DNA from: Cupriavidus sp. WKF15
Lineage (GTDB): Bacteria; Pseudomonadota; Gammaproteobacteria; Burkholderiales; Burkholderiaceae
Assembly: GCF_029278605.1 (NCBI RefSeq)
Contig: NZ_CP119572.1
Location: 3,286,001 to 3,350,000, forward strand
Reading direction: 5' to 3'
DNA: 64,000 nucleotides
The notes below the pieces were generated by a model. That model was not told the DNA's origin and made no database searches. It saw nothing but the letters and a program-made list of their open reading frames with translations. This document shows, one piece after another, positions 1-64,000 of the stretch (position 1 is the stretch's first letter; every line of letters begins with the position of its first letter). The position numbers and the translations under genes are program-made.

Positions 1-34
1 GCCCTCGGGCGCCCCACCAAGACAGGAGACCCGC

Positions 35-502
35 TTGAGCAAAGATCCGCAGGCACTTGCCGAGGCGGCCGCCGCCGCCATGTATGAAGCCGATACCTGC
101 AGCCGCTGGCTCGGCATCGTGGTGCAGGCAGTGCGGCCGGGCTACGCCCGCCTGACCATGCCGGTGCGCCCTGAATTCCTCAATGGCCACGGCATCTGCC
201 ATGGCGGCCTGATGTTTACACTGGCTGACTCGAGCTTCGCTTTCGCGTGCAATAGCCACAATATCAATACGGTGGCGGCGGGCTGCAGCATCGAGTTCCT
301 GAAACCCGTGCACGGCGGCGACGTGCTGACGGCCGAGGCGGCGGAGCAGACCCTGTCCGGCCGGCACGGCATCTACGATATCCGCGTGACCAATGCCGCG
401 GGCGACGTGGTGGCGATGTTCCGCGGCAAGTCGGCGCAGATCAAGGGACACGTGGTACCGCCGGACAGCGTCGCCTCAAGCATCGCCAGGCCCGTGGCCT
501 GA
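35..502 (+). CDS. paaI: Hydroxyphenylacetyl-CoA thioesterase PaaI
   Basis: Hotdog-fold thioesterase of the phenylacetate pathway, which hydrolyses dead-end (hydroxy)phenylacetyl-CoA-type esters in the cytosol to free CoA. The 155-residue protein has the PaaI active-site pattern: Asn50, then His56-Gly57-Gly58, then Asp65 on the central helix. The start is TTG, chosen because an AGGAGA ribosome site lies 6-11 bases upstream and the family N-terminus fits. A frame open from the window edge ends in a TGA that overlaps this TTG (TTGA, 35-38), so an upstream paa gene is probably translationally coupled. paaK follows 52 bp downstream, which supports the pathway assignment. Confidence 0.9.
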   Translation: MSKDPQALAEAAAAAMYEADTCSRWLGIVVQAVRPGYARLTMPVRPEFLNGHGICHGGLMFTLADSSFAFACNSHNINTVAAGCSIEFLKPVHGGDVLTAEAAEQTLSGRHGIYDIRVTNAAGDVVAMFRGKSAQIKGHVVPPDSVASSIARPVA

Positions 503-554
503 GCCCGCGCAAGACGATGTCATCGACAAGAACGCCCCCCGTGCAGGAGACGAT

Positions 555-1859
555 ATGAGCACGCGCCTGACCGATCTGCCGCTCGAACCCATCGAGACTG
601 CCAGCCGCGCCGAGTTGCAGGCCCTGCAGCTCGAACGCCTGAAATGGTCGCTGCGTCATGCCTACGAGCATTCTCCGGTCTATCGCCGCAAGTTCGACGA
701 AGCCGGCGTGCACCCGGACCAGGTCCAGACGCTCGCGGACCTGGCGCGCTTCCCGTTCACCACCAAGCAGGACCTGCGCGACAACTACCCGTTCGGCATG
801 TTCGCCGTGCCGCAGGACCGCGTGGCGCGCGTGCATGCCTCGTCGGGCACCACGGGCAAGCCGACGGTGGTCGGCTACACGCTCAAGGACATCGACACCT
901 GGGCCACCGTGATGGCGCGCTCGATCCGCGCATCCGGCGCGCGGCGCGGCGACAAGGTGCACGTCAGCTACGGCTATGGCCTGTTCACCGGCGGCCTGGG
1001 CGCGCACTACGGGGTGGAAAAGGCCGGCCTCACCGCGATCCCGTTCGGCGGCGGGCAGACCGAGCGGCAGGTGCAGCTGATCATGGATTTCAAGCCCGAG
1101 ATCATCATGGTCACGCCAAGCTACATGCTGGCGATCGCCGACGAATTCGAGCGCCAGGGCGTCGACCCGGCCACGACCTCGCTGCGCGTGGGCATCTTCG
1201 GCGCCGAGCCGTGGACGCCGGAAATGCGCCTGGCGATCGAGAAGCGCATGAACATCTCGGCGGTGGACATTTACGGCCTGTCCGAGGTGATGGGCCCGGG
1301 CGTGGCCAATGAATGCGCCGAGACCAAGGACGGCCCGACGATCTGGGAAGACCACTTCTACCCGGAAATCATCGACCCTGACACCGGCGCCGTGCTGCCC
1401 GACGGCGAGTTCGGCGAACTGGTCTTCACTTCGCTGACCAAGGAGGCGATGCCGGTGGTGCGCTACCGGACCCGCGACCTGACCCGGCTGCTGCCGGGCA
1501 CGGCACGCCCGGCGTTCCGGCGCATGGAAAAGGTCACCGGCCGTACCGACGACATGATGATCGTGCGCGGCGTGAACGTGTTCCCGTCGCAGATCGAGGA
1601 GCTGATCCTGAAGCGCCCCGAGCTGGCGCCGCACTACCAGTGCGTGCTGACGCGCGAGGGGCCGATGGACATGCTGACCGTGCGCGTGGAATGCGCCCAC
1701 GGCGGCGAACCGGCGACGGCGCAGGCCGCACGCGAGGCGCTGGCCCACGATATCAAGGCGTATATCGGCGTGAGCGCCGGCATCGAGGTGCTGCCGGCCG
1801 GCGGCATCGAGCGCTCGGTCGGCAAGGCGCGGCGCATCGTCGACCAGCGCCCGCGCTAA
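555..1859 (+). CDS. paaK: Phenylacetate-CoA ligase PaaK
   Basis: Adenylate-forming ligase that activates phenylacetate with ATP and CoA to phenylacetyl-CoA, the first step of aerobic phenylacetate degradation. The 434-residue length is normal for PaaK. The phosphate-binding loop SSGTTGKPT lies at residues 96-104, an adenylation core follows (YGLSEVMGPG), and the C-terminal lid has the RTDDMMIVRGVNVFPSQ motif typical of PaaK. The frame is open from 393, but the ATG at 555 follows an AGGAGA site and gives the family N-terminus MSTRLTDLPL. It directly follows paaI. Confidence in function is high. Confidence 0.95.
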   Translation: MSTRLTDLPLEPIETASRAELQALQLERLKWSLRHAYEHSPVYRRKFDEAGVHPDQVQTLADLARFPFTTKQDLRDNYPFGMFAVPQDRVARVHASSGTTGKPTVVGYTLKDIDTWATVMARSIRASGARRGDKVHVSYGYGLFTGGLGAHYGVEKAGLTAIPFGGGQTERQVQLIMDFKPEIIMVTPSYMLAIADEFERQGVDPATTSLRVGIFGAEPWTPEMRLAIEKRMNISAVDIYGLSEVMGPGVANECAETKDGPTIWEDHFYPEIIDPDTGAVLPDGEFGELVFTSLTKEAMPVVRYRTRDLTRLLPGTARPAFRRMEKVTGRTDDMMIVRGVNVFPSQIEELILKRPELAPHYQCVLTREGPMDMLTVRVECAHGGEPATAQAAREALAHDIKAYIGVSAGIEVLPAGGIERSVGKARRIVDQRPR

Positions 1860-1873
1860 AGCACTGCCGCGCG

Positions 1874-3022
1874 TCAGCTGCGCGGCATCAGCACCCACAT
1901 CCGGCCGCCCTGCTTCATGCGGCCGGCGGTCTCGCCCGCGGCGTCGCCGGCACCCCAGAAGAAGTCGGCGCGCACGCCGCCCTTGATGGCGCTGCCGGTA
2001 TCCTGCGCGAACATCAGCCGCTCGATCGGCTCGCTCGACAGCGGACGCGTGGTCGACAGGAACACCGGTACGCCGAGCGGAATCGTGGCCGGATCGACCG
2101 CGATCGAGCGCTCCGCCGTCAGCGGCACGCCCAGCGCCCCGACCGGGCCGTCATTGGTCGGCGGCAGCTCGCGGAAGAACACGAAACGCGGGTTCACGTT
2201 GAGCATTTCGTCCACGCGCGCCGGGTTGGCCCGCGCCCATGCCTTGATGCCCTGCATGGTCGCCTGCGCCGGCGTGATCTCGCCGCGGTCCAGCAGCCAC
2301 TTGCCGAACGAGCGGAACGGCTGGTCATTGGTGCCGCCAAAGCCCACGCGCATCAGGGTGCCACTAGTCAGCCGGATGCGGCCGGACCCCTGGATCTGCA
2401 GGAATGCGGCTTCGACCGGGTCATCCACCCACACCAGCTCGTTGCCGCGCATGGCCGGGTTCTGCAGCAGCTCGGCGCGCGCCGGCAGCGCCCGGTTGGC
2501 CAGTTGCGCCGGTTTGCGGTACAGCGGAATCTGGTACGGCCCCTGGCGCGTGCGCGAGCCGTGCAGGATGGGTTCGTAGTAGCCCGTGATCAGGCCGCTG
2601 TCGGAGCCGTCGCCATTGACGACGCGGTAGGGCTGGAAGTTGGTTTCGAAGTAGGCGCGCATGGCGCCGAGGTCGCCGGCGTCGACCATCAGGCCCGCGG
2701 CGCAGGCGCGGCTCCATTCGGCGCGCTTCTTCAGCGCCTGGCAGCTGGCCTGCAGCGCGGGCCAGGCGGCGCGCATGTCATCCTGGCTCCAGCCGTTGAT
2801 CTCGTTCCAGTCCGCGGCCTGCAGGCGGCCCTTCTGCGCGCCCGGGGTCGGGGCGGTCGTGCCGGGCGTGCCGCCGGTCTCGATGCGCGGCGGCGGCCCG
2901 CTCATGCAGCCGGCCAGCAGCGCGGCGCCGGCGGCCAGCGCCAGCCAGCCGCGCCATGGCGCACCGGCAAGGCGGCTGGCCTTGGATCGCGGATACGTGG
3001 AGAGGAAATGCGGAATTGCCAT
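1874..3022 (-). CDS. mltA: Membrane-bound lytic murein transglycosylase A (MltA)
   Basis: Outer-membrane lipoprotein that cleaves the glycan strands of peptidoglycan to 1,6-anhydromuropeptides. The 382-residue protein starts with a basic segment and a hydrophobic stretch ending in the lipobox LLAGC (Cys39), followed by a Pro/Thr-rich linker, the MltA barrel (GLITGYYEP) and the C-terminal 3D domain (AVDPATIPLGVPV, FAQDTGSAIKG). The frame extends upstream to 3283, but the ATG at 3022 is the first that puts the lipobox at a normal distance. It is convergent with paaK, with only 14 bp between the stops, and stands alone. Confidence 0.93.
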   Translation of the reverse strand: MAIPHFLSTYPRSKASRLAGAPWRGWLALAAGAALLAGCMSGPPPRIETGGTPGTTAPTPGAQKGRLQAADWNEINGWSQDDMRAAWPALQASCQALKKRAEWSRACAAGLMVDAGDLGAMRAYFETNFQPYRVVNGDGSDSGLITGYYEPILHGSRTRQGPYQIPLYRKPAQLANRALPARAELLQNPAMRGNELVWVDDPVEAAFLQIQGSGRIRLTSGTLMRVGFGGTNDQPFRSFGKWLLDRGEITPAQATMQGIKAWARANPARVDEMLNVNPRFVFFRELPPTNDGPVGALGVPLTAERSIAVDPATIPLGVPVFLSTTRPLSSEPIERLMFAQDTGSAIKGGVRADFFWGAGDAAGETAGRMKQGGRMWVLMPRS

Positions 3023-3139
3023 CTTGTCAGTTCGTATTGTCCAGCGCCGCCGCGCATGCCTCGGGGCCAATGCCCTACAATGCCCGGCGTCAATCGTCAC
3101 CGTTGCCGGCGCCCGTGAAGGCCGCCCGCCGTACCGATC

Positions 3140-3346
3140 ATGTCCGAGTTCCTTGAAGCCCACCCGATGCTGCTGTTCGCGCTCGAAGCCGGCGTGGCGC
3201 TGTTCCTGCTGATCTTCATCGTGGTCTGGACCATGGGCACGGCGAAGAAGAACCCCCGTCCGACCCGTGCTCCCGCCGACCACCCGTCGCGCCAGGCCCA
3301 GGACCCAAAGCCGGCGCAGGATCAGGACAGCCAGCCGCGCCAGTAG
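3140..3346 (+). CDS. Small single-pass membrane protein of unknown function
   Basis: A 68-residue protein with one strongly hydrophobic segment (about residues 10-31, LLFALEAGVALFLLIFIVVW) and a charged, Pro/Gln-rich tail of about 35 residues predicted to be cytoplasmic. I do not recognise a named family. It sits between the divergent mltA and the opposing apaG, and has normal codon usage with GC-rich third positions, which supports it being a real gene. A short AT-richer stretch near 3074 (TACAAT) could be its -10 box, but I see no convincing -35. No function is proposed. Confidence 0.6.
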   Translation: MSEFLEAHPMLLFALEAGVALFLLIFIVVWTMGTAKKNPRPTRAPADHPSRQAQDPKPAQDQDSQPRQ

Positions 3347-3380
3347 GTTCCCGGCGCAGCACGCAGCGGGCCATAGCGGC

Positions 3381-3755
3381 TCAGTGCAGCATGCGTGGCA
3401 GCACCAGCGCGAACTCGGGAATCGGCACCTCGAAGCGGTGGCCGTCCTCGGCCACGCAGAAATATTCGCCCTTCATCGAGCCCACCGGCGTCGAGATCGT
3501 GGCCCAGCTCGTGTATTCGAAGTGCTCGCCCGGCTTGAGCAGCGGCTGGTGGCCGACCACGCCCAGGCCCGAGACTTCCTGCGAGGTATTGTCGCTGTCG
3601 GTGATGATCCAGTGGCGCGAGATCAGCTGCGCCGCGACTTCACCGGTATTGTGGATCGTGATGGTGTACGCGAAGGCATGGCGCCCGCGTTCGGGGTCGG
3701 ACTGGTCGGGCAGGTACTGGGTACGTACCGCCACGGAAAAGGCGTACTCGCTCAT
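3381..3755 (-). CDS. apaG: ApaG protein
   Basis: ApaG (DUF525) is a small beta-sandwich protein linked genetically to Co2+/Mg2+ resistance and diadenosine tetraphosphate metabolism; its biochemical role is unsettled. The 124-residue length is typical, and the family motifs are present: YTITIHNTG, SRHWIITD and the loop VVGHQPLLKPGEHFEYTSW, including the GxxP-like nucleotide loop. It is divergent from rpe, with about 200 bp between the starts. apaG next to rpe-gph-trpE is a conserved arrangement in Burkholderiaceae as I know it, which supports the call. Confidence 0.95.
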   Translation of the reverse strand: MSEYAFSVAVRTQYLPDQSDPERGRHAFAYTITIHNTGEVAAQLISRHWIITDSDNTSQEVSGLGVVGHQPLLKPGEHFEYTSWATISTPVGSMKGEYFCVAEDGHRFEVPIPEFALVLPRMLH

Positions 3756-3957
3756 TTGTCTGCGGGATCCGGCTCAAGGGTAGGCGCATTGTGCGGCAAG
3801 GCACCGGCAGCGGCAAGTGCGGAGCCGGCGTCGGCCCTGCGCCGCCGACAGGCGTAAAATACGCGCCATTCGCCGGCCGGCAGACCCCGGATCGCCCCAC
3901 ACAAGCACGATTCCGCCGCGCCGCCACCCTACTGTCCCCTTTTTTCCGCCCGCCGCC

Positions 3958-4659
3958 ATGAGCACGCCCGCCTACCGCATCGCCCCGTCCATCCTGTCCG
4001 CCGACTTTGCCCGCCTGGGCGAGGAAGTCCGCCGCGTGACCGAGGCCGGCGCCGACTGGATCCACTTCGACGTGATGGACAACCACTACGTCCCGAACCT
4101 GACGGTGGGCCCGCTGGTGTGCGAGGCCATCCGCCCGCACGTGACCGCGCCGATCGACGTGCACCTGATGGTGCGCCCGGTGGACCGCATCATCCCCGAC
4201 TTCGCCAAGGCCGGTGCCAATATCATCACCTTCCACCCGGAAGCCAGCGAGCACGTGGACCGCTCGCTCGCGCTGATCCGCGACAACGGCTGCCAGGCCG
4301 GGCTGGTGTTCAACCCGGCCACGCCGCTGCACCACCTGGACCACGTGATGGACCGCCTCGACGTGATCCTGCTGATGTCGGTCAACCCGGGCTTCGGCGG
4401 CCAGTCGTTCATCCCCGAGACGCTGAACAAGCTGCGCGCGGTGCGCCAGCGCATCGACGCCTATACCGAGCGCACCGGCCGCAAGATCCTGCTGGAAGTC
4501 GATGGTGGCGTGAAGGTGGACAACATCGCCGAGATCGCCGCGGCCGGCGCCGACACCTTCGTGGCCGGCTCGGCCGTGTTCGGCAAGCCCGATGCGGACG
4601 GCGGCTACCGGGGCATTATTTCGGCGCTGCGCGCGGAACTGGCCAAGGCCGGCCAATGA
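3958..4659 (+). CDS. rpe: Ribulose-phosphate 3-epimerase
   Basis: Interconverts ribulose 5-phosphate and xylulose 5-phosphate in the pentose phosphate (and, in autotrophs, Calvin) pathway. The 233-residue TIM barrel shows the signature strands [32 protein letters not shown] (metal-binding His and catalytic Asp), [16 protein letters not shown] and the phosphate-binding VDGGV ... [14 protein letters not shown]. The ATG at 3958 gives the standard N-terminus. The stop overlaps the gph start (ATGA), so the two genes are translationally coupled. Confidence 0.97.
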
Positions 4660-5393
4660 GCGCCGGCATGACGCTGCGCCGCACCGACTGGCGCGGCATC
4701 GACGGCGTGATCGTCGACCTGGACGGCACCATGGTCGACACCGCGGGCGATTTCCACGCCTCGATCAACGCCATGCTGCTGGCGCTTGGGCACCGGTACC
4801 CAAACCTGGGGCCGGTGGCGCCGATGTCCGAACAGGACATTGTCAGCTTCGTCGGCAAGGGCTCGGAAAACCTGATCCGGCGCGTGCTCGATGCGCGCTT
4901 TGCCCCGCTGCACGCCAACGGCCTGTTCGCCGAGGCCTATGCGCTCTACGACCGCGAGTACATCCGCATCAACGGCCAGTTCTCGCAGGTCTACCCGGGC
5001 GTGCGCGAAGGCCTGGCGGCGCTGAAGGCGGCCGGGCTGCGCATGGCGTGCGTGACCAACAAGCCCTACAACTTCACCGAGCCGCTGCTGGCCAAGACCG
5101 GTCTCGCGCAGTATTTCGAGCTGGTCTATGGCGGCGACGCGTTTCCGCTGCGCAAGCCGGACCCATACCCGCTGCTCAAGGTGGCCGAGGTTTTCCACCT
5201 CGATCCGTCGGCCATGCTGGCCATCGGCGACTCGGAAAACGACGCGCAGGCGGCCCGCGCGGCCGGCATGGGCGTGCTGCTGATGCCCTATGGCTACAAC
5301 CATGGCAACCCTGTACAAGGCGTCGACGCCGATGGTATAGTCGATTCCATTGCCCGCGTGGCAGAGCTTCTTTCTGCACACGAGATTCACTGA
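4656..5393 (+). CDS. gph: Phosphoglycolate phosphatase (HAD family)
   Basis: HAD-superfamily phosphatase that dephosphorylates 2-phosphoglycolate from oxidative damage or Rubisco oxygenation. The 245-residue protein has motif I DLDGT (nucleophile Asp21, acid Asp23), motif II VTNKP, and motifs [14 protein letters not shown] ... [15 protein letters not shown]. The start at 4656 overlaps the rpe stop by 4 nt; an internal ATG at 4668 is possible. It lies between rpe and the trp leader, the usual gph-trpE linkage. Substrate choice within the HAD family is inferred from this context. Confidence 0.92.
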
Positions 5394-5445
5394 AAACCAC
5401 GCTGAAAACCACGGCAATCAGATTTCTACAGCCCTGAACACCTCA

Positions 5446-5532
5446 ATGTTCGTCAACCGCAAACGCATATCTTCTGGCAGTGATCGGCAGGCCTGGCCCT
5501 GGCGTCGCTGGCGCGCCTCCCAACAGGCGTAA
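5446..5532 (+). CDS. trpL: Predicted trp operon leader peptide (28 aa, Trp-rich)
   Basis: A short ATG frame ending in TAA, 294 bp before trpE, encodes 28 residues. Three of six consecutive codons near the end are Trp (W-P-W-R-R-W; TGG at 5494, 5500 and 5509), against a very low background frequency of Trp. Stalling here during Trp shortage would be the classical signal for transcription attenuation. The stop is followed by several hairpins (next entry). No strong Shine-Dalgarno precedes the ATG. The same frame is open from 5350, so a longer leader is possible. Identification is by composition and position, not by similarity. Confidence 0.7.
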   Translation: MFVNRKRISSGSDRQAWPWRRWRASQQA

Positions 5533-5825
5533 AGTGCGTTCGCGAGTCCGCTGAGGGCCTTCGTACCGAAGGCCTTCGCAACCGGCCAGGGTGCCGGCAT
5601 CCTTACTGGATCCCTCCTCACTCCCGCCAGCAAGCGTAGCCGCATGTGCTACGTTTAGCTCAAGAACGCGCCACACGCCGCCCAGGCCGTGTGCGGTCTT
5701 GTCCGCAGTCTTCCCGCACCACGGTTCCACACCCGGAGCTGGCTTTGCGCCATCTCCCGCCGAATTGCCGACACCGCGGCGCCGCGCCACCCTGATAACG
5801 CCGCGCGCCGCAAACGAGGATCGAC
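5533..5825 (+). promoter_or_regulatory. trp leader RNA / putative attenuator upstream of trpE
   Basis: This stretch holds no other convincing gene. Visible hairpins are: CGCCT/AGGCG just after the Trp codons (5514-5518 with 5525-5529); GGCCTTCG/CGAAGGCC (5556-5563 with 5567-5574), extendable to 11 bp with one wobble (5553-5577); and a 9-bp stem (5632-5640 with 5648-5656) followed by TTT only in its own arm. The AACGCAT at 5462 could also pair with GTGCGTT at 5544. Mutually exclusive pairing is therefore plausible, but no hairpin has a long U run, so which one is the terminator cannot be decided by eye. An AGGA ribosome site sits 6-9 bases before the trpE ATG. Confidence 0.55.
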
Positions 5826-7343
5826 ATGACCGAACTGGAATTCAAATCGCTGGCCGACCAGGGCTACAACCGCATCCCGCTGATCGCCGAGGCCTTTGCC
5901 GACCTGGAAACGCCGCTGTCGCTGTACCTGAAGCTGGCCCAGTCGCAGACGCGCGGCGTCAACACCTTCCTGCTGGAATCGGTGGTGGGCGGCGAGCGCT
6001 TCGGGCGCTACTCGTTCATCGGCCTGCATGCCCGCACGCTGCTGCGCTCCTACGGCAACCGCGCCGAGGTCGTGACCGACGGCAAGGTCGTGGAGACCCA
6101 CGAAGGCAACCCGCTCGATTTCATCGCCGAGTTCGAGAGCCGCTTCAAGGTGGCGCTGCGCCCCGGCCTGCCGCGCTTCTGCGGCGGCCTGGCCGGCTAC
6201 TTCGGCTACGACGCGGTGCGCTATATCGAGAAGAAGCTGGCCGACACGCAGAAGCCTGACGACCTGGGCCTGCCCGACATCCAGCTGCTGCTGTGCGAAG
6301 AGCTTGCCGTGATCGACAACCTGTCCGGCAAGCTCTACCTGATCGTCTACGCCGACCCGACCACGCCCGAAGCCTACCCGCGCGCGCGCCAGCGCCTGCG
6401 CGAGCTGCGCATGAAGCTGCGCCAGCCGGTGGACGTACCGGTCACGAGCCCGTCGGTGCAGACCGATGTCTACCGCGAATTCGACAAGGCCGACTACCTC
6501 GCCGCGGTGCACAAGGCCAAGGAATACATCATGGCCGGCGACATGATGCAGGTGCAGATCGGCCAGCGCCTGACCAAGCCGTACCGCGACGCGCCGCTGT
6601 CGCTGTACCGCGCGCTGCGCTCGCTGAACCCGTCGCCGTATATGTACTTCTACAACTTCGGCGACTTCCAGATCGTCGGCGCCTCGCCGGAAATCCTGGT
6701 GCGCCAGGAGTCGCGCAAGGTCGGCACCAACGGCGATACCCGCAACGAGCATATCGTCACCATCCGCCCGCTGGCCGGCACGCGCCCGCGCGGCAACACG
6801 CCCGAGAAGGACGCCCAGCTCGCCACCGAACTGCTCAACGACCCGAAGGAGATCGCCGAGCACGTGATGCTGATCGACCTGGCGCGCAACGATATCGGCC
6901 GCATTGCCGAGACCGGCACGGTCAAGGTCACCGACAAGATGGTGATCGAGAAGTACTCGCACGTGCAGCACATCGTCAGCTCGGTCGAAGGCACGCTGCG
7001 CCCGGGAATGAGCAACCTGGACGTGCTGCGCGCCACCTTCCCGGCCGGCACGCTATCGGGCGCGCCCAAGGTGCGCGCGATGGAGATCATCGACGAGCTG
7101 GAGCCGCGCAAGCGCGGCATCTATGGCGGTGCCGTGGGCTACCTGTCGTTCGGCGGCGAGATGGACCTGGCGATCGCCATCCGCACCGGCATCATCAAGG
7201 ACGGCAACCTCTACGTGCAGGCCGCGGCCGGCATCGTCGCCGACTCGGACCCCGAAGCCGAATGGAGGGAAACCGAAGCCAAGGCGCGCGCCGTGATCCG
7301 CGCCGCCGAGCAGGTCCAGGATGGCCTGGACTCCGACATCTGA
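5826..7343 (+). CDS. trpE: Anthranilate synthase component I
   Basis: Converts chorismate plus ammonia from TrpG to anthranilate, the first committed step of tryptophan synthesis. The 505-residue length is normal. The N-terminal half carries the feedback site region ([16 protein letters not shown]), and the chorismate-binding half shows [75 protein letters not shown] and GGAVGYLSF. The SPYMYFYN segment is part of the catalytic core. It starts the trpE-G-D-C cluster, with trpG 17 bp behind. Expression is probably set by the leader upstream. Confidence 0.97.
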
Positions 7344-7360
7344 ACAAGGGAGACAAGGCC

Positions 7361-7930
7361 ATGCTGCTGATGATCGACAACTACGATTCCTTTACCTACA
7401 ACCTGGTTCAGTACTTCGGCGAACTCGGCGAGGACGTGCGCACCTACCGCAACGACGAAATCTCGCTGGAAGAGATCGAGGCGCTCAAACCCAACCACAT
7501 CTGCGTGTCGCCCGGCCCGTGCAGCCCGAAGGAAGCCGGCATCTCGGTCGCCGTGCTGCAGCACTTCGCAGGAAAGGTGCCGCTGCTCGGCGTATGCCTG
7601 GGCCACCAAGCCATCGGCGAGGCCTTCGGCGGCAAGGTGATCCGCGCCAAGAAGGTCATGCACGGCAAGGTCAGCACCATCGAGACCACGCAGGAAGGCG
7701 TGTTCTCCGGCCTGCCGAAGCACTTCGACGTGACGCGCTATCATTCGCTGGCGATCGAGCGCGAAACCCTGCCCGATTGCCTGGAAGTGACCGCCTGGAC
7801 GCCTGACGGCGAGATCATGGGCGTGCGCCACAAGACGCTGGCGATCGAGGGCGTGCAGTTCCACCCCGAGTCGATCCTTTCCGAACACGGCCATGCGCTG
7901 CTGGCCAACTTCCTGAAGACGACGCGATGA
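7361..7930 (+). CDS. trpG: Anthranilate synthase component II (glutamine amidotransferase)
   Basis: Class I glutamine amidotransferase that supplies ammonia to TrpE; in many bacteria lacking a separate PabA it also serves aminodeoxychorismate synthase. The 189-residue protein has the nucleophile Cys79 in GVCLGHQ and the His168/Glu170 pair in QFHPES, plus the N-terminal [14 protein letters not shown] of TrpG/PabA. The ATG at 7361 follows a GGGAGA site. Its TGA overlaps an ATG at 7927 in the trpD frame (ATGA). Confidence 0.96.
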
Positions 7931-7998
7931 GGCTGCTCGATATCCCTACGCCGTCCGTTTCCATCGCGCCGCCCGCCACACCAACGACCGAGACCGCC

Positions 7999-9030
7999 AT
8001 GACCATCACCGCCCAGGAAGCGCTGACCCGCTGCATCGAACACCGCGAGATCTTCCACGACGAGATGCTGCACCTGATGCGCCAGATCATGCAGGCGCAG
8101 ATCTCGCCGGTGATGGCCGCCGCGATCCTGACCGGCCTGCGCGTGAAGAAGGAAACCATCGGCGAGATCTCGGCCGCGGCGCAGGTGATGCGCGAATTCG
8201 CCAACAAGGTCGATGTGGCCGACCGCGAGAACTTCGTCGATATCGTCGGCACCGGCGGCGACGGCTCGCATACCTTCAATATCTCGACCGCCTCGATGTT
8301 CGTGGCCGCCGCCGCCGGGGCGAAGATCGCCAAGCACGGCAACCGCGGCGTGAGCTCCAAGTCGGGCAGCGCCGACGTGCTGGAAGCGCTGGGCGTGAAC
8401 ATCATGCTGACGCCCGAACAGGTCGGCCAGTGCATCGCGCAGACCGGCATCGGCTTCATGTTCGCCCCGACCCACCACCCGGCCATGAAGAACGTGGCGC
8501 CGATCCGCAAGGAGATGGGCGTGCGCACCATCTTCAATATCCTCGGCCCGCTGACCAACCCGGCCGACGCGCCCAACATCCTGATGGGCGTGTTCCACCC
8601 GGATCTCGTCGGCATCCAGGTGCGCGTGATGCAGCGCCTGGGCGCGAAGCACGCGCTGGTGGTCTACGGCAAGGACGGCATGGATGAGGTATCGCTGGGC
8701 GCCGCCACGCTGGTCGGCGAACTGAAGGACGGTGAAGTCCGCGAATACGAGATCCACCCGGAAGACTTCGGCCTGTCGATGATCTCGAACCGCGGCCTGA
8801 AGGTGGCCGATGCGATCGAGTCCAGGGAGATGCTGCTCGAAGCGCTCGGCAACGTGCCCGGTACGCCGCGCGAGATCGTGTCGCTCAACGCGGGCACCGC
8901 GCTGTATGCCGCCAATGTGGCCGATTCCATCGAGGACGGCATCCGCCGCGCGCGCGAAGCCATCGCCAGCGGCGCCGCGCGCGAGAAGCTCGACCAGTTC
9001 GTGCGCGCCACGCAGCAGTTCAAGGCCTGA
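7999..9030 (+). CDS. trpD: Anthranilate phosphoribosyltransferase
   Basis: Transfers phosphoribose from PRPP to anthranilate. The 343-residue protein contains the glycine-rich PRPP loop [14 protein letters not shown] and the anthranilate site [20 protein letters not shown], then [10 protein letters not shown] and [14 protein letters not shown] chose the ATG at 7999 ([10 protein letters not shown]), which matches the usual family N-terminus. The frame is open from an ATG at 7927 overlapping the trpG stop, so a 24-residue longer product starting MRLLDIP is possible and would be translationally coupled. Confidence 0.95.
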
Positions 9031-9056
9031 ATTCCACTATCCGCCGGAAACGCCGT

Positions 9057-9860
9057 ATGTCCGACATCCTGCAAAAGATCATGGCCGTCAAGGCCGACGA
9101 AGTCGCCGCTGCCCGCAAGAAGCGCGACCTGCCCAGCCTGCGCGCCGAGGCCGAAAGCCTGCGCCACGAGGCCGGCTTCGCCCCGCGCGGCTTCGAACGC
9201 GCGCTGCGCGAGAAGATCGCCGCCGGCCACGCCGGCGTGATCGCCGAGGTCAAGAAGGCCTCGCCGTCCAAGGGCGTGCTGCGCGAGAACTTCGTGCCCG
9301 AGGCGATTGCCGAGAGCTACGCCAGCCATGGCGCCGCCTGCCTGTCGGTGCTGACCGACGTGAACTTCTTCCAGGGCCATGCCGACTACCTCAAGCGCGC
9401 GCGCGGCGCCTGCCCGCTGCCCGCGCTGCGCAAGGACTTCATGCTCGACCTGTACCAGGTCTATGAAGCGCGCACCTGGGGCGCGGACTGCATCCTGCTG
9501 ATCGTCTCGGCGCTCGACCCGGGCCTGATGGCCGACCTGGAAGCCTGCGCGCACGAACTCGGCATGGACGTGCTGGTGGAAGTCCACGGCGGCGACGAGC
9601 TCGACCGCGCGCTGCGCCTGAAGACGCCGCTGCTTGGCGTGAACAACCGCAACCTGCGCACCTTCGAAGTCTCGCTCGACAACACGCTTGAGCTGCTGCC
9701 GCGCATGCCGGCCGATCGCCTCGTGGTCACGGAATCCGGCATCCTGGGCCCGAACGACGTGAAGCGCATGCGCGATGCCGATGTCCATGCCTTCCTGGTC
9801 GGCGAAGCGTTCATGCGCGCGCCGGACCCGGGTGTCGAACTGGCCCGCCTGTTCGCGTAA
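9057..9860 (+). CDS. trpC: Indole-3-glycerol phosphate synthase
   Basis: Closes the indole ring: CdRP to indole-3-glycerol phosphate with loss of CO2 and water. The 267-residue monofunctional form shows [14 protein letters not shown], the catalytic Lys motif [34 protein letters not shown], the proton donor region [22 protein letters not shown] and VTESGI. It is separated from trpD by 26 bp. The cluster ends here: trpF, trpB and trpA are not in this window, the usual split arrangement in beta-proteobacteria. Confidence 0.97.
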
Positions 9861-9864
9861 CCCG

Positions 9865-10485
9865 ATGGCACAGGAAATCGAGCTGAAGCTCGCCGTTCCC
9901 GATGCGGCGCTGGCGCAGGTCGCTGCGTGGCTCGACGCCAATGGCGAGGCCAAGGGCGAGCTCACGCTGCTCAACGTCTACCTCGACACGCCCGAACGCG
10001 ACCTGGCCCGCGCGCGCGCCGCGCTGCGCCTGCGCCGCAAGGGCGCCCAGTGGCTGCAGACGCTGAAGACCGCTGGGCAAAGCCAGGCCGGCCTGGCCAG
10101 CCGGCACGAGTGGGAAACCGAAGTCGCCGGCGAGGCCATCGAGCTGCAGAAACTGCCGGACGAGGCGCGCGCCTTGCTCGCGCCGCTGGCAGCCCGCCTT
10201 GCCCCGGTCTTTCGCACCGACTTTGCCCGTCGCACCTGGATCCTGGAACAGGACGGCGCGCGCATCGAGGCCGCGCTCGACAGCGGTGCCATCACCGCGC
10301 CGGCCACCCACGCGCAGGAGCGCATCCAGGAACTGGAACTGGAATGGCTGTCGGGCGATGAAAGCCGGGCGGCCGACGCGCTCCACGCGCTTGGCGCGCG
10401 CTTGCAGGCCATCGCCGCGCTGACGCCGTCCGATCTCAGCAAGGCCGCGCGCGGCTACCGGCTGGCCGGTGTCGCAGACGCCTGA
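9865..10485 (+). CDS. CYTH domain protein (inorganic triphosphatase / class IV cyclase-like)
   Basis: A 206-residue CYTH-fold protein, probably a metal-dependent triphosphatase acting on tripolyphosphate or a related organic triphosphate. The diagnostic EIELK (ExExK) is at residues 4-8, followed by the tunnel-wall basic/acidic alternation [22 protein letters not shown] and later ELELEW. The C-terminal CHAD domain often fused in this family is absent. It begins 4 bp after the trpC stop, so it is cotranscribed with trp, and its end overlaps the possible GTG start of ung. No link to tryptophan synthesis is known to me. Confidence 0.85.
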
Positions 10486-11293
10486 TACCTTCCCACCCCC
10501 AGCGATCCTGCCTCCATCCGACCGCATGCAAGCCGACCTTTTCGCCTCCGAGACCGACACAGCAACACCTCGCGCCGCAGCCGCGGGGCTGCAAGCCCAG
10601 GCCGAGGCCCTGCCCGCCGCCTGGCGCGCGTTGCTGGAGCCCTGCCTGACGGCACCGGCCTGGCAGGAGCTGGCCGCCTTCGTCGACCGCGAGCGTTCAG
10701 CCGGCAAGCCGGTCTATCCGCACGAGGTCTTCCATGCACTGCACCTGACGCCGCCCGACGCGGTCAAGGTCGTCATCCTCGGCCAGGACCCGTACCACGG
10801 CACTGGCCTGGTCGGCGGCGTAGAGCTGCCGCAGGCGCATGGCCTCGCCTTCTCGGTACCGGACGGCGTCAAGGTGCCGCCGAGCCTGCGCAACATCTTC
10901 AAGGAAATCGCCGCCGAATACGGCGACAGCCCGGCGCCGCGCGCGTCCGGCAACCTGGAAGGCTGGGCGCGCCAGGGCGTGCTGCTGCTGAACACCGTGC
11001 TGACGGTGGAACAGGGCCAGGCCGCCAGCCATGCGCGGCGCGGCTGGGAAGCGGTGACCGACTGCCTGATCCACGCGCTGGCCGTGAGCCACCCGAACCT
11101 CGTATTCCTGCTGTGGGGCAGCCATGCACAGGCCAAGAAGCCGCTGCTCACGGACAGCCACTGCGTGCTGGAAGCCCCGCACCCGTCGCCGCTCTCGGCG
11201 CACCGCGGCTTCCTGGGGTGCGGGCATTTCCGCGAAGCCAACCAGTGGCTGGAGGCGCACGGACGCACGCCGATCGACTGGCTGGCGGCCTGA
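10469..11293 (+). CDS. ung: Uracil-DNA glycosylase (family 1)
   Basis: Removes uracil from DNA to start base-excision repair. Motif A GQDPYHG is at residues 105-111 (catalytic Asp107) and motif B HPSPLSAH lies near the C-terminus; [11 protein letters not shown] and FLLWGSHAQ are also family hallmarks. Between motif A and the QAHGLAFSV block there is a small insertion ([10 protein letters not shown]) relative to the E. coli enzyme. The listed start is GTG at 10469, overlapping the CYTH gene by 17 nt; ATG at 10526 would remove 19 poorly conserved residues and is equally plausible. Neither has a strong ribosome site. Confidence 0.93.
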
Positions 11294-11333
11294 GCGGCTT
11301 TACCGGACTTTCCGGCCGGACTCCGCTTCGCCC

Positions 11334-11606
11334 CTAAACCGTCGGCCGCAGGTCGAAATCCTCGAACCTGCCCTGACCCGGTTCCACGTCCACGTGCGTG
11401 ACGCGCGAGGCCGGCGGGCCGGACTGCATCCAGTCGCGCAGTGCCTCCAGTTGCAGCACCGTGCCGGCGGCCATGACTTCGACGGTGCCGTCGGACCGGT
11501 TGCGCACCCAGCCTTTTAGCCCGAGCGAAATGGCCGCCTGCGCGCAGCCAGCGCGGTAGCCCACGCCCTGCACGCGCCCATGCGCCGTCATGTGCCAGGT
11601 TTCCAT
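11334..11606 (-). CDS. Acylphosphatase
   Basis: Small enzyme that hydrolyses carboxyl-phosphate bonds such as acetyl phosphate or 1,3-bisphosphoglycerate. The 90-residue protein has the signature GRVQGVGYR with catalytic Arg18 and WVRNRSDGTVEV with catalytic Asn36. The ATG at 11606 is chosen because an AGGAGG site lies 8 bases upstream; the frame is open to 11663 with no support. It is convergent with ung and divergent from the ABC transporter genes. Confidence 0.92.
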   Translation of the reverse strand: METWHMTAHGRVQGVGYRAGCAQAAISLGLKGWVRNRSDGTVEVMAAGTVLQLEALRDWMQSGPPASRVTHVDVEPGQGRFEDFDLRPTV

Positions 11607-11819
11607 GGCATGCTCCTCCTTGACCGTGCCGGCCGCCCCGCTACATCGGCACGTCATCCACAAGACGTAAACTAGACGGCTGCCCCGGGCGTTACCAGAG
11701 AATGCGCGCCACGAGGCGTGATGTCGCCGGCACCCAAGCCGTCAGCCAGGTCCCATCGACGGGCCGCCCCTTCCGCCGCCGGTCATCGCCATGCCGGCTG
11801 CGCCAGCCCACCAAGCGCC

Positions 11820-13574
11820 ATGATGCAGCAACCCGCCAACGACAACCCGGCCACGCCAGCGCCCGGCTATGACAGCCAGCTGCTGACCGCCCCGCCCAAC
11901 CGCTTCGACTTCGCGCTGCTGCCGATCCTGCTCGCGATCCTCGTCATGGTGGCGTTCGCGGCACAGCAGATGAACGTGCCATTCGTGCCCGGCGAGCCGA
12001 TGACGGTGCATCTGGACATCGCCTACCTGCCCTACTACCTGATGCGCACCAGCATCCGCATGCTGGCGGCGCTGGCGGCGTCACTGGTGTTCTCGCTGGC
12101 GTTCGCGGCGCTGGCGTCCAAGAACCGCACGGCCGAAAAGGTGCTGGTGCCGGCGCTGGACATCCTGCAATCGATCCCGGTGCTGGGCTTCCTCTCGATC
12201 ACCGTGACCGGCTTCATCGCGCTGTTCCCGGGCAACCTGATCGGCGTGGAATGCGCGGCGATCTTCGCCATCTTTACCTCGCAGGCCTGGAACATGGCCT
12301 TCAGCCTGTACCAGTCGTTCCGCACCATCCCGGGCGACCTGCTCGAGGCGGCAGCCATGTTCCGGCTGTCGCCGTGGCAGCGCTTCTGGCGGCTGGAAGT
12401 GCCGTTCGCCATGCCGGGGCTGCTGTGGAACATGATGATGTCGATGTCCGGCGGCTGGTTCTTCGTGGTCGCCTCGGAAGCCATCTCGGTGTCTGGCCAA
12501 GACATCCGGCTGCCGGGCATCGGCTCTTATATCGCGCTGGCCATCCAGCAGCAGGACCTGGCGGCGATCGGATGGGCCATCGTCTCCATGCTGGTCGGCA
12601 TCCTGCTGTATGACCAGCTGCTGTTCCGCCCGCTGGTGGCGTGGGCCGACCGCTTCCGCTTCGAGACGCTGGCCCAGGACAAGGAGCCCGAGTCGTGGCT
12701 GCTCAACCTGCTGCGCCGCTCGGAGTGGGTGCGGGCCTTGCTGGCGCGCACGGCGGCGCTGGCCGAGCGCACGCTGGCGTGGGGCGCGCGGCCCCAGGGC
12801 CGCGCGTCGGCCGAACCCGATCCGCGCCGCGTGCAATGGCGCGAGCGCGCCGCCAACGCGGTCATCCTGCTGGTGGCGCTGGCCGCGCTGGGCCGCGTGA
12901 TGTACTTCGTGCACAGCGAAGTCGGCTGGGCCGAAGTCGGCCATGTGCTGTGGCTGGGCATGCTGACCATGGTGCGCGTGATCGTGCTGATCGCGCTGGC
13001 GGCGGTGATCTGGGTGCCGATCGGCATCCGCATCGGCCTGAACCCGTCGGTGGCGCGCATTGCGCAGCCGGTGGCGCAGTTCCTGGCGGCCTTCCCCGCC
13101 AACCTGATGTTCCCGCTGGTGGTCATGCTGATCGTGCGCTTCGGCCTGAACCCGGAAATCTGGCTCAGCCCGCTGCTGATCTTCGGCACGCAGTGGTACA
13201 TCCTGTTCAATTTGGTGGCCGGCGCGTCGGGCATCCCGACCGAACTCAGGCTGGCCGCGCGCAATTTCGGCCTGCGCGGCTGGCTGCTGTGGAAGCGCTT
13301 CCTGATCCCCGCGGTGTTCCCGAGCCTGCTGACCGGGCTGGTGACGGCCGCGGGGGGCTCGTGGAACGCCAGCATCGTGGCGGAATACGTCACCTGGGGC
13401 GACCGCACGCTGGTCGCCACGGGGCTGGGCAGCTATATCGCCGAAACCACCGCGCGCGGCGACTTCCCGCGCATCGCGCTGGGCATCGGCGTGATGGCGC
13501 TGTTCGTGGTCGGCTTCAACCGGCTGCTGTGGAACCGCCTGTATCAACTCGCGCAGGAGCGCACCCGCTTGTAA
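11820..13574 (+). CDS. ABC transporter permease with two fused transmembrane domains (NitT/TauT-like)
   Basis: A 584-residue inner-membrane protein with two binding-protein-dependent permease domains in tandem, roughly residues 60-290 and 380-580. Each has the EAA loop: LEAAAMFRLSPWQRFWRLEVPFAMPGLL and LRLAARNFGLRGWLLWKRFLIPAVFPSLLTGL are partly visible as EAAAMF...G/P and AARNFG...P. A single chain can thus supply both halves of the channel. The start at 11820 (MMQQPAND) is preferred over 11718 because the extra 34 residues look non-coding. The ATPase gene follows 7 bp later. No periplasmic binding protein is encoded nearby, so the substrate is unknown. Confidence 0.88.
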   Translation: MMQQPANDNPATPAPGYDSQLLTAPPNRFDFALLPILLAILVMVAFAAQQMNVPFVPGEPMTVHLDIAYLPYYLMRTSIRMLAALAASLVFSLAFAALASKNRTAEKVLVPALDILQSIPVLGFLSITVTGFIALFPGNLIGVECAAIFAIFTSQAWNMAFSLYQSFRTIPGDLLEAAAMFRLSPWQRFWRLEVPFAMPGLLWNMMMSMSGGWFFVVASEAISVSGQDIRLPGIGSYIALAIQQQDLAAIGWAIVSMLVGILLYDQLLFRPLVAWADRFRFETLAQDKEPESWLLNLLRRSEWVRALLARTAALAERTLAWGARPQGRASAEPDPRRVQWRERAANAVILLVALAALGRVMYFVHSEVGWAEVGHVLWLGMLTMVRVIVLIALAAVIWVPIGIRIGLNPSVARIAQPVAQFLAAFPANLMFPLVVMLIVRFGLNPEIWLSPLLIFGTQWYILFNLVAGASGIPTELRLAARNFGLRGWLLWKRFLIPAVFPSLLTGLVTAAGGSWNASIVAEYVTWGDRTLVATGLGSYIAETTARGDFPRIALGIGVMALFVVGFNRLLWNRLYQLAQERTRL

Positions 13575-13581
13575 GGCAACG

Positions 13582-14931
13582 ATGGCAGAAAACCTGAACC
13601 CCGCCGTCACGGCGCCCGTGATCGAACTGCGCGGCGTCTCCAAGATGTTCCGCACGGCCAGCCAGAGCGACCGCTCCGTGCTCGAAGGCGTCGACCTGAC
13701 GCTGCGCGAAGGCGAAATCGTCGCCATGCTGGGCAAGTCCGGCTCGGGCAAGTCGACCCTGTTGCGCATCATGGCCGGGCTGGTCGGCGCCGACCGCGGC
13801 GAAGTGCAGTTCCGCGGCAGCCGCCTGAATGGCACGGCCGAGGGCATCGCCATGGTGTTCCAGTCGTTCGCGCTGTTCCCGTGGCTCACGGTGCAGCAGA
13901 ACGTGGAGCTGGGGCTGGAAGCCCAGGGCGTGCCCAAGGCCGAGCGCGCGCGCCGCGCGGAAGCGGCGATCGACATGATCGGGCTGTCGGGCTTCAACGG
14001 CGCGCTGCCGCGCGAGCTGTCCGGCGGCATGCGCCAGCGCGTGGGCATCGCGCGCGCGCTCGTGACGCAGCCCGACCTGCTGCTGATGGACGAAGCGTTT
14101 TCCGCGCTCGACGTGCTCACCGGCGAGACGCTGCGCGACGAAATGCTGGACCTGTGGGAAAGCGGCCGCGCCAATATCCGCAGCATCCTGATCGTTTCGC
14201 ACAATATCGAGGAAGCGGTGATGATGGCCGACCGGATCGTCATCCTGTCGAGCGATCCGGGGCGCATCCGCGCCGAAGTCCGCGTGCCGTTCCCGCGCCC
14301 GCGCAACCGCGACGCCGCCCAGGTGCGCGCGCTGATCGACGAGGTCTACATGCTGATGACTTCGCCGGCGGCGCCCGAGCCGCGCGTGCCGGCACTGGCG
14401 CCATCGCGCCAGATCGGCTACCGGCTGCCGGACGTGGACATCAGCCAGATGGACGCCATCCTCGACCTGCTGTCGGAGCCGCCGTTCCACGGCCGGGCCG
14501 ACCTGCCGCACCTGGCCGACGAGGCCGGCCTGACCGACGACGACCTGCTGCCCGCCTGCGAAGCCTTGCAGCTGTTGCAGCTCGCGCATATCGAGCGCGG
14601 CGACATCACCACCACCGAGACGGGCCGCGAGTACTATGCGGCCGAGCCGAACGAGCGCAAGGCCATGTTCGGCCGGCAGTTGCTCGCGCATGTCGCGCTG
14701 GCCACGCATATCCGGCGCGAACTGGAAGCGTCGGAGGACGGCGAAGTCGGCGAGGAGCAGGTGCTGCGCGAACTGGAAGCCTTCCTCAAGCCCGAGGAAG
14801 CGGAGCGCGTGCTGTCCGTGGCGATCGACTGGGGGCGTCACGGCGAGGTATATGAGTACAGCTATAACAGCGGGATGCTGACGTTGCCGAAGGAGGAGCA
14901 GGACCAAGGGGAAGCTGGCGTAGAACGCTAA
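13582..14931 (+). CDS. ABC transporter ATP-binding protein with C-terminal AAA-associated domain
   Basis: ATPase partner of the preceding permease. Walker A GKSGSGKST is at about residues 52-60, the Q-loop follows in VFQSFALFPW, the signature is LSGGMRQRVGIARAL and Walker B is LLLMDEAFSALD. After about residue 270 the protein extends 180 residues beyond a normal 250-260-residue NitT/TauT ATPase. This extension (SQMDAILDLLSEPPF, ADLPHLADEAGL) resembles the AAA-associated C-terminal domain with a winged-helix look, which may sense a ligand or protein. Together the two genes form a compact importer of unknown specificity. Confidence 0.88.
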   Translation: MAENLNPAVTAPVIELRGVSKMFRTASQSDRSVLEGVDLTLREGEIVAMLGKSGSGKSTLLRIMAGLVGADRGEVQFRGSRLNGTAEGIAMVFQSFALFPWLTVQQNVELGLEAQGVPKAERARRAEAAIDMIGLSGFNGALPRELSGGMRQRVGIARALVTQPDLLLMDEAFSALDVLTGETLRDEMLDLWESGRANIRSILIVSHNIEEAVMMADRIVILSSDPGRIRAEVRVPFPRPRNRDAAQVRALIDEVYMLMTSPAAPEPRVPALAPSRQIGYRLPDVDISQMDAILDLLSEPPFHGRADLPHLADEAGLTDDDLLPACEALQLLQLAHIERGDITTTETGREYYAAEPNERKAMFGRQLLAHVALATHIRRELEASEDGEVGEEQVLRELEAFLKPEEAERVLSVAIDWGRHGEVYEYSYNSGMLTLPKEEQDQGEAGVER

Positions 14932-14954
14932 CCTGACAACCTTCTGAAGCGTGA

Positions 14955-14984
14955 CTCCCCTCTCCCATGCATGGGAGAGGGGAG
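14955..14984. repeat. Perfect 30-bp palindrome between convergent genes
   Basis: Two 15-base arms (CTCCCCTCTCCCATG at 14955-14969 and its exact reverse complement at 14970-14984) with no spacer, midway between the ABC ATPase (+) and the FUSC protein (-). There is no T run, so it is not a standard intrinsic terminator on either strand. It resembles REP-type palindromes, and could block RNA decay or transcription from both sides. Confidence 0.8.
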
Positions 14985-15023
14985 GAACCGACGTCGTCGT
15001 CGGTCCTATTCCCTGCCCGTACC

Positions 15024-17336
15024 TCAGTCCCGCATCCGCATCGCCCGACCGATCGCACCGGTGCGCAGCGCGATCTTGGCCGCGTCCTCGCGCAGCGCGC
15101 GCAGGCGGCGTTCCAGCACGGCATTGGCGGGACGGCCCGTGGAACTGGCGGTCGGGCCGGCTTCGTGGGCGGACTCCCCTGCCGCCGCCGCGTGTGCAAG
15201 CTCGTCGGCCCGGCGCCGGTCGGCCGAGTCCGCGAGCCGCGCGCGCCGGTCATCGGCATGTTCGGGCGGCGGGCCTTCGAGCGGCGGCCTGCCGGCGCCG
15301 GCCACCTGCTCGCCGGCGCGGATGAAGCCCGCGCCCCGGCTGCCCGAGCGGTCGTCCGCGGCCAGCCGTTCGATCGCCAGTTGCAGGCTGCGGCTGGCGG
15401 CATCGGTCGCCTGCTCGATCGCCGTTTCCGCCGCGGGGATGTCGAGTTCGGTGTAGTGCTGCCGCACCTGGATGCGCGCGGCCGCCACGTGCGCCGCCAC
15501 CAAGTAGTTCTGCACGATAAACCGGTTCAGGTTGTCCACCGCGCGGTGCCGGCTCCTGGGCTCGTCGAGCATGCGCTGGAACGAGCCGATCAGTGCCGAC
15601 AGCGCATCCATGAACTGCTTGCGCTGCACGCGGTAGGCGAAGTCGTCCTTGGCCCGGCGCAGCAGCAGGTCGCGCGTGGCCGCGATATAGCGGCGGTTGG
15701 CCTGCAGCACGCCTTCCACCAGCTTCGGAATGGCGCGGTACTCCCAGCTCGGCAGCACGAAGCTGAAGAGCGAGGCGATGATGCCACCGATCACCGTATC
15801 CACCAGCCGCTCGCCCGCCGCGTTCTGGGTGTTCGGCATCAGCAGGTTGATCTGGATAAGCACCTGCACGCAGGCCGCGATCGCCGTATAGCGGTACTTG
15901 ATGGTCACGAACGCCGCGCTTGCCACCAGCGCCAGGAACAGGAAACCGAGCAGGATCAGCGGTTCGTGGAATACCTTCAGGATGCCCACTGAGATGATGC
16001 AGCCGATCAGCGTGCCGATCACGCGGTCGTTGTAGCGCTGCTTGGTCATGCTGAAATTGGGCTTCAGGATGACGATGATGGTCAGCAGGATCCAGTAGCC
16101 GTGCGAGGCGTATGGCACGTGGTCCGCGACCCACAACCCGAGCGCGACCGCCATCGAGATCCGCAGCGCGAAGCGGAATGCGGGCGAGCGCCACTTGAGG
16201 TTGTCGCGCAGCACGCCGAGCTCGTACTTCTGGCGCGTGAGGAACGGCGTCATGTCGGCGCCCGGCAGCACCTTGGCCGGCTCCACGGGCGTGCGCGACG
16301 CCTCGTGCAGTTGCCCCACCAGCGTGATCGCGCCGCGGATCATGTCCAGCGTCTCGGCCAGCGCCGTCATCGCCGCTGGCGAGATGTGGTGGTGGCGCAG
16401 CTGCGCGATCCCGGCCTCCACGGCACGCAGGCCTTCCCGATAGTCCACGGCGGCATAGGACGGGCGCCCGCGCGTGACTTCGTAGGCAATCTCCTCGACG
16501 TCCTTGCACATCAGCAGCACAAGCTTGCGCAGCTGGTCCAGCACCGGCGTGCCGCCGAAGGTCTGGCGCAGCAGCGGATAGTCGGTGTTGGTGGACAGGA
16601 TGTACTCGTACAGGTCGAGCATGCGCAGGTGCACCTGCACCAGCAGCCCGTCATGCGGCGTACGGTTGCCGCGCAGCACCAGGTCGCGCGCGGCCTGCTG
16701 GCGCTCCGCGACGATGATCTGCTGGCGCACCAGCTGGTTGAACTGGGCGTCGTAGTCGCTGCCGGCGTCGTAGAAGCCGGCCTTGACCTCGAGATAGCGG
16801 GCCATCTCGTACAGCGACTCGGCCAGGATCTGCTGCTTGGTGCGGCGCTCGGTGACCCAGCTCACGAGCATGGCGTACGCGAGGTAGGCCACCGCCCCGA
16901 TGAGGAACAGCCCCGTGTGCTCGAGCGCGCGGCGCACCACGAAGTCCTCGTTGATGGTCAGCGTCATCACGAACAGCGTGGAGAACTGCAGCGGCAGCGT
17001 CTTGTTGCCGTACACCGTCATCATGCCGGCCATGAAGGTGACCAGCACCAGCACGAATGGCATCACGCGCGGGAACGGCGTGGCCAGCGCCACCGCCAGC
17101 GTGACGGCGCTGGTCAGCAGCACGCTGGCCAGCATCTCGTTGAACTTGTGGCTCACCGGGCTCGGCAAGTCCATCAGGCTGGTGCACAGCGCGCCCATCG
17201 ACACCACCATCGCGGTGGGCAGGTCGGCGAACTGCAGGGCGATCAGCGTGGCGCCGATCACGCCCGTGGCCGAGCGCAGGCCACGGTAGACATAGTGCGA
17301 ATAGACGAAGGTGCGGGGATCGTGCGCGTATTGCAT
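15024..17336 (-). CDS. FUSC family inner-membrane protein (YccS/aromatic acid exporter-like)
   Basis: A 770-residue protein of the fusaric-acid-resistance-like family. It has an N-terminal hydrophobic block of about six segments (residues 15-160), a long soluble region, a second hydrophobic block (about residues 385-520, e.g. ISMAVALGLWVADHVPYASHGYWILLT) and a soluble C-terminal tail. The duplicated 6-TM plus cytoplasmic layout is that of the YccS/AaeB group, proposed to export aromatic acids or other toxic compounds. The last 60 residues are Arg/Ala-rich and low-complexity. It stands alone; the nearest minus-strand gene starts 1.9 kb away. Substrate unknown. Confidence 0.85.
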   Translation of the reverse strand: MQYAHDPRTFVYSHYVYRGLRSATGVIGATLIALQFADLPTAMVVSMGALCTSLMDLPSPVSHKFNEMLASVLLTSAVTLAVALATPFPRVMPFVLVLVTFMAGMMTVYGNKTLPLQFSTLFVMTLTINEDFVVRRALEHTGLFLIGAVAYLAYAMLVSWVTERRTKQQILAESLYEMARYLEVKAGFYDAGSDYDAQFNQLVRQQIIVAERQQAARDLVLRGNRTPHDGLLVQVHLRMLDLYEYILSTNTDYPLLRQTFGGTPVLDQLRKLVLLMCKDVEEIAYEVTRGRPSYAAVDYREGLRAVEAGIAQLRHHHISPAAMTALAETLDMIRGAITLVGQLHEASRTPVEPAKVLPGADMTPFLTRQKYELGVLRDNLKWRSPAFRFALRISMAVALGLWVADHVPYASHGYWILLTIIVILKPNFSMTKQRYNDRVIGTLIGCIISVGILKVFHEPLILLGFLFLALVASAAFVTIKYRYTAIAACVQVLIQINLLMPNTQNAAGERLVDTVIGGIIASLFSFVLPSWEYRAIPKLVEGVLQANRRYIAATRDLLLRRAKDDFAYRVQRKQFMDALSALIGSFQRMLDEPRSRHRAVDNLNRFIVQNYLVAAHVAAARIQVRQHYTELDIPAAETAIEQATDAASRSLQLAIERLAADDRSGSRGAGFIRAGEQVAGAGRPPLEGPPPEHADDRRARLADSADRRRADELAHAAAAGESAHEAGPTASSTGRPANAVLERRLRALREDAAKIALRTGAIGRAMRMRD

Positions 17337-17385
17337 GGACGCGTGGCTGGGTCAGGCTGCGGAGATACTGCGGGGCACGCGGATT

Positions 17386-19224
17386 TCAGTGGCCCAGCCA
17401 GCGCGTGCGCGCAGTGTGGCGCCCGCTTTCCAGGCTCAGCTTGTGCTGCGCCGAGGGTTCGCGTGCGAGCGTCAGCGGCAGCACGTGCAGCTCGTCGCGC
17501 CGGAACACGTGCAGCGTGACGGGATCCCCGGCACGGTAGCGCGCCAGCAGCTTGTCGAACTGGCCAGGTGCCACGCGCAGGCCGTCGACCGCGGCCAGCA
17601 GGTCGCCCGCGGACACGCCGCCAGCCTGCGCCGCGCCGCAGTCGAGCACCTGGGTCACCCGCACCCAGCCATCGTCGGTCTTGGTCTTGATGCCCAGCGC
17701 CGCGGCGCGGGTCGCCTTTTGCGCCTCGGACTTGACGCCGAAACGCCTGAACAGCGGCGCCAGCGGCAGTTCGCCGGTACCTTCGGTCAGCGAGCGCAGC
17801 AACGCACCGAGGCGCAGGCCCGTGACCTCGTCGAACAGTGCATGGACCTCGGCCTCCGTGACGCCACGCTGGACCGCATCCGGCGCATAGAAGTCGCGCC
17901 CGTAGCGCTGCCACAGCGCGCGCATCACGTCGTCGAGCGAGCGCCGCCCGCCGGTCTTGTCGCGGATGGTCAGGTCGAGCGTCAGCGCCACCAGCGAGCC
18001 CTTGGTGTAGTAGCTGACGATGGCATTGGGCGCGTTCTCGTCCTGGCGGTAGTACTTGGTCCAGGCATCGAACGAACTGTCCGCCACGCTCTGCTTGGTG
18101 CGGCCGTTGCCGCGCAGCACGCCGTTCCAGGTCTTGGCCAGCATCTCGACGTATTGGGTGTCGGTCACGCAGCCCGAGCGCACCAGCACGAGGTCGTCGT
18201 AGTAGCTGGTGAAGCCCTCGAACAGCCACAGCAGCGGCGTGTAGGATTCCTCCCGCAGCCGGTACGGCACGAACGCGGCGGGCTTGATGCGCTTGACGTT
18301 CCAGGTGTGGAAATACTCGTGGCTGCACAGGCCCAGGTAGGTGCGGTAGCCCTCGCTGGACTCGCTGTCGCCGCGCACCGGCAGGTCCGAGCGCGCGCAC
18401 ATCAGCGCGGTGCTGGCGCGGTGTTCCAGGCCGCCGTAGCCATCCGTGGTCACCATCGTCATGAAGACATAGCGGCGATTGCTGTCCAGGAATGGCGCGC
18501 GTGCGGTGCGCGGCTCGAACAGGCGGATCTGGGTTTCGCAGATGCGCTTGAGGTCGCGGCAGACACGCTCGATGTCAAGCTGCGGCACGCGGCCTGTGAA
18601 CACCACGTCATGCTGGGCCCCGCATGCGCGGAAGGTGGCCAGCAGGAAGTCGCCCATTTCGACCGGGTGATCGACCAGCTCGTCATAGTCGGCGACCTGG
18701 TAGCGGCCGAAGCCATAGCGTTTGGCGCCCTCGCGGCCCGATGCCTCGCGCATCGCGGTGGCCACGCGCCAGTTGCGGTACGCGTCGCCGGCGGGCGCGT
18801 GGATATCCACGGTGCAGGGCTGGTCCTCCTGCCCGTCCACGCACAGGAACACCGAACTGCCGTTGAAGAAACCGTGGGTCGTGTCGAGATGCGCGGCGCG
18901 CACCGACAGGTCCCAGGCATAGACTTCATAGCTCAGCGTGAGCGCACCGGCCGATGCGTCGACCGGCGCAGCCTGCCAGCTGTGCTTGTCGAGCTTGGTC
19001 AGCGCCACCGGCTTGCCGCCCGCGTCGGCGCGGATGCGCACGATATGGCGGGCGAATTCGCGGATCATGTAGCTGCCCGGAATCCAGGCCGGCAGGAAGA
19101 AGCGCTGGCCGGCAGGATCGGGCGAGGTCACCGTGACGGTGACGGCGAAGAGATGCGCTTCGGGCTGAAGCGGGGCAATGGCATAGCGGATCGGCGTCAT
19201 GGGCATGATTGTATCGTTCGTCAT
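17386..19224 (-). CDS. M61 family peptidase with PDZ domain
   Basis: Zinc aminopeptidase-like protein of family M61 (glycyl aminopeptidase group). The 612-residue protein has the N-terminal beta domain, the zinc motif in SHEYFHTWNVKRIKP (HExxH form HEYFH) and the downstream LLWLFEGFTSYYDDLVL containing the third zinc ligand. A PDZ domain is visible near the C-terminus (residues about 490-580, GVSAGDLLAAVDGLRV). No signal peptide is visible, which suggests a cytosolic protein. Starts at 19224, 19206 and 19200 are all possible; I list the longest. It is 52 bp downstream of the oxidoreductase gene on the same strand. Confidence 0.92.
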   Translation of the reverse strand: MTNDTIMPMTPIRYAIAPLQPEAHLFAVTVTVTSPDPAGQRFFLPAWIPGSYMIREFARHIVRIRADAGGKPVALTKLDKHSWQAAPVDASAGALTLSYEVYAWDLSVRAAHLDTTHGFFNGSSVFLCVDGQEDQPCTVDIHAPAGDAYRNWRVATAMREASGREGAKRYGFGRYQVADYDELVDHPVEMGDFLLATFRACGAQHDVVFTGRVPQLDIERVCRDLKRICETQIRLFEPRTARAPFLDSNRRYVFMTMVTTDGYGGLEHRASTALMCARSDLPVRGDSESSEGYRTYLGLCSHEYFHTWNVKRIKPAAFVPYRLREESYTPLLWLFEGFTSYYDDLVLVRSGCVTDTQYVEMLAKTWNGVLRGNGRTKQSVADSSFDAWTKYYRQDENAPNAIVSYYTKGSLVALTLDLTIRDKTGGRRSLDDVMRALWQRYGRDFYAPDAVQRGVTEAEVHALFDEVTGLRLGALLRSLTEGTGELPLAPLFRRFGVKSEAQKATRAAALGIKTKTDDGWVRVTQVLDCGAAQAGGVSAGDLLAAVDGLRVAPGQFDKLLARYRAGDPVTLHVFRRDELHVLPLTLAREPSAQHKLSLESGRHTARTRWLGH

Positions 19225-19276
19225 TCGGCGCGATCTGCCGAGGTTGGCCGAGGCTGGCCGAGGCCGTCGGGCGCGA

Positions 19277-20281
19277 TCAGCTGCGGTTGACGTTGACCAC
19301 GGTGCGCCCGCGCAGCTTGCCTTCCACGATGCTGCGGCCAGCCTCGATGGCCTCGCCCAGTCCGATCTCGCGCGTGATCGCGTTGAGGCGGTCCGGCTCC
19401 AGGTCCGTCGCCAGCCGCGCCCAGGCCTGCTCGCGCAAGGCCATCGCGGCCATCACGCTGTCGATACCGGCCAGCGTCACGCCGCGCAGGATGAACGGGG
19501 CCACGGACGCCGGGAAATCCATGCCCTGCGCGAGTCCGCATGCCGTGACCACGCCGCCGTAACGCACCTGCGCGCAGGCGTTGACCAGCGTGTGCGAGCC
19601 GACCGCGTCGACCACCGCCGCCCAGCGTTCCTTCTGCAGTGGCTTGCCCGGCGCGGACAGCTCCGCGCGATCGATGACCTCCGCCGCACCGAGCGCCTTG
19701 AGGAAATCCGCTTCGTTGCTTTTGCCAGTGGAAGCCACCACGCGATAGCCGAGCTTGGCGAGGATCGCGATCGCCACCGTGCCCACGCCACCGGAGGCGC
19801 CCGTGACCAGTACCTCGCCATCGCCCGGACGCACCGGACCATTGACGCCGCCGCGCTCCAGCCCCAGCACCGACAGCATCGCCGTGTAGCCGGCCGTGCC
19901 GATCGCCATGGCCTGGCGCGTGGTGAAGGCATCGGGCAGGCGCACCAGCCAGTCGCCCTTCAGGCGCGCACGCTGTGCCAGGCAGCCCCAGTGCGTCTCG
20001 CCGACGCCATAGCCGTTCAGGATGACCTTGTCGCCGGCCTTCCAGCGCGGATGGGACGACTCCAGCACCGTGCCGGCGCCGTCGATGCCGGCCACCATCG
20101 GCCACTTGCGCACCACCGGCACGCGCCCGGTGATGGCCAGCCCGTCCTTGAAGTTGATGGTGGAATAGTCGACCGCGACCAGCACGTCGCCGTCGGCCGG
20201 AAGTTGGCCCTCGTCCAGCGTGGCGATGTTGGCCTGGGTGGCGCCATCCGCCTGGGTCAGCAGCAATGCCTGGAACGTCAT
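19277..20281 (-). CDS. MDR-family oxidoreductase, AcuI/YhdH type (acrylyl-CoA reductase-like)
   Basis: Zinc-independent medium-chain dehydrogenase/reductase, 334 residues. The YhdH/AcuI features are VDYSTINFKDGLAITGR near the N-terminus, the NADPH Rossmann loop VTGASGGVGTVAIAIL, and VASTGKSNEADFLKALGA, which carries the Ser/Lys typical of NADPH binding. AcuI reduces acryloyl-CoA to propanoyl-CoA; other members act on quinones, so the exact substrate is inferred only from overall similarity. It lies between the dsbC-like gene and the M61 peptidase, all on the minus strand. Confidence 0.85.
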   Translation of the reverse strand: MTFQALLLTQADGATQANIATLDEGQLPADGDVLVAVDYSTINFKDGLAITGRVPVVRKWPMVAGIDGAGTVLESSHPRWKAGDKVILNGYGVGETHWGCLAQRARLKGDWLVRLPDAFTTRQAMAIGTAGYTAMLSVLGLERGGVNGPVRPGDGEVLVTGASGGVGTVAIAILAKLGYRVVASTGKSNEADFLKALGAAEVIDRAELSAPGKPLQKERWAAVVDAVGSHTLVNACAQVRYGGVVTACGLAQGMDFPASVAPFILRGVTLAGIDSVMAAMALREQAWARLATDLEPDRLNAITREIGLGEAIEAGRSIVEGKLRGRTVVNVNRS

Positions 20282-20334
20282 GGAAGTCTCCTGTGCCGCC
20301 CTGCGGGCGGTCTGTCTGGAAGGGATGGTCCGGA

Positions 20335-20364
20335 ATGCAAAGCGGCCGGACTGGGTCCGGCCGC
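20335..20364 (-). terminator. Hairpin downstream of the dsbC-like gene
   Basis: On the minus strand GCGGCCGGAC, a 3-base loop and GTCCGGCCGC form a perfect 10-bp stem (20342-20364), followed by TTTGCATT. The stem is strong, but the U run is only three long. The position just after the dsbC-like stop fits an intrinsic terminator. Confidence 0.6.
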
Positions 20365-20392
20365 CTGCTCGGGCCGGGACGCCGGCCGCGCC

Positions 20393-21142
20393 TTACTTCT
20401 TGATGCTCGCGAGCTTGCGTTCGAGCGTGCCGGCATCGGCCGCGCCCGGGATGCGCGTGCCGTCCATGAAGAACACGGCCGGCGTGCCCGTGATATTCAT
20501 GCTCTGGCCGAGCGCGAGGTTGTCGTCGACCGGGGTCTTGCAGTTGCCGTTACCGGTCAGGGCCACCTTGTTCAGCATCCAGTCGCGCCAGGCCTTGGTG
20601 CGGTCGGCCGAGCACCAGACCTGCTTCGCCTTGGTCTCCGAATCCGGCGAGAGCACCGGATACAGGAAGGTGTAGACCGTGATGTTGTCCATCTGCTGGA
20701 AGGTCTGCTCGATGCGCTTGCAGTACCCGCAGTTAGGGTCCGAGAACACGGCGACCTGGCGGCTGCCGTCCCCCTTGGTCCACTTGATGGCGCGCGCCAG
20801 CGGCAGGTCGGACCACTTGATGCGGTTGATGTCCGCCAGGCGCTCTTCGGTCAGGTTGGTGCCGGTCTTGGTATCGATCAGCTCGCCATTGATCACGTAG
20901 CGGCCGGTGGCGTCGGTGTAGACCACCTGCCCGCCGACGTTGACTTCGAAGAGCCCCGGCACCGGGCTCTTGGTCACGCTCTTCACTTCCGCGCGGCCGC
21001 CCAGCATCTTCTGAAGGGATTCCTTGATGCGGTCGGCGCCCGGTTCGCCGGCCGCCATGGCGTGCAGGGCAAAGCCTGCGGCCGCCAGGCCGCCTGCAAT
21101 GGCGGTGGTCCAGGCGGGGTGGCGGCGCATGAGTTGGAACAT
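20393..21142 (-). CDS. dsbC: DsbC-like periplasmic disulfide isomerase/thioredoxin
   Basis: Periplasmic thiol-disulfide isomerase that reshuffles wrong disulfides in exported proteins, kept reduced by DsbD. The 249-residue protein has a signal peptide (residues 1-31, hydrophobic core then ALHAMAAG), an N-terminal dimerisation region (DRIKESLQKMLGG ... VYTDATGRYVINGELID) and a thioredoxin domain with active site CGYC at 138-141 in FSDPNCGYCKR. The cis-Pro region is ITGTPAVFFMDG. It is preceded by ubiH on the same strand with a 39-bp gap, and so is probably cotranscribed. Confidence 0.92.
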   Translation of the reverse strand: MFQLMRRHPAWTTAIAGGLAAAGFALHAMAAGEPGADRIKESLQKMLGGRAEVKSVTKSPVPGLFEVNVGGQVVYTDATGRYVINGELIDTKTGTNLTEERLADINRIKWSDLPLARAIKWTKGDGSRQVAVFSDPNCGYCKRIEQTFQQMDNITVYTFLYPVLSPDSETKAKQVWCSADRTKAWRDWMLNKVALTGNGNCKTPVDDNLALGQSMNITGTPAVFFMDGTRIPGAADAGTLERKLASIKK

Positions 21143-21181
21143 ATCGACTCCAGGTATTCAGTCAGGGTCCGGGCCCCGGCG

Positions 21182-22459
21182 TCAGCCGAGCGCCCGTTCA
21201 ATCAGGAAGCGCTTGAGCAGCGACTGCCGGCCCACCATGCGGATGCCGGTATTGCGCACCACGCGCGCCATGCTGCCGGGCAGCGAGAACAGCCGGTGCA
21301 GGCCATCGGTCGCAGCGGTCAGCGACAGCAGGTCGGTGGCGCGGGCCCGTTCGTAGCGGCGCAGCAGGCGCAGGTCGCCCTCGCCGCGGAAAGGTTCTTT
21401 GGCGGCCATGACCTTGCCAAGTTCCGCAACATCGCGCAAACCGAGGTTCATGCCCTGCCCGGCCAGCGGATGCACCACGTGCGCGGCATCGCCCACCAGC
21501 GCCAGGTGCGGCTGCACGAACTGTTCCGCGCGCTGCAGCACCAGCGGGAAGCCCTGCGCAGGCGTGATGCAATGCAGCGCGCCGAACTGGCTGCCGACTG
21601 CGCCCGCGGCGGCCTGCATCACCGTGGCGGCGAGCGCCTCCGGCGACAGCGCCAGCAACTCGTGCGCGTGGGCCTCGTCGGCCGACCAGACCATCGACAT
21701 GCGCGAACCGGGCAACGGCAGCATGGCCAGGATCTCGCCATTGGCCGCCTCTTCGTCCGCCATGAGCTTTTCCGGCGCGCCCAGGAACCATTGCCAGGCC
21801 GTGTCGTGATGCGGCCGTTCGCATTCAAAGTTGGCCACCACCCCAAGCTGGCGATAGCGGCGCGTGGTCACGCCGATATGGCACTGCTGGCGCACCCAGG
21901 AACGCGCGCCATCGGCGCCGACCACGCAGGCCGCGCGAATCTTCGCGCCGCCGGATAGCGTGAGCGTGGCGCCGTCGGCATCGCGCTCGAAGCCGGAGGC
22001 GGTGTCGTCATGCCACTGGACCTGGTGCTGGAAACCGAGTGCGGTGTCGAGGGCGCGCTCCACGAGCCCGGATTCGACGATCCACGCAAGCTGCGGCACC
22101 GCCGCCGCATAGGCCGAGAAATGCAGGTCGCCATCGAGGCTCGGGGACGTTTCGGCGGCGCTCACGTCGCCGGACACGCGCATGTCCCGCACCGGCTGGA
22201 TACGGGCGGGATCGAGCGCTTCCCAGACGCGCATGCGCGCCAGCAACGCCTGCGAACTCGCGGAAAACGCGTAGATGCGGCTGTCCCAGTCATCGGGACC
22301 GGCTGGCGGACGCCCGCGCGCCGGACGCGGCGCGACCAGGGCCACGCTCATGCCCTGCTGCGCCAGCAGCAAGGCGCAGGACTTGCCCACGATGCCGCCG
22401 CCGACGACGGCAATCTGGAAAGCGGAGGAATTACGCACGGACGCATGGGATCGGGTCAT
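21182..22459 (-). CDS. UbiH/UbiF/VisC/COQ6-type FAD-dependent hydroxylase
   Basis: Flavoprotein monooxygenase of the ubiquinone-synthesis hydroxylase family, 425 residues. The N-terminal FAD Rossmann motif is [20 protein letters not shown], the DG motif is [16 protein letters not shown], and the second FAD motif is [23 protein letters not shown], diagnostic of this family. Which ring position it hydroxylates (UbiH, UbiF or UbiI role) cannot be told from sequence by eye. It is divergent from ychF, with 113 bp between the starts. Confidence 0.9.
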
Positions 22460-22572
22460 GGCTGGATTATAGCCACGTCACTCCCGGCCCCTTGGATCAC
22501 AAGGCACGGCAGGGCAAGGCCCGGGGGGCCCATCCGCTAGAATATGGGTTTTGCAATTTCCCGCCTGTCACC

Positions 22573-23664
<1,092 letters not shown>

Positions 23665-23706
23665 CGCCAAAGCTTGGATGTCTAATGACATCTCGAATCC
23701 AACCTG

Positions 23707-23734
23707 AAAGCCCGGCAATTGCCGGGCTTTTTTT
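23707..23734 (+). terminator. Intrinsic terminator after ychF
   Basis: AAAGCCCGGC (23707-23716), loop AATT and GCCGGGCTTT (23721-23730) form a perfect 10-bp stem that runs into seven consecutive T residues (23728-23734). It is a textbook Rho-independent terminator 43 bp after the ychF stop. Confidence 0.95.
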
Positions 23735-23774
23735 GGGTCTTCGCCGGATTGCGGGAATGGGGAATGGTTGGGTT

Positions 23775-23838
23775 TTTCGTGCTTGGCATGTGCCGCTGTT
23801 TCGCCGGCGTAGCCGGCGGGGCTTTGTGGTTATGATTG
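23775..23838. repeat. Dispersed non-coding repeat fragment (CTTGGCA...TTTGTGGTTATGA)
   Basis: Between the ychF terminator and the convergent GDYxxLxY gene there is a segment starting GTGCTTGGCATG, passing through GCCGCTGTTTCGCCGGCG and ending GGGGCTTTGTGGTTATGA. The same string, lacking one 9-bp block (TAGCCGGCG), occurs at about 43773-43823, and its middle part recurs at 43845-43872 and inverted at 44475-44502. It is therefore a repeat family shared with the large element at 44 kb. No open frame of note is present. Confidence 0.75.
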
Positions 23839-23870
23839 CACTGTCGTTCCCCATCCTCTGAGGGGGGACC

Positions 23871-24368
23871 TCACAACTTCTCCATCCCCTTCCCCCGCAG
23901 CCCCACCAACAACGCCTGCCCGTCAGCATCCACACGGAATTCCCCATAGCCAGCCTGCGCAAACCGCTCCGCCTGCCCCTCCTGAAAGAAATAAGCATCG
24001 GTCGACACCTGCGCCTGCATGCCGCCCCAGCGCGAGCGCGCGATCTGGTAGCGCAGCAGCAGCTCGCCCGCCGCCAGCGGCTCGCCGGCGTGTATGCGCA
24101 CGAAGCTGGCCACGCCCTGCTCGTCGCGCCGAATCACGGCTACGCCGTCGCGCGGAGGCCGATCAGCACGGCCCTGCGCGGCAAGAATCCGGTTGCCGAT
24201 GTCGAAGTTCAGCGCCATATAGTCACCCTGCATCAGCGAGCGCGGATCGACCGGCGCAAGCTTGAGGAGGACGGCGTCGCCGCGCGCCAGCAGGCGCTCC
24301 TTGCCCGCGATGCCCACCGCGGCCAGGGCCAGCGTCAGTGCCCACGCAATCAGGATCCAGCGTTTCAT
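23871..24368 (-). CDS. GDYxxLxY domain membrane-anchored protein
   Basis: A 165-residue protein with one N-terminal hydrophobic segment (residues 4-21, a signal anchor) and the family motif in SLMQGDYMALNFDIGN, close to the consensus GDYxxLxY. The family is uncharacterised as far as I know. The rest (VRIHAGEPLAAGELLLRYQI, STDAYFFQEGQAERF) is predicted to be periplasmic. The ATG at 24368 overlaps the DUF4401 stop (ATGA), so it is the third gene of a tightly coupled trio DUF2157-DUF4401-GDYxxLxY. Confidence 0.85.
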   Translation of the reverse strand: MKRWILIAWALTLALAAVGIAGKERLLARGDAVLLKLAPVDPRSLMQGDYMALNFDIGNRILAAQGRADRPPRDGVAVIRRDEQGVASFVRIHAGEPLAAGELLLRYQIARSRWGGMQAQVSTDAYFFQEGQAERFAQAGYGEFRVDADGQALLVGLRGKGMEKL

Positions 24369-25486
24369 GCGGCCTCCTTTGCCGGCGCGGCACGTCCCAG
24401 CCACTGACGAAATACCATCAGCATTACGCCGGCAACGACCAGCGTGACGGACTTTGCCAGCAGCGTCCAATTCAACGAGCTGTAGTACCAGATGAAGCCG
24501 ATCGCGATGGCCGCAATGCCCAGGCCCAGCCAAGGCAACGAGGCCCGCCGCAACGCCAGTCCCAGTGCGAGCGCGCCAGCGCCGACAGCGGGAGCCGCCG
24601 CCATCAGGGCACCGAACGCCACCGTGCCGGCAAGCAGGATCGCAACGGCTGTGGCGGACAGCGCCAGGCGCCGGGACTCCACCAGCGCGAAGCCGACCAG
24701 CACCACACCGACGAGCCCGCCGGCCAGCCAGCGCGCGCCGGAAAAGCGCGGTGCCGTCTCCGGGATCCCGAGCCATGCCAGCGGATGGCTCGCGCCCGTC
24801 ACCACCAGCGCCGCGCCCAGCGCGAACAGCAGCGTGGCATCCATCGCGGGCTCGAACCATCCATGTACGCCGGTGACACACAGGCGCTCCTCGGCTGCCG
24901 TGAACCACGCCGCGAGCGCGCACGCAAACGGCGCCAGCCAGCCGAACGACCACGGAATGGTGAGCCATGCGTTGCGCTCCGAACCCGCCAGCACGATATG
25001 GACGGCGACGGCCAGTCCGACCCACACGCCCAGCGCGGCCAGGAACCGGTGCAGCCGGTTCTGCACCAGCGCGTAGAGCGCAGCCTCGAACACGGCCAGG
25101 CACACCCAGAACGCGGCCGTCTCGATCAGTCGCCCCCCGCCGAGCAACTCCGCCACGCCATAGATCACCATGCCCTGGCCGCTAAGACTCACGGCCAGCG
25201 CGAACTGCCCGAGCGCGATGCCCGAGCCGCGCCGGTACAGGACCGCCGCGAGGATGATCATGGCAAAGCCGGTCACCGCAATCGCGCCGGCGTCCTCGCG
25301 TACGGCGACGAAGACCGCGCCAAGGAAGAACATCTGGAAGAACAGCGCGCCAAGCCACCCGGCCGCTCCCATCAAGGCACGCACCGCCCATGGCGTCCGC
25401 ACTCTGGCAACGGGGTCGCCCTGCACCTCGCCACGCGCGGCCAGCTCGCGCCACAGCGCCTGTTCGGTCTGGATGGCCTCGGTCAT
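24365..25486 (-). CDS. DUF4401 multi-pass membrane protein
   Basis: A 373-residue integral membrane protein with a soluble N-terminus of about 40 residues (WRELAARGEVQG is typical of DUF4401) and roughly ten hydrophobic segments, closing with Gly/Ala-rich helices and the tail VFRQWLGRAAPAKEAA. Function is unknown. Its start overlaps the DUF2157 stop and its stop overlaps the GDYxxLxY start, each by 4 nt (ATGA). This indicates equimolar synthesis and probably one membrane complex. Confidence 0.85.
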   Translation of the reverse strand: MTEAIQTEQALWRELAARGEVQGDPVARVRTPWAVRALMGAAGWLGALFFQMFFLGAVFVAVREDAGAIAVTGFAMIILAAVLYRRGSGIALGQFALAVSLSGQGMVIYGVAELLGGGRLIETAAFWVCLAVFEAALYALVQNRLHRFLAALGVWVGLAVAVHIVLAGSERNAWLTIPWSFGWLAPFACALAAWFTAAEERLCVTGVHGWFEPAMDATLLFALGAALVVTGASHPLAWLGIPETAPRFSGARWLAGGLVGVVLVGFALVESRRLALSATAVAILLAGTVAFGALMAAAPAVGAGALALGLALRRASLPWLGLGIAAIAIGFIWYYSSLNWTLLAKSVTLVVAGVMLMVFRQWLGRAAPAKEAA

Positions 25487-26511
25487 GACAGCTCCACGGT
25501 TTGCGCGCGGTAAGCCCGCATCAGCCACGCGGCCGCGCCGGCGGCCATGCCTACGGTGATCAGGCCCAGCAGCAGGAAGGCCCCGAAATCGGCCCTGCCC
25601 TCGATCAGCAGCCGGCCGACCGCGGCAACGACCAGGACGATGCCGGTCAGGCTCGCCAGGCTCAGCACCACGATGTCGAAGGCGCGCTGCCGGAACCACC
25701 AGCCCAGCGCCAGCAGCGCAATCGCCGCCAGCCCGAAGACCGACAGGTCGGGGTGCTTGTCGAACAATGCGCAAAGGCCCGCGAAACCCGCATGAAAGCA
25801 GGCCAGCGCGGCCAGGATGCGCGCCCCGGTCTGCCCCCGGAAGCCCAGCCAGGAAGCTTGTGCGCCGAGCCATGCCCACAGCGCCAGCTGCAGCAGCACT
25901 GCGCCCAGCAACAGCAAGGTGGTGGTACGCGCGTAACGGGCATCGAACAGCATTTCGAACATGCCGCCGACGCCCAGGCGCACGCTGAAATAACGCAGCA
26001 GCGCAACGTTGCCGATCACGATCACCAGCCACCAGTGCGGCGCCGCGCGCGCGGCAAGCGCCCACGGCACGGCCAGCAGCGTCCACAGCGCGAACAGCTG
26101 CCAGGCGTCGGCCCCGGTCTGGTAGGTCTGTCCGATCACGGCCAGCAGCACACCGGCCAGCACCTGCGCACCGCCAAGTGCCGCGCGGCCGCCCATGTCG
26201 GCGGGCGGCCGGAACAGCGCAAACCCGGCGAGCAGGCTGATGGCCGCGGCCAGCACCGCGAATTTCGCGAACTTGTGCAGGTCCTGCCAGTTGAAGGCGA
26301 AGAAGACGATCACGCCGGCGCACAGCAGCACCGTGCCCAGCGCCAGCAGCCCATGGTCCAGCCAGCGGCGCCAGTCGGCCGCCACCGGCTCCGTACTCGC
26401 CCACGGCCGCGCCACGCTGCCGGGCGCCAGCCGCCCTTGCGCGCGCCAGTCGGCCAGGGCCTGGCGGATGGCGCGGCGCTCGCCGGTTGCCGGCGTCGAT
26501 GTCGTTGTCAT
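25483..26511 (-). CDS. DUF2157 multi-pass membrane protein
   Basis: A 342-residue membrane protein starting with a short cytosolic helical region (AIRQALADWRAQGRL, the DUF2157 N-terminal pattern), then about nine hydrophobic segments and the C-terminal tail WLMRAYRAQTVELS. Function is unknown. The ATG at 26511 is the first start that gives a family-like N-terminus; the frame is open to 26745. It is the first gene of the coupled trio and is divergent from the MTA/SAH nucleosidase gene, with a 133-bp intergenic space for both promoters. Confidence 0.85.
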   Translation of the reverse strand: MTTTSTPATGERRAIRQALADWRAQGRLAPGSVARPWASTEPVAADWRRWLDHGLLALGTVLLCAGVIVFFAFNWQDLHKFAKFAVLAAAISLLAGFALFRPPADMGGRAALGGAQVLAGVLLAVIGQTYQTGADAWQLFALWTLLAVPWALAARAAPHWWLVIVIGNVALLRYFSVRLGVGGMFEMLFDARYARTTTLLLLGAVLLQLALWAWLGAQASWLGFRGQTGARILAALACFHAGFAGLCALFDKHPDLSVFGLAAIALLALGWWFRQRAFDIVVLSLASLTGIVLVVAAVGRLLIEGRADFGAFLLLGLITVGMAAGAAAWLMRAYRAQTVELS

Positions 26512-26644
26512 GCGCTTGTCCCGGAGTCGCAATGAAACCACTCTAGCAAAGCGCCGCTGGCGCCGCACAGCGGATTGGTCAGGGCGACCTATGCCAGGGC
26601 AGCGCGTACCGGTATGCTTTGGCCTTTCATTCCGAACATGCCCC

Positions 26645-27412
26645 ATGACCCTCGGCATCCTCGCCGCGCTGCATGATGAAGTCGACAGCCTGGTCGCGGC
26701 CATGCGCCATGAAGACGCCCGCGCAACCATCCACCACATCGGCATGCGCGACTACCATGTGGGCCACCTGCACGGGCAGCCCTGCGTGCTGGTGCTCGCG
26801 CGCGTCGGCAAGGTCGCGGCGGCCGCCACCACGGCTACCCTGATCCGGGAATTCGGCGTGGACGAGATCGTCTTCACCGGCCTGGCCGGCGGCGTGGGCG
26901 ACGGCGTGCGGGTCGGCGACATCGTCATCGCCAGCGAGACCATGCAGCACGACCTGGACGCGCGCCCGCTGTTCCCGCGCCATGAAGTGCCGCTGCTGGA
27001 CCGCTCACGCTTTCCCGCCGACCCGGACCTGACCGAAGCGCTGCGCGCCGCCGCCGACCGCTTCCTGCGCGACGACCTGCCCACCGATGTCCCGCCCGCA
27101 GTGCGCGAGCGCTTCGGCATCGGCACGCCATCGCTGCAGCTTGGATTGATTGCCAGCGGCGACCAGTTCATCAACGCGGCCACCGCAGTCGCCGGGCTGC
27201 GCGAATGCCTGCCCGACCTGCTGGCCGTGGAGATGGAAGGCGCCGCCGTGGCCCAGGTCTGCCATGAATACGGGGTGAGGTACGCGGTCATGCGGACGAT
27301 CTCGGACCGCGCCGACGACAGCGCCCACGTGGACTTTCCGGCATTCCTGAAGGATGTAGCGAGCCACTATTCGGACGGCATCCTGCGCCGCTTCCTGGCG
27401 GCGCGCGCCTGA
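26645..27412 (+). CDS. 5'-methylthioadenosine/S-adenosylhomocysteine nucleosidase-like protein
   Basis: Member of the purine nucleoside phosphorylase/MTAN fold, 255 residues. It starts with the MTAN pattern LGILAALHDEVDSL, then VLARVGKVAAAATTATLI, FTGLAGGVGDGVRVGDIVIA, IASGDQFI, VEMEGAAVAQVCHEYG and RTISDRAD (catalytic Asp). The activity expected is hydrolysis of MTA and SAH to adenine plus the thioribose product. The segment around residues 95-150 is longer than in E. coli MTAN, so substrate preference may differ. It is a single gene, convergent with the small membrane protein. Confidence 0.85.
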   Translation: MTLGILAALHDEVDSLVAAMRHEDARATIHHIGMRDYHVGHLHGQPCVLVLARVGKVAAAATTATLIREFGVDEIVFTGLAGGVGDGVRVGDIVIASETMQHDLDARPLFPRHEVPLLDRSRFPADPDLTEALRAAADRFLRDDLPTDVPPAVRERFGIGTPSLQLGLIASGDQFINAATAVAGLRECLPDLLAVEMEGAAVAQVCHEYGVRYAVMRTISDRADDSAHVDFPAFLKDVASHYSDGILRRFLAARA

Positions 27413-27461
27413 TCCGCATCCCGGTCGGCGCGGATTGCTGCCCGGATCGTCAGTTCTGACC

Positions 27462-27719
27462 TTATCCGTGGCGGGGCCGCAACGCGCCCCACATCCCGAC
27501 CAGGACGGCGGCGCCGACGATCGCCGCCAGCCAGCCGCTCATCTGCCCGTCAGTGAAAAGATGCAGCGCACGCCCGCCGTAGAAAGCCGCCGCAGCTCCC
27601 GCCATTCCCAGCACCAGCGCGGCCGGCAGGGAAACGACCGTGCCAGCGGGATGCATCTGGCGCGCGGCCAGGCCAACCAGCAATCCGACGATCAATGTGC
27701 CCAGCATCCTGACTCCCAT
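27462..27719 (-). CDS. GlsB/YeaQ/YmgE-like small membrane protein
   Basis: An 85-residue protein with three predicted membrane helices (residues about 5-20, 28-50 and 61-80) rich in Gly and Ala, matching the transglycosylase-associated/GlsB family layout. These proteins are often stress-induced; their role is unclear. The start at 27719 follows GGAGAC; a second ATG 12 bases on (MLGTLIVG) also has a GGAG upstream and may be the real one. It is divergent from hemA. Confidence 0.7.
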   Translation of the reverse strand: MGVRMLGTLIVGLLVGLAARQMHPAGTVVSLPAALVLGMAGAAAAFYGGRALHLFTDGQMSGWLAAIVGAAVLVGMWGALRPRHG

Positions 27720-27789
27720 GTGTCTCCGGAACCACAGGCCTGAGATTCCGGCGTAACGATACAGCACCGGCGGCTCGCGGCCGCGCCTG

Positions 27790-27818
27790 CCTGCAAGTTC
27801 CGATCCCGACGTTATAAT
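27790..27818 (+). promoter_or_regulatory. Probable sigma-70 promoter of hemA
   Basis: TATAAT at 27813-27818 is an exact -10 box, with CTGCAA at 27791-27796 as a weak -35 at 16-bp spacing. It would place the transcript start about 40 bp before the hemA ATG. TATAAT is rare in such GC-rich sequence. Confidence 0.5.
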
Positions 27819-27864
27819 GGCAATCGGGCCGCACTTGCTGCGGACCCGGTACCAGTCCCTACAA

Positions 27865-29169
27865 ATGCAACTGCTCGCGATCGGCATCAACCATACGACG
27901 GCACCAGTCTCGCTGCGCGAGCGGGTGGCGTTTCCGCTTGAGCAGATCAAACCGGCGCTCGGCGCGCTGCGTATGCACCTGTCGGGGCGCAATGGTACCG
28001 AAGCCGCCATCCTTTCCACCTGCAACCGCACCGAGATCTACTGCGCCACCGACGTGCTCACGCCGGGTGCGGAGGGTTTCGAGCATACGCTGAGGTGGCT
28101 GTCGCAGCACCATAACGTGCCGGCGTCCGACCTGGCGCCGCATTTGTATTCCCTGCCGCAGTCCGAGGCCGTGCGCCACGCGTTCCGCGTCGCCAGCGGA
28201 CTCGATTCGATGGTGCTGGGCGAAACCCAGATCCTGGGCCAGCTCAAGGACGCGGTGCGCACCGCCGGTGAAGCCGGCTCGCTGGGCACTTACCTGAACC
28301 AGCTGTTCCAGCGCACCTTCGCGGTGGCCAAGGAAGTCCGCGGCCAGACCGAGATCGGCGCGCATTCGGTGTCGATGGCCGCCGCCGCCGTGCGGCTGGC
28401 CCAACGGATCTTTGAAAGCATCTCGACGCAGTGCGTGCTGTTCATCGGCGCGGGCGAGATGATCGAGCTGTGCGCCACGCACTTCGCGGCGCAGCAGCCG
28501 CGCCAGGTGGTGGTGGCCAACCGCACCGTCGAGCGCGGCGAAAAGCTCGCCGAGCAGCTCGCCGAACAGGGCCTGACCACGCAGGCGATCCGCCTGCAGG
28601 ATCTCGGCGAGCGCCTGCACGAGTTCGACATCGTCGTGTCCTGCACCGCCAGCTCGCTGCCGATCATCGGCCTGGGCGCGGTGGAACGCGCGGTCAAGCG
28701 CCGCAAGCACCGCCCGATCATGATGGTCGACCTGGCCGTGCCGCGCGATGTGGAACCCGAGGTCGCGCGCCTGGACGACGTTTTCCTCTACACCGTGGAC
28801 GACCTCGGCGCCGTGGTGCGCGAAGGCAACGCGCTGCGCCAGGCCGCCGTGGCCCAGGCCGAGGCGATCATCGAAAGCCGCGTGCAGAACTTCATGCACT
28901 GGCTGGAAACGCGCAGCGTGGTCCCGGTCATCCGCGAACTGCAGACCACCGGCGAGTCGATCCGCCAGGCCGAACTGGACCGCGCCCGGCGCATGCTCGC
29001 GCGCGGCGATGACCCGGAAGCCGTGCTCGAAGCGCTGTCGGGCGCGCTCACGCGCAAGTTCCTGCATGGCCCGACCCATGCACTGAACCACACGCAGGGC
29101 GAGGACCGCGAGGCGCTGGTGCGCCTGGTGCCCGGCCTGTTCCGCCACAGCAGCCACTCCGAGCGCTAG
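27865..29169 (+). CDS. hemA: Glutamyl-tRNA reductase
   Basis: First committed enzyme of the C5 heme pathway: NADPH-dependent reduction of glutamyl-tRNA(Glu) to glutamate-1-semialdehyde. The 434-residue protein shows [20 protein letters not shown], the catalytic Cys53 in STCNRTE, the [16 protein letters not shown] block, the NADPH domain [15 protein letters not shown] and VVANRT, and the C-terminal dimerisation helices. The ATG at 27865 gives the standard N-terminus. It is followed by prfA (95 bp) in the conserved hemA-prfA-prmC order. Confidence 0.97.
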
Positions 29170-29264
29170 CCGCGCCGACCGCTGCGCCCGCGCGCCATGC
29201 GCGCCGGCAACCCGCCGCCCGCGCCGACCGCGGCCCGGTTCCCGCCTTCCCTACCCGGATTCCC

Positions 29265-30347
29265 ATGAAAGCCAGCATGCTTGCCAAGCTCGACCAACTG
29301 GCCGAGCGACTCGATGAAGTCAACGCCCTGCTTGCCCGCGAAGACGCGACTGCCAACATCGACCAGTACCGCAAGCTCAGCCGCGAGCACGCCGAACTGT
29401 CGCCCGTGGCCGAGCAATATGGCCTGTACCGCCAGGCCCAGGACGACCTGGCGACCGCGCAGGCGCTGCTGGACGATCCGGAGATGAAGGACTTCGCGGC
29501 CGACGAGATCGCCAGCGCGCGCGAGCGCCTGGAGACGCTGGAAGCCAGCCTGCAGAAGCTGCTGCTGCCCAAGGACCCGAACGACGACCGCAACCTGCTG
29601 CTGGAAATCCGCGCCGGCACCGGCGGCGAGGAAAGCGCGCTGTTCGCGGGCGACCTGCTGCGCATGTACACGCGCTTTGCCGAACGCCAGCGCTGGCAGG
29701 TGGAAATCATGAGCGAGTCCGAATCGGACCTGGGCGGCTACAAGGAGGTGATCGTGCGCATTGCCGGCGATGCCGCGTTCTCGCGCCTGAAGTTCGAATC
29801 CGGCGGCCACCGCGTGCAGCGCGTGCCGGCCACCGAGGCGCAGGGCCGCATCCATACCTCGGCCTGCACGGTCGCGGTCATGCCGGAGGCCGATGAAGTG
29901 GGCGAAGTGGAAATCAACCCGTCCGACCTGCGCATCGACACCTTCCGCGCATCGGGCGCCGGTGGGCAGCACGTCAACAAGACCGACTCGGCCGTGCGCC
30001 TCACGCATATCCCGACCGGCATCGTCGTGGAGTGCCAGGACGACCGCAGCCAGCACCGCAACAAGGACAAGGCCATGAAGGTGCTGGCCGCGCGCATCAA
30101 GGACCAGCAGATGCGCGCCGCGCAGGCCAGGGAAGCCAGCACCCGCCGCAACCTGATCGGCTCCGGCGACCGCAGCGACCGCATCCGCACCTACAACTTC
30201 CCGCAGGGGCGCGTGACCGACCACCGCATCAACCTGACGCTCTACAAGATCGACATGATCATGGACGGCGATCTGGACGAACTGGTCTCCGCGCTCGCGG
30301 CCGAACACCAGGCTGACCAGCTGGCAGCGCTCGGCGAGGATGCCTGA
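29265..30347 (+). CDS. prfA: Peptide chain release factor 1
   Basis: Reads UAA and UAG stop codons and triggers peptide release on the ribosome. The 360-residue length is normal. The tripeptide anticodon P-A-T is at residues 188-190 ([11 protein letters not shown]) and the universal GGQ at 233-235 ([11 protein letters not shown]), whose Gln is the methylation target of PrmC encoded 0.7 kb downstream. The C-terminus [15 protein letters not shown] is typical. A lipoprotein gene with its own promoter separates prfA from prmC here. Confidence 0.98.
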
Positions 30348-30441
30348 CGACCGCCATTGAAATTCCCTGACCGATACTCGACGCGATCCCCGCTCTATGG
30401 CGGCTAAAGCTTTGTATCTGTTGTAAATGCTTGAAACAGCA

Positions 30442-30470
30442 CTGGCAGGCAAAAGTCCGCTGTCTATAAT
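30442..30470 (+). promoter_or_regulatory. Probable sigma-70 promoter of the Ala-rich lipoprotein gene
   Basis: CTGGCA (30442-30447) and a perfect TATAAT (30465-30470) are separated by 17 bp, about 70 bp before the ATG at 30542. The region is AT-richer than its surroundings. Confidence 0.65.
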
Positions 30471-30541
30471 CGTTTTCGACCGGCTACCGAAGAAGTTGCC
30501 GGCTATTGTCTCTCCTGAAGCACGGACATAAGGACGAAATC

Positions 30542-30868
30542 ATGAAGAAACTGCTCGCGCTGTTGATGATCACCGCGGCCATGGCCGCTTGCAGCAAGAA
30601 GGAAGAAGCGCCGGCCACGCCGAGCGCCGATACCGCCATGCAAAAGGCGGCGGAATCGGCGAAGGCCGCTGCCAGCGATGCCGCTGCCGCCGCCGGCAAC
30701 GCCGCTGATGCCGCCAAGGCCGCGGCCAGCAACGCCGCCGCCGATGTCTCGGCCGCCGCCGAAAAGGCCAAGACCGATGCCGGCAACGCCATGGCAAATG
30801 CCAAGCAGGCGGCCAAGGAAGCTGTCAACGAAGGCGCCGACAAGGCCAAGGACGCCGTCAATAAGTAA
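30542..30868 (+). CDS. Ala/Lys-rich small lipoprotein
   Basis: A 108-residue lipoprotein precursor with the signal MKKLLALLMITAAMAAC (lipobox Cys17). The mature part is almost entirely Ala, Lys, Asp, Asn and Glu in an imperfect 11-residue pattern (AKAAASDAAAA, AAKAAASNAAA, AEKAKTDAGNA) that would form a long amphipathic helix, similar in style to LEA- or Lpp-like helical proteins. No enzyme motif is present. It has its own promoter and terminator, so it is an independent transcript inserted in the prfA-prmC interval. Function unknown; a structural or stress-related envelope role is only a guess. Confidence 0.8.
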   Translation: MKKLLALLMITAAMAACSKKEEAPATPSADTAMQKAAESAKAAASDAAAAAGNAADAAKAAASNAAADVSAAAEKAKTDAGNAMANAKQAAKEAVNEGADKAKDAVNK

Positions 30869-30946
30869 TGACCGCTACAAGGGATTCCCACCGGCTGCCA
30901 GGGTTCAGCGCTACACTGCTCCCTTAGCTGGTAGACCCGCCGAAAG

Positions 30947-30978
30947 CCCCGCCAGGCCAACGCCCGGCGGGGTTTTTT
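30947..30978 (+). terminator. Intrinsic terminator after the lipoprotein gene
   Basis: CCCCGCC (30947-30953) pairs with GGCGGGG (30966-30972) across a 12-base loop, followed by six T residues. It lies 79 bp after the lipoprotein stop and before prmC. Confidence 0.85.
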
Positions 30979-31026
30979 GTTTCCGGCCGGCGTGTCGCCG
31001 CTGGCGTTTCCGATCCCGCATTGCCG

Positions 31027-31896
31027 ATGTCCCCTGCCATGTCCGGCGCCTTGCCGGCTTCCCCCACCGTGCGTGAAGCGCATACGCTCGCCGCCATGGC
31101 CGGCCTGCCCACGCTGGAAGCGCGGATGCTGCTGACGCACGTCACCGGGCTGACCCGCACGCAGCTGATTACCCGTGACGGCGACACCCTGAGCCTGCCC
31201 CAGCGCGACGCCTTCGCCACACTGCTGGCGCGCCGACTGGCCGGCGAGCCGATGGCCTACCTGATCGGCGAGCGCGAATTCTTCGGCCGCAAGTTCCGCG
31301 TGACGCCCGATGTGCTGATTCCGCGTCCTGACACAGAGATCGCCGCGGAATCGTCGCTGGCGCGGCTGGCCGGCGTGCCACATCCGCGCGTGCTGGACCT
31401 GGGCACGGGCTCGGGCATCCTGGCCGTGACCATCGCGCGCGAACGCACCGATGCCGAGGTGTGGGCGACCGACATTTCGCCGGGCGCGCTGATGGTGGCG
31501 CAGGACAACGCCAGCGCCCTGGGCGCCGACCGCATCCATTTCCTGGTATCGGACTGGTATGCCGCGGTGCCGGCCGACCTGCGCTTCCACCTGATCGTCA
31601 GCAATCCGCCCTATATTGCCGAAGGCGACCCGCACCTCGCCGAAGGCGACCTGCGCTTCGAGCCCATCGATGCCCTGACCGACCACAAGGACGGCCTGTC
31701 CGACCTGGCCGCGATCGTGGCCGGCGCGCCCGCGCGGCTGCTGCCGGGCGGCTGGCTGCTGATGGAACACGGCTACGACCAGGCGGCTGCCACGCAGGCG
31801 CTGCTCGAGCGCGCCGGCTTCACCGAAGTCTTCACCGCGCGCGACCTGGCCGGGCAGGAGCGCTGCACCGGCGGACGCCGCCCCGCTTCCGCGTGA
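31027..31896 (+). CDS. prmC: Release factor glutamine N5-methyltransferase PrmC
   Basis: SAM-dependent enzyme that methylates the GGQ glutamine of RF1 and RF2. The 289-residue protein has the N-terminal helical domain for RF binding, GEPMAYLIGEREFFGR, PRPDTE, the SAM loop VLDLGTGSGILAVTIA and the NPPY catalytic motif (SNPPYIAEGD). Starts at 31021 (TTG), 31027 and 31039 are possible; I chose the first ATG. No strong ribosome site is visible. It lies downstream of prfA, its substrate gene. Confidence 0.95.
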   Translation: MSPAMSGALPASPTVREAHTLAAMAGLPTLEARMLLTHVTGLTRTQLITRDGDTLSLPQRDAFATLLARRLAGEPMAYLIGEREFFGRKFRVTPDVLIPRPDTEIAAESSLARLAGVPHPRVLDLGTGSGILAVTIARERTDAEVWATDISPGALMVAQDNASALGADRIHFLVSDWYAAVPADLRFHLIVSNPPYIAEGDPHLAEGDLRFEPIDALTDHKDGLSDLAAIVAGAPARLLPGGWLLMEHGYDQAAATQALLERAGFTEVFTARDLAGQERCTGGRRPASA

Positions 31897-32029
31897 TGCA
31901 GGCCGCCTGAAGCCTGGCGGCGAATCCGGTAAAATTTGCAGTCAGATCACCGTCGCACGGCAATGCCGTGCGGCCTTCGACACCCGGTGGCCCTGAAGCG
32001 CAGGCGCCACCTCAACCGACAAAGCAACC

Positions 32030-32341
32030 ATGAGTGACGTGCAACAAAAGATCGACCAGATCGTCAAGGGCAACCCGGTGGTCCTGTTCATGAAGGGCAC
32101 CGCGCAGTTCCCGATGTGCGGCTTTTCCGGCCGCGCCATCCAGATCCTGAAGGCCTGCGGCGTGGATGCGCCGGCCACGGTCAACGTGCTGGAAGACGAA
32201 GGTATCCGCCAGGGCATCAAGGAATACGCCAACTGGCCGACCATTCCGCAGCTCTACGTGAACGGCGAGTTCATCGGCGGCTCGGACATCATGATGGAGA
32301 TGTACCAGAACGGCGAACTCCAGACCCTGCTCAAGGGCTGA
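32030..32341 (+). CDS. grxD: Monothiol glutaredoxin, Grx4 family
   Basis: Cytosolic CGFS-type glutaredoxin that carries or transfers [2Fe-2S] clusters with glutathione. The 103-residue protein has Cys30-Gly-Phe-Ser33 in FPMCGFSGRAIQIL, the conserved MKGT before it, the cis-Pro loop WPTIPQLYVNGEFIGGSDI and a normal C-terminus. It lies between prmC and ubiX with an 8-bp gap to ubiX. Confidence 0.97.
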   Translation: MSDVQQKIDQIVKGNPVVLFMKGTAQFPMCGFSGRAIQILKACGVDAPATVNVLEDEGIRQGIKEYANWPTIPQLYVNGEFIGGSDIMMEMYQNGELQTLLKG

Positions 32342-32349
32342 GCACTGCC

Positions 32350-32982
32350 ATGCCCGTGACCGGCGGTACCGTGCCGCAACGGCTGATCGTCGCCATCACG
32401 GGCGCCACCGGCGCCATCTATGGCGTGCGCCTGCTGCAGGTGCTGCGGGATGTGCCGACGGTGGAAACCCACCTGCTGATCTCCCCGGCGGGCGTGATGA
32501 ATCTCCAGCACGAGCTGGAGGTCGGCCGCGCCGACGTGGAGGCCATGGCCGACGTCGTGCACAACGTGCGCGATATCGGCGCGACCATCGCCAGCGGCTC
32601 GTTCCGCGCGCATGCGATGGTGGTGGCCCCGTGCTCGATGCGCACGCTGGCCGCCATTGCCCACGGCCTGTCCGACAACCTGATCACGCGCGCCGCCGAC
32701 GTCACGCTCAAGGAACGCCGCCGGCTCGTGCTGATGGTGCGCGAGACACCGCTGAACCTGGCGCACCTGCGCAATATGACCGCGGTAACGGAAATGGGCG
32801 GCATTGTCTTCCCGCCCGTGCCCGGGTTCTACCAGAAGCCGCAAAGCATTGCCGAACTGGTCGACCACACCGTGGGCCGCGTACTCGACCTGGTCGACCT
32901 GCCCGATATCGGCCAGACCCTGGCGCCGAGCTGGCCGGGCCTGAACGGCATCTACGGCAAGGCCGCGGACAGCGGCAACTAA
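32350..32982 (+). CDS. ubiX: Flavin prenyltransferase UbiX
   Basis: Makes prenylated FMN, the cofactor of UbiD-type decarboxylases, from FMN and dimethylallyl phosphate. The 210-residue protein has the flavodoxin-like start RLIVAITGATGAIYGVRLL, VVAPCSMRTLAAIAHG (phosphate-binding Ser), DVTLKERRRLVLMVRETPLN and GGIVFPPVPGFYQKP. The ATG at 32350 is 8 bp after grxD, so the two are cotranscribed. No ubiD gene is present in this window. Confidence 0.95.
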   Translation: MPVTGGTVPQRLIVAITGATGAIYGVRLLQVLRDVPTVETHLLISPAGVMNLQHELEVGRADVEAMADVVHNVRDIGATIASGSFRAHAMVVAPCSMRTLAAIAHGLSDNLITRAADVTLKERRRLVLMVRETPLNLAHLRNMTAVTEMGGIVFPPVPGFYQKPQSIAELVDHTVGRVLDLVDLPDIGQTLAPSWPGLNGIYGKAADSGN

Positions 32983-33003
32983 GCCGCCCTCCGCGGCGCC
33001 GGC

Positions 33004-33213
33004 TTACCAGTAATGGCGCCGGCCGTAGTAGCCATAGCCGCCGTAGTAGTACGGCCGCGGCGATACCACCACCGCCGGCGGCCCGACATAGACCGGCGCC
33101 GGGGCCACCGCGACAGCGGGGCCGGGGCCAGCCGGATACGGATATACCGCGCAACCACCCAGCAAGGCTGTGGCGGCGGCCGCTGCGGCCAGACCAATCG
33201 TTACCGTTCTCAT
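33004..33213 (-). CDS. Small Tyr/Pro/Gly-rich lipoprotein
   Basis: A 69-residue lipoprotein precursor with signal MRTVTIGL-Ala-rich-TALLGGC (lipobox Cys21). The mature part has a Pro/Ala/Val stretch (PYPAGPGPAVAVAPAPVYVG) and a Tyr/Gly-rich end (YYYGGYGYYGRRHYW). Similar short surface proteins are common in Burkholderiales and have no assigned function that I know of. It converges on ubiX. The upstream region carries repeats (next entry). Confidence 0.75.
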   Translation of the reverse strand: MRTVTIGLAAAAAATALLGGCAVYPYPAGPGPAVAVAPAPVYVGPPAVVVSPRPYYYGGYGYYGRRHYW

Positions 33214-33302
33214 CGTTTTATTCCTTGGGGGTCGCTTCGGGGCAAGTGCCTTGCCCTGAAAACGTTATACGGGGCCCCAACGTAATACAGCGTCAAGGCG
33301 CT

Positions 33303-33371
33303 GTAACCTTTGTTACGATTCGCAACGGTTTGGTGAACGTAAAGCCGCTCGGGTATCGCCGCTCGGGTATC
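33303..33371. promoter_or_regulatory. Repeat-containing region upstream of the Tyr-rich lipoprotein
   Basis: A short inverted repeat GTAAC-CTTT-GTTAC (33303-33316) lies about 90 bp upstream of the lipoprotein start on its promoter side and could be an activator or OmpR-type site. Next to it a 14-bp sequence (GCCGCTCGGGTATC) is tandemly duplicated at 33344-33357 and 33358-33371, just after the aldehyde dehydrogenase stop. Regulatory meaning is inferred only. Confidence 0.35.
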
Positions 33372-33376
33372 GCCAC

Positions 33377-34894
33377 TCAGATCTCGAAGCGGATGCCCTG
33401 CGCCAGCGGCAATGTATCGCCGTAGTTGATGGTATTGGTCGCCCGCCGCATATAGCCCTTCCACGCATCCGACCCCGACTCGCGGCCGCCGCCGGTCGCC
33501 TTCTCGCCGCCGAACGCGCCGCCGATCTCCGCCCCGCTGGTGCCGATATTCACATTGGCGATGCCGCAGTCGCTGCCTGCCGATGACAGGAAGCGTTCCG
33601 CTTCGCGCAGCGACTCCGTGAAGATGCACGACGACAATCCGTGTGCCGAGGCATTGTTCAGCGCGATGGCCTCGTCGAGCGAGGTGTAGGGCATCAGGTA
33701 CAGGATCGGTGCGAAGGTCTCCGTCAGCATGGTGTCGTGCTGTTCGTCGGTCATCACCAGAGCCGGGCGCACGTAGCTTGCGTGCGGGAAGCGGTCGGCC
33801 AGCAGCCGTTCGCCGCCCGTGACGATATTGCCCTGCGCGCGGCAACTGGCCAGCGCGTTGGCCATGGCGTCGGCCGCGGCGGTATCGATCAGCGGCCCGA
33901 GCAGCGTGCCGTCTTCGAGCGGATCGCCGACGGGCAGGCGGTCGAACACCGTCACCAGCCGGCTGGCCATGGTGTCCATGAGGTCGGCGTGAACGAAGCA
34001 GCGGCGCAGCGTGGTGCAGCGCTGGCCCGCCGTGCCGGCCGCCGCGAACGTGATGGCGCGCACGGCCAGTTCGATATCGGCCGACGGCGCCACGATGGCG
34101 GCATTGTTGCCGCCGAGTTCCAGGATGCTGCGCTTGAAATGCTGGGCGCACGCCACGCCCACCTCGCGGCCCATGCGCGTGGAGCCGGTCGCGCTGACGA
34201 GCCGCACCATCGGATGCCCGACCAGGTGCGTACCCACCATGCGCCCGCCTGGCAGCACGGCCGATATGCCCACGTACTGCGGCGCCGTGGCCGCCAGCAC
34301 GCGTTCGAGCAGGCCATGCGCGGCCAGCGCGCACAGCGTGGTCTTTTCCGACGGCTTCCACAGCACCGCATTGCCGCACACCAGCGCGAGCGCCGCATTC
34401 CACGCCCACACCGCCACCGGGAAATTGAACGCCGAGATCACGCCGCACAGGCCATACGGATGCCAGGTCTCGCGCATCGCATGCTGCGGGCGTTCCGAGG
34501 CGATGGTCAGCCCGTGCAGCTGCCGCGACAGCCCGACGGCGAAGTCGCAGATGTCGATCATCTCCTGCACCTCGCCCAGCCCTTCCTGCAGGATCTTGCC
34601 CGACTCCAGCGACACCAGCCGGCCCAGCGCCATCTTGTGTTCGCGCAGCACCTCGCCGAAGCGCCGCACGATTTCGCCGCGCACCGGCGCCGGCACCAGC
34701 GCCCAGCCGCACTGCGCCTCATGCGCGCGCGCGATCAGCGCGTCGGCGCCGGCCGGCGTGCAGGCCGGAACGTGGCCGAAGGCCTCGCCATCGACCGGCG
34801 AACGCACGATGACCGTGCCTGCGGGGGTGCCGTCGCTCCATGGCCGGGGCAGCCCCATCGACTGCCAGCACGCCGCGATCTCTTGCGCTTTCAT
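33377..34894 (-). CDS. amaB: L-piperidine-6-carboxylate / 2-aminoadipate-6-semialdehyde dehydrogenase (ALDH7 type)
   Basis: NAD-dependent aldehyde dehydrogenase predicted to oxidise allysine (in equilibrium with piperideine-6-carboxylate) to 2-aminoadipate. The 505-residue protein shows ISAFNFPVAVWAWN, the ALDH7-like ELGGNNAAIV (general base Glu) and the nucleophile in GTAGQRCTTLRR, with the C-terminal GTSGAEIGGAFGGEKATGGGRESGSDAWK characteristic of antiquitin/AmaB proteins. Its ATG overlaps the stop of the lysine-dehydrogenase-like gene (ATGA), so the two steps are translationally coupled. This supports the lysine assignment. Confidence 0.9.
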   Translation of the reverse strand: MKAQEIAACWQSMGLPRPWSDGTPAGTVIVRSPVDGEAFGHVPACTPAGADALIARAHEAQCGWALVPAPVRGEIVRRFGEVLREHKMALGRLVSLESGKILQEGLGEVQEMIDICDFAVGLSRQLHGLTIASERPQHAMRETWHPYGLCGVISAFNFPVAVWAWNAALALVCGNAVLWKPSEKTTLCALAAHGLLERVLAATAPQYVGISAVLPGGRMVGTHLVGHPMVRLVSATGSTRMGREVGVACAQHFKRSILELGGNNAAIVAPSADIELAVRAITFAAAGTAGQRCTTLRRCFVHADLMDTMASRLVTVFDRLPVGDPLEDGTLLGPLIDTAAADAMANALASCRAQGNIVTGGERLLADRFPHASYVRPALVMTDEQHDTMLTETFAPILYLMPYTSLDEAIALNNASAHGLSSCIFTESLREAERFLSSAGSDCGIANVNIGTSGAEIGGAFGGEKATGGGRESGSDAWKGYMRRATNTINYGDTLPLAQGIRFEI

Positions 34895-36072
34895 ACAGTG
34901 GTCTCCTGCAGCGGGCGCTGCGTATAGTGGCGGCCGAAGCGGTTGGCCAGGAACGCAGCGAGCGGCACGGCTTCCTGCCGCACGAAGCCCGCCTGCGGCA
35001 GCCCGCCGCTTGCCACCAGGTCCAGCGCCGTACAGATGCTGGCAGCCGTCGTGAGCTGGATCGCATTGACGTGCCCGGCCGGGCCATCCACGCCGCCAAT
35101 GCGCGCCGAGAACGAGGCTTGCGTCAGCGGCCCGCGTCCGCGCTCGCCGCCGGCCGGGTAGCCGGTCGCGGTGGCAAAGATGATGACCACGTCCTGCTCC
35201 GTCACGGGAATCGCGCGGTCGAAGATTTCGCGCAGCCAGCCGCGCCGCTCGCGCAGGCGCAGGTCGTTGAGCAGCAGCTTCATCAGCGCGCAGTGGCCCG
35301 GGTAGCGGATGGACTTGTAGTCGACATTGCGTGCCCGGCCCGCCAGCGTTTCCGGCAGCGTGCCAAGCCCGCCTGATGTATTAAAGGCTTCATACTCGAT
35401 GCCGTCCAGCGCGAAGGTCTCAAGCCCCTCCAGCGCCGGCAGCTCGACGCGGCGGCCGTCGACTATCGCTTCGCACGGATTGCAGTACTCGTTGATGAGC
35501 CCTTCGGTGCTCCAGGTCAGGTTGTACTTGAGGGCATTGCTCGGGTAGCGCGGCAGCGCGCCCACGCGCATCTGCAGGTCCAGCAGCTCGCCGCCGCCGC
35601 GCACGAAGCGCTGCGCGAGGTCGTTGCCGACCACGCCGATGAAGCCCGGCGCCAGGCCGCACTGCGGCATCAGCACCGAGCGCGCACTCTGCGCAAGCTG
35701 GCGGATGGCCTGCGTCGCGGCCACGTCCTCGGTCAGGTCGAAGTAATGCACGCCCAGGCGCGCGGCCACCGTGGCCACGCTCACGGCGGCGTGGAACGGC
35801 AGCGCGTTGAGCACCGCGTCGGCACCCGCCAGCAGCGCGGCGCAGGTGCCCGGCTCGGTCGGGTCGCCTGCGCGTACCGTGATGGCGCGCGGCAGGCCGT
35901 CGAGATGGCGCGCATCGTTGTCGACCAGGCTCACGCGGTAGTCGCCGCTGTCGTGGAGCATGGCGGCAATGGTGCGGCCGATCTTGCCGGCGCCCAGGAC
36001 CACCACTTGCAGGGGGCCCTTGGCCCGTGTCAGGTCCCGCGGCGAGCCGCGGCCGAGGGTGGATGGCTGCAT
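34891..36072 (-). CDS. Saccharopine dehydrogenase-like protein, probable L-lysine 6-dehydrogenase
   Basis: NAD(P)-binding protein, 393 residues, predicted to deaminate L-lysine at the epsilon position to allysine. It has the N-terminal Rossmann motif VVVLGAGKIGRTIA, then LAPGFIGVVGNDLA, the block LTWSTEGLINEYCNPCEAI, FNTSGGLGTLPE and KSIRYPGHCALMKLLLNDL. These match from memory the lysine 6-dehydrogenase branch rather than classical saccharopine dehydrogenase. The start at 36072 has an AGGAGG site. Coupling to an ALDH7-type dehydrogenase and an adjacent divergent Lrp regulator support a two-step lysine to 2-aminoadipate route. Activity is inferred. Confidence 0.75.
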   Translation of the reverse strand: MQPSTLGRGSPRDLTRAKGPLQVVVLGAGKIGRTIAAMLHDSGDYRVSLVDNDARHLDGLPRAITVRAGDPTEPGTCAALLAGADAVLNALPFHAAVSVATVAARLGVHYFDLTEDVAATQAIRQLAQSARSVLMPQCGLAPGFIGVVGNDLAQRFVRGGGELLDLQMRVGALPRYPSNALKYNLTWSTEGLINEYCNPCEAIVDGRRVELPALEGLETFALDGIEYEAFNTSGGLGTLPETLAGRARNVDYKSIRYPGHCALMKLLLNDLRLRERRGWLREIFDRAIPVTEQDVVIIFATATGYPAGGERGRGPLTQASFSARIGGVDGPAGHVNAIQLTTAASICTALDLVASGGLPQAGFVRQEAVPLAAFLANRFGRHYTQRPLQETTV

Positions 36073-36190
36073 GGTGTCCTCCTTGGTCCAAGCCTGTCTT
36101 TGTGTATGCCTGACTGAAGTATGGGCAGCACGCGCAACAGAATGAAGGCGCAAGTTCGACGAATACCCGCCATAATCAAACGAAACGACG

Positions 36191-36664
36191 ATGGATTCCG
36201 ACGATATGGCAGATCCCGACAAGCTCGACCAGACCGACCGGCACCTGCTGTCGCTGCTGCAGGCCAACGCGCGCGAAAGTGCCGCCAACCTGGCCCGCCA
36301 CCTGGGCATCGCGCGCACCACCGTGGTGGCGCGCATTGCGCGGCTGGAACGTCTTGGCGCGATCGCCGGCTACGGCGTGCGGCTCGGCCGCGAGATGGGC
36401 GACAACGCGATCCAGGCCTTCTGCGGGTTGTCGGTGCAGCCCAAGGCGGGCCCTGCCATCGTGCGGGCGCTGCAGCGCCTGCCCGAAATCGAGGAGCTGA
36501 GTTCGGTCAGTGGCCCGGTGGACTACATGGCGGTGATCCGCTGCGCCAACCATGCGCGGCTCGACCAGCTGCTCGACGAGATCGGCATGCTCGACGGCGT
36601 CAACCACACCACCACGTCGATCGTGCTGGCGAGAAAAATCGACCGCCGACGCGCAACGGATTAG
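36191..36664 (+). CDS. Lrp/AsnC family transcriptional regulator
   Basis: A 157-residue amino-acid-responsive regulator. The N-terminal helix-turn-helix spans about residues 10-60 (LDQTDRHLLSLLQANARESAANLARHLG, TTVVARIARLERLGAI), and the C-terminal RAM domain has the ligand-region pattern LPEIEELSSVSGPVDYMAVIRC. It is divergent from the lysine 6-dehydrogenase/aldehyde dehydrogenase operon with 118 bp between, so it very likely controls that operon, with lysine or a product as effector. A shorter start at 36206 is possible. Confidence 0.9.
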   Translation: MDSDDMADPDKLDQTDRHLLSLLQANARESAANLARHLGIARTTVVARIARLERLGAIAGYGVRLGREMGDNAIQAFCGLSVQPKAGPAIVRALQRLPEIEELSSVSGPVDYMAVIRCANHARLDQLLDEIGMLDGVNHTTTSIVLARKIDRRRATD

Positions 36665-36710
36665 CACGGTATCCTCCGGACCATCATCACCGCAACGGGA
36701 GAAAAAGACG

Positions 36711-37520
36711 ATGAGCAATCCGATCCGTGTCGCCGTCGGCGGCGTAACCGGCTGGGCCGGCGGCGAACTGGCGCGCGGCGTGGCGCACGCGCCCGACATG
36801 ACGCTGGTGGCGGGCCTGTCGCGCGGCGCCGCCGGGCAGCCGCTGGCGCAGCTGACGGGGCATGCCGATACGCCAGGCGTGGCGGCGGCCAGCATCGAGG
36901 CGCTGGGGAACACGCCCTATGACGTCTATGTGGAATACACCAAGCCGGCCATTGCCAAGCACAACATCCTGCAGGCACTGGCGCATGGCGCGCACGTGGT
37001 GGTCGGCACTTCTGGGCTGAGCGACGAGGACTATGCCGAGATCGACGCGGCCGCGCGCAAGGCGGACCGCGGCGTGCTGGCGTGCGGCAACTTCGCCATC
37101 ACCGTGGTGCTGCTGCAGAAGTTCGCGGAAATGGCGGCGCGCCATCTCGACCACTGGGAGATTATCGACTACGCCAAGGCCGGCAAGGTCGACGTGCCGT
37201 CCGGCACGGTGCGCGAGCTGGCGTTCCGCCTCGGCGAGGTCAAGGCCGCGCAGCAGGCTGTGCCGGTGGACCAGGTCAACGGCCCGCGCGAGACGCGCGG
37301 CGCGACCATGTCCGGCACGCAGGTGCATGCCGTACGGCTGCCCGGCTACCAGCTCGGCGTGGAAGTCATCTTTGGCGCCGACGGCCAGCGCCTGCATCTC
37401 AAGCATGAGGCCGGCGACGGCTCCAAGCCCTATGTCTCGGGCGCACTGCTGGCGATCCGCAAGGTCCACACCGTGCGCGGCGTGGTGCGCGGGCTGGACA
37501 AGGTGATGGACGGCATCTGA
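36711..37520 (+). CDS. Dihydrodipicolinate reductase (DapB)-like protein lacking the usual catalytic His
   Basis: A 269-residue DapB-fold protein. The Rossmann part is present but altered (VAVGGVTGWAGGELARG, VVVGTSGLSDED where DapB has GTTG). The substrate region reads WEIIDYAKAGKVDVPSGT, where DapB has E-x5-HH-x2-K-x-D-x-PSGT. The Lys and the PSGT loop are retained, but the His-His pair is replaced. It probably does not catalyse the standard diaminopimelate step. It lies 46 bp after the Lrp gene beside lysine catabolic genes, so a role on a cyclic lysine-derived imine is conceivable but unproven. Confidence 0.7.
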   Translation: MSNPIRVAVGGVTGWAGGELARGVAHAPDMTLVAGLSRGAAGQPLAQLTGHADTPGVAAASIEALGNTPYDVYVEYTKPAIAKHNILQALAHGAHVVVGTSGLSDEDYAEIDAAARKADRGVLACGNFAITVVLLQKFAEMAARHLDHWEIIDYAKAGKVDVPSGTVRELAFRLGEVKAAQQAVPVDQVNGPRETRGATMSGTQVHAVRLPGYQLGVEVIFGADGQRLHLKHEAGDGSKPYVSGALLAIRKVHTVRGVVRGLDKVMDGI

Positions 37521-37550
37521 GCCGGCATCAGGCCGGCGGCAAGCCGGGCG

Positions 37551-38279
37551 TTACCAGCTGCCCGGCTTGACGGGCTTGGGCGCCGGCTTCTTCTCCTTGC
37601 TCGGCGCGGCAGCGGGCGCCGATGCGGGCGCGAGCTGCTGCGCGACCTGCGCGTCCTTGTCCGCCATCAGCGCGCGGGCCCGGGGCAGCAGCATCTCGAT
37701 GGTGCCGGTGTTCGGGTCTTCCGGCATGGCGTACAGCTCGACCGTCAGCGGCTTCTGCATCCAGCCCGCGTGGATGGTCTTGACCGTGTTGCCGGCCTTG
37801 TCGCGCATATCCTCCTGCTCTTGGCGGAACGGCTTGCCATAGAGCGCGTTCACACTGTCGAGCGCAGCCTGCTGCGAATTGGCGCCGGCGGTCGGCACGA
37901 TCACGCCGACAAGTGCATTGCCATCGACGAACGCCACGACATGCACGCCGTCCATGAAGGCCGGACGCTTGTCGCGCGGAATGCCAACCTGGCGCATGAG
38001 GCCGTCGCCCTTCACCTCGACGCAGAAGGCGGTCACGTCGCGGCCATCGGGCGTGCGCTTGTCGGCACAGTCAGGCAGCGCGGGCAGCGGATTGCCGATT
38101 TCCAGCAGCTTCAGCAGCGGCGACAGCGCGCTGTCTTCGGCAGGCGCAGTCTTCTGAGCCACCTTCGGCGCAGCGGCGGCAGGGGCGGAGGCGGCGGCGG
38201 GAGCCGCCGGGGCGGCAGAGGCGCTCGTGGCGGCGCCGATCAGGCCGGCAGCAGCCAGCGCGGCAACGGGAAATTTCAA
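37551..38279 (-). CDS. Exported protein of unknown function
   Basis: A 242-residue protein with a signal peptide (residues 1-22, MKFPVAALAAAGLIGAATSASA), an Ala/Pro-rich linker (to about residue 45), a globular part with two Cys (LPALPDCADKR, AFCVEVKGDG) that could form a disulfide, and an Ala/Pro/Lys tail (PSKEKKPAPKPVKPG). I do not recognise the family. It is convergent with the DapB-like gene; a GCCGGC hairpin without T run lies between them (37521-37537). Confidence 0.7.
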   Translation of the reverse strand: MKFPVAALAAAGLIGAATSASAAPAAPAAASAPAAAAPKVAQKTAPAEDSALSPLLKLLEIGNPLPALPDCADKRTPDGRDVTAFCVEVKGDGLMRQVGIPRDKRPAFMDGVHVVAFVDGNALVGVIVPTAGANSQQAALDSVNALYGKPFRQEQEDMRDKAGNTVKTIHAGWMQKPLTVELYAMPEDPNTGTIEMLLPRARALMADKDAQVAQQLAPASAPAAAPSKEKKPAPKPVKPGSW

Positions 38280-38545
38280 AATCCAGACTCCTCAAAAAAA
38301 GCCCCTGTTGGAGCCTGCGGCGAGCGAGATGTTCCGGGCAACTGCATCACGCATTGCCGGCATGGCGCATTGCACACCTCACCTGCCCCAAAGTGCGCTT
38401 GTCCGGGCATTCGCAGCAACGCGTTGGCAAGCGCTGCGCGGCACAGCGCGGCGGGCGCAGCCGGGGCCGGTCTTGCTGCCGGCGCGCCGCAATCTTAGAG
38501 GAAAGCCGCACGCGACACCATGTCCGACGCAAATGGCCCCGGGGG

Positions 38546-40042
38546 TCAGCCTGCGGGTGCCTTGCGTACCAGCGCCAGCGCCTCGCGCCGGAAGGCATGG
38601 CCCACGTGGTGATAGAACGGGTGCGGCGAAAACTGCCGCGAAATGAACGATGCCAGCAGCGAAGCCGCCAGCAGGAAAAGCGTCAGGTCCTGCGTGCGCG
38701 TCATTTCCATGACGATCACGCTGGCCGTAATCGGTGCCTGCGTGGCGCCGGCCAGGAACGCGGCCATGGCCACCAGCGCCAGCAAGCGCGGCTCGAGCAT
38801 GCCGGGGATGAAATGCGCCACGTTCTCGCCGATGCCGGCGCCGATGGCCAGCGCCGGCGTGAAGATGCCGCCGGGAATGCCCGCGAAATACGACACCACC
38901 GTGGCCGCGAACTTGGCCAGGCCAAACCAAAGCGTGGCGTGCGACTCGCCATTGATCAGGGCCGAAGCCTGCTCATAGCCCGTGCCGAACGTCGCTCCGC
39001 CCGTCGCCCAGCCCAGTGCGGCCACGACCAGCCCGCAGCCGAAGGCCACCTGCACCGGATGCGCGGGCGGCCAGTGGCGCCAGCGCGCCGGCAGCAATCC
39101 CGGCACGCCGCCGGTCAGCGCCTTGGCAAACAGCCCGCCGAGCACACCGCACACCACCGCGCACAGGATCACCGGTCCCCAGGCGTCATGCAGCACCAGC
39201 ATGGGCACCTTGACGACGAAGTACGGGTTGTTGCCGAGCAATGCCAGCGACAGGAAGCCTGCCGTCAGCACGCCCGACAGCACCAGCCGGTCCCAGCGCA
39301 CGGCGGTGCCGCGGCCTAGCTCCTCGATGGCGAACACCACGCCGGCCAGCGGCGTATTGAACGCCGCCGCCAGGCCGCCCGCGGCGCCAGCCGCGATCAG
39401 CGCGTTCGGGTGGAAGCCGATGCGAAAGCGCAGCCTTTCATGGCACCAGTGGCCCCACGCCAGCATGGCCGCGGCGCCAACCTGCACCGACGGCCCCTCG
39501 CGGCCGACCGAAGCGCCCGCGAGCAGGCCGGCGGCGGTCAGCACCACCTTCCACATCGACTGGCGGAATGAAACCAGCAAGGTCTGCGCGGGCCCCGACG
39601 GCGGCAACGTGACGGCGGCGATCACCTGCGGAATGCCGCTGCCGCGCGCCTGCGGCGCCAGCCTGATGGTCAGCCAGCGCAGTGCCGCCAGCCCGAACGG
39701 CAGCATCACAAACGCGATCCACGGCGAGGCCTGTGTCACCTGGTGGTTCCAGCGCAGGGCCAGTTCGGCGATCCATGCGAACACCATGGAGAACAGCGCG
39801 ACGCAGCCGGCGCCACACATGAAGACGGCATAGCGCAGCGTGGTGCGCGAGATGCGCCCGGCCTGGCGCGACTTGCGCCACGCGGCAAGGCGCGCGCGGC
39901 GGCTGATCGTGTCAGCCAGGCGAGCATTGGCCGGGTCGGCGGGGCCTTCTGGACGGTTGTGCGATGTGTCGGCGCTGACGGATTCGTTGCCGTCGTCGGC
40001 GCTGGAGGGGCCTGGTGGCTCGGAGGGGGCACGATTGGTCAT
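38546..40042 (-). CDS. ClC family chloride channel/transporter
   Basis: A 498-residue membrane protein of the ClC family. The three ion-pathway signatures are present: RGSGIPQV (GSGIP), GREGPSVQVGA with the gating Glu, and the GIPGGIFTP loop (GxFxP form GIFTP), giving about 10-12 hydrophobic helices. A Glu at the external gate is kept, so either an H+/Cl- exchanger or a channel is possible. The N-terminal 50 residues are polar and variable; the ATG at 40042 is chosen over 40090. There is no C-terminal CBS pair. Confidence 0.92.
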   Translation of the reverse strand: MTNRAPSEPPGPSSADDGNESVSADTSHNRPEGPADPANARLADTISRRARLAAWRKSRQAGRISRTTLRYAVFMCGAGCVALFSMVFAWIAELALRWNHQVTQASPWIAFVMLPFGLAALRWLTIRLAPQARGSGIPQVIAAVTLPPSGPAQTLLVSFRQSMWKVVLTAAGLLAGASVGREGPSVQVGAAAMLAWGHWCHERLRFRIGFHPNALIAAGAAGGLAAAFNTPLAGVVFAIEELGRGTAVRWDRLVLSGVLTAGFLSLALLGNNPYFVVKVPMLVLHDAWGPVILCAVVCGVLGGLFAKALTGGVPGLLPARWRHWPPAHPVQVAFGCGLVVAALGWATGGATFGTGYEQASALINGESHATLWFGLAKFAATVVSYFAGIPGGIFTPALAIGAGIGENVAHFIPGMLEPRLLALVAMAAFLAGATQAPITASVIVMEMTRTQDLTLFLLAASLLASFISRQFSPHPFYHHVGHAFRREALALVRKAPAG

Positions 40043-40160
40043 GACAAGCGGGACATGGCGGCATCTCGCGCCCCGGCCGTCGGGGCGCATTTGCCTGGAT
40101 GTCCCGCACTATACGCCCGTCAGCGCGGGCCGCACCGGCGGTCCGCCGCGCGTTCCTTCG

Positions 40161-41156
40161 TCAATCCAGCGTGATGTTGTTGGCGCGGATCACCTTGCCC
40201 CAGTGTTCGCGGTCCGCTTCGACATAGCGGTCGATCTCCGCCTGCGTGCGCGGCGGCTGCACCACCAGGCCGAGGTCGCTGAAGGCGGCGCGGAACTTCG
40301 CGTCCTTCAGCACGTTGTCGGCCGCGGCGCGCAGCTTTGCCACCGCCTCGGGCGGAGTCTGCGCCGGCACGGCCAGGCCGAACCACGTGGCGGCCTGGAA
40401 GTTGGGGTAGCCGCCTTCGGCGACGGTCGGCACATTGGGCAGGACGTCCAGCCGCTGGCGGCCCGTGACGGCCAGCGCCTTGAGCTTGCCGGCCTTGATG
40501 TGCGGCAGCGAGGTGCTGACCACGTCCACCATCAGCTGCGTGTCATTGGCGAGCAGCGCCGACAGCGCCGGCGCGCTGCCGTTGTAGGGCACGTGCGTGA
40601 CCTCGATGCCCAGCTCGGTCTTCAGCATCTCGGTGGCAAGCTGCAGCGCGTTGCCGAGGCCAACCGACGAATAGTTGAGCTTGCCGCCACTGGCCTTGGC
40701 ATAGGTGGCGAACTCGCGGATGTTGCTGGCCGGCACCTTCGAATTGGTCACCACCACCAGCGGCACTTCGGTGCCGATGCTGAATATCTTGAAGTCGCGC
40801 GGCGGATCGTAGCTGATCTTCTTGTACAGCAAGGGATTGAGCACCATGCTGCCGTTGGTGGCCAGCACCATGGTGTAGCCGTCGGCCGGCGCGCGCGCCA
40901 CGCTGCTGGTGCCAACCATGGTGGCCGCCCCCGGGCGGTTTTCCACCACCACGGTCTGGCCAAGCTGGCGCGACATGCCGTCGGCAATCGCGCGGCCGAA
41001 CTGGTCGGTCGAGCCGCCCGGGGTATACGGCACCACGAGCTTGATCGGATGATCCGGATAAGCGGCCAGCGCGGGCGCGGTGCCGCCTGCCAGTACGCAG
41101 ACGGCGGCGGCCGCTGCGGCGATCCAGGCCCGGCGGCCAGATTTCCTGCCTTGCAT
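40161..41156 (-). CDS. Bug/TctC family periplasmic solute-binding protein
   Basis: A 331-residue extracytoplasmic solute receptor of the Bug family, abundant in Bordetella and Cupriavidus and usually binding carboxylates. It has an N-terminal signal peptide to about residue 31, then PDHPIKLVVPYTPGGSTDQFGRAIADGM, VVVENRPGAATMVGTSSVARAPADGYTM and PPEAVAKLRAAADNVLKD, all family hallmarks. No TctA/TctB membrane genes are nearby, as is common for these orphan receptors. It lies 76 bp downstream of the acyl-CoA synthetase gene on the same strand, so its ligand may be the acid that enzyme activates. Confidence 0.9.
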   Translation of the reverse strand: MQGRKSGRRAWIAAAAAAVCVLAGGTAPALAAYPDHPIKLVVPYTPGGSTDQFGRAIADGMSRQLGQTVVVENRPGAATMVGTSSVARAPADGYTMVLATNGSMVLNPLLYKKISYDPPRDFKIFSIGTEVPLVVVTNSKVPASNIREFATYAKASGGKLNYSSVGLGNALQLATEMLKTELGIEVTHVPYNGSAPALSALLANDTQLMVDVVSTSLPHIKAGKLKALAVTGRQRLDVLPNVPTVAEGGYPNFQAATWFGLAVPAQTPPEAVAKLRAAADNVLKDAKFRAAFSDLGLVVQPPRTQAEIDRYVEADREHWGKVIRANNITLD

Positions 41157-41232
41157 AGTGTCTCCTGTCTGGCGGCGCCTTCGTGGGCGCCTTTTTTCTG
41201 CTCTGGATGGATGCGGCCCTGCCGCGCCGCGC

Positions 41233-42732
41233 TCAGACGCGCCGCTGGCGCCCTTCCCAATAGCGGTCGCGCAGCCGGCGCTTGGCCAGCTTGCCGGTTT
41301 CGTCGCGCGGCAACTGCGGCTCGATCACGATGCTGCGCGGCACCTTGAAGCCCGAGAGGCGCGCGCGCAGCCAGTCGATCACCTCCGCCTCATGGATCGT
41401 CACGTCCGGCATCGGCTGCACCATGGCCAGCAGCCGCTCGCCGTATTCGTCGTCGGGAACGCCGAACACCACGCAATCGGCCACGCCCGGGTAATGCACC
41501 AGCTCGTGCTCGATCTCGGCCGGATAGATGTTCACGCCGCCCGAGATCACCATGTCCGAGGCGCGGTCGCAGATGAACAGGTAGCCGTCGGCATCGACGT
41601 AGCCCATGTCGCCGAGCGTCACCAGGCCATCGCAGTCGATGGCGCGGCGCGCGGCTTCATTGTTGCGGTAAGTGAAGTCAGGGTAGGCGGGCTGGCGCAC
41701 ATACACCATGCCGACCTCGCCCGGCGCGCACGGCTTGCCGTCCTCGTCGAGGATGCGCAGCTGCGCATCATCTACCGGCTTGCCGGCCGTGCCCGGGCGG
41801 GCGGCGGCGTCAGCGGGCGTGGCCACCGTGATCATGCCGGCCTCGCTCGACGCATAGGTTTCGTGGATCACCGGCCCCAGCCATTCGAGCATCGCGCGCT
41901 TGACCTCCGGCGCGCACGGCGAGCCGGTCGAGGCGACGAAGCGGATCGACGACAGGTCGTAGCGCGCGCGCACCTCGGGCGCCAGCTTGAGCAGGCGCAC
42001 GTACATGATCGGCACGAGATAAAGCACGTCGATGCGGTGCTTTTCCACGAGCGCCAGCACCTGCTCGGCATCGAAGCGCGGCGTGAGCACGAGACGCTCG
42101 GCCATCTGCAGCGCGTTCTGGATGAACGACCCGGGCGCGCTGTGGTACAGCGGCGCCGACATCAACGCGCGGCAGCCGGGGACGATGCCATACACCTGCC
42201 GCACCAGCGAGCGCGCACGCGCGAGCTGGTCTTCCAGCTGGTCCAGCGGCACCGGCTCGCGCAGCACGCCCTTGGGACGGCCGGTGGTACCGGAGGTGTA
42301 GGCCATATGGCCGCGCGGGGACGCGCGCGGGCCGTCGTACGGGCCCTGCTGTGCAAGCCAGGCTTCATAGTCAGTGCCATCCGGCGCCTGCGCGCCGTCG
42401 GCCACCACCAGCACGGTCATGCCGGCCGGTACGGCGTCGCGCACCGCGGCCAGCAGGCCGGCGTGCACGATCAGCGCGCGGGCACCGCTGTCGGCCAGCA
42501 GGAAGCGCACTTCCTCGGTGGTGAAGTGCCAGTTGATCGGGCAGTAATAGGTACCGCCGATGCGGCAGGCGTGGACGACATCGGCATAGACCGGATCGTT
42601 GCGCAGCAGCACCGCCACCACATCGCCCTCCCGCAGGCCGGCGGCGCGCAGGCCGCCGGCAAGGCGGGCGCCGCGGTCGAGCAGTTCGGCGCCGTCGCGG
42701 TGCATGTCTTCGAACCAGAGGTCTGTGGCCAT
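41233..42732 (-). CDS. Acyl-CoA synthetase (AMP-forming)
   Basis: A 499-residue ANL-superfamily ligase that activates a carboxylic acid of unknown identity as its CoA ester. It has the P-loop YTSGTTGRPKGV, the motif YASSEAGMI, the hinge LGDMGYVDADGYLFICDRASDMVISGGVNIYPAEIE and the C-terminal LPRDETGKLAKRRLRDRY with the catalytic Lys. The ATG at 42732 gives the full fold. It is divergent from the LysR gene (126 bp between starts) and upstream of the Bug receptor, suggesting a small LysR-controlled acid uptake and activation unit. Confidence 0.88.
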   Translation of the reverse strand: MATDLWFEDMHRDGAELLDRGARLAGGLRAAGLREGDVVAVLLRNDPVYADVVHACRIGGTYYCPINWHFTTEEVRFLLADSGARALIVHAGLLAAVRDAVPAGMTVLVVADGAQAPDGTDYEAWLAQQGPYDGPRASPRGHMAYTSGTTGRPKGVLREPVPLDQLEDQLARARSLVRQVYGIVPGCRALMSAPLYHSAPGSFIQNALQMAERLVLTPRFDAEQVLALVEKHRIDVLYLVPIMYVRLLKLAPEVRARYDLSSIRFVASTGSPCAPEVKRAMLEWLGPVIHETYASSEAGMITVATPADAAARPGTAGKPVDDAQLRILDEDGKPCAPGEVGMVYVRQPAYPDFTYRNNEAARRAIDCDGLVTLGDMGYVDADGYLFICDRASDMVISGGVNIYPAEIEHELVHYPGVADCVVFGVPDDEYGERLLAMVQPMPDVTIHEAEVIDWLRARLSGFKVPRSIVIEPQLPRDETGKLAKRRLRDRYWEGRQRRV

Positions 42733-42858
42733 CGGTAGTCTCCTGTGCTTGTCCTGTTTCGCAGCGTTCCAATGTAGCCGCGAAGCCTGGCATCGACAAT
42801 TCGCCGCCACGGAATCACAATGTTGCGTCAGACGCGACAATCCTGCTGGCAATCCCCG

Positions 42859-43761
42859 ATGGACCTGAATCTGATCGAAGCCTTTGTGGACATCGTCGAT
42901 GCCGGCAACCTCGCCGAAGCCGGCCGGCGGCGCGGCGTCACGCGTTCGCAGGTAAGCCGCCAGTTGCGTGAGCTGGAACAGCAGGCCGGCGCCCAGCTCC
43001 TGCGCCGGACCACGCGCCGGCTGGAGTTGACCGAGCCGGGCCAGGCGCTTTACCAGCACGGGCTGCGTATCCTGCAGGAGGTGGCGTCGGCGCAGGCCGA
43101 GATCGACAGCCTCGGCAAGACGCTGCGCGGCCACGTGCGCGTGAGCATGCCCACGGGCCTGGGCGACGCGTTCGTCGCGCCGCTGCTGCTGCAGTTCGCG
43201 CAGCGCTATCCGGGCATCACGCTGCGGGTGTTTTTTGCGAACCGCGTGGTCGACCTGATCGCATCGGAAATTGACGTGGCGCTGCGCGTGACCTCATCGC
43301 CGCCGCTGGACCACGTGGCGCGCGAGATCTGTCCGATCGACTGGCAGCTCTGCGCCTCGCCTACGTACCTGGAACGCGTGGCGCCGCCGCGCGTACCGGC
43401 CGACCTCGCGCGCTGCCACTTCCTTTGCCCGCCCTACGGTTCGCGCTTCGTGCTGGCGCTCAATCGCGACGGTCAGCGCGAGGAAGTCGAACTCGCGCCT
43501 CATCTGCAGTCCGAACACTTCCGCTTTCTGCTGCAGGCCGTGCGCGAAGGCCATGGTATCGGCCTGCTGCCGCGCTATATGAGCTGGGAGGAAGTGCGCC
43601 AGGGCCGTCTCGTGCACGTGCTGACCGACTGGAAGGCCGAAGGGCTCGGCAGCAGCCTTTATGTCATCACTACGCCGAGCCGGCACCCGACTATGGCGGC
43701 GCGGGCGCTGATTGCGTTTTTGAAGGAAGAGATTGGGAGGCTGCCGGTGTTCAATGAGTGA
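42859..43761 (+). CDS. LysR family transcriptional regulator
   Basis: A 300-residue LysR regulator with the N-terminal winged helix (MDLNLIEAFVDIVDAGNLAEAGRRRGVTRSQVSRQLRELE partly visible as the HTH at residues 4-45) and the C-terminal effector domain (VSMPTGLGDAFVAPLLLQF, REGHGIGLLPRYMSWEEV). It resembles the group lacking a conserved nearby metabolic signature. It is divergent from the acyl-CoA synthetase gene, the likely target. The frame extends to an ATG at 42820, but 42859 fits the family N-terminus. Confidence 0.9.
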   Translation: MDLNLIEAFVDIVDAGNLAEAGRRRGVTRSQVSRQLRELEQQAGAQLLRRTTRRLELTEPGQALYQHGLRILQEVASAQAEIDSLGKTLRGHVRVSMPTGLGDAFVAPLLLQFAQRYPGITLRVFFANRVVDLIASEIDVALRVTSSPPLDHVAREICPIDWQLCASPTYLERVAPPRVPADLARCHFLCPPYGSRFVLALNRDGQREEVELAPHLQSEHFRFLLQAVREGHGIGLLPRYMSWEEVRQGRLVHVLTDWKAEGLGSSLYVITTPSRHPTMAARALIAFLKEEIGRLPVFNE

Positions 43762-43772
43762 GGTGAGGGGTT

Positions 43773-43823
43773 GTGCTTGGCAGGCGCCGTTGGTTCGCCG
43801 GCGGGGGCTTTGTGGTTATGACT
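43773..43823. repeat. Second copy of the dispersed CTTGGCA repeat
   Basis: GTGCTTGGCAGGCGCCGTTGG leads to TTCGCCGGCG and then GGGGCTTTGTGGTTATGA. It matches the segment at 23775-23838 except for a missing 9-bp block (TAGCCGGCG) and a few substitutions. It starts 11 bp after the LysR stop and abuts the inverted-repeat element that follows. Confidence 0.75.
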
Positions 43824-43844
43824 GGCTCGTCATACTTGGCAAGC

Positions 43845-44502
43845 GCCGCTGTTTCGCCGGCGTAGCCGGCGACCTACTTCTTGTCCGAGCGACAAGAAGT
43901 AGGCAAGAAGCGCGTCGCCTGGCGGCTGGCCATCAACGATACGCTTCTTGTGTTCAAGGGGCTTGGTCTCGCGAAACGTGGTTGCCCGTTCGAGCCTGCT
44001 ACGCATAGTGATTCAGAACCTGTGCCTCCGATAACCGGCTTGTGAACGATCCCCATGTAGGGCTCGGGTACAGCGTTCCAATAGCGCCAGTGGTCGGACG
44101 CCTTCGGCTGCGCTGCGCGCACGTCCTAGTCGGTGTGCGCGGGGCATCATCGTCGCCAGTGCCAACGGTTCGGTTTCTGCTTCGCTGCGGCGCGGTTTGC
44201 CTGCGGCCTGGGTGCTCAGACTAGGGCTCTGCGCGAAGCGCAGCCGAAGGCGATTACACGATGTCGGTAGCAGCAGGGACCACGGACAGTTTCGGGGCTC
44301 GTTCAATCATTGCTTGAAAGCCTACCGGCGGCCGTGCACCACGCGGCAGGCAGCCGGGCACACTCTGAAGCCCATACCCGTACAACACCCGCAGCACACT
44401 ACGATCAATATTCGCCCGCTAGGGCAAGTCAACGCGCTTTTTGGTTACTTTTTGTCGCTCGGACAAAAAGTGACTCGCCGGCTACGCAGGCGAAACAGCA
44501 GC
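43845..44502. repeat. 658-bp non-coding element bounded by 71-bp inverted repeats with hairpins
   Basis: The left arm (43845-43915) and the reverse complement of the right arm (44432-44502) align without gaps at 61 of 71 positions. Each arm contains a 13-bp hairpin with the same GCTCG/CGAGC loop (43873-43903 and 44444-44474). Three stem pairs differ between copies as compensated changes (C-G to G-C, C-G to T-A twice). Two further nested inverted repeats share the same centre near 44175: 16 bp perfect (44099-44114 with 44237-44252) and 7 bp (44125-44131 with 44219-44225). I see no credible protein gene inside. It could be two facing copies of a repeat unit, a mobile non-autonomous element, or a structured RNA. 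Confidence 0.8.
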
Positions 44503-44535
44503 ACCCGCCACTCCCCCTCCCCGTGCAAACTTTCA

Positions 44536-44568
44536 ATTTGCAAGCTATGATCCCTAAAACTTGCAAAT
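44536..44568 (+). promoter_or_regulatory. Palindromic operator candidate upstream of the HxlR gene
   Basis: ATTTGCAAG (44536-44544) and its exact reverse complement CTTGCAAAT (44560-44568) are spaced by 15 bp, so the half-site centres are 24 bp apart, just over two helical turns. A partial third copy TGCAAAC lies at 44524. The site ends 35 bp before the regulator ATG in an AT-rich stretch, which suits autoregulation by the HxlR protein. Confidence 0.6.
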
Positions 44569-44602
44569 CAAAAGTAAAAACCCGCCGCAGTCACGGAGAC
44601 CT

Positions 44603-45109
44603 ATGCCCCCCACAGATTTCACCACCATGCCCTGCCCGGTGGCCCGCTCGATGGCGGTGCTCGGAGAGCGCTGGGCCATCCTGGTGCTGCGCGAAGCGTT
44701 CTACGGCAGCACGCGCTTCGATGAGTTCGAGAAAAACCTGGGCATCGCGCCCAACATCCTGAGCGCGCGGCTGAAGACGCTGGTCACGCATGGACTGCTG
44801 GCCCGCGTCACGCCTGAAGGCGGCGGGCGCCACGTCTACCAGCTTACGGAAAAGGGGCGGGACTTCTTCCCGGCCTATGTCGCGCTCAAGGCCTGGGCCG
44901 ATCGCTGGATGACCGATGACAAGGGTCCGTTGACGGTGCTGCAGGACAAGCGCAGCGGCACCGAAATCTCGCCGCCCTCGCTCACGCGCGCCGACGGCAG
45001 CGCCATCACGCTGGACGACCTCAGTGTCATGCCCGGCCCTGGCGCCGGCCACTTGCTGCGGCGCCGCTTCGGCGAAGCCGCCGCCGAGCCGGAGGACAAC
45101 CATGCCTGA
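44603..45109 (+). CDS. HxlR family winged-helix regulator
   Basis: A 168-residue DNA-binding protein with the HxlR signature: CPVARSMAVLGERWAILVLREAFYGSTRFDEFEKNLGIAPNILSARLKTLVTHGLL partly shown as the Cys and GERWAILVLREAF core, then TPEGGGRHVYQLTEKG. The C-terminal 60 residues are an extension beyond the usual 110-120-residue form. Cys11 lies in the position used for thiol sensing in some relatives. The stop overlaps the MATE start by 8 nt, so the regulator and the pump are cotranscribed, which suggests it controls that pump. Confidence 0.9.
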   Translation: MPPTDFTTMPCPVARSMAVLGERWAILVLREAFYGSTRFDEFEKNLGIAPNILSARLKTLVTHGLLARVTPEGGGRHVYQLTEKGRDFFPAYVALKAWADRWMTDDKGPLTVLQDKRSGTEISPPSLTRADGSAITLDDLSVMPGPGAGHLLRRRFGEAAAEPEDNHA

Positions 45110-46475
45110 AACGCCAGCCATGACCGTATCCAGTACCGTCGCCAAATCCGGCAGCGCCGACCCCGTACCGGCAACCGAGCTGGCGCGGCGCATCGGCAGC
45201 CTGGCCGGCCCCACTGCCGTGATTGCGCTGCTGCAGGCCGGCGCGCAACTGGTGGAGACCTGGCTCGCCGCACGCCAGGGCACCTCGGCCCTGGCCGGCT
45301 GGGCCGTGGTGCTGCCGTTCGCGCTGCTGCTGCAGCAGATGTCCACAGGCGCCATGGGCGGCGGCGTGGTGTCCGCCATCGCCCGCGCGCTGGGCGCCAA
45401 CAAGCGCGAAGAAGCCTCGTCGCTGGTGCTGCACGCGCTCATCATCGCAGTCACGGCCGGACTGGCGTTCGCCGTCGTGCTGGCGGGCTTCCCGCGCGGC
45501 GTGCTGGGCGCGGTGGCCGGGGTCACGGCAGCGGAGGCAGCGGCCACCTATGCCATCTGGCTGTTTGGCGCGGGCGCGGTGCCGGCCTGGCTCGCCAATA
45601 CGCTCGCTTCGGTGCTGCGCGGCGGCGGACGCCACGCGCTGGCCGCGCGCGTGCTGGCGCTGATGTGGCTGGCGTTCCCGCTGCTGTCGTGGCTGCTGGC
45701 CGAGCCGCTGGGCATGGGCCTGGCCGGCATTGGCGCGGCGCTGGCCGCGGTGTCGTGGGCCGCGGCGCTGGCGATGGCCGTGGTGGTGGCGCGCGGCGGC
45801 GCGGGCTTCGTGCCGGTGCTGCGCATGCGCCCGTCGCGGGCACTGTTCGCGCGCATCCTGTCGGTCGGGCTGGTGGCGTGCGCGCTGGCCTCGGTGGCCA
45901 ACCTGACCACCATCCTCGTCACCGCGCAGCTGCGGCATCACGGCACGGCGGCCGTGGCTGCCTACGGCATCTCGGCACGGCTGGAATTCCTGATGATCCC
46001 GCTGGCGTTCGGCGTCGGCTCGGCGCTGACCGCGCTGGTCGGCCGCGCGGTCGGCGCGGGCGACTGGCATACCGCACGCCGCACGGCGTGGGTCGGCGCG
46101 CTGCTGGCGCTGCTCATCGCCGGGCTGGCCGGTGCGCTGGTCGGCATGATGCCGCACCGGTTCGCCGCGCTGTTCACGCGGGACCAGCAGGTAGCGGCCA
46201 TTGCCGCGCGCGCGCTGTCCTGGGTCGGGCCGGCCTTCGGCGGCTTCGGGCTTGGCATGGCGCTGTACTTTGCGTCGATGGGCGCGGGCCGCATGCGCTG
46301 GCCGATGGCGGCCGGCCTGTGCCGGATCGGCCTGGCTGCCGGCGGCGGCTGGCTGCTGGCCAATGTCGCCGGCATGGGGCTGGACGGGCATTTCCTGGGC
46401 GTGGCGATGGGCATTACCGCCTACGGCCTGGTGACGGCGCTGGGCGTGCGCGAAGGGGAATGGTCAGCGCGCTAG
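45102..46475 (+). CDS. MATE family multidrug efflux protein
   Basis: A 457-residue 12-helix Na+- or H+-driven antiporter of the MATE family. The first half has RIGSLAGPTAVIALLQAGAQLVETWLAARQG and the second LEFLMIPLAFGVGSALTALVGRAVGAGDW, the repeated MATE pattern. Substrate is unknown. It overlaps the HxlR gene at its start, and its stop overlaps the outer-membrane factor gene on the other strand by 12 bp (tail to tail), without room for a terminator. Confidence 0.9.
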   Translation: MPETPAMTVSSTVAKSGSADPVPATELARRIGSLAGPTAVIALLQAGAQLVETWLAARQGTSALAGWAVVLPFALLLQQMSTGAMGGGVVSAIARALGANKREEASSLVLHALIIAVTAGLAFAVVLAGFPRGVLGAVAGVTAAEAAATYAIWLFGAGAVPAWLANTLASVLRGGGRHALAARVLALMWLAFPLLSWLLAEPLGMGLAGIGAALAAVSWAAALAMAVVVARGGAGFVPVLRMRPSRALFARILSVGLVACALASVANLTTILVTAQLRHHGTAAVAAYGISARLEFLMIPLAFGVGSALTALVGRAVGAGDWHTARRTAWVGALLALLIAGLAGALVGMMPHRFAALFTRDQQVAAIAARALSWVGPAFGGFGLGMALYFASMGAGRMRWPMAAGLCRIGLAAGGGWLLANVAGMGLDGHFLGVAMGITAYGLVTALGVREGEWSAR

Positions 46476-47912
46476 GACGGGCGCATTGCCCTGCATGCCT
46501 GCGCCCCTGACCGCATCGGGCACCGCCGGCCAGCCGCCGCCCAGCGACTTGTACAGCGCCGCGGTGCCGTTGAGCACGTCGACCTGCCCCTGGATCGCCG
46601 CCAGCTGCGCGTCGAACAGCTTCTCGCGCGCGTTGGTCACTTCCAGGTAGCTCGAATAGCCGCCCTCATATCTTGCATAGGCCTGGTCGGCATAAACGGT
46701 CAGGCTTTTTTCCTGCTGGCGCAGGCTTCCCAGCCGATTACGCGTCTCGACGCCGTTGGCCAGGGCGGTGTTCACGTCGGCAAGCGCGGCCAGCACGGTG
46801 CCCTGGTAGGCCAGCATGGCCTCGGTGCGCTGCGCTGACGCCGTCTGCACCTGGCCACGGATCGCTCCGCCCTGGAAGATGGGCTGGGTCAGCCCTGCAC
46901 CAACCCCCCACACCCGCGACGCACTGTCCCACAAACCCGCAGGTGACGAGGCGATCGCGCCGAACAAGCCGCTCAGGTTGACGGACGGCAGATAGAGCGC
47001 CTGCGCCGCGCCCAGTTGCGCATTGGCCGCCACCGCAGCCTGCTCGGCCTGCAGCACGTCGGGCCGGCGCGACAGCAGCAGCGCGGGCAGGTCGGCGCCC
47101 ACCGGCGGCGCCTGCAGCGCATAGATGTCCTTGCCCCGCTCTATCGGCCCCGGCTGGCGCCCGAGCAACACTGACAGCGCGTTCTCCGTCTGCGCAATGC
47201 TGGTGCGGATCTGCGGAATGGAAGCCTCGGCGACATAGAAGTCATTCTGGGCCTGGGCCAGCTCCATCTCGGAGATGACGCCGCCTTCATAGCGCTGCTT
47301 GAAGATATCGAGCCCGCTGGCGCGCGAATCCAGCGTCTGCTTGGCGACTTCGAGCTGGGCGTCGAGCCCGCGCAGCGTGGCATAGCCCTGTACCACCGAC
47401 GCGGCCAGCGACAGCACCACGCCGCGACGCGCGTACTCGGCATTCCACAGGCTGGCCTCGGCGGCCTCGGCCTGGCGCCGGATGCGACCCCACAGGTCCA
47501 GCTCCCAGCTTGCGTTGGCCAGCAACTGGTACGAATTGCGCGGCGCGTCGAACGATGCGAACTGCGTGCCGTTGAACGTGCCCGCGCGCTGGCGCGTGGC
47601 CGCCGCGTTCAAGTTCACGTGCGGAAATAGGCCCGAGCGCGCGACCATCAGCTGGCCGCGGAATTCGTCGATGCGCGCGGCGGCGATGCGCACGTCATAG
47701 TTGTTCGCCAGCGCCTCGTCGATCAGCGCATTGAGCACCGGATCGTTGAACTGGTTCCACCAGTCGCCGTCCGCCGCGATGGCGAGCTGGCCGGTGTCCA
47801 TGCGGTACTGCGCGACATCGGGCGTTTCCGGCCGCTGGTAGTTGGGCCCGATCGCGCAACCGCCCAGCGCCACTGCCGCGCAGGCGCCCAGCATCCAGGC
47901 ACGCGGTCTCAT
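46464..47912 (-). CDS. NodT family outer-membrane efflux lipoprotein (TolC-like)
   Basis: Outer-membrane channel of a tripartite RND pump, 482 residues. The lipobox is ALGGC (Cys19) and the mature start is [12 protein letters not shown], the classic NodT/OprM pattern. Two outer membrane efflux repeats follow ([33 protein letters not shown] ... [32 protein letters not shown]). It is the last gene of the operon; its start overlaps the RND gene stop (ATGA). Confidence 0.94.
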
Positions 47913-50900
47913 GATGGTTCTCCCGCCGCAGGCGTGGCAGGCGGCTGCGCCGCGCCGCCGGACTTGGGTTCGCCCTTCGCCTTGCCTTCGGACATGCGCT
48001 CCAGCCCCCAGAAGAACATCGGGATGAAGAACAGGGCGATCGCGGTGGCGCCCAGCATGCCGCCGATCACGCCTGTCCCGAGCGATTGCCGGCTGGCCGC
48101 CGATGCCCCGCTGGCGATGGCCAGCGGCACGCAGCCCAGGATGAAGGCCAGCGAGGTCATGATGATCGGACGCAGGCGCATCTTGGAGGCATGGATGGCC
48201 GCGTCGTAGGCGCTGAGCCCTTCCTTCTCGCGCATTTCCACCGCGAACTCGAAGATCAGGATGGCGTTCTTCGCGGCCAGCGCGATCAGCACGGTGAGGC
48301 CGATCTGGAAGTAGACGTCGTTCTCCATGCCGCGCATCAGGATGCCAAGCAGCGCACCGAACAGCGCGAACGGCACCGCCAGCAGCACGCCGAGTGGCAG
48401 CGACCACTTCTCGTATTGGGCGGCGAGGATCAGGAACACCATCAGCATGGCGAAAGCAAAGACGTAGGCCGCGGTGGAACCGGCGGACTTTTCTTCATAG
48501 GCCTGACCGCTCCAGGCGTAGGCATAGCCCTGTCCGAGCACCTCTTGCGCGGTCTCCTCCATCGCAGCGATCGCCTGCCCCGAGCTGTAGCCGGGAGCGG
48601 CATCGCCAACGATCTTGGCGGCCGGGAAGTTGTTGAAGCGCGTGACGATGTCGGGGCCGGGCACGTACTTGGTCGTGGTCACCGCCTTGATCGGCACCAT
48701 ATCGCCCTTGCTGTTGCGGACGTACACCTTGTCCAGGTCTTCCGGACGCGAGCGGAATTGCGGCTCGGCCTGCAGGATCACCTGAAACAGGCGGCTGTTC
48801 TTCGGGAACTGGCTCACATACAGGGAGCCGAACATCGTCTGCAGCGCGGAGTACACATTCTCGACAGGCACGCCCTGCGTTTCCGAGCGTTCGCGGTCCA
48901 CCTCCACCAGGTACTGGCGCGAGCGGGAGTTGATGGTCGAATTCACGCCCGTCAGCTCGGGCCGCTGGCGCGCCTTCGCCATGAACTCGCGCACTTTCTC
49001 CTCGAGTTGCTGATACGTGCTGTCCCCGGTGCTCTGCAGCCAGAACTCGAACCCGCCGGTCGTGCCCAGGCCCGGGATCGACGGCGGATTGATCGGCAGG
49101 GCAAGCCCGTCCTGGTACTTGGAGAACTCCTGCTTGCCCTTGATGATCAGGTCATTGGCGCTTTCGCCCTTGCCGCGCTCGCCGAAGCCCTTGAGCGTGA
49201 TGAACAGCGTGCCGGAATTGGCCTTGTTCTGGGAGTCGATGAGGCTGTAGCCATCCACGGTCGCCACCGACGACACACCGGGCTGCTTGGCCAGCCAGGT
49301 TTCAGCGCGCCTGGTGAGATCCCCGGTGCGGTCGAGGCTGGCAGCATCGGGCATGACCACGGCGCCGAACAGGTAGCCCTGGTCTTCCACCGGCAGGAAC
49401 GAGGTCGGGATACGGATGAACATCAGGACGGTGACCGCGATCATGACCAGGATCAGGGCAATCGAGATCACGGTCCGGCGGATGACGACCTGCAGCGACT
49501 TGTCGTAGCCGCCAATCAGCTGGTCGAACTTGTTGTTGAACCAGGTGAAGAAGCGGTTCTTCTTGTGCTCTCCCGGCTTGAGCAGGATGGCCGCCAGCGC
49601 CGGCGACAGCGTCAGCGCCACCACGCCGGACAACGTCACGGACACTGCCAGCGTGATCGCGAACTGCTTGTAGAGCTGACCGGTAATGCCTGACAGGAAG
49701 GCTACGGGAATGAACACCGCCAGCAGCACCAGCACGATGGCGACCACCGGCCCGCTCACCTCGTCCATCGCCCGCTTGGCGGCCTCCTTGGGAGGCAGGT
49801 TGAACTCCGTCATGTTGCGCTCGACGTTCTCGATCACTACGATCGCGTCGTCCACCACGATACCGATTGCCAGCACCATGCCGAAAAGGGTCAGCATGTT
49901 GACCGAGAAGCCGAAGGCGCTCATCCCGACAAAGGCTCCGATGATCGACACGGGCACCGCCAGGATCGGCACCAGCGTGGCGCGGAAGCTTTGCAGGAAC
50001 AGGTACACCACCAGGATCACGAGGATCACGGCATCGCGCAGCGTGTGCACCACCTCATTGATTGACTCATGCACGAACTCCGTCGTGTCCAGCGCGATTT
50101 CATACTCCAGCCCGGGCGGGAAACTCTTCTTCAGCTCGGCCAGCGTGGCGCGCACCTGCTTGGCCACGTCCAGCGCGTTCGCGCCCGGCTGCTGGTAGAC
50201 CGCCAGCAGCGTGGCGGTCTTGCCCTTGTAACGGCTGCGCAGCGAATAGTCTTTGGACCCCAGCTCGGCGCGGCCGATATCCTTGAGCCGCACGATCGCG
50301 GCTTCGCCGGACTGCGCGCGCAGGATCATGTTCTCGAACTCGGCGGGCTCGGTCATGCGGCCCTTGGTAGCGATCGGGAACGTCTGCTGCACCGGCCCGG
50401 CCGTGGGCGACTGCCCGATCCGCCCCGCGGAGAACTGCTGGTTCTGGTTGGCCACAGCGTTCTTCACGTCCTCGGTGGTGATCCCGAGCGACGCCATGCG
50501 GTCCGGCCTGAGCCAGATGCGCATCGCATAGTCCGGGACGCCGAAGATGGAGGACTGGTTGGCGCCCGGGATGCGCTTGATCGCGTCCAGCACATAGATG
50601 TTGGCGTAATTGCCGACAAAGACCTGGTCGTAGCTGTTATCCGGCGAATAGATGGCGATCACCATCATGAATGCCGACGAACGCTTCTGCACCGACACGC
50701 CCTGCGACGTGACCTCGTTCGGCAGCGTGGGCAGCGCCAGGTTGACGCGGTTCTGCACGTCGACCTGCGCGAGTTCCGGGTCCGTGCCGATCTCGAAGTA
50801 CGTGGTCAGCGTCAGGTCACCGGTCGAGGAACTCGTCGAGTTCATGTACATCATCCGGTCCGCGCCGTTGACCTGCTGCTCGATCGGCGCGGCCACGTTC

Positions 50901-51082
50901 TGGGCGACCACTTCCGCGCTGGCGCCCGGATAACGGGTCGTGACGGTAATCGTCGGTGGTGTGATATCCGGAAACTGGGCAATCGGCAGCTTGGTCAGGG
51001 CCACCAGGCCGCCCACCGTGATGACGATGGAAATGACCGACGCAAAGATGGGCCGGTCGATACAAAAGTGGGCAAGTTTCAT
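47909..51082 (-). CDS. RND multidrug efflux permease (HAE1 family)
   Basis: Inner-membrane proton-driven pump, 1057 residues, with the AcrB/MexF layout: two sets of helices each followed by a large periplasmic loop. It begins [19 protein letters not shown], the TM4 proton-relay motif is [16 protein letters not shown], and [15 protein letters not shown] and [19 protein letters not shown] are family patterns. It is coupled to the adaptor gene upstream and to the outer-membrane gene downstream by 4-nt overlaps. The closest memory match is the MexF/AcrB-like group exporting amphiphilic drugs; the actual substrates are not known. Confidence 0.96.
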
Positions 51083-52287
51083 GACTTGCCCCCTGTCGTC
51101 GCTGCGGCACCCGACGCCGGAGCCGGAGCCGCAGGCGCTGCGCCGCTGGCTGCGGCAGGCGCGGCGCCTGGCTTGGCCTCCACGGCCTTGACGGGCGCGC
51201 CTGGCACCAACCGCAGCGTGCCGCTGACCGCCACGCGCTCACCCGCCTTCAGCCCCGAACGTACCACCCAGTTGGCGCCGGTCCACTCACCCACGTCCAC
51301 CACCCGCTGCTGGGCCTTGTTGTCAGGCCCGATCACCCAGACTGTCTGGCCTCGCGGGGTCTGCACGACAGCTTCCTGCGGTACGGCGATGGCATTCGTG
51401 CGCATGGCGCCATGCACCTTGACCCGCACGAACTGGCCCGGGCGCAGCACGCCCTCCGGATTGGCCACCTCCGCGCGAATCAGGTAAGTACCCGTTTCCG
51501 CGTTGAACGACGCATCGGCAAAGGCAATCCGCCCGTGATTCGGGAACTCCGTGCCGTCCGCCAGCACAATGACGACATCGAACTTGTCCTGGTCAGGGTA
51601 CTTGACCGCGCCGGACTCGCGATCCGTGCGCGTGCGCAGCACTTCATTCTCGGACAGGCTGAAGTTGACCCGCATCGGATCCAGCTTGGCCACGTAGGTC
51701 AGCAGGCTGTTGGCGGCATCGATATAGGAGCCGGGCTGGCGCTTGGCGAAGCTCGACAGCCCATTCACCGGGGAGGTGATGGTGGTATAGCCCAGGTTCA
51801 GCCTGGCGCTGATCACATTGGCCCGCGCCCCTTCGACGGCGGCCGCGGCCGCCTGCTCCTTGCCGATGGCATCATCGAGGTCACGCTGGCTCAGGGCATT
51901 GCGCTCGGCCAGCGGCCGCACGCGCTTCAGGTCGGCCCGTGCCGTGGTCAGGCGCGCCTGCTGCTGGGCCAGCTCCGCCTCGGCCGCCTGCAGGGTTGCC
52001 TCGAAGGGCTTGCGGTCCATCACGAACATGGTCTGGCCAGCCTTGACCACGGCGCCTTCGGTATAGACCCGCTTGTCCAGGAAGCCATTCACGCGCGAGC
52101 GGATCTCGACCTGCTGCGAACTCTCGGTCTGGCCGACGAAATCGTAGACCAGTGGCACATCTCGCAACGCCACGGTCACGACGCCGACCTCGGCGGGCGG
52201 AGGTACCACCGCTGCCGGCTTTTCCTTGCTGCATCCCGCCACCAGCAGAACCGCGAGCAGGCCCGCTGCACTGCGCCAGTTGAGCAT
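51079..52287 (-). CDS. RND efflux periplasmic adaptor (membrane fusion protein)
   Basis: AcrA/MexE-type adaptor, 402 residues, a lipoprotein with lipobox LVAGC (Cys19). It has the barrel-sandwich and lipoyl halves ([31 protein letters not shown] ... [10 protein letters not shown]), a coiled-coil hairpin between them and the beta-barrel [26 protein letters not shown]. The C-terminus is a 40-residue Ala/Pro-rich tail. It is the first gene of the efflux operon; the ATG at 52287 has a GAGGA site. No TetR or MarR repressor gene is adjacent. Confidence 0.95.
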
Positions 52288-52497
52288 TGTCCTCACGTGA
52301 CCTCCTGTGCCAGCAACCATGGCCGCCCCCCGTTCCGGACACGGCGGCCCCACGCCGCCCGATCCGGTGCCTGTTCAGGCAGGTTACGGCGCGCCAAAGG
52401 GCGCGCCTATTCAAACTTTTTGTGTCCGTGTTTACTCATTTCGTCGCGCCGGCCGGCGGTCATGCGCGGGCGCCGGTTGGCGCCGCTGCCGCCGGCT

Positions 52498-54879
52498 TCA
52501 GCGCCGGAATCCGCCGTGGAACCGGCCGCCGCCATGGAAGCCGCCGCCGCCGAAGCGGCCGCCCCCCTGCCACTGCTGCGCCGCGCCCTGGAAGCGCTGC
52601 TGCCCGACCTCGCGGGCCTGGCGTTGCTGTTCCAGCCGGCCCGTGACCTCGTTGCTGGTTTGCACGGGTTCCCAGCCGCCCGGCGTGTGCTTTTGCCAGC
52701 CGTTGTCGGTGTGCTGGTACACGGAGCCGTCGTGGCCGGCATAGACATTGCCGTTGTTCCAGACCACGGCATTGCCCTTGTCCGGATTGGCGACAAAGCC
52801 ACGGCTGCCCGCCGTGTACTGGCCGGTCTGGGCATTGCCGGCGATGCCGGCCTCGGCCGCGCCGACGCGGCCGGTCTGGGCGTTATAGCCGGCCACCTGG
52901 CGCCCGGCCGCGTAGTTGCCCGTGTACGCATTGCCGACGACGCCGCCACGCCCGGCGCCTTCACGGCCGGTAGACGGATTGGCGAACGACCCCTGCCGCC
53001 CCGCCGCGAAATTGCCGGAATACGGATTGAACGCCGCGCCACGGCTGCCCTGGAAATGCGCGCCCGTGGCGGGGTTGAACCCGGAAGCCGCGGTGCCGCG
53101 CCATTCGGTGCCGGTCCAGGCGTTCCAGCCCTGGGCGTGGGTGACCGTGCCCTGCCCCCAGCGGCCGTAGAAGTTGGCCTGGTTCACGTTCACGTAGTTC
53201 CAGTTATAGGGGCCGCCCCACCAGTACGGCCCCCAGTACGGCGATGCCGCGCCCCAGAACGCGCCGGCCGCGAAGCCGAACGCAAACCCCTCGGCCAGGC
53301 CGATGCCGAAGCCGGCGCCATAGCCGTAGGTGACCGGATAGCCGTAGTAGACCGCGCCCACGTACGCCGGATAGACGTAGCCGGTGCCGTACACCACGGT
53401 GCCGTCGGCGCTGACCACCACGCCCATGTAGCCCGGGGTGTAGCCCACCACGACCGTGTCCGGCGTGACAGAGTAGATGCGCACGTAGGTCACGTAGTAG
53501 ACCGGGGAACTCGGCGGAATGGTGTAGATGGCCGATGGCACCTCGGTCGCCACGCGCCAGGTGCCAGCCGGCGAGGGCGCCGTGAACCAGATGCCATTGG
53601 CCACGGCGTAGTAATGGCTGCTGTCCACCTCGATCACCGGCGTGCCGGTATTGACGGCGTAGCTGAGCGACGTGCCGGTGATCGGCACGAAGCGCGGCGC
53701 GCCGTCATAGGCCACGGTTAGCGCCGCCTTGGCGCGCGATACGGTTGCCGTCTGCGGAATGGTGGCGGCGATCGCGGCTTCCTTGGCCTGCGGCGTGCCC
53801 GGTACCGAGACCAGCACATTGGCCTTGGGATCGTTGGGCGAGATCTTTGCAAAATCGGCCGGCAACTCGCTGCCTGGCACGTATTCCCACGGACCGGGCA
53901 GCATCGTCGCGCGGAACCAGCGGCCCGACACCAGCACGTAGTAGTTGTTGGAGGCCGGATCCACGAACACCGCGTGGTCGGCATTGGACATGGCCAGCAG
54001 GCCGCCACCGCCCACCGGCGTCATCTGCGGGGCGCCGCTGGTCACCACAAGCTCGGTCGGCCGCGTTGCCAGCAGGATGTCAGGCCCGCGCGCGGGGCGC
54101 TTGCCGTCCGCCGGCAGCATCGCATCAGGCTTGGAGGACGCGGCGGCCTTGGCTGCAGCGGCCTGCAAGGCCTTCGGCACGGTCGACATCACCTCCCAGG
54201 AGCCGCCAGCGGACTCGGACCGGTACCAATAGCCTGCCGCCTGCAGGTACAGCTCGCCGCCGGACTCGCGCAGCAGCATGGCCCGGCTGTTGAGCGCGCG
54301 TTCGTAGCTGGTGCCCGGCACGGCGCGCCAGGCCGGCTCGCCATCGACCAGCACCAGCAGGGTCGGAGTGGTGGCAAAGATGATTTGCGGCGCATCGTTC
54401 TTCACTGTTACCCGCGCGGCGCTGGCCAACTGGCGCGAGACGGCGTAGCTGGCCTGGAGTTCGTCCAGTGGCACGGTCAGCCCCTGGGGCGGCAACCGGG
54501 CAAGCAGCGCGTTGCGCACCTGGTCGGCGGCATCGGGGCGCGTCGGCACTTCGACGCTTTCAATGGTGATCTGGGTCAGCTGGACCAACGCCGAGGGCTT
54601 GTCGATATCGGCGATCGCGGAGAAGTGGACCACGCCATAGGTCGGCGTCCCGTCCTTCGCGCCGACCGCCACCGCAGCGCGGCCTGCGATGCGGTTGCCC
54701 TCCCACTTTTCGATCTCGGGCTGGTACAGCTCCACATGCTCGCTGGCGGCATCGAAGTTGCGCGGCCAGGTCAGCGGCGTGACTGGCTTGGGCGGCGTGG
54801 CCGCCTGCGGCGCTACGGGCGCCAGCGCGATGCAGACGGCAGTCATCAGCGCGCTGGCGCGCGTCAGGCGAAAAGACAT
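52498..54879 (-). CDS. Large repeat-rich exported protein with carbohydrate-binding-like modules
   Basis: A 793-residue protein with a signal peptide (1-26). Residues about 27-200 are globular with no motif I know. Three WF/WY modules follow near residues 211, 316 and 425 (GYWYRSESAGGSW, GRWFRATMLPGPW, GIWFTAPSPAGTW), recalling annotated carbohydrate-binding family V/XII modules. A Tyr/Gly-rich hydrophobic stretch spans 490-590. Residues 601-702 contain six copies of a 15-17-residue repeat (N-x-x-T/S-G-x-x-x-A-G-R), and the last 60 residues are Gln- and Gly-rich (GGGRFGGGGFHGGG). It is probably surface-exposed. The function is unknown; sugar or matrix binding is a guess. Confidence 0.75.
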   Translation of the reverse strand: MSFRLTRASALMTAVCIALAPVAPQAATPPKPVTPLTWPRNFDAASEHVELYQPEIEKWEGNRIAGRAAVAVGAKDGTPTYGVVHFSAIADIDKPSALVQLTQITIESVEVPTRPDAADQVRNALLARLPPQGLTVPLDELQASYAVSRQLASAARVTVKNDAPQIIFATTPTLLVLVDGEPAWRAVPGTSYERALNSRAMLLRESGGELYLQAAGYWYRSESAGGSWEVMSTVPKALQAAAAKAAASSKPDAMLPADGKRPARGPDILLATRPTELVVTSGAPQMTPVGGGGLLAMSNADHAVFVDPASNNYYVLVSGRWFRATMLPGPWEYVPGSELPADFAKISPNDPKANVLVSVPGTPQAKEAAIAATIPQTATVSRAKAALTVAYDGAPRFVPITGTSLSYAVNTGTPVIEVDSSHYYAVANGIWFTAPSPAGTWRVATEVPSAIYTIPPSSPVYYVTYVRIYSVTPDTVVVGYTPGYMGVVVSADGTVVYGTGYVYPAYVGAVYYGYPVTYGYGAGFGIGLAEGFAFGFAAGAFWGAASPYWGPYWWGGPYNWNYVNVNQANFYGRWGQGTVTHAQGWNAWTGTEWRGTAASGFNPATGAHFQGSRGAAFNPYSGNFAAGRQGSFANPSTGREGAGRGGVVGNAYTGNYAAGRQVAGYNAQTGRVGAAEAGIAGNAQTGQYTAGSRGFVANPDKGNAVVWNNGNVYAGHDGSVYQHTDNGWQKHTPGGWEPVQTSNEVTGRLEQQRQAREVGQQRFQGAAQQWQGGGRFGGGGFHGGGRFHGGFRR

Positions 54880-55215
54880 GGCTATCTCCGGCTGGGGTGA
54901 CCCCGTGCAGGCAGACTATGCGTACGTTGGGCACGATGCTGCACAACCGGGCGCCCCTGTGTGCGAATCTAGATGAGCCCGCAAAGGCGGACAATCCGTT
55001 TCAAAAACATTCAGCACGCGAACGCAAAGGGCTCAGATCACCGAGGGCGGGGGCCATAGCGCGCCGGCCGCGTCACATGCCAATGCCGGTTGGATCACCG
55101 GAGATCGGTGGTAAATCCCTGTCACCGCCGTCAATGGCACATTGCGGCAGTGTCCCCCTTGAACGCCCCGCGCGCCGGCCCCATTTTTTCGGGACCGTCC
55201 CCCGAGCGCGCCCCC
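54880..55215. promoter_or_regulatory. Divergent intergenic region (336 bp)
   Basis: This lies between the start of the repeat-rich exported protein (-) and the metallophosphoesterase (+), and must hold both promoters. I see no RNA gene, terminator or clear -10/-35 pair. A short IR CACCG-GAGAT-CGGTG occurs near 55098. Frames crossing it have poor coding character. Confidence 0.4.
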
Positions 55216-56352
55216 ATGCCCCCACGGACCACTATCCTGACTGCCGGTGCCATCACGGCACTGCTGCATGCCTATATCGCCCTGCGCCTGCTGCCCGGCC
55301 TGCCAGTGCCGCTGGTGGTCAAGGCGCTGTGCGGCGCCTGGCTGGCGCTGTCATGCGCGCTGCTGCCCGCGGGCCTGCTGGCGCGCCGCGTGAGCCAGCC
55401 GTGGTCGGACGCCGTGTCGTGGGTCGGCATGCTGGCCATGGGGTTCTTCTCCACGCTGCTGGTGCTCACGGTTGGACGTGACATCGTGCTGGCCGGCGCC
55501 TGGCTGGCGAACTGGCACCCCCCCGGGCTGTACGCGTACAGCGCCGCCGCAGTGCCGTTGCTCGCCCTGCTGGTAACCCTGGCCGGCTATGTGAATGCGA
55601 GGCGACTCGCCCGCGTGGTTAAAGTCGATGTGCCGGTCAGCGGCCTGCCCGAGGCGCTGCACGGTTTCACGATCGCCCAGATCAGCGACATCCACGTCGG
55701 CCCGACGATCAAGCGGCCTTACCTGGACCGCATCGTCGACCGCGTCAACAGCCTGCAGGCCGACGCGGTGGCCATCACCGGCGACCTGGTCGACGGCACG
55801 GTGCGCGAGCTGTCCCCCCACACCGCGCCGCTGGCGCGGCTGCAGGCGCGCCACGGCGTGTACTTCGTCACTGGCAACCATGAGTATTACTCGGGCGCCG
55901 AATCGTGGATCGCCGAACTGCGGCGGCTCGGACTGCGCGTGCTGATGAACGAGCACGTGGCGCTCGATCATGGCGGCGCTGTGCTGGTGCTGGCCGGCGT
56001 CACCGATTATTCGGCTGGCCGCTTCTTTGAACACCACCGCAGCGACCCGCAGCGTGCCTTGCACGGCGCACCGCCCGCCGGCGCGCGCGTGCTGCTGGCC
56101 CACCAGCCGCGCACGGCGCCGGCGGCGGTCGAGGCGGGCTTTGACCTCCAGTTGTCAGGCCACACCCATGGCGGGCAGTTCTGGCCGTGGAACCTGTTCG
56201 TACCGATGCAGCAGCCGTACACGGCGGGGCTCAACCGGCATGAATCGCTGTGGGTCTATGTGAGCCGCGGGACGGGTTACTGGGGGCCGCCCAAGCGGTT
56301 CGGGGCGCCTTCGGAGATTACGCGGGTAAGGTTGGTGCGGGCGCAGGATTGA
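55216..56352 (+). CDS. Membrane-anchored metallophosphoesterase
   Basis: A 378-residue calcineurin-like phosphoesterase with four hydrophobic segments in the first 150 residues and the catalytic domain after residue 155. The five metal/catalytic motifs are visible: ISDIHVGP (D-x-H), ITGDLVDG (GD-x2-D), GNHEYY (GNHE), LLAHQP (H) and LSGHTHGGQ (GH-x-H). This is the YkuE/YaeI-like group; the real substrate is unknown (UDP-diacylglucosamine or lipid phosphates are possible in relatives). The ATG at 55216 follows a weak site. It is convergent with ettA and they share a terminator. Confidence 0.9.
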   Translation: MPPRTTILTAGAITALLHAYIALRLLPGLPVPLVVKALCGAWLALSCALLPAGLLARRVSQPWSDAVSWVGMLAMGFFSTLLVLTVGRDIVLAGAWLANWHPPGLYAYSAAAVPLLALLVTLAGYVNARRLARVVKVDVPVSGLPEALHGFTIAQISDIHVGPTIKRPYLDRIVDRVNSLQADAVAITGDLVDGTVRELSPHTAPLARLQARHGVYFVTGNHEYYSGAESWIAELRRLGLRVLMNEHVALDHGGAVLVLAGVTDYSAGRFFEHHRSDPQRALHGAPPAGARVLLAHQPRTAPAAVEAGFDLQLSGHTHGGQFWPWNLFVPMQQPYTAGLNRHESLWVYVSRGTGYWGPPKRFGAPSEITRVRLVRAQD

Positions 56353-56387
56353 TGCCGGACACGCCCTCGCTATCTGGCCACTCAAGA

Positions 56388-56422
56388 AAAAAAAGCCAGG
56401 CGCAAGGGGCCTGGCTTTTTTT
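56388..56422. terminator. Bidirectional intrinsic terminator
   Basis: A7-GCCAGG (56388-56400), a 9-base loop and CCTGGC-T7 (56410-56422) form a strong stem with an A run on one side and a T run on the other, so it terminates transcripts of both the metallophosphoesterase (+) and ettA (-). Confidence 0.93.
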
Positions 56423-56437
56423 CTGCGATCAAACCAA

Positions 56438-58105
56438 TCAGCGCGAAATCGGCTTGTAGCGGATTCGCTTCGGCTTGGCGCCTTCCTCGCCGAGTCGGCG
56501 CTTCTTGTCCGCCTCGTACTCCTGGTAGTTGCCCGGGAAGAACTCCACGTGCGAATCGCCTTCGAAGGCCAGGATGTGCGTGGCGATACGGTCCAGGAAC
56601 CAGCGGTCGTGCGAGATCACCATCACGCAGCCGGCGAATTCCAGCAGCGCGTCTTCCAGCGCACGCAGCGTTTCCACGTCGAGGTCGTTCGACGGTTCAT
56701 CGAGCAGCAACACGTTGCCGCCGGCGATCAGCGTCTTGGCCATGTGCAGGCGGCCGCGCTCCCCGCCCGACAGCGTGCCGACCTGCTTCTGCTGGTCGCC
56801 GCCCTTGAAGTTGAAGCGGCCGATGTAGGCGCGCGACGGCGTTTCGTACCGGCCCACGGTCAGGATGTCGGCGCCGCCCGAGATTTCCTCGAACACGGTC
56901 TTGGTGCCGTCCAGCGCGTCGCGGCTCTGGTCGACGAAGGCCATCTTCACGGTCGGCCCGATCTTGATCTCGCCGCTGTCCGGCTGTTCCTTGCCCGTGA
57001 GCATCTTGAAGAAGGTCGACTTGCCGGCGCCGTTCGGGCCGATGATGCCGACGATGGCGCCCGGCGGCACCTTGAAGCTCAGGTTCTCGATCAGCATGCG
57101 GTCGCCAAAACCCTTGCTGACGTTGTCGAACTCGATCACTTCATTGCCCAGGCGTTCACCCACCGGGATGAAGATTTCCTGGGTTTCGTTGCGCTTCTGG
57201 TATTCCTGGCTGTTCAGCTCGTCGAAGCGGGCCAGACGCGCCTTGGACTTGGCCTGGCGGCCCTTCGGGTTCTGGCGCACCCACTCCAGTTCCTTGTGCA
57301 GCGCCTTCTGGCGGGCCGATTCGCTGGCCTCTTCCTGCTTGAGGCGGGCTTCCTTCTGGTCCAGCCACGAGCTGTAGTTGCCCTTCCAGGGAATGCCCTG
57401 GCCGCGGTCCAGTTCCAGGATCCACTCGGCGGCGTTGTCGAGGAAGTAGCGATCGTGGGTCACGGCCACCACGGTGCCCGGGAAGCGCGTCAGGAACTGC
57501 TCCAGCCAGTCCACCGACTCGGCGTCCAGGTGGTTGGTCGGTTCGTCCAGCAGCAGCATGTCGGGGCGCGACAGCAGCAGGCGGCACAGCGCCACGCGGC
57601 GCTTCTCGCCACCGGACAGGTGCCCGACCTTGGCATCCCACGGCGGCAGGCGCAGCGCGTCGGCGGCGATTTCGAGCTGCAGCTCGGCATTGTTGCCGTC
57701 GCTGGCGGCCAGGATGGCTTCGTACTTGGCCTGGTCGGCAGCAAGTGCGTCGAAGTCCGCATCCGGCTCGGCATAGGCAGCGTAGATCTCATCGAGCTTC
57801 TTGCGCGCCTCGAACACGCCACCGAGTGCTTCTTCCACCGATTCCCGCACGGTCTGCTCGGGGTCGAGCTGCGGTTCCTGCGGCAGGTAGCCGATGTTCA
57901 GGTTCGGCATCGGCGTGGCTTCGCCCTCGATCTCCTTGTCCAGGCCGGCCATGATCTTCAGCAGCGTGGACTTGCCCGAGCCGTTCAGGCCCAGCACGCC
58001 GATCTTGGCGCCGGGGAAAAAGGACAGCGAGATGTCCTTCAGGATGTGACGCTTGGGCGGAACGATCTTGCCCACGCGGTTCATGGTGAAAACGTACTGA
58101 GCCAT
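56438..58105 (-). CDS. ettA: Energy-dependent translational throttle protein EttA (ABC-F)
   Basis: Soluble tandem ATPase that binds the ribosomal E site and gates the first peptide bond according to the ATP/ADP ratio. The 555-residue length is typical. First domain: Walker A LNGSGKST, signature [15 protein letters not shown], Walker [12 protein letters not shown]. Second domain: [32 protein letters not shown]. The inter-domain linker is charged ([33 protein letters not shown]), and the EttA-specific arm is in the first domain. The C-terminal [14 protein letters not shown] is also typical. Confidence 0.96.
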
Positions 58106-58246
58106 GGAGTGCGGTGTCCGTGCTTTTCGGGAATTTGGGAATGGGCGGAGTTTAACAAAGCAGGTGTCCGCCGGTCTGCGAAATGCCCGAGTGCCCGGTA
58201 CAATCGATAGTTCGCCGTAGCGCTAACGCATTGATTTCATTCGCCC

Positions 58247-58468
58247 ATGAGCAAACCCGCCCTGACCCTGAAGTTCAAGTGCAAGAAGTGCACGAAGCCC
58301 GTCACGCTGTACCTGCAGAAGACCTCGGCCTGCTCGCATATCACGCCGTACCAGGGCTTCTGCAAGTGCGGCGAGCTGATGCGCCACGCCACCGGCGACA
58401 AGGACGCCGTGGAGTCCTTCGTCAATTCGCTGGACAACAGCTGGATGCACCACCATCACCACCACTGA
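58247..58468 (+). CDS. Small zinc-ribbon-like protein ending in a natural hexahistidine
   Basis: A 73-residue protein with Cys12/Cys15 (CKKC), Cys29-x-His31 and Cys39-x-Cys41 (CKCGE), a likely zinc-ribbon or treble-clef arrangement. The last eight residues are W-M-H-H-H-H-H-H before TGA (His codons 58448-58465, CAC/CAT mixed). I know of no assigned function. It starts 141 bp from the divergent ettA and is followed 10 bp later by a gene for an HExxH metalloprotein, with which it is probably cotranscribed. A metal-binding or metal-handling role is suggested by composition only. Confidence 0.8.
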   Translation: MSKPALTLKFKCKKCTKPVTLYLQKTSACSHITPYQGFCKCGELMRHATGDKDAVESFVNSLDNSWMHHHHHH

Positions 58469-58478
58469 TCGGCGCGCA

Positions 58479-59033
58479 GTGAACGCGAACACCTGGCAGC
58501 CGTCCGCGAAGGACCCGATGCGCTTCCTGGGCGGCTATCCGCCCGGCGTGCTGGACCAGGTGCGCGACCTTGTGGCGACCGGCAAGCTGGGTGAGCACCT
58601 CGCCCGCCGCTACCCGCAGTGTCACGGCGTCCAGACCGACCGCGCGCTGTATGACTACACCAATGAACTGAAGCAGGAATACCTGCGCAGCGCACCGCCG
58701 CTGCACAAGGTTGGCTACGACGCCCGCCTCGACACGGCCCACAAGGCGCTGGGCCTGCATACCGCCATCTCGCGCGTGCAGGGCGGCAAGCTCAAGGCCA
58801 AGAAGGAAATCCGCGTGGCCTCGCTGTTCAAGGAGGCACCGCCGGAATTCCTGCGCATGATCGTCGTGCACGAACTCGCTCACCTCAAGGAGAGCGACCA
58901 CAACAAGGCGTTCTATCGCCTGTGCGAGCACATGGAGCCGCACTACCACCAGCTGGAATTCGACACGCGCTTGTTCCTGGCGTGGCGCGAGTTGGGGAAG
59001 GCGGCCGGCAATGCATCGGCCGTCGAAGCCTGA
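58479..59033 (+). CDS. YgjP-like metallopeptidase-domain protein
   Basis: A 184-residue protein with the zinc motif in VVHELAHLKESDHNKAFYRLCEHMEPHYHQLE: HELAH, then a downstream His in ESDH typical of the YgjP/DUF45 (M48-related) group. These are predicted zinc peptidases often linked to restriction or RNA-related contexts, but their substrate is unknown. The start is GTG at 58479, or possibly ATG at 58518 (MRFLGGYPPG). It directly follows the His6 zinc-ribbon gene and converges with the TRAP permease gene (21-bp gap). Confidence 0.85.
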   Translation: MNANTWQPSAKDPMRFLGGYPPGVLDQVRDLVATGKLGEHLARRYPQCHGVQTDRALYDYTNELKQEYLRSAPPLHKVGYDARLDTAHKALGLHTAISRVQGGKLKAKKEIRVASLFKEAPPEFLRMIVVHELAHLKESDHNKAFYRLCEHMEPHYHQLEFDTRLFLAWRELGKAAGNASAVEA

Positions 59034-59054
59034 TCCCGGAGCCGCACGTCCCGC

Positions 59055-60923
59055 TCAGAGAAAGCCGATGGAAAACCACGGCACCAGCGCCAGCAGCAAC
59101 AGCGCGATGAACAGCGCCGCCATGTGCGGCCAGACCCTCGGCATCGCCACGTCTGGCGAAACCCGCCCGATCGCGCAGGCGGCATAGAAGCCCACGCCAA
59201 ACGGCGGCGCGAACAAGCCCAGGCCCATCGCGAAGATCACCACCATGGCGTAGTGCACCTCGTGCACGCCGACCAGCTTGGCGATCGGGAACAGCAATGG
59301 CCCGAACAGCACGATGGCTGGAATGCCCTCGAGCAGGCTGCCCAGCAGGACAAAGGCCAGCGCCGATACCAGCAGGAAACCAGTCTTGCCGCCGGGCACG
59401 GCAGACATGATCGTCACCAGGTCCTGTGCAAAGCCTGACTGGGTCAGCGCCCAGGCCATGGTGGTGGCGCAGCCGACGATCAGCAGGATCGCCCCCGACA
59501 GCGCCGCCGTGTCGACCAGCATCGGGTAGATCCGGCGCCAGTTGAACTGCCGATAGACCAGTACGCCTGCCAGCACGGTGTAGAAGATGCCGATGGTCGA
59601 GACTTCCGTCGCCGTGGCCACGCCCTCCACGACCGCGGTACGGATGATGACCGGCAGCGCCAGTGCCGGCAGCGCAACCAGCAGCGACCTGAGGATTTCC
59701 CGCCGCGACGGCCGCCCCGCGCCGCTCATGTCTTCGTTGCGCGTCTGGTACCAGACCACGAGCGCCATCATCACCAGCCCGACCACGGCAGGCATCAGGC
59801 CACCGATGAACAGCGACGTGATCGATACTCCCGTCACCGACCCGACCGTGATCAGCACAATGCTGGGCGGGATGGTTTCCGACATCGCCCCCGACGCCGA
59901 CAGCAGCCCGATCAGGTCGCCATCCCGGGCGCCGCGCTGCTTCATCTCGGGAAACAGCGCCGGCGCCACTGCCGCCATGTCGGCGGCCTTGGAGCCGGAA
60001 ATCCCTGAAACGATGTACATCGCGCCGAGCAGCACGTACTGCAGCCCCCCGCGCACGTGCCCAATCAGTGCTACCAGGAAATGGATCATGGCGCGCGCAA
60101 GCCCCGTCATCTCGGTCAGTGCGCCCAGGAAGACGAATAGCGGCACCGCTAGCAGGATCAGGTGGGACATGCCCTCCTGCATGCGGTTCGGAATGATGGA
60201 CAGCGGCGTATCGGTGGACAGCGCGAGGTAGCAAAGCGTGGCAAGCCCGAAGGCGAAGGCAATGGGCATGCCGACGGCGACGCAGCCGACCAGCATCAGC
60301 AGGAAAAAGATCACCAGATTGGCATTGCCGAGTTCCATCAGCACGGGCGACAGCAGCCACAGCACGCCGGCGCCGGCCGCCACCAGCGCGCCGCTCGCTG
60401 CAAGCTGCTTCAGGCTCGCAAGCGCCAGCAGGCGGATGACGGCAGTCACGAGCATCAGTACGGCCCCGGCAAGCACCGCACCGGCGCGCCAGGCTTCGCT
60501 GATCTCCAGCGTCGGCGTCAGCACGTCGACGTGTTCTGCCAGGTGTTCCCATGCAGGCCGCAACAGCAGCAACAGGAACGCCACCACCATCCACATGCCG
60601 AAGGCATCCAGCCACGCGCGCCGGCGCGGCGGCGCGTTCTTGATGAAGGTGGTGAGCTGCATATGCGCGCTGCGCTGTAGCGCGATGACGGCGCCGAACA
60701 TCGCCAGCCAGAGGAACAGAATGCCGGCAAGTTCATCGGTCCACGCCACCGGCGCATGCAAGGCATAGCGCGCAAACGCGCCGCCGCCGAGGATCAGGAT
60801 TTCGGCAACGACGATCAGCGCTGTCGGCACCTCGACCAGCCAGGCCAGGATGCGCCCCCAGCGCGCGCTGATGGTCAGGGGTGCATGTGCGGGCGGGACC
60901 AGGGTCCCGGAGGTGGGCTCCAT
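59055..60923 (-). CDS. TRAP transporter permease, fused DctQ-DctM
   Basis: A 622-residue inner-membrane protein combining both TRAP permease subunits. The first 170 residues match the 4-helix small subunit (VAWTDELAGILFLWLAMFGAVIALQRSAHMQ), and from about residue 195 the large subunit follows (GMPIAFAFGLATLCYLAL, IPNRMQEGMSHLILLAVPLFVFLGALTEM, GISGSKAADMAAVAPALFPEM, SASGAMSETIPPSIVLI). It imports an organic or sugar acid with Na+. It is encoded after the DctP gene (40-bp gap) on the same strand. The context suggests a hexuronate or aldonate substrate. Confidence 0.93.
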   Translation of the reverse strand: MEPTSGTLVPPAHAPLTISARWGRILAWLVEVPTALIVVAEILILGGGAFARYALHAPVAWTDELAGILFLWLAMFGAVIALQRSAHMQLTTFIKNAPPRRRAWLDAFGMWMVVAFLLLLLRPAWEHLAEHVDVLTPTLEISEAWRAGAVLAGAVLMLVTAVIRLLALASLKQLAASGALVAAGAGVLWLLSPVLMELGNANLVIFFLLMLVGCVAVGMPIAFAFGLATLCYLALSTDTPLSIIPNRMQEGMSHLILLAVPLFVFLGALTEMTGLARAMIHFLVALIGHVRGGLQYVLLGAMYIVSGISGSKAADMAAVAPALFPEMKQRGARDGDLIGLLSASGAMSETIPPSIVLITVGSVTGVSITSLFIGGLMPAVVGLVMMALVVWYQTRNEDMSGAGRPSRREILRSLLVALPALALPVIIRTAVVEGVATATEVSTIGIFYTVLAGVLVYRQFNWRRIYPMLVDTAALSGAILLIVGCATTMAWALTQSGFAQDLVTIMSAVPGGKTGFLLVSALAFVLLGSLLEGIPAIVLFGPLLFPIAKLVGVHEVHYAMVVIFAMGLGLFAPPFGVGFYAACAIGRVSPDVAMPRVWPHMAALFIALLLLALVPWFSIGFL

Positions 60924-60963
60924 CACTGTCTCCTCTTTCGCGGTGGCGGGGTTCGAGCCGGCC

Positions 60964-61983
60964 TCAGGCCAGGGGACCCGTGTATTGCTCCAGCATCCGC
61001 CATGGCTCGTCGCCAAACTTCTGCCTCCACGCCGTATAGAAACCCTCGCGTTGCAGCAGCTGGCGGAACGGCGCCGGATCGGGCCGGTTGAAGGTGATGC
61101 CGAGCCGGACCATCTCGCCCTGCGCATCGACATCGGCGCGCGCAATGTCTTCGCGCTGTTTCAGCGCCGCGGCCGTGAAGCGCGTGGTGAGCGATGCCTG
61201 CACCTCGCGCGGCAGGGCCTGGAATTTCTTCGCGTTGCCGAAGATGAAGTGTCCGTCCCAGGTATGCCCTGTGAGCGAGCAGTACTTCTGGACTTCATAG
61301 AGCTTGCCGCTGCGGATCAGCGAGAGCGGCGTCTCCTGCCCGTCCACCACCCGGGTCTGCAGCGCCGAATAGAGGTCGGCGAAGGGTATGACCGTCGGCG
61401 ACGCGCCCAGGGTCTTGAACATTGCAACCCAGAGCGGGATCGCGGGCACGCGGATCTTGAATCCCTTCAGGTCCGCAGGCGTGTTCACCGGCCGGACAGA
61501 GGATGTGATGTGGCGATAGCCGTTATCGAGGCACTTTTCGAAGACGTGCAGGTTCACCCTGGCAAGCGCGGCCCGGACATAGGCGCCGAGCGCCCCGTCC
61601 ATCGCGGCCCATACCGTGGCGTAGTCCTTGAAGGCATAGGCAACACCGTTGATGCTGGCGGCCGGCACCCGCGTCTGCAGGTTGGTGCCGGCCGTCGACA
61701 TGAAATCGATGGCGCCGGCCAGCGTCTGCGAGATCATGTCGGGCTCGCTGCCCAGCTGGCTGTTGGGATAGACCTGCAGGTCGACCTTGCCACCGGTGTC
61801 CCGACGAATGGCTTCGGCGGCCTCCTTGATACGCACCGTGCCCGGATGGTCCGCAGGGAAAGCGGTACCGTACTTGAGCCTGATGGCGGCGCTCTGGGCG
61901 AACGCCCTTCGCACGGGCAATGCCAGTGCCATGCCACCGGCGGCGAGTGCGCCGAACTGGCGGCGGGTAAACAGCTTGGCCAT
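60964..61983 (-). CDS. TRAP transporter substrate-binding protein (DctP family)
   Basis: Periplasmic receptor, 339 residues, with a signal that begins MAKLFTRRQFGALAAGGMALALPV. The twin Arg followed by a hydrophobic core suggests Tat export. The mature part has the DctP patterns YGTAFPADHPGTVRIKEAAEAIRRDTGGKVDLQVYPNSQLG, GAIDFMSTAGTNL, KGFKIRVPAIPLWVAMFKTLGASPTVIPFADLYSALQTRVVDGQETPLSLI (the conserved Arg contacts the ligand carboxylate). It lies between the permease and the mannitol dehydrogenase family gene. Sugar-acid binding is inferred from neighbours. Confidence 0.94.
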   Translation of the reverse strand: MAKLFTRRQFGALAAGGMALALPVRRAFAQSAAIRLKYGTAFPADHPGTVRIKEAAEAIRRDTGGKVDLQVYPNSQLGSEPDMISQTLAGAIDFMSTAGTNLQTRVPAASINGVAYAFKDYATVWAAMDGALGAYVRAALARVNLHVFEKCLDNGYRHITSSVRPVNTPADLKGFKIRVPAIPLWVAMFKTLGASPTVIPFADLYSALQTRVVDGQETPLSLIRSGKLYEVQKYCSLTGHTWDGHFIFGNAKKFQALPREVQASLTTRFTAAALKQREDIARADVDAQGEMVRLGITFNRPDPAPFRQLLQREGFYTAWRQKFGDEPWRMLEQYTGPLA

Positions 61984-62017
61984 GAAGTCGTTGTCTCCTT
62001 TTGTTCATGGGTGTGGC

Positions 62018-63469
62018 TTAGCAGGACAGCAGTGCAACCGTGCCGCGCTCGCCCAGTACCTTCAGATGTCCGGCAAGGCGGTGGGTAAGCGGCTCTGGCC
62101 ACGGCTCGTCGCCAAAGACGGCGGCATGGGCCAGGGCCTGCCGAATGGCTGCCGCGTCGCAGCCCGCCGCGCGCAGCCGTGCGGCCAGCGCCGGGGCACC
62201 GGGATCGCGGATGACGAGCGCCTCGCCGTGGTCGCTGCTTTCGCTGCGCAGGTAGTGCAGCCACACCGCCAGCGCGCGCTCCAGGTATGGCCGCTCGATG
62301 CCTGCGGCAGCGCTCTCGCGCAAAGCCGGCAGCCAGCGCACCGGGATCTTCTGCGTGCCGTCTGTCGCGATCTGCGCGGTGTGGTGCTCGAGCGCGGCAT
62401 TGCGGAAGCGGCACAGCAGTTCCTTGCCGTAGCGGCTCACGTCGAATCCCGGCGGCGCTGCCACGGTGGCGCGCAGGTCGTCCATCGCGCCCCGCGCGAA
62501 GGCCTCGAGGACCGGATCGGCCATCGCCGCGGCAACGGTCTCGATGCCGCACAGCTGCGCGGCATAGGCGATCGCCGAGTGCGTGCCGTTCAGCAGCCGC
62601 AGCTTCATGGCCTGGAAGGGCCGGACATCGCCGGTCAGCAGCGCTCCACCCGCTTCCCATGCGGGCCGCGGCCCGGCGAAGCGGTCCTCGATCACCCATT
62701 GCGAGAACGTCTCGCAGACAATGGCCGCCTCGTCACGCAAGCCGAGGCGCTGCTGCGCCCAGTTCAGCGATGCCGGCGTGGCAGCCGGCACGATGCGGTC
62801 CACCATGGCGTTCGGCAGCGCCACATCGTCCCGGATGCGCCGCGCGAGCACCGGATCGATCAGCATTGCGTACTGCACCAGCAGCCTGCGCAGCGCATCG
62901 CCGTTGCCGGCCATGTTGTCACAGCACACGATGCTGAGCGGCGCATCCGGTGGCCGCCGGCGCAGGCCGGCCGCCAGCACGCCGAGCGTGCTTCTTGGTG
63001 CGTCGGGACAGGACAAGTCGTGCTGGATATCCGTATCGGCGGTGTCGAGGTCCGAGGTGGACGGGTGCTGGCTGTATCCCTTCTCCGTGACGGTGCAGGT
63101 CACCACGGATACGGCCGGGTCCGCGAGCGCCCCAAGGACCTGCTCCAGCGCATGCGGCGCGTAAAGGGCCTGCACCACCGCGCCCACGATGCGCGTGGTC
63201 GCCTCCGCGCCTTGCCGCTCGGTGACCGAATACAAGCCATCCTGCGCAGACAGCGCACGCGCCATGCGTGGTCCCCGCAGGCTGACGCCGACGATGCCCC
63301 AGCGCGTGTCGCCGCTGCGGATCGCCGCTTCGGTGTACAGCGCCTGGTGCGCGCGATGGAAGGCGCCCAACCCGATGTGCACCACGCCGCGCGACAGGCG
63401 GCTGCGGTCGTAGCCGGGCTGACGCACGCCTGCATTGGCGCTGCAGAGGGTACGCTGCGCCAGCCTCAT
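62018..63469 (-). CDS. Mannitol dehydrogenase family protein (fructuronate reductase-like)
   Basis: Long-chain polyol-specific dehydrogenase (PSLDR), 483 residues. It has the N-terminal NAD site GVVHIGLGAFHRAHQALYTE, TCTVTEKGY, and the catalytic motif K-x4-N-G-x-H in KLRLLNGTHSAIAY. The activity expected is interconversion of D-fructuronate and D-mannonate (UxuB type), because the next divergent gene is a D-mannonate dehydratase. The ATG at 63469 has a GAGGT site 7-11 bases upstream; the frame is open to 63559. It is the first gene of the TRAP operon. Confidence 0.85.
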   Translation of the reverse strand: MRLAQRTLCSANAGVRQPGYDRSRLSRGVVHIGLGAFHRAHQALYTEAAIRSGDTRWGIVGVSLRGPRMARALSAQDGLYSVTERQGAEATTRIVGAVVQALYAPHALEQVLGALADPAVSVVTCTVTEKGYSQHPSTSDLDTADTDIQHDLSCPDAPRSTLGVLAAGLRRRPPDAPLSIVCCDNMAGNGDALRRLLVQYAMLIDPVLARRIRDDVALPNAMVDRIVPAATPASLNWAQQRLGLRDEAAIVCETFSQWVIEDRFAGPRPAWEAGGALLTGDVRPFQAMKLRLLNGTHSAIAYAAQLCGIETVAAAMADPVLEAFARGAMDDLRATVAAPPGFDVSRYGKELLCRFRNAALEHHTAQIATDGTQKIPVRWLPALRESAAAGIERPYLERALAVWLHYLRSESSDHGEALVIRDPGAPALAARLRAAGCDAAAIRQALAHAAVFGDEPWPEPLTHRLAGHLKVLGERGTVALLSC

Positions 63470-63712
63470 GGCCGGTACCTCGATCGTTTGCAATGCTGCA
63501 TCGTGCCTCGAATGCCTGCTGTCTGAACCGAGGCTCAACGTACCACGGGGTACCCGCACAAACGTGCGGCCGTTTCGCCAGACCTATGCAGAAGGTGCGC
63601 TTTACCGCTGCAGAAGCTGCCTCCACTCCCCGTGACGCCCCCGCTATAACCTGCGTGGCATGCCTTCCCCTCGTCGGGATTTCCCCCTTGCACGCAGCGC
63701 CAGGAGCACGCC
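63470..63712. promoter_or_regulatory. Divergent regulatory region of the sugar-acid cluster
   Basis: 243 bp between the dehydrogenase (-) and the mannonate dehydratase (+) starts. A TATAAC at 63645-63650 is a possible -10 for the dehydratase, and an AGGAG ribosome site is at 63702-63706. CCACGGGGTACCCG near 63542 contains a partly symmetric GGTACC. I see no clear operator for a named regulator. Confidence 0.4.
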
Positions 63713-64000
63713 TTGAAGATCGAACGGATCCAGACCATCGTCACCTGCCCGGGCCGCAACTTTGTGACCGTCAAGGTCGTGACGGACGCAGGCGTGCATG
63801 GTTTGGGGGATGCCACGCTCAATGGCCGGGAAATGGCCGTCAGGGCCTATCTCGACGAACACGTCATTCCCTGTCTGATTGGGCGGGACCCGCGCGATAT
63901 CGAGGACATCTGGCAATACCTTTACCGCGGCGCCTACTGGCGGCGCGGGCCCGTCACGATGACCGCCATCGCGGCCATCGACATGGCGCTGTGGGACATC
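63713..64000 (+). CDS. manD: D-mannonate dehydratase (ManD/RspA type), 5' part
   Basis: Enolase-superfamily dehydratase that converts D-mannonate to 2-keto-3-deoxy-D-gluconate. The 96 residues before the window edge match the N-terminal capping domain of ManD/Rsp[40 protein letters not shown] partly visible as TCPGRNFVT and [11 protein letters not shown], then [28 protein letters not shown]. The start is TTG at 63713, preceded by AGGAG with 6-base spacing. The C-terminal barrel with the metal ligands is outside the window. It complements the fructuronate-reductase-like gene. Confidence 0.9.

Follow-up and report, generated by a model that had tools for sequence, protein, structure and literature searches.

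The region in front of trpE in Cupriavidus sp. WKF15 raises the question whether a short upstream frame with clustered Trp codons (uORF) is the leader peptide of a trp attenuator, and in which way such a leader could act on trpE with no long U run behind its hairpins. Judged from its conservation, the uORF is a genuine trp leader peptide, widespread in Burkholderiales. The new element is that, according to the covariation found in relatives, the first codons of the leader peptide form one half of a conserved RNA helix, the other half being the segment behind the stop codon. This suggests a tryptophan-sensing switch of a known kind with unusual wiring.

Organization of the locus

The window, i.e., the whole stretch of 64,000 nucleotides that was analysed, belongs to a genome of 7.4 Mb, and the closest named relatives of its TrpE are from Cupriavidus (93-99% identity). 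According to open reading frames and Pfam matches, a ribulose-phosphate epimerase gene and a gph-like hydrolase gene come first, followed by the uORF, trpE, trpG, trpD, and trpC (Table 1); the trp gene names are putative assignments from domains, and the name gph is likewise drawn from Pfam and the neighbouring gene (Ribul_P_3_epim).

The uORF begins with an ATG at 5446, ends with a TAA at 5530-5532, and encodes the peptide MFVNRKRISSGSDRQAWPWRRWRASQQA; 293 bases separate its stop from the start of trpE at 5826. Its Trp codons are codons 17, 19, and 22, such that the three Trp codons in six positions of a 28-codon frame, from which the original prediction started, are indeed present at 5446-5532. 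In the host genome there is a single exact copy of the Trp-codon core, along with seven places that differ from it by two mismatches, and no near-identical match of the leader was found on plasmids in PLSDB.

Table 1. Features of the trp leader region and adjacent genes (window positions)
Feature	Position	Strand	Description
gph-like HAD hydrolase gene	4656-5393	+	Pfam HAD/Hydrolase matches; 3' end holds the promoter-like box
Promoter-like site	5312-5341	+	TGTACA, 18 bases, TATAGT preceded by TG
Extended -10 TGGTATAGT	5333-5341	+	within the 3' end of gph
uORF, predicted trp leader peptide	5446-5532	+	28 codons; TGG at 5494, 5500, 5509
Strand S1	5458-5468	+	codons 5-8; complementary to 5534-5544; A5461 bulged
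Alternative helix	5491-5528	+	GCCTG 5491-5495 (codons 16-17) / CAGGC 5524-5528; excludes hairpin H
Hairpin H	5513-5530	+	GCGCCT 5513-5518 / AGGCGT 5525-5530, within last uORF codons
Strand S4	5534-5544	+	directly 3' of the uORF stop
Six-codon GTG..TGA frame	5534-5554	+	overlaps S4; in 57/59 genus rows
Hairpin B	5555-5576	+	arms from 5555 and 5567
Hairpin D	5632-5656	+	5632-5640 / 5648-5656, then AGCTC; missing in some congeners
Candidate strand S3	5664-5671	+	GAACGCGC; could pair 5534-5541 in place of S1
Hairpin E	5672-5693	+	5672-5677 / 5688-5693, then CGGTCTTGTCC, a poor U-tract
trpE ribosome-binding site	5816-5820	+	GAGGA; within 16 bases 5' of trpE in 59/59 Cupriavidus rows
trpE	5826-7343	+	ORF and Pfam
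trpG	7361-7930	+	ORF and Pfam
trpD	7927-9030	+	ORF and Pfam
trpC	9057-9860	+	ORF and Pfam

Conservation of the leader frame

Dinucleotide shuffling of 5394-5825 rarely creates a comparable cluster: among 2000 shuffled sequences, 2 contain a frame of 8-60 codons having three or more Trp within six codons. As the 64-kb window contains 16 stop-anchored frames with such a cluster (10 on the forward and 6 on the reverse strand, uORF included), conservation and not the Trp cluster alone is taken as evidence. Within the genus, 60 genomes including that of the window were considered, 59 of which bear trpE (the exception is 54% complete); the uORF lies upstream of trpE in all 59, with its start 356 to 456 bases 5' of the gene. 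An earlier ATG, 469 bases 5' of trpE, is also possible as the start in L151.

Concerning relatives, 80 trpE loci from Burkholderiaceae, Oxalobacteraceae, and kin were collected, from which L022 was dropped, having no upstream DNA. The leader is found in 78 of the remaining 79, and in L025 as well once the search reached farther; it takes the form W-x-W-R in Ralstonia, Burkholderia, Pandoraea, and Oxalobacteraceae, with two Trp only in the core of L043, L054, and L082. The loss of Trp codons or frame in close relatives, named in the original prediction as evidence against a leader peptide, is thus not observed: both are kept in Cupriavidus, Ralstonia, and Burkholderia, with a promoter-like box 5' of the frame. 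Among 40 further family loci, hand-picked for diversity (L203, L205, and L213 duplicate loci of the relatives' set), 37 carry the leader, and it was not found in L214, L215, and L219. The leader-less L214 belongs to a 1.2 Mb genome. In 40 loci hand-picked to cover further families of the order, at least three Trp in seven codons are present 5' of trpE in 15, vs 5 of 200 shuffles, several of these clusters being WRWRR-like runs.

For the comparisons below, 186 loci were grouped by core motif into 59 Cupriavidus, 57 Burkholderia-like (56 distinct), 37 Oxalobacteraceae-like, 10 Ralstonia-like (8 distinct), 5 WRK, and 10 other loci, 7 in which this search found no uORF (L214 and L241 being one and the same genome), and 1 that could not be oriented. 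Group names follow record titles and are otherwise labels of this analysis; L022, L026, L031, and L041 did not enter the grouping, in which the genus set also took the place of the named Cupriavidus loci L003-L019.

The motif W-P-W-R-R-W is identical in all 27 distinct Cupriavidus uORFs. In a crude count, the share of synonymous codon variants is 0.44 vs 0.23 expected in these 27, 0.43 vs 0.23 in 28 Burkholderia uORFs, and 0.33 vs 0.26 in 6 of Ralstonia; from this variation and the conserved frame, translation of the uORF is predicted. The position of the first Trp is nearly constant, at codon 17 in 56/56 modelled rows of the Burkholderia group and at codons 16-18 in 33 rows of Oxalobacteraceae.

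Promoter-like box and translation signals

Within 260 bases 5' of the uORF, three groups carry the extended -10 box TGGTATAGT without exception (153/153 loci, 152 distinct), i.e., in 59/59 Cupriavidus, 57/57 Burkholderia (56 distinct), and 37/37 of the Oxalobacteraceae group; it is found in 1/10 of the Ralstonia group (8 distinct), in 0/5 WRK, and in 5/10 other loci. Across gph and trpEGDC of the window, which together have 89 Ile codons, the only ATA lies in this box, and ordinary codon preference therefore does not account for it. The promoter would thus lie 5' of the leader frame, and a trpE transcript start downstream of 5532, which would have spoken against the original prediction, is not indicated as far as a start can be read from the sequence.

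A Shine-Dalgarno sequence of the uORF is not evident in any group, the anti-Shine-Dalgarno energy having group means of -0.5 to 1.1 kcal/mol (single loci down to -3.5). At trpE the corresponding values are -3.9 to -6.5, Ralstonia excepted (-0.6).

Some further signals were observed closer to trpE or in variant leaders. Near hairpin D, at 5647-5655, the window contains TGCTACGTT, which is extended -10-like and might serve trpE as an internal promoter; TGCTACG is situated near this hairpin in 44/59 Cupriavidus rows. Oxalobacteraceae loci such as L029, L034, L046, and L081 exhibit TACAATAG between complementary arms in the last 35 bases before trpE, just 5' of its ribosome-binding site, a candidate for a hairpin loop or an internal promoter. 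The uORFs of L252, L258, L262, L263, and L264 encode GAWPWRKP leaders 214-254 bases 5' of trpE, with a TACACT box 6-9 bases before their ATG (by eye; computed for three of the five), and may be leaderless.

A long-range helix between the first codons and the post-stop segment

In the window, C5458-C5460 and A5462-T5468 can pair with 5534-5544 (S1:S4; duplex energy -15.3 kcal/mol). What had been listed as a hairpin with arms at 5462 and 5544 is hence a long-range pairing with arms 5458-5468 and 5534-5544. A duplex search of the early uORF codons against the post-uORF segment recovered a similar S1 partner in nearly all Burkholderia and Ralstonia and in many Oxalobacteraceae loci, and none in WRK and the other groups. 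The counterpart of S4 in Burkholderia and Oxalobacteraceae is mostly a terminator-like U-run: it reads CCGTTTTTTA/G and is situated behind a hairpin in Burkholderia, and CGTTTTTTG or variants thereof in Oxalobacteraceae. Ralstonia possesses GCGTTTGC at this place, and in Pandoraea the strand AAGAAACGG is matched by CCGTTTCTT; other co-varying strand pairs are AACAACAAACG with CGTTTGTTGT and ATAACAAAC with GTTTGTTAT.

Compared to shuffled S4, the mean z of S1:S4 is -3.1 to -3.6 in four groups. Own partners are surpassed by swapped ones in 0/2000 permutations in Burkholderia, 0/2000 in Oxalobacteraceae, and 45/2000 in Cupriavidus, values that are not corrected for relatedness; for Ralstonia (495/2000) the comparison comprises four distinct rows and is uninformative. 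In 51 distinct rows of the Burkholderia group, 98.3% of cells pair in S1:S4 together with the hairpin before S4, and 98.6% in S1:S4 alone; with the partner slid by 1-3 columns 40-58% are paired, and 0/500 shuffles reach the observed values. The synonymous third base of codon 4, which codes another residue in three of these rows, faces the base after the U-run as UA in 25, CG in 23, and UG in 1 row, and is unpaired in 2. On a trpE tree of 64 loci, 12 rows having other letters or S4 forms were dropped, and of the 52 with both letters 50 are Watson-Crick and 2 wobble, each side having changed at least six times; an independent-pairs test yields 4 supported pairs, on average 3.5 in the right direction and 0 against (sign test p 0.125).

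Within Cupriavidus both strands are nearly invariant, with 99.3% of cells pairing vs 99.0 in shuffles and 5 further pair types vs 5.1 (L201, whose aligned stretch was cut such that it lacks S4, was counted as gaps); L155 exhibits a C-G to U-A double change in the helix. For Oxalobacteraceae, alignment A2 (34 rows, L081 and L082 left out) misplaced the U-run in one clade and was not used for the tool counts. In an alternative alignment with 28 distinct patterns, 75% of cells are paired vs 71% with S4 swapped (reached in 0/1000 shuffles), with 13 further pair types vs 9.6 (reached in 31/1000). RNAalifold picks S1:S4 unprompted in each of the two alignments to which it was applied, the stretches having been pre-cut to include both strands. 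Covariation in relatives thus supports S1:S4 as a conserved structure.

Other hairpins and alternative strands

The arms of all four hairpins of the original prediction exist (5462/5544, 5514/5525, 5555/5567, 5632/5648); they are not mutually exclusive as had been supposed, because they are nested or situated side by side. Two other pairs of structures are candidates for exclusivity: 5534-5541 could pair either with 5462-5468 on its 5' side or with 5664-5671 on its 3' side, and GCCTG/CAGGC would compete with hairpin H. In hairpin H 100% of cells are paired, one pair being changed on both sides (2 cells). The GCCTG/CAGGC helix, taken from RNAalifold (56 rows), has no change on both sides and is near zero in ribosome-free as well as ribosome-blocked ensembles, hence weak.

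Concerning the forward partner of S4, the motif GAAYGY of S3 is present in 58/59 rows vs 202 of 1180 shuffles (17%), and the S4:S3 pairing energy is no better than in shuffles (mean z -0.19, 59 rows), so that S3 is a candidate only. The stem of hairpin B exhibits changes between congeners that look compensatory by eye. Codons 5-6 of the six-codon GTG..TGA frame are variable among genus rows; this frame may be a by-product of RNA constraint, as Burkholderia is (by eye) without it.

Terminators and folding models

A terminator scan of 5533-5825 found no intrinsic U-run terminator on the forward strand, in agreement with the original observation that a long U run is lacking after the hairpins. 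A T-run of at least 5 in S4 is found in 45/55 Burkholderia and 27/37 Oxalobacteraceae, and in 0/59 Cupriavidus and 0/10 Ralstonia rows; in the latter two even a run of at least 4 is missing (0/59 and 0/10). S1:S4 persists in these two groups and hence has a wider distribution than the U-run.

The minimum-energy fold of the ribosome-free window leader is more stable than 100/100 shuffles and contains no S1:S4, the ensemble having 0.0 expected pairs for S1:S4 and 6.0 for S4:S3. Averaged over 58 Cupriavidus rows, the expected number of S4 pairs in ribosome-free RNA is 3.9 for S1 and 4.1 for S3; a ribosome positioned at codon 17 tips this towards S3 (2.3 for S1 vs 5.9 for S3). With a ribosome at the stop codon both S4 pairings vanish, because the modelling forbade those bases. 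In most of the 56 Burkholderia and 33 Oxalobacteraceae rows modelled (five were dropped, S4 not being located by the script), the hairpin is formed alongside S1:S4 at equilibrium. When placed at the stop, a ribosome strengthens the hairpin before the U-tract in 28/55 Burkholderia rows and weakens it in 7; for Oxalobacteraceae the numbers are 4/37 and 7.

A clean two-state switch is consequently not seen in equilibrium folding with a blocked ribosome footprint in Cupriavidus, Burkholderia, or Oxalobacteraceae. A simple antiterminator, with S1 invading the terminator hairpin, is rejected as a general model, since hairpin and S1:S4 coexist in most rows. A classical switch with only the RNA 5' of the U-run available receives mild support in Burkholderia and none in Oxalobacteraceae.

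Proposed mechanism and alternative explanations

We regard the leader as a variant of ribosome-mediated trp attenuation, the output step of which we infer. In the leader of trpEGDC, the position of the ribosome at the Trp codons probably sets the partner of S4 and hence the access to trpE. Transcription would begin around 100 bases 5' of the uORF, at the box in gph, and a ribosome would load on the uORF despite the lack of an evident Shine-Dalgarno sequence. With charged Trp-tRNA scarce, it would stall once Trp codon 17 or 19 has reached the A site. A stalled ribosome covers about 15 bases on either side; at codon 17 it would occupy the RNA from around codon 11 onward, so that codons 5-8, immediately 5' of it, stay accessible. 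Without a ribosome, S4 could pair back to S1 or forward to S3. As S4 follows the stop directly in Cupriavidus, a ribosome completing the peptide could cover it and block both pairings. The partner of S4 would then decide whether RNA polymerase or ribosomes arrive at trpE, less Trp leading presumably to more trpE. The output would be premature transcription termination within the 293-base C-rich tract, brought about in Cupriavidus either by Rho or by a weak hairpin, and in Burkholderia and Oxalobacteraceae by the U-run terminator. The sensing part of this scheme is well supported by the conserved sequence; stalling, response direction, the role of S3, and the output step are what we infer from it. 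Concerning the layout, it is conceivable, if somewhat short of an even chance, that N-terminal codons upstream of the control codons close around the stalled ribosome and pair with the U-run segment, that selection keeps this pairing and not the U-run, and that Cupriavidus and Ralstonia switch without an intrinsic terminator.

Two alternatives concern the output. Termination might depend on Rho, loaded by the untranslated C-rich 293 bases and gated by the uORF ribosome together with the partner of S4, which we consider possible but rather doubtful. The missing U-run terminator agrees with the suspicion of Rho voiced in the original prediction; the post-stop segment contains 115 C and 81 G, long tracts are kept (on average 317 bases in Cupriavidus and 292 in Ralstonia), and the leaders of both have more C than G (0.39/0.29 and 0.38/0.27). 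The excess of C is modest, however, and Burkholderia is alike (0.36/0.28) though mostly equipped with U-runs. Rather unlikely in our estimation is an output at the level of translation or RNA decay, with S1:S4 shutting the early uORF codons to further initiation as soon as S4 has been transcribed, and the fold of the leader setting translation or decay of trpE. A helix over codons 4-8 could easily block a uORF that has no evident Shine-Dalgarno sequence, and S1:S4 is retained not only in Cupriavidus and Ralstonia but also in Pandoraea and several Oxalobacteraceae with a broken or lost U-run. Moreover, as follows from what is established for intrinsic termination, a U-run becomes available to S1 only when it has emerged from the polymerase. 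Against this output, S4 in Burkholderia and Oxalobacteraceae is mostly a U-run behind a hairpin, terminator-like, although several bases often intervene between hairpin and U-run, and trpE is around 280 bases distant in Cupriavidus.

Two others concern the arrest of the ribosome and the S1:S4 match itself. TnaC is known for peptide-caused ribosome arrest with free Trp as ligand, and a similar arrest by WPWRRW would fit the invariance of this motif in Cupriavidus; across the order, however, the core shifts to RWWRW, WRWRR, etc., with only the richness in Trp kept, and induction by free Trp would run in the wrong direction for a biosynthetic operon, which makes nascent-peptide arrest very improbable. 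Hardly credible at all is an incidental match, in which the Lys codons AAA AAA merely happen to fit the U-run of the terminator. The canonical Burkholderia form is indeed partly A6 to U6 and of low complexity, but the pairing runs on into CGG/CCG, tracks the synonymous base, and is kept after loss of the A- and U-runs on both sides (AACAACAAACG/CGTTTGTTGT, AAGAAACGG/CCGTTTCTT, CGCAAACGC/GCGTTTGC).

Comparison with known leaders

Attenuation governed by ribosome position remains our preferred reading, and the leader resembles the trpL attenuator of E. coli in that a short peptide with a cluster of Trp codons immediately precedes trpE, in that leader-RNA helices may compete, and in that one strand would be covered when a ribosome reaches the stop codon. 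Despite this similarity, there are several differences: the conserved helix joins codons upstream of the Trp codons to the post-stop segment, the Cupriavidus leader possesses neither a U-run terminator nor an evident Shine-Dalgarno sequence of the uORF, three spaced Trp codons replace two adjacent ones, and the one host genome searched contains no match to the TrpR family. Because the intrinsic terminator is missing, the window leader is not filed as an ordinary attenuator of the E. coli type; by their sequences, the relatives in Burkholderia and Oxalobacteraceae come closer to the strict definition. In the Comamonadaceae-like loci (a label of this analysis) L253, L255, L256, and L265, RWWR peptides are followed by a GC hairpin and a U-run, by eye a textbook attenuator layout.

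Rfam has no match at gathering score in the window and none at E up to 5 for 5300-5900; neither its Trp leader family nor the T-box matched in the window by covariance model. NCBIfam (window peptide and two relatives, E up to 10) and Pfam (window peptide and one relative, E up to 0.001) returned no family.

The leader is similar to trpLE(G) of Sinorhizobium meliloti (rnTrpL/peTrpL; PMC7298713) in having a Trp uORF before trpE and attenuation without transcriptional repression. The 14-residue peptide and the leader RNA of S. meliloti are reported there to act in trans, of which the Cupriavidus leader, known here from sequence alone, gives no sign; the leaderless uORF of S. meliloti resembles Alcaligenaceae-like loci and not the uORF of the window. 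The uORFC motifs (PMC8632094), known from comparative RNA searches, likewise combine a conserved start codon, control codons, and structure beside a biosynthetic or synthetase gene, but are associated with different genes; neither trpE nor Burkholderia or Ralstonia is named in the main text of that paper, and trp is not mentioned in the main text of PMC4603805. A search of open-access literature by title and beginning of the abstract gave no trp leader of Cupriavidus, Ralstonia, or Burkholderia among the matches listed, which leaves absence from print unproven.

Implications

For Burkholderiales, to which many bacteria from soil, plants, and clinical settings belong, the leader provides a concrete candidate for the control of trpE by Trp. 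The conserved first residues (MFLNKKR and similar) of a peptide that is itself thrown away would be explained as RNA pairing partners, and the question arises whether a helix enclosing the stalled ribosome may serve as the decision element where a U-run terminator is lacking.
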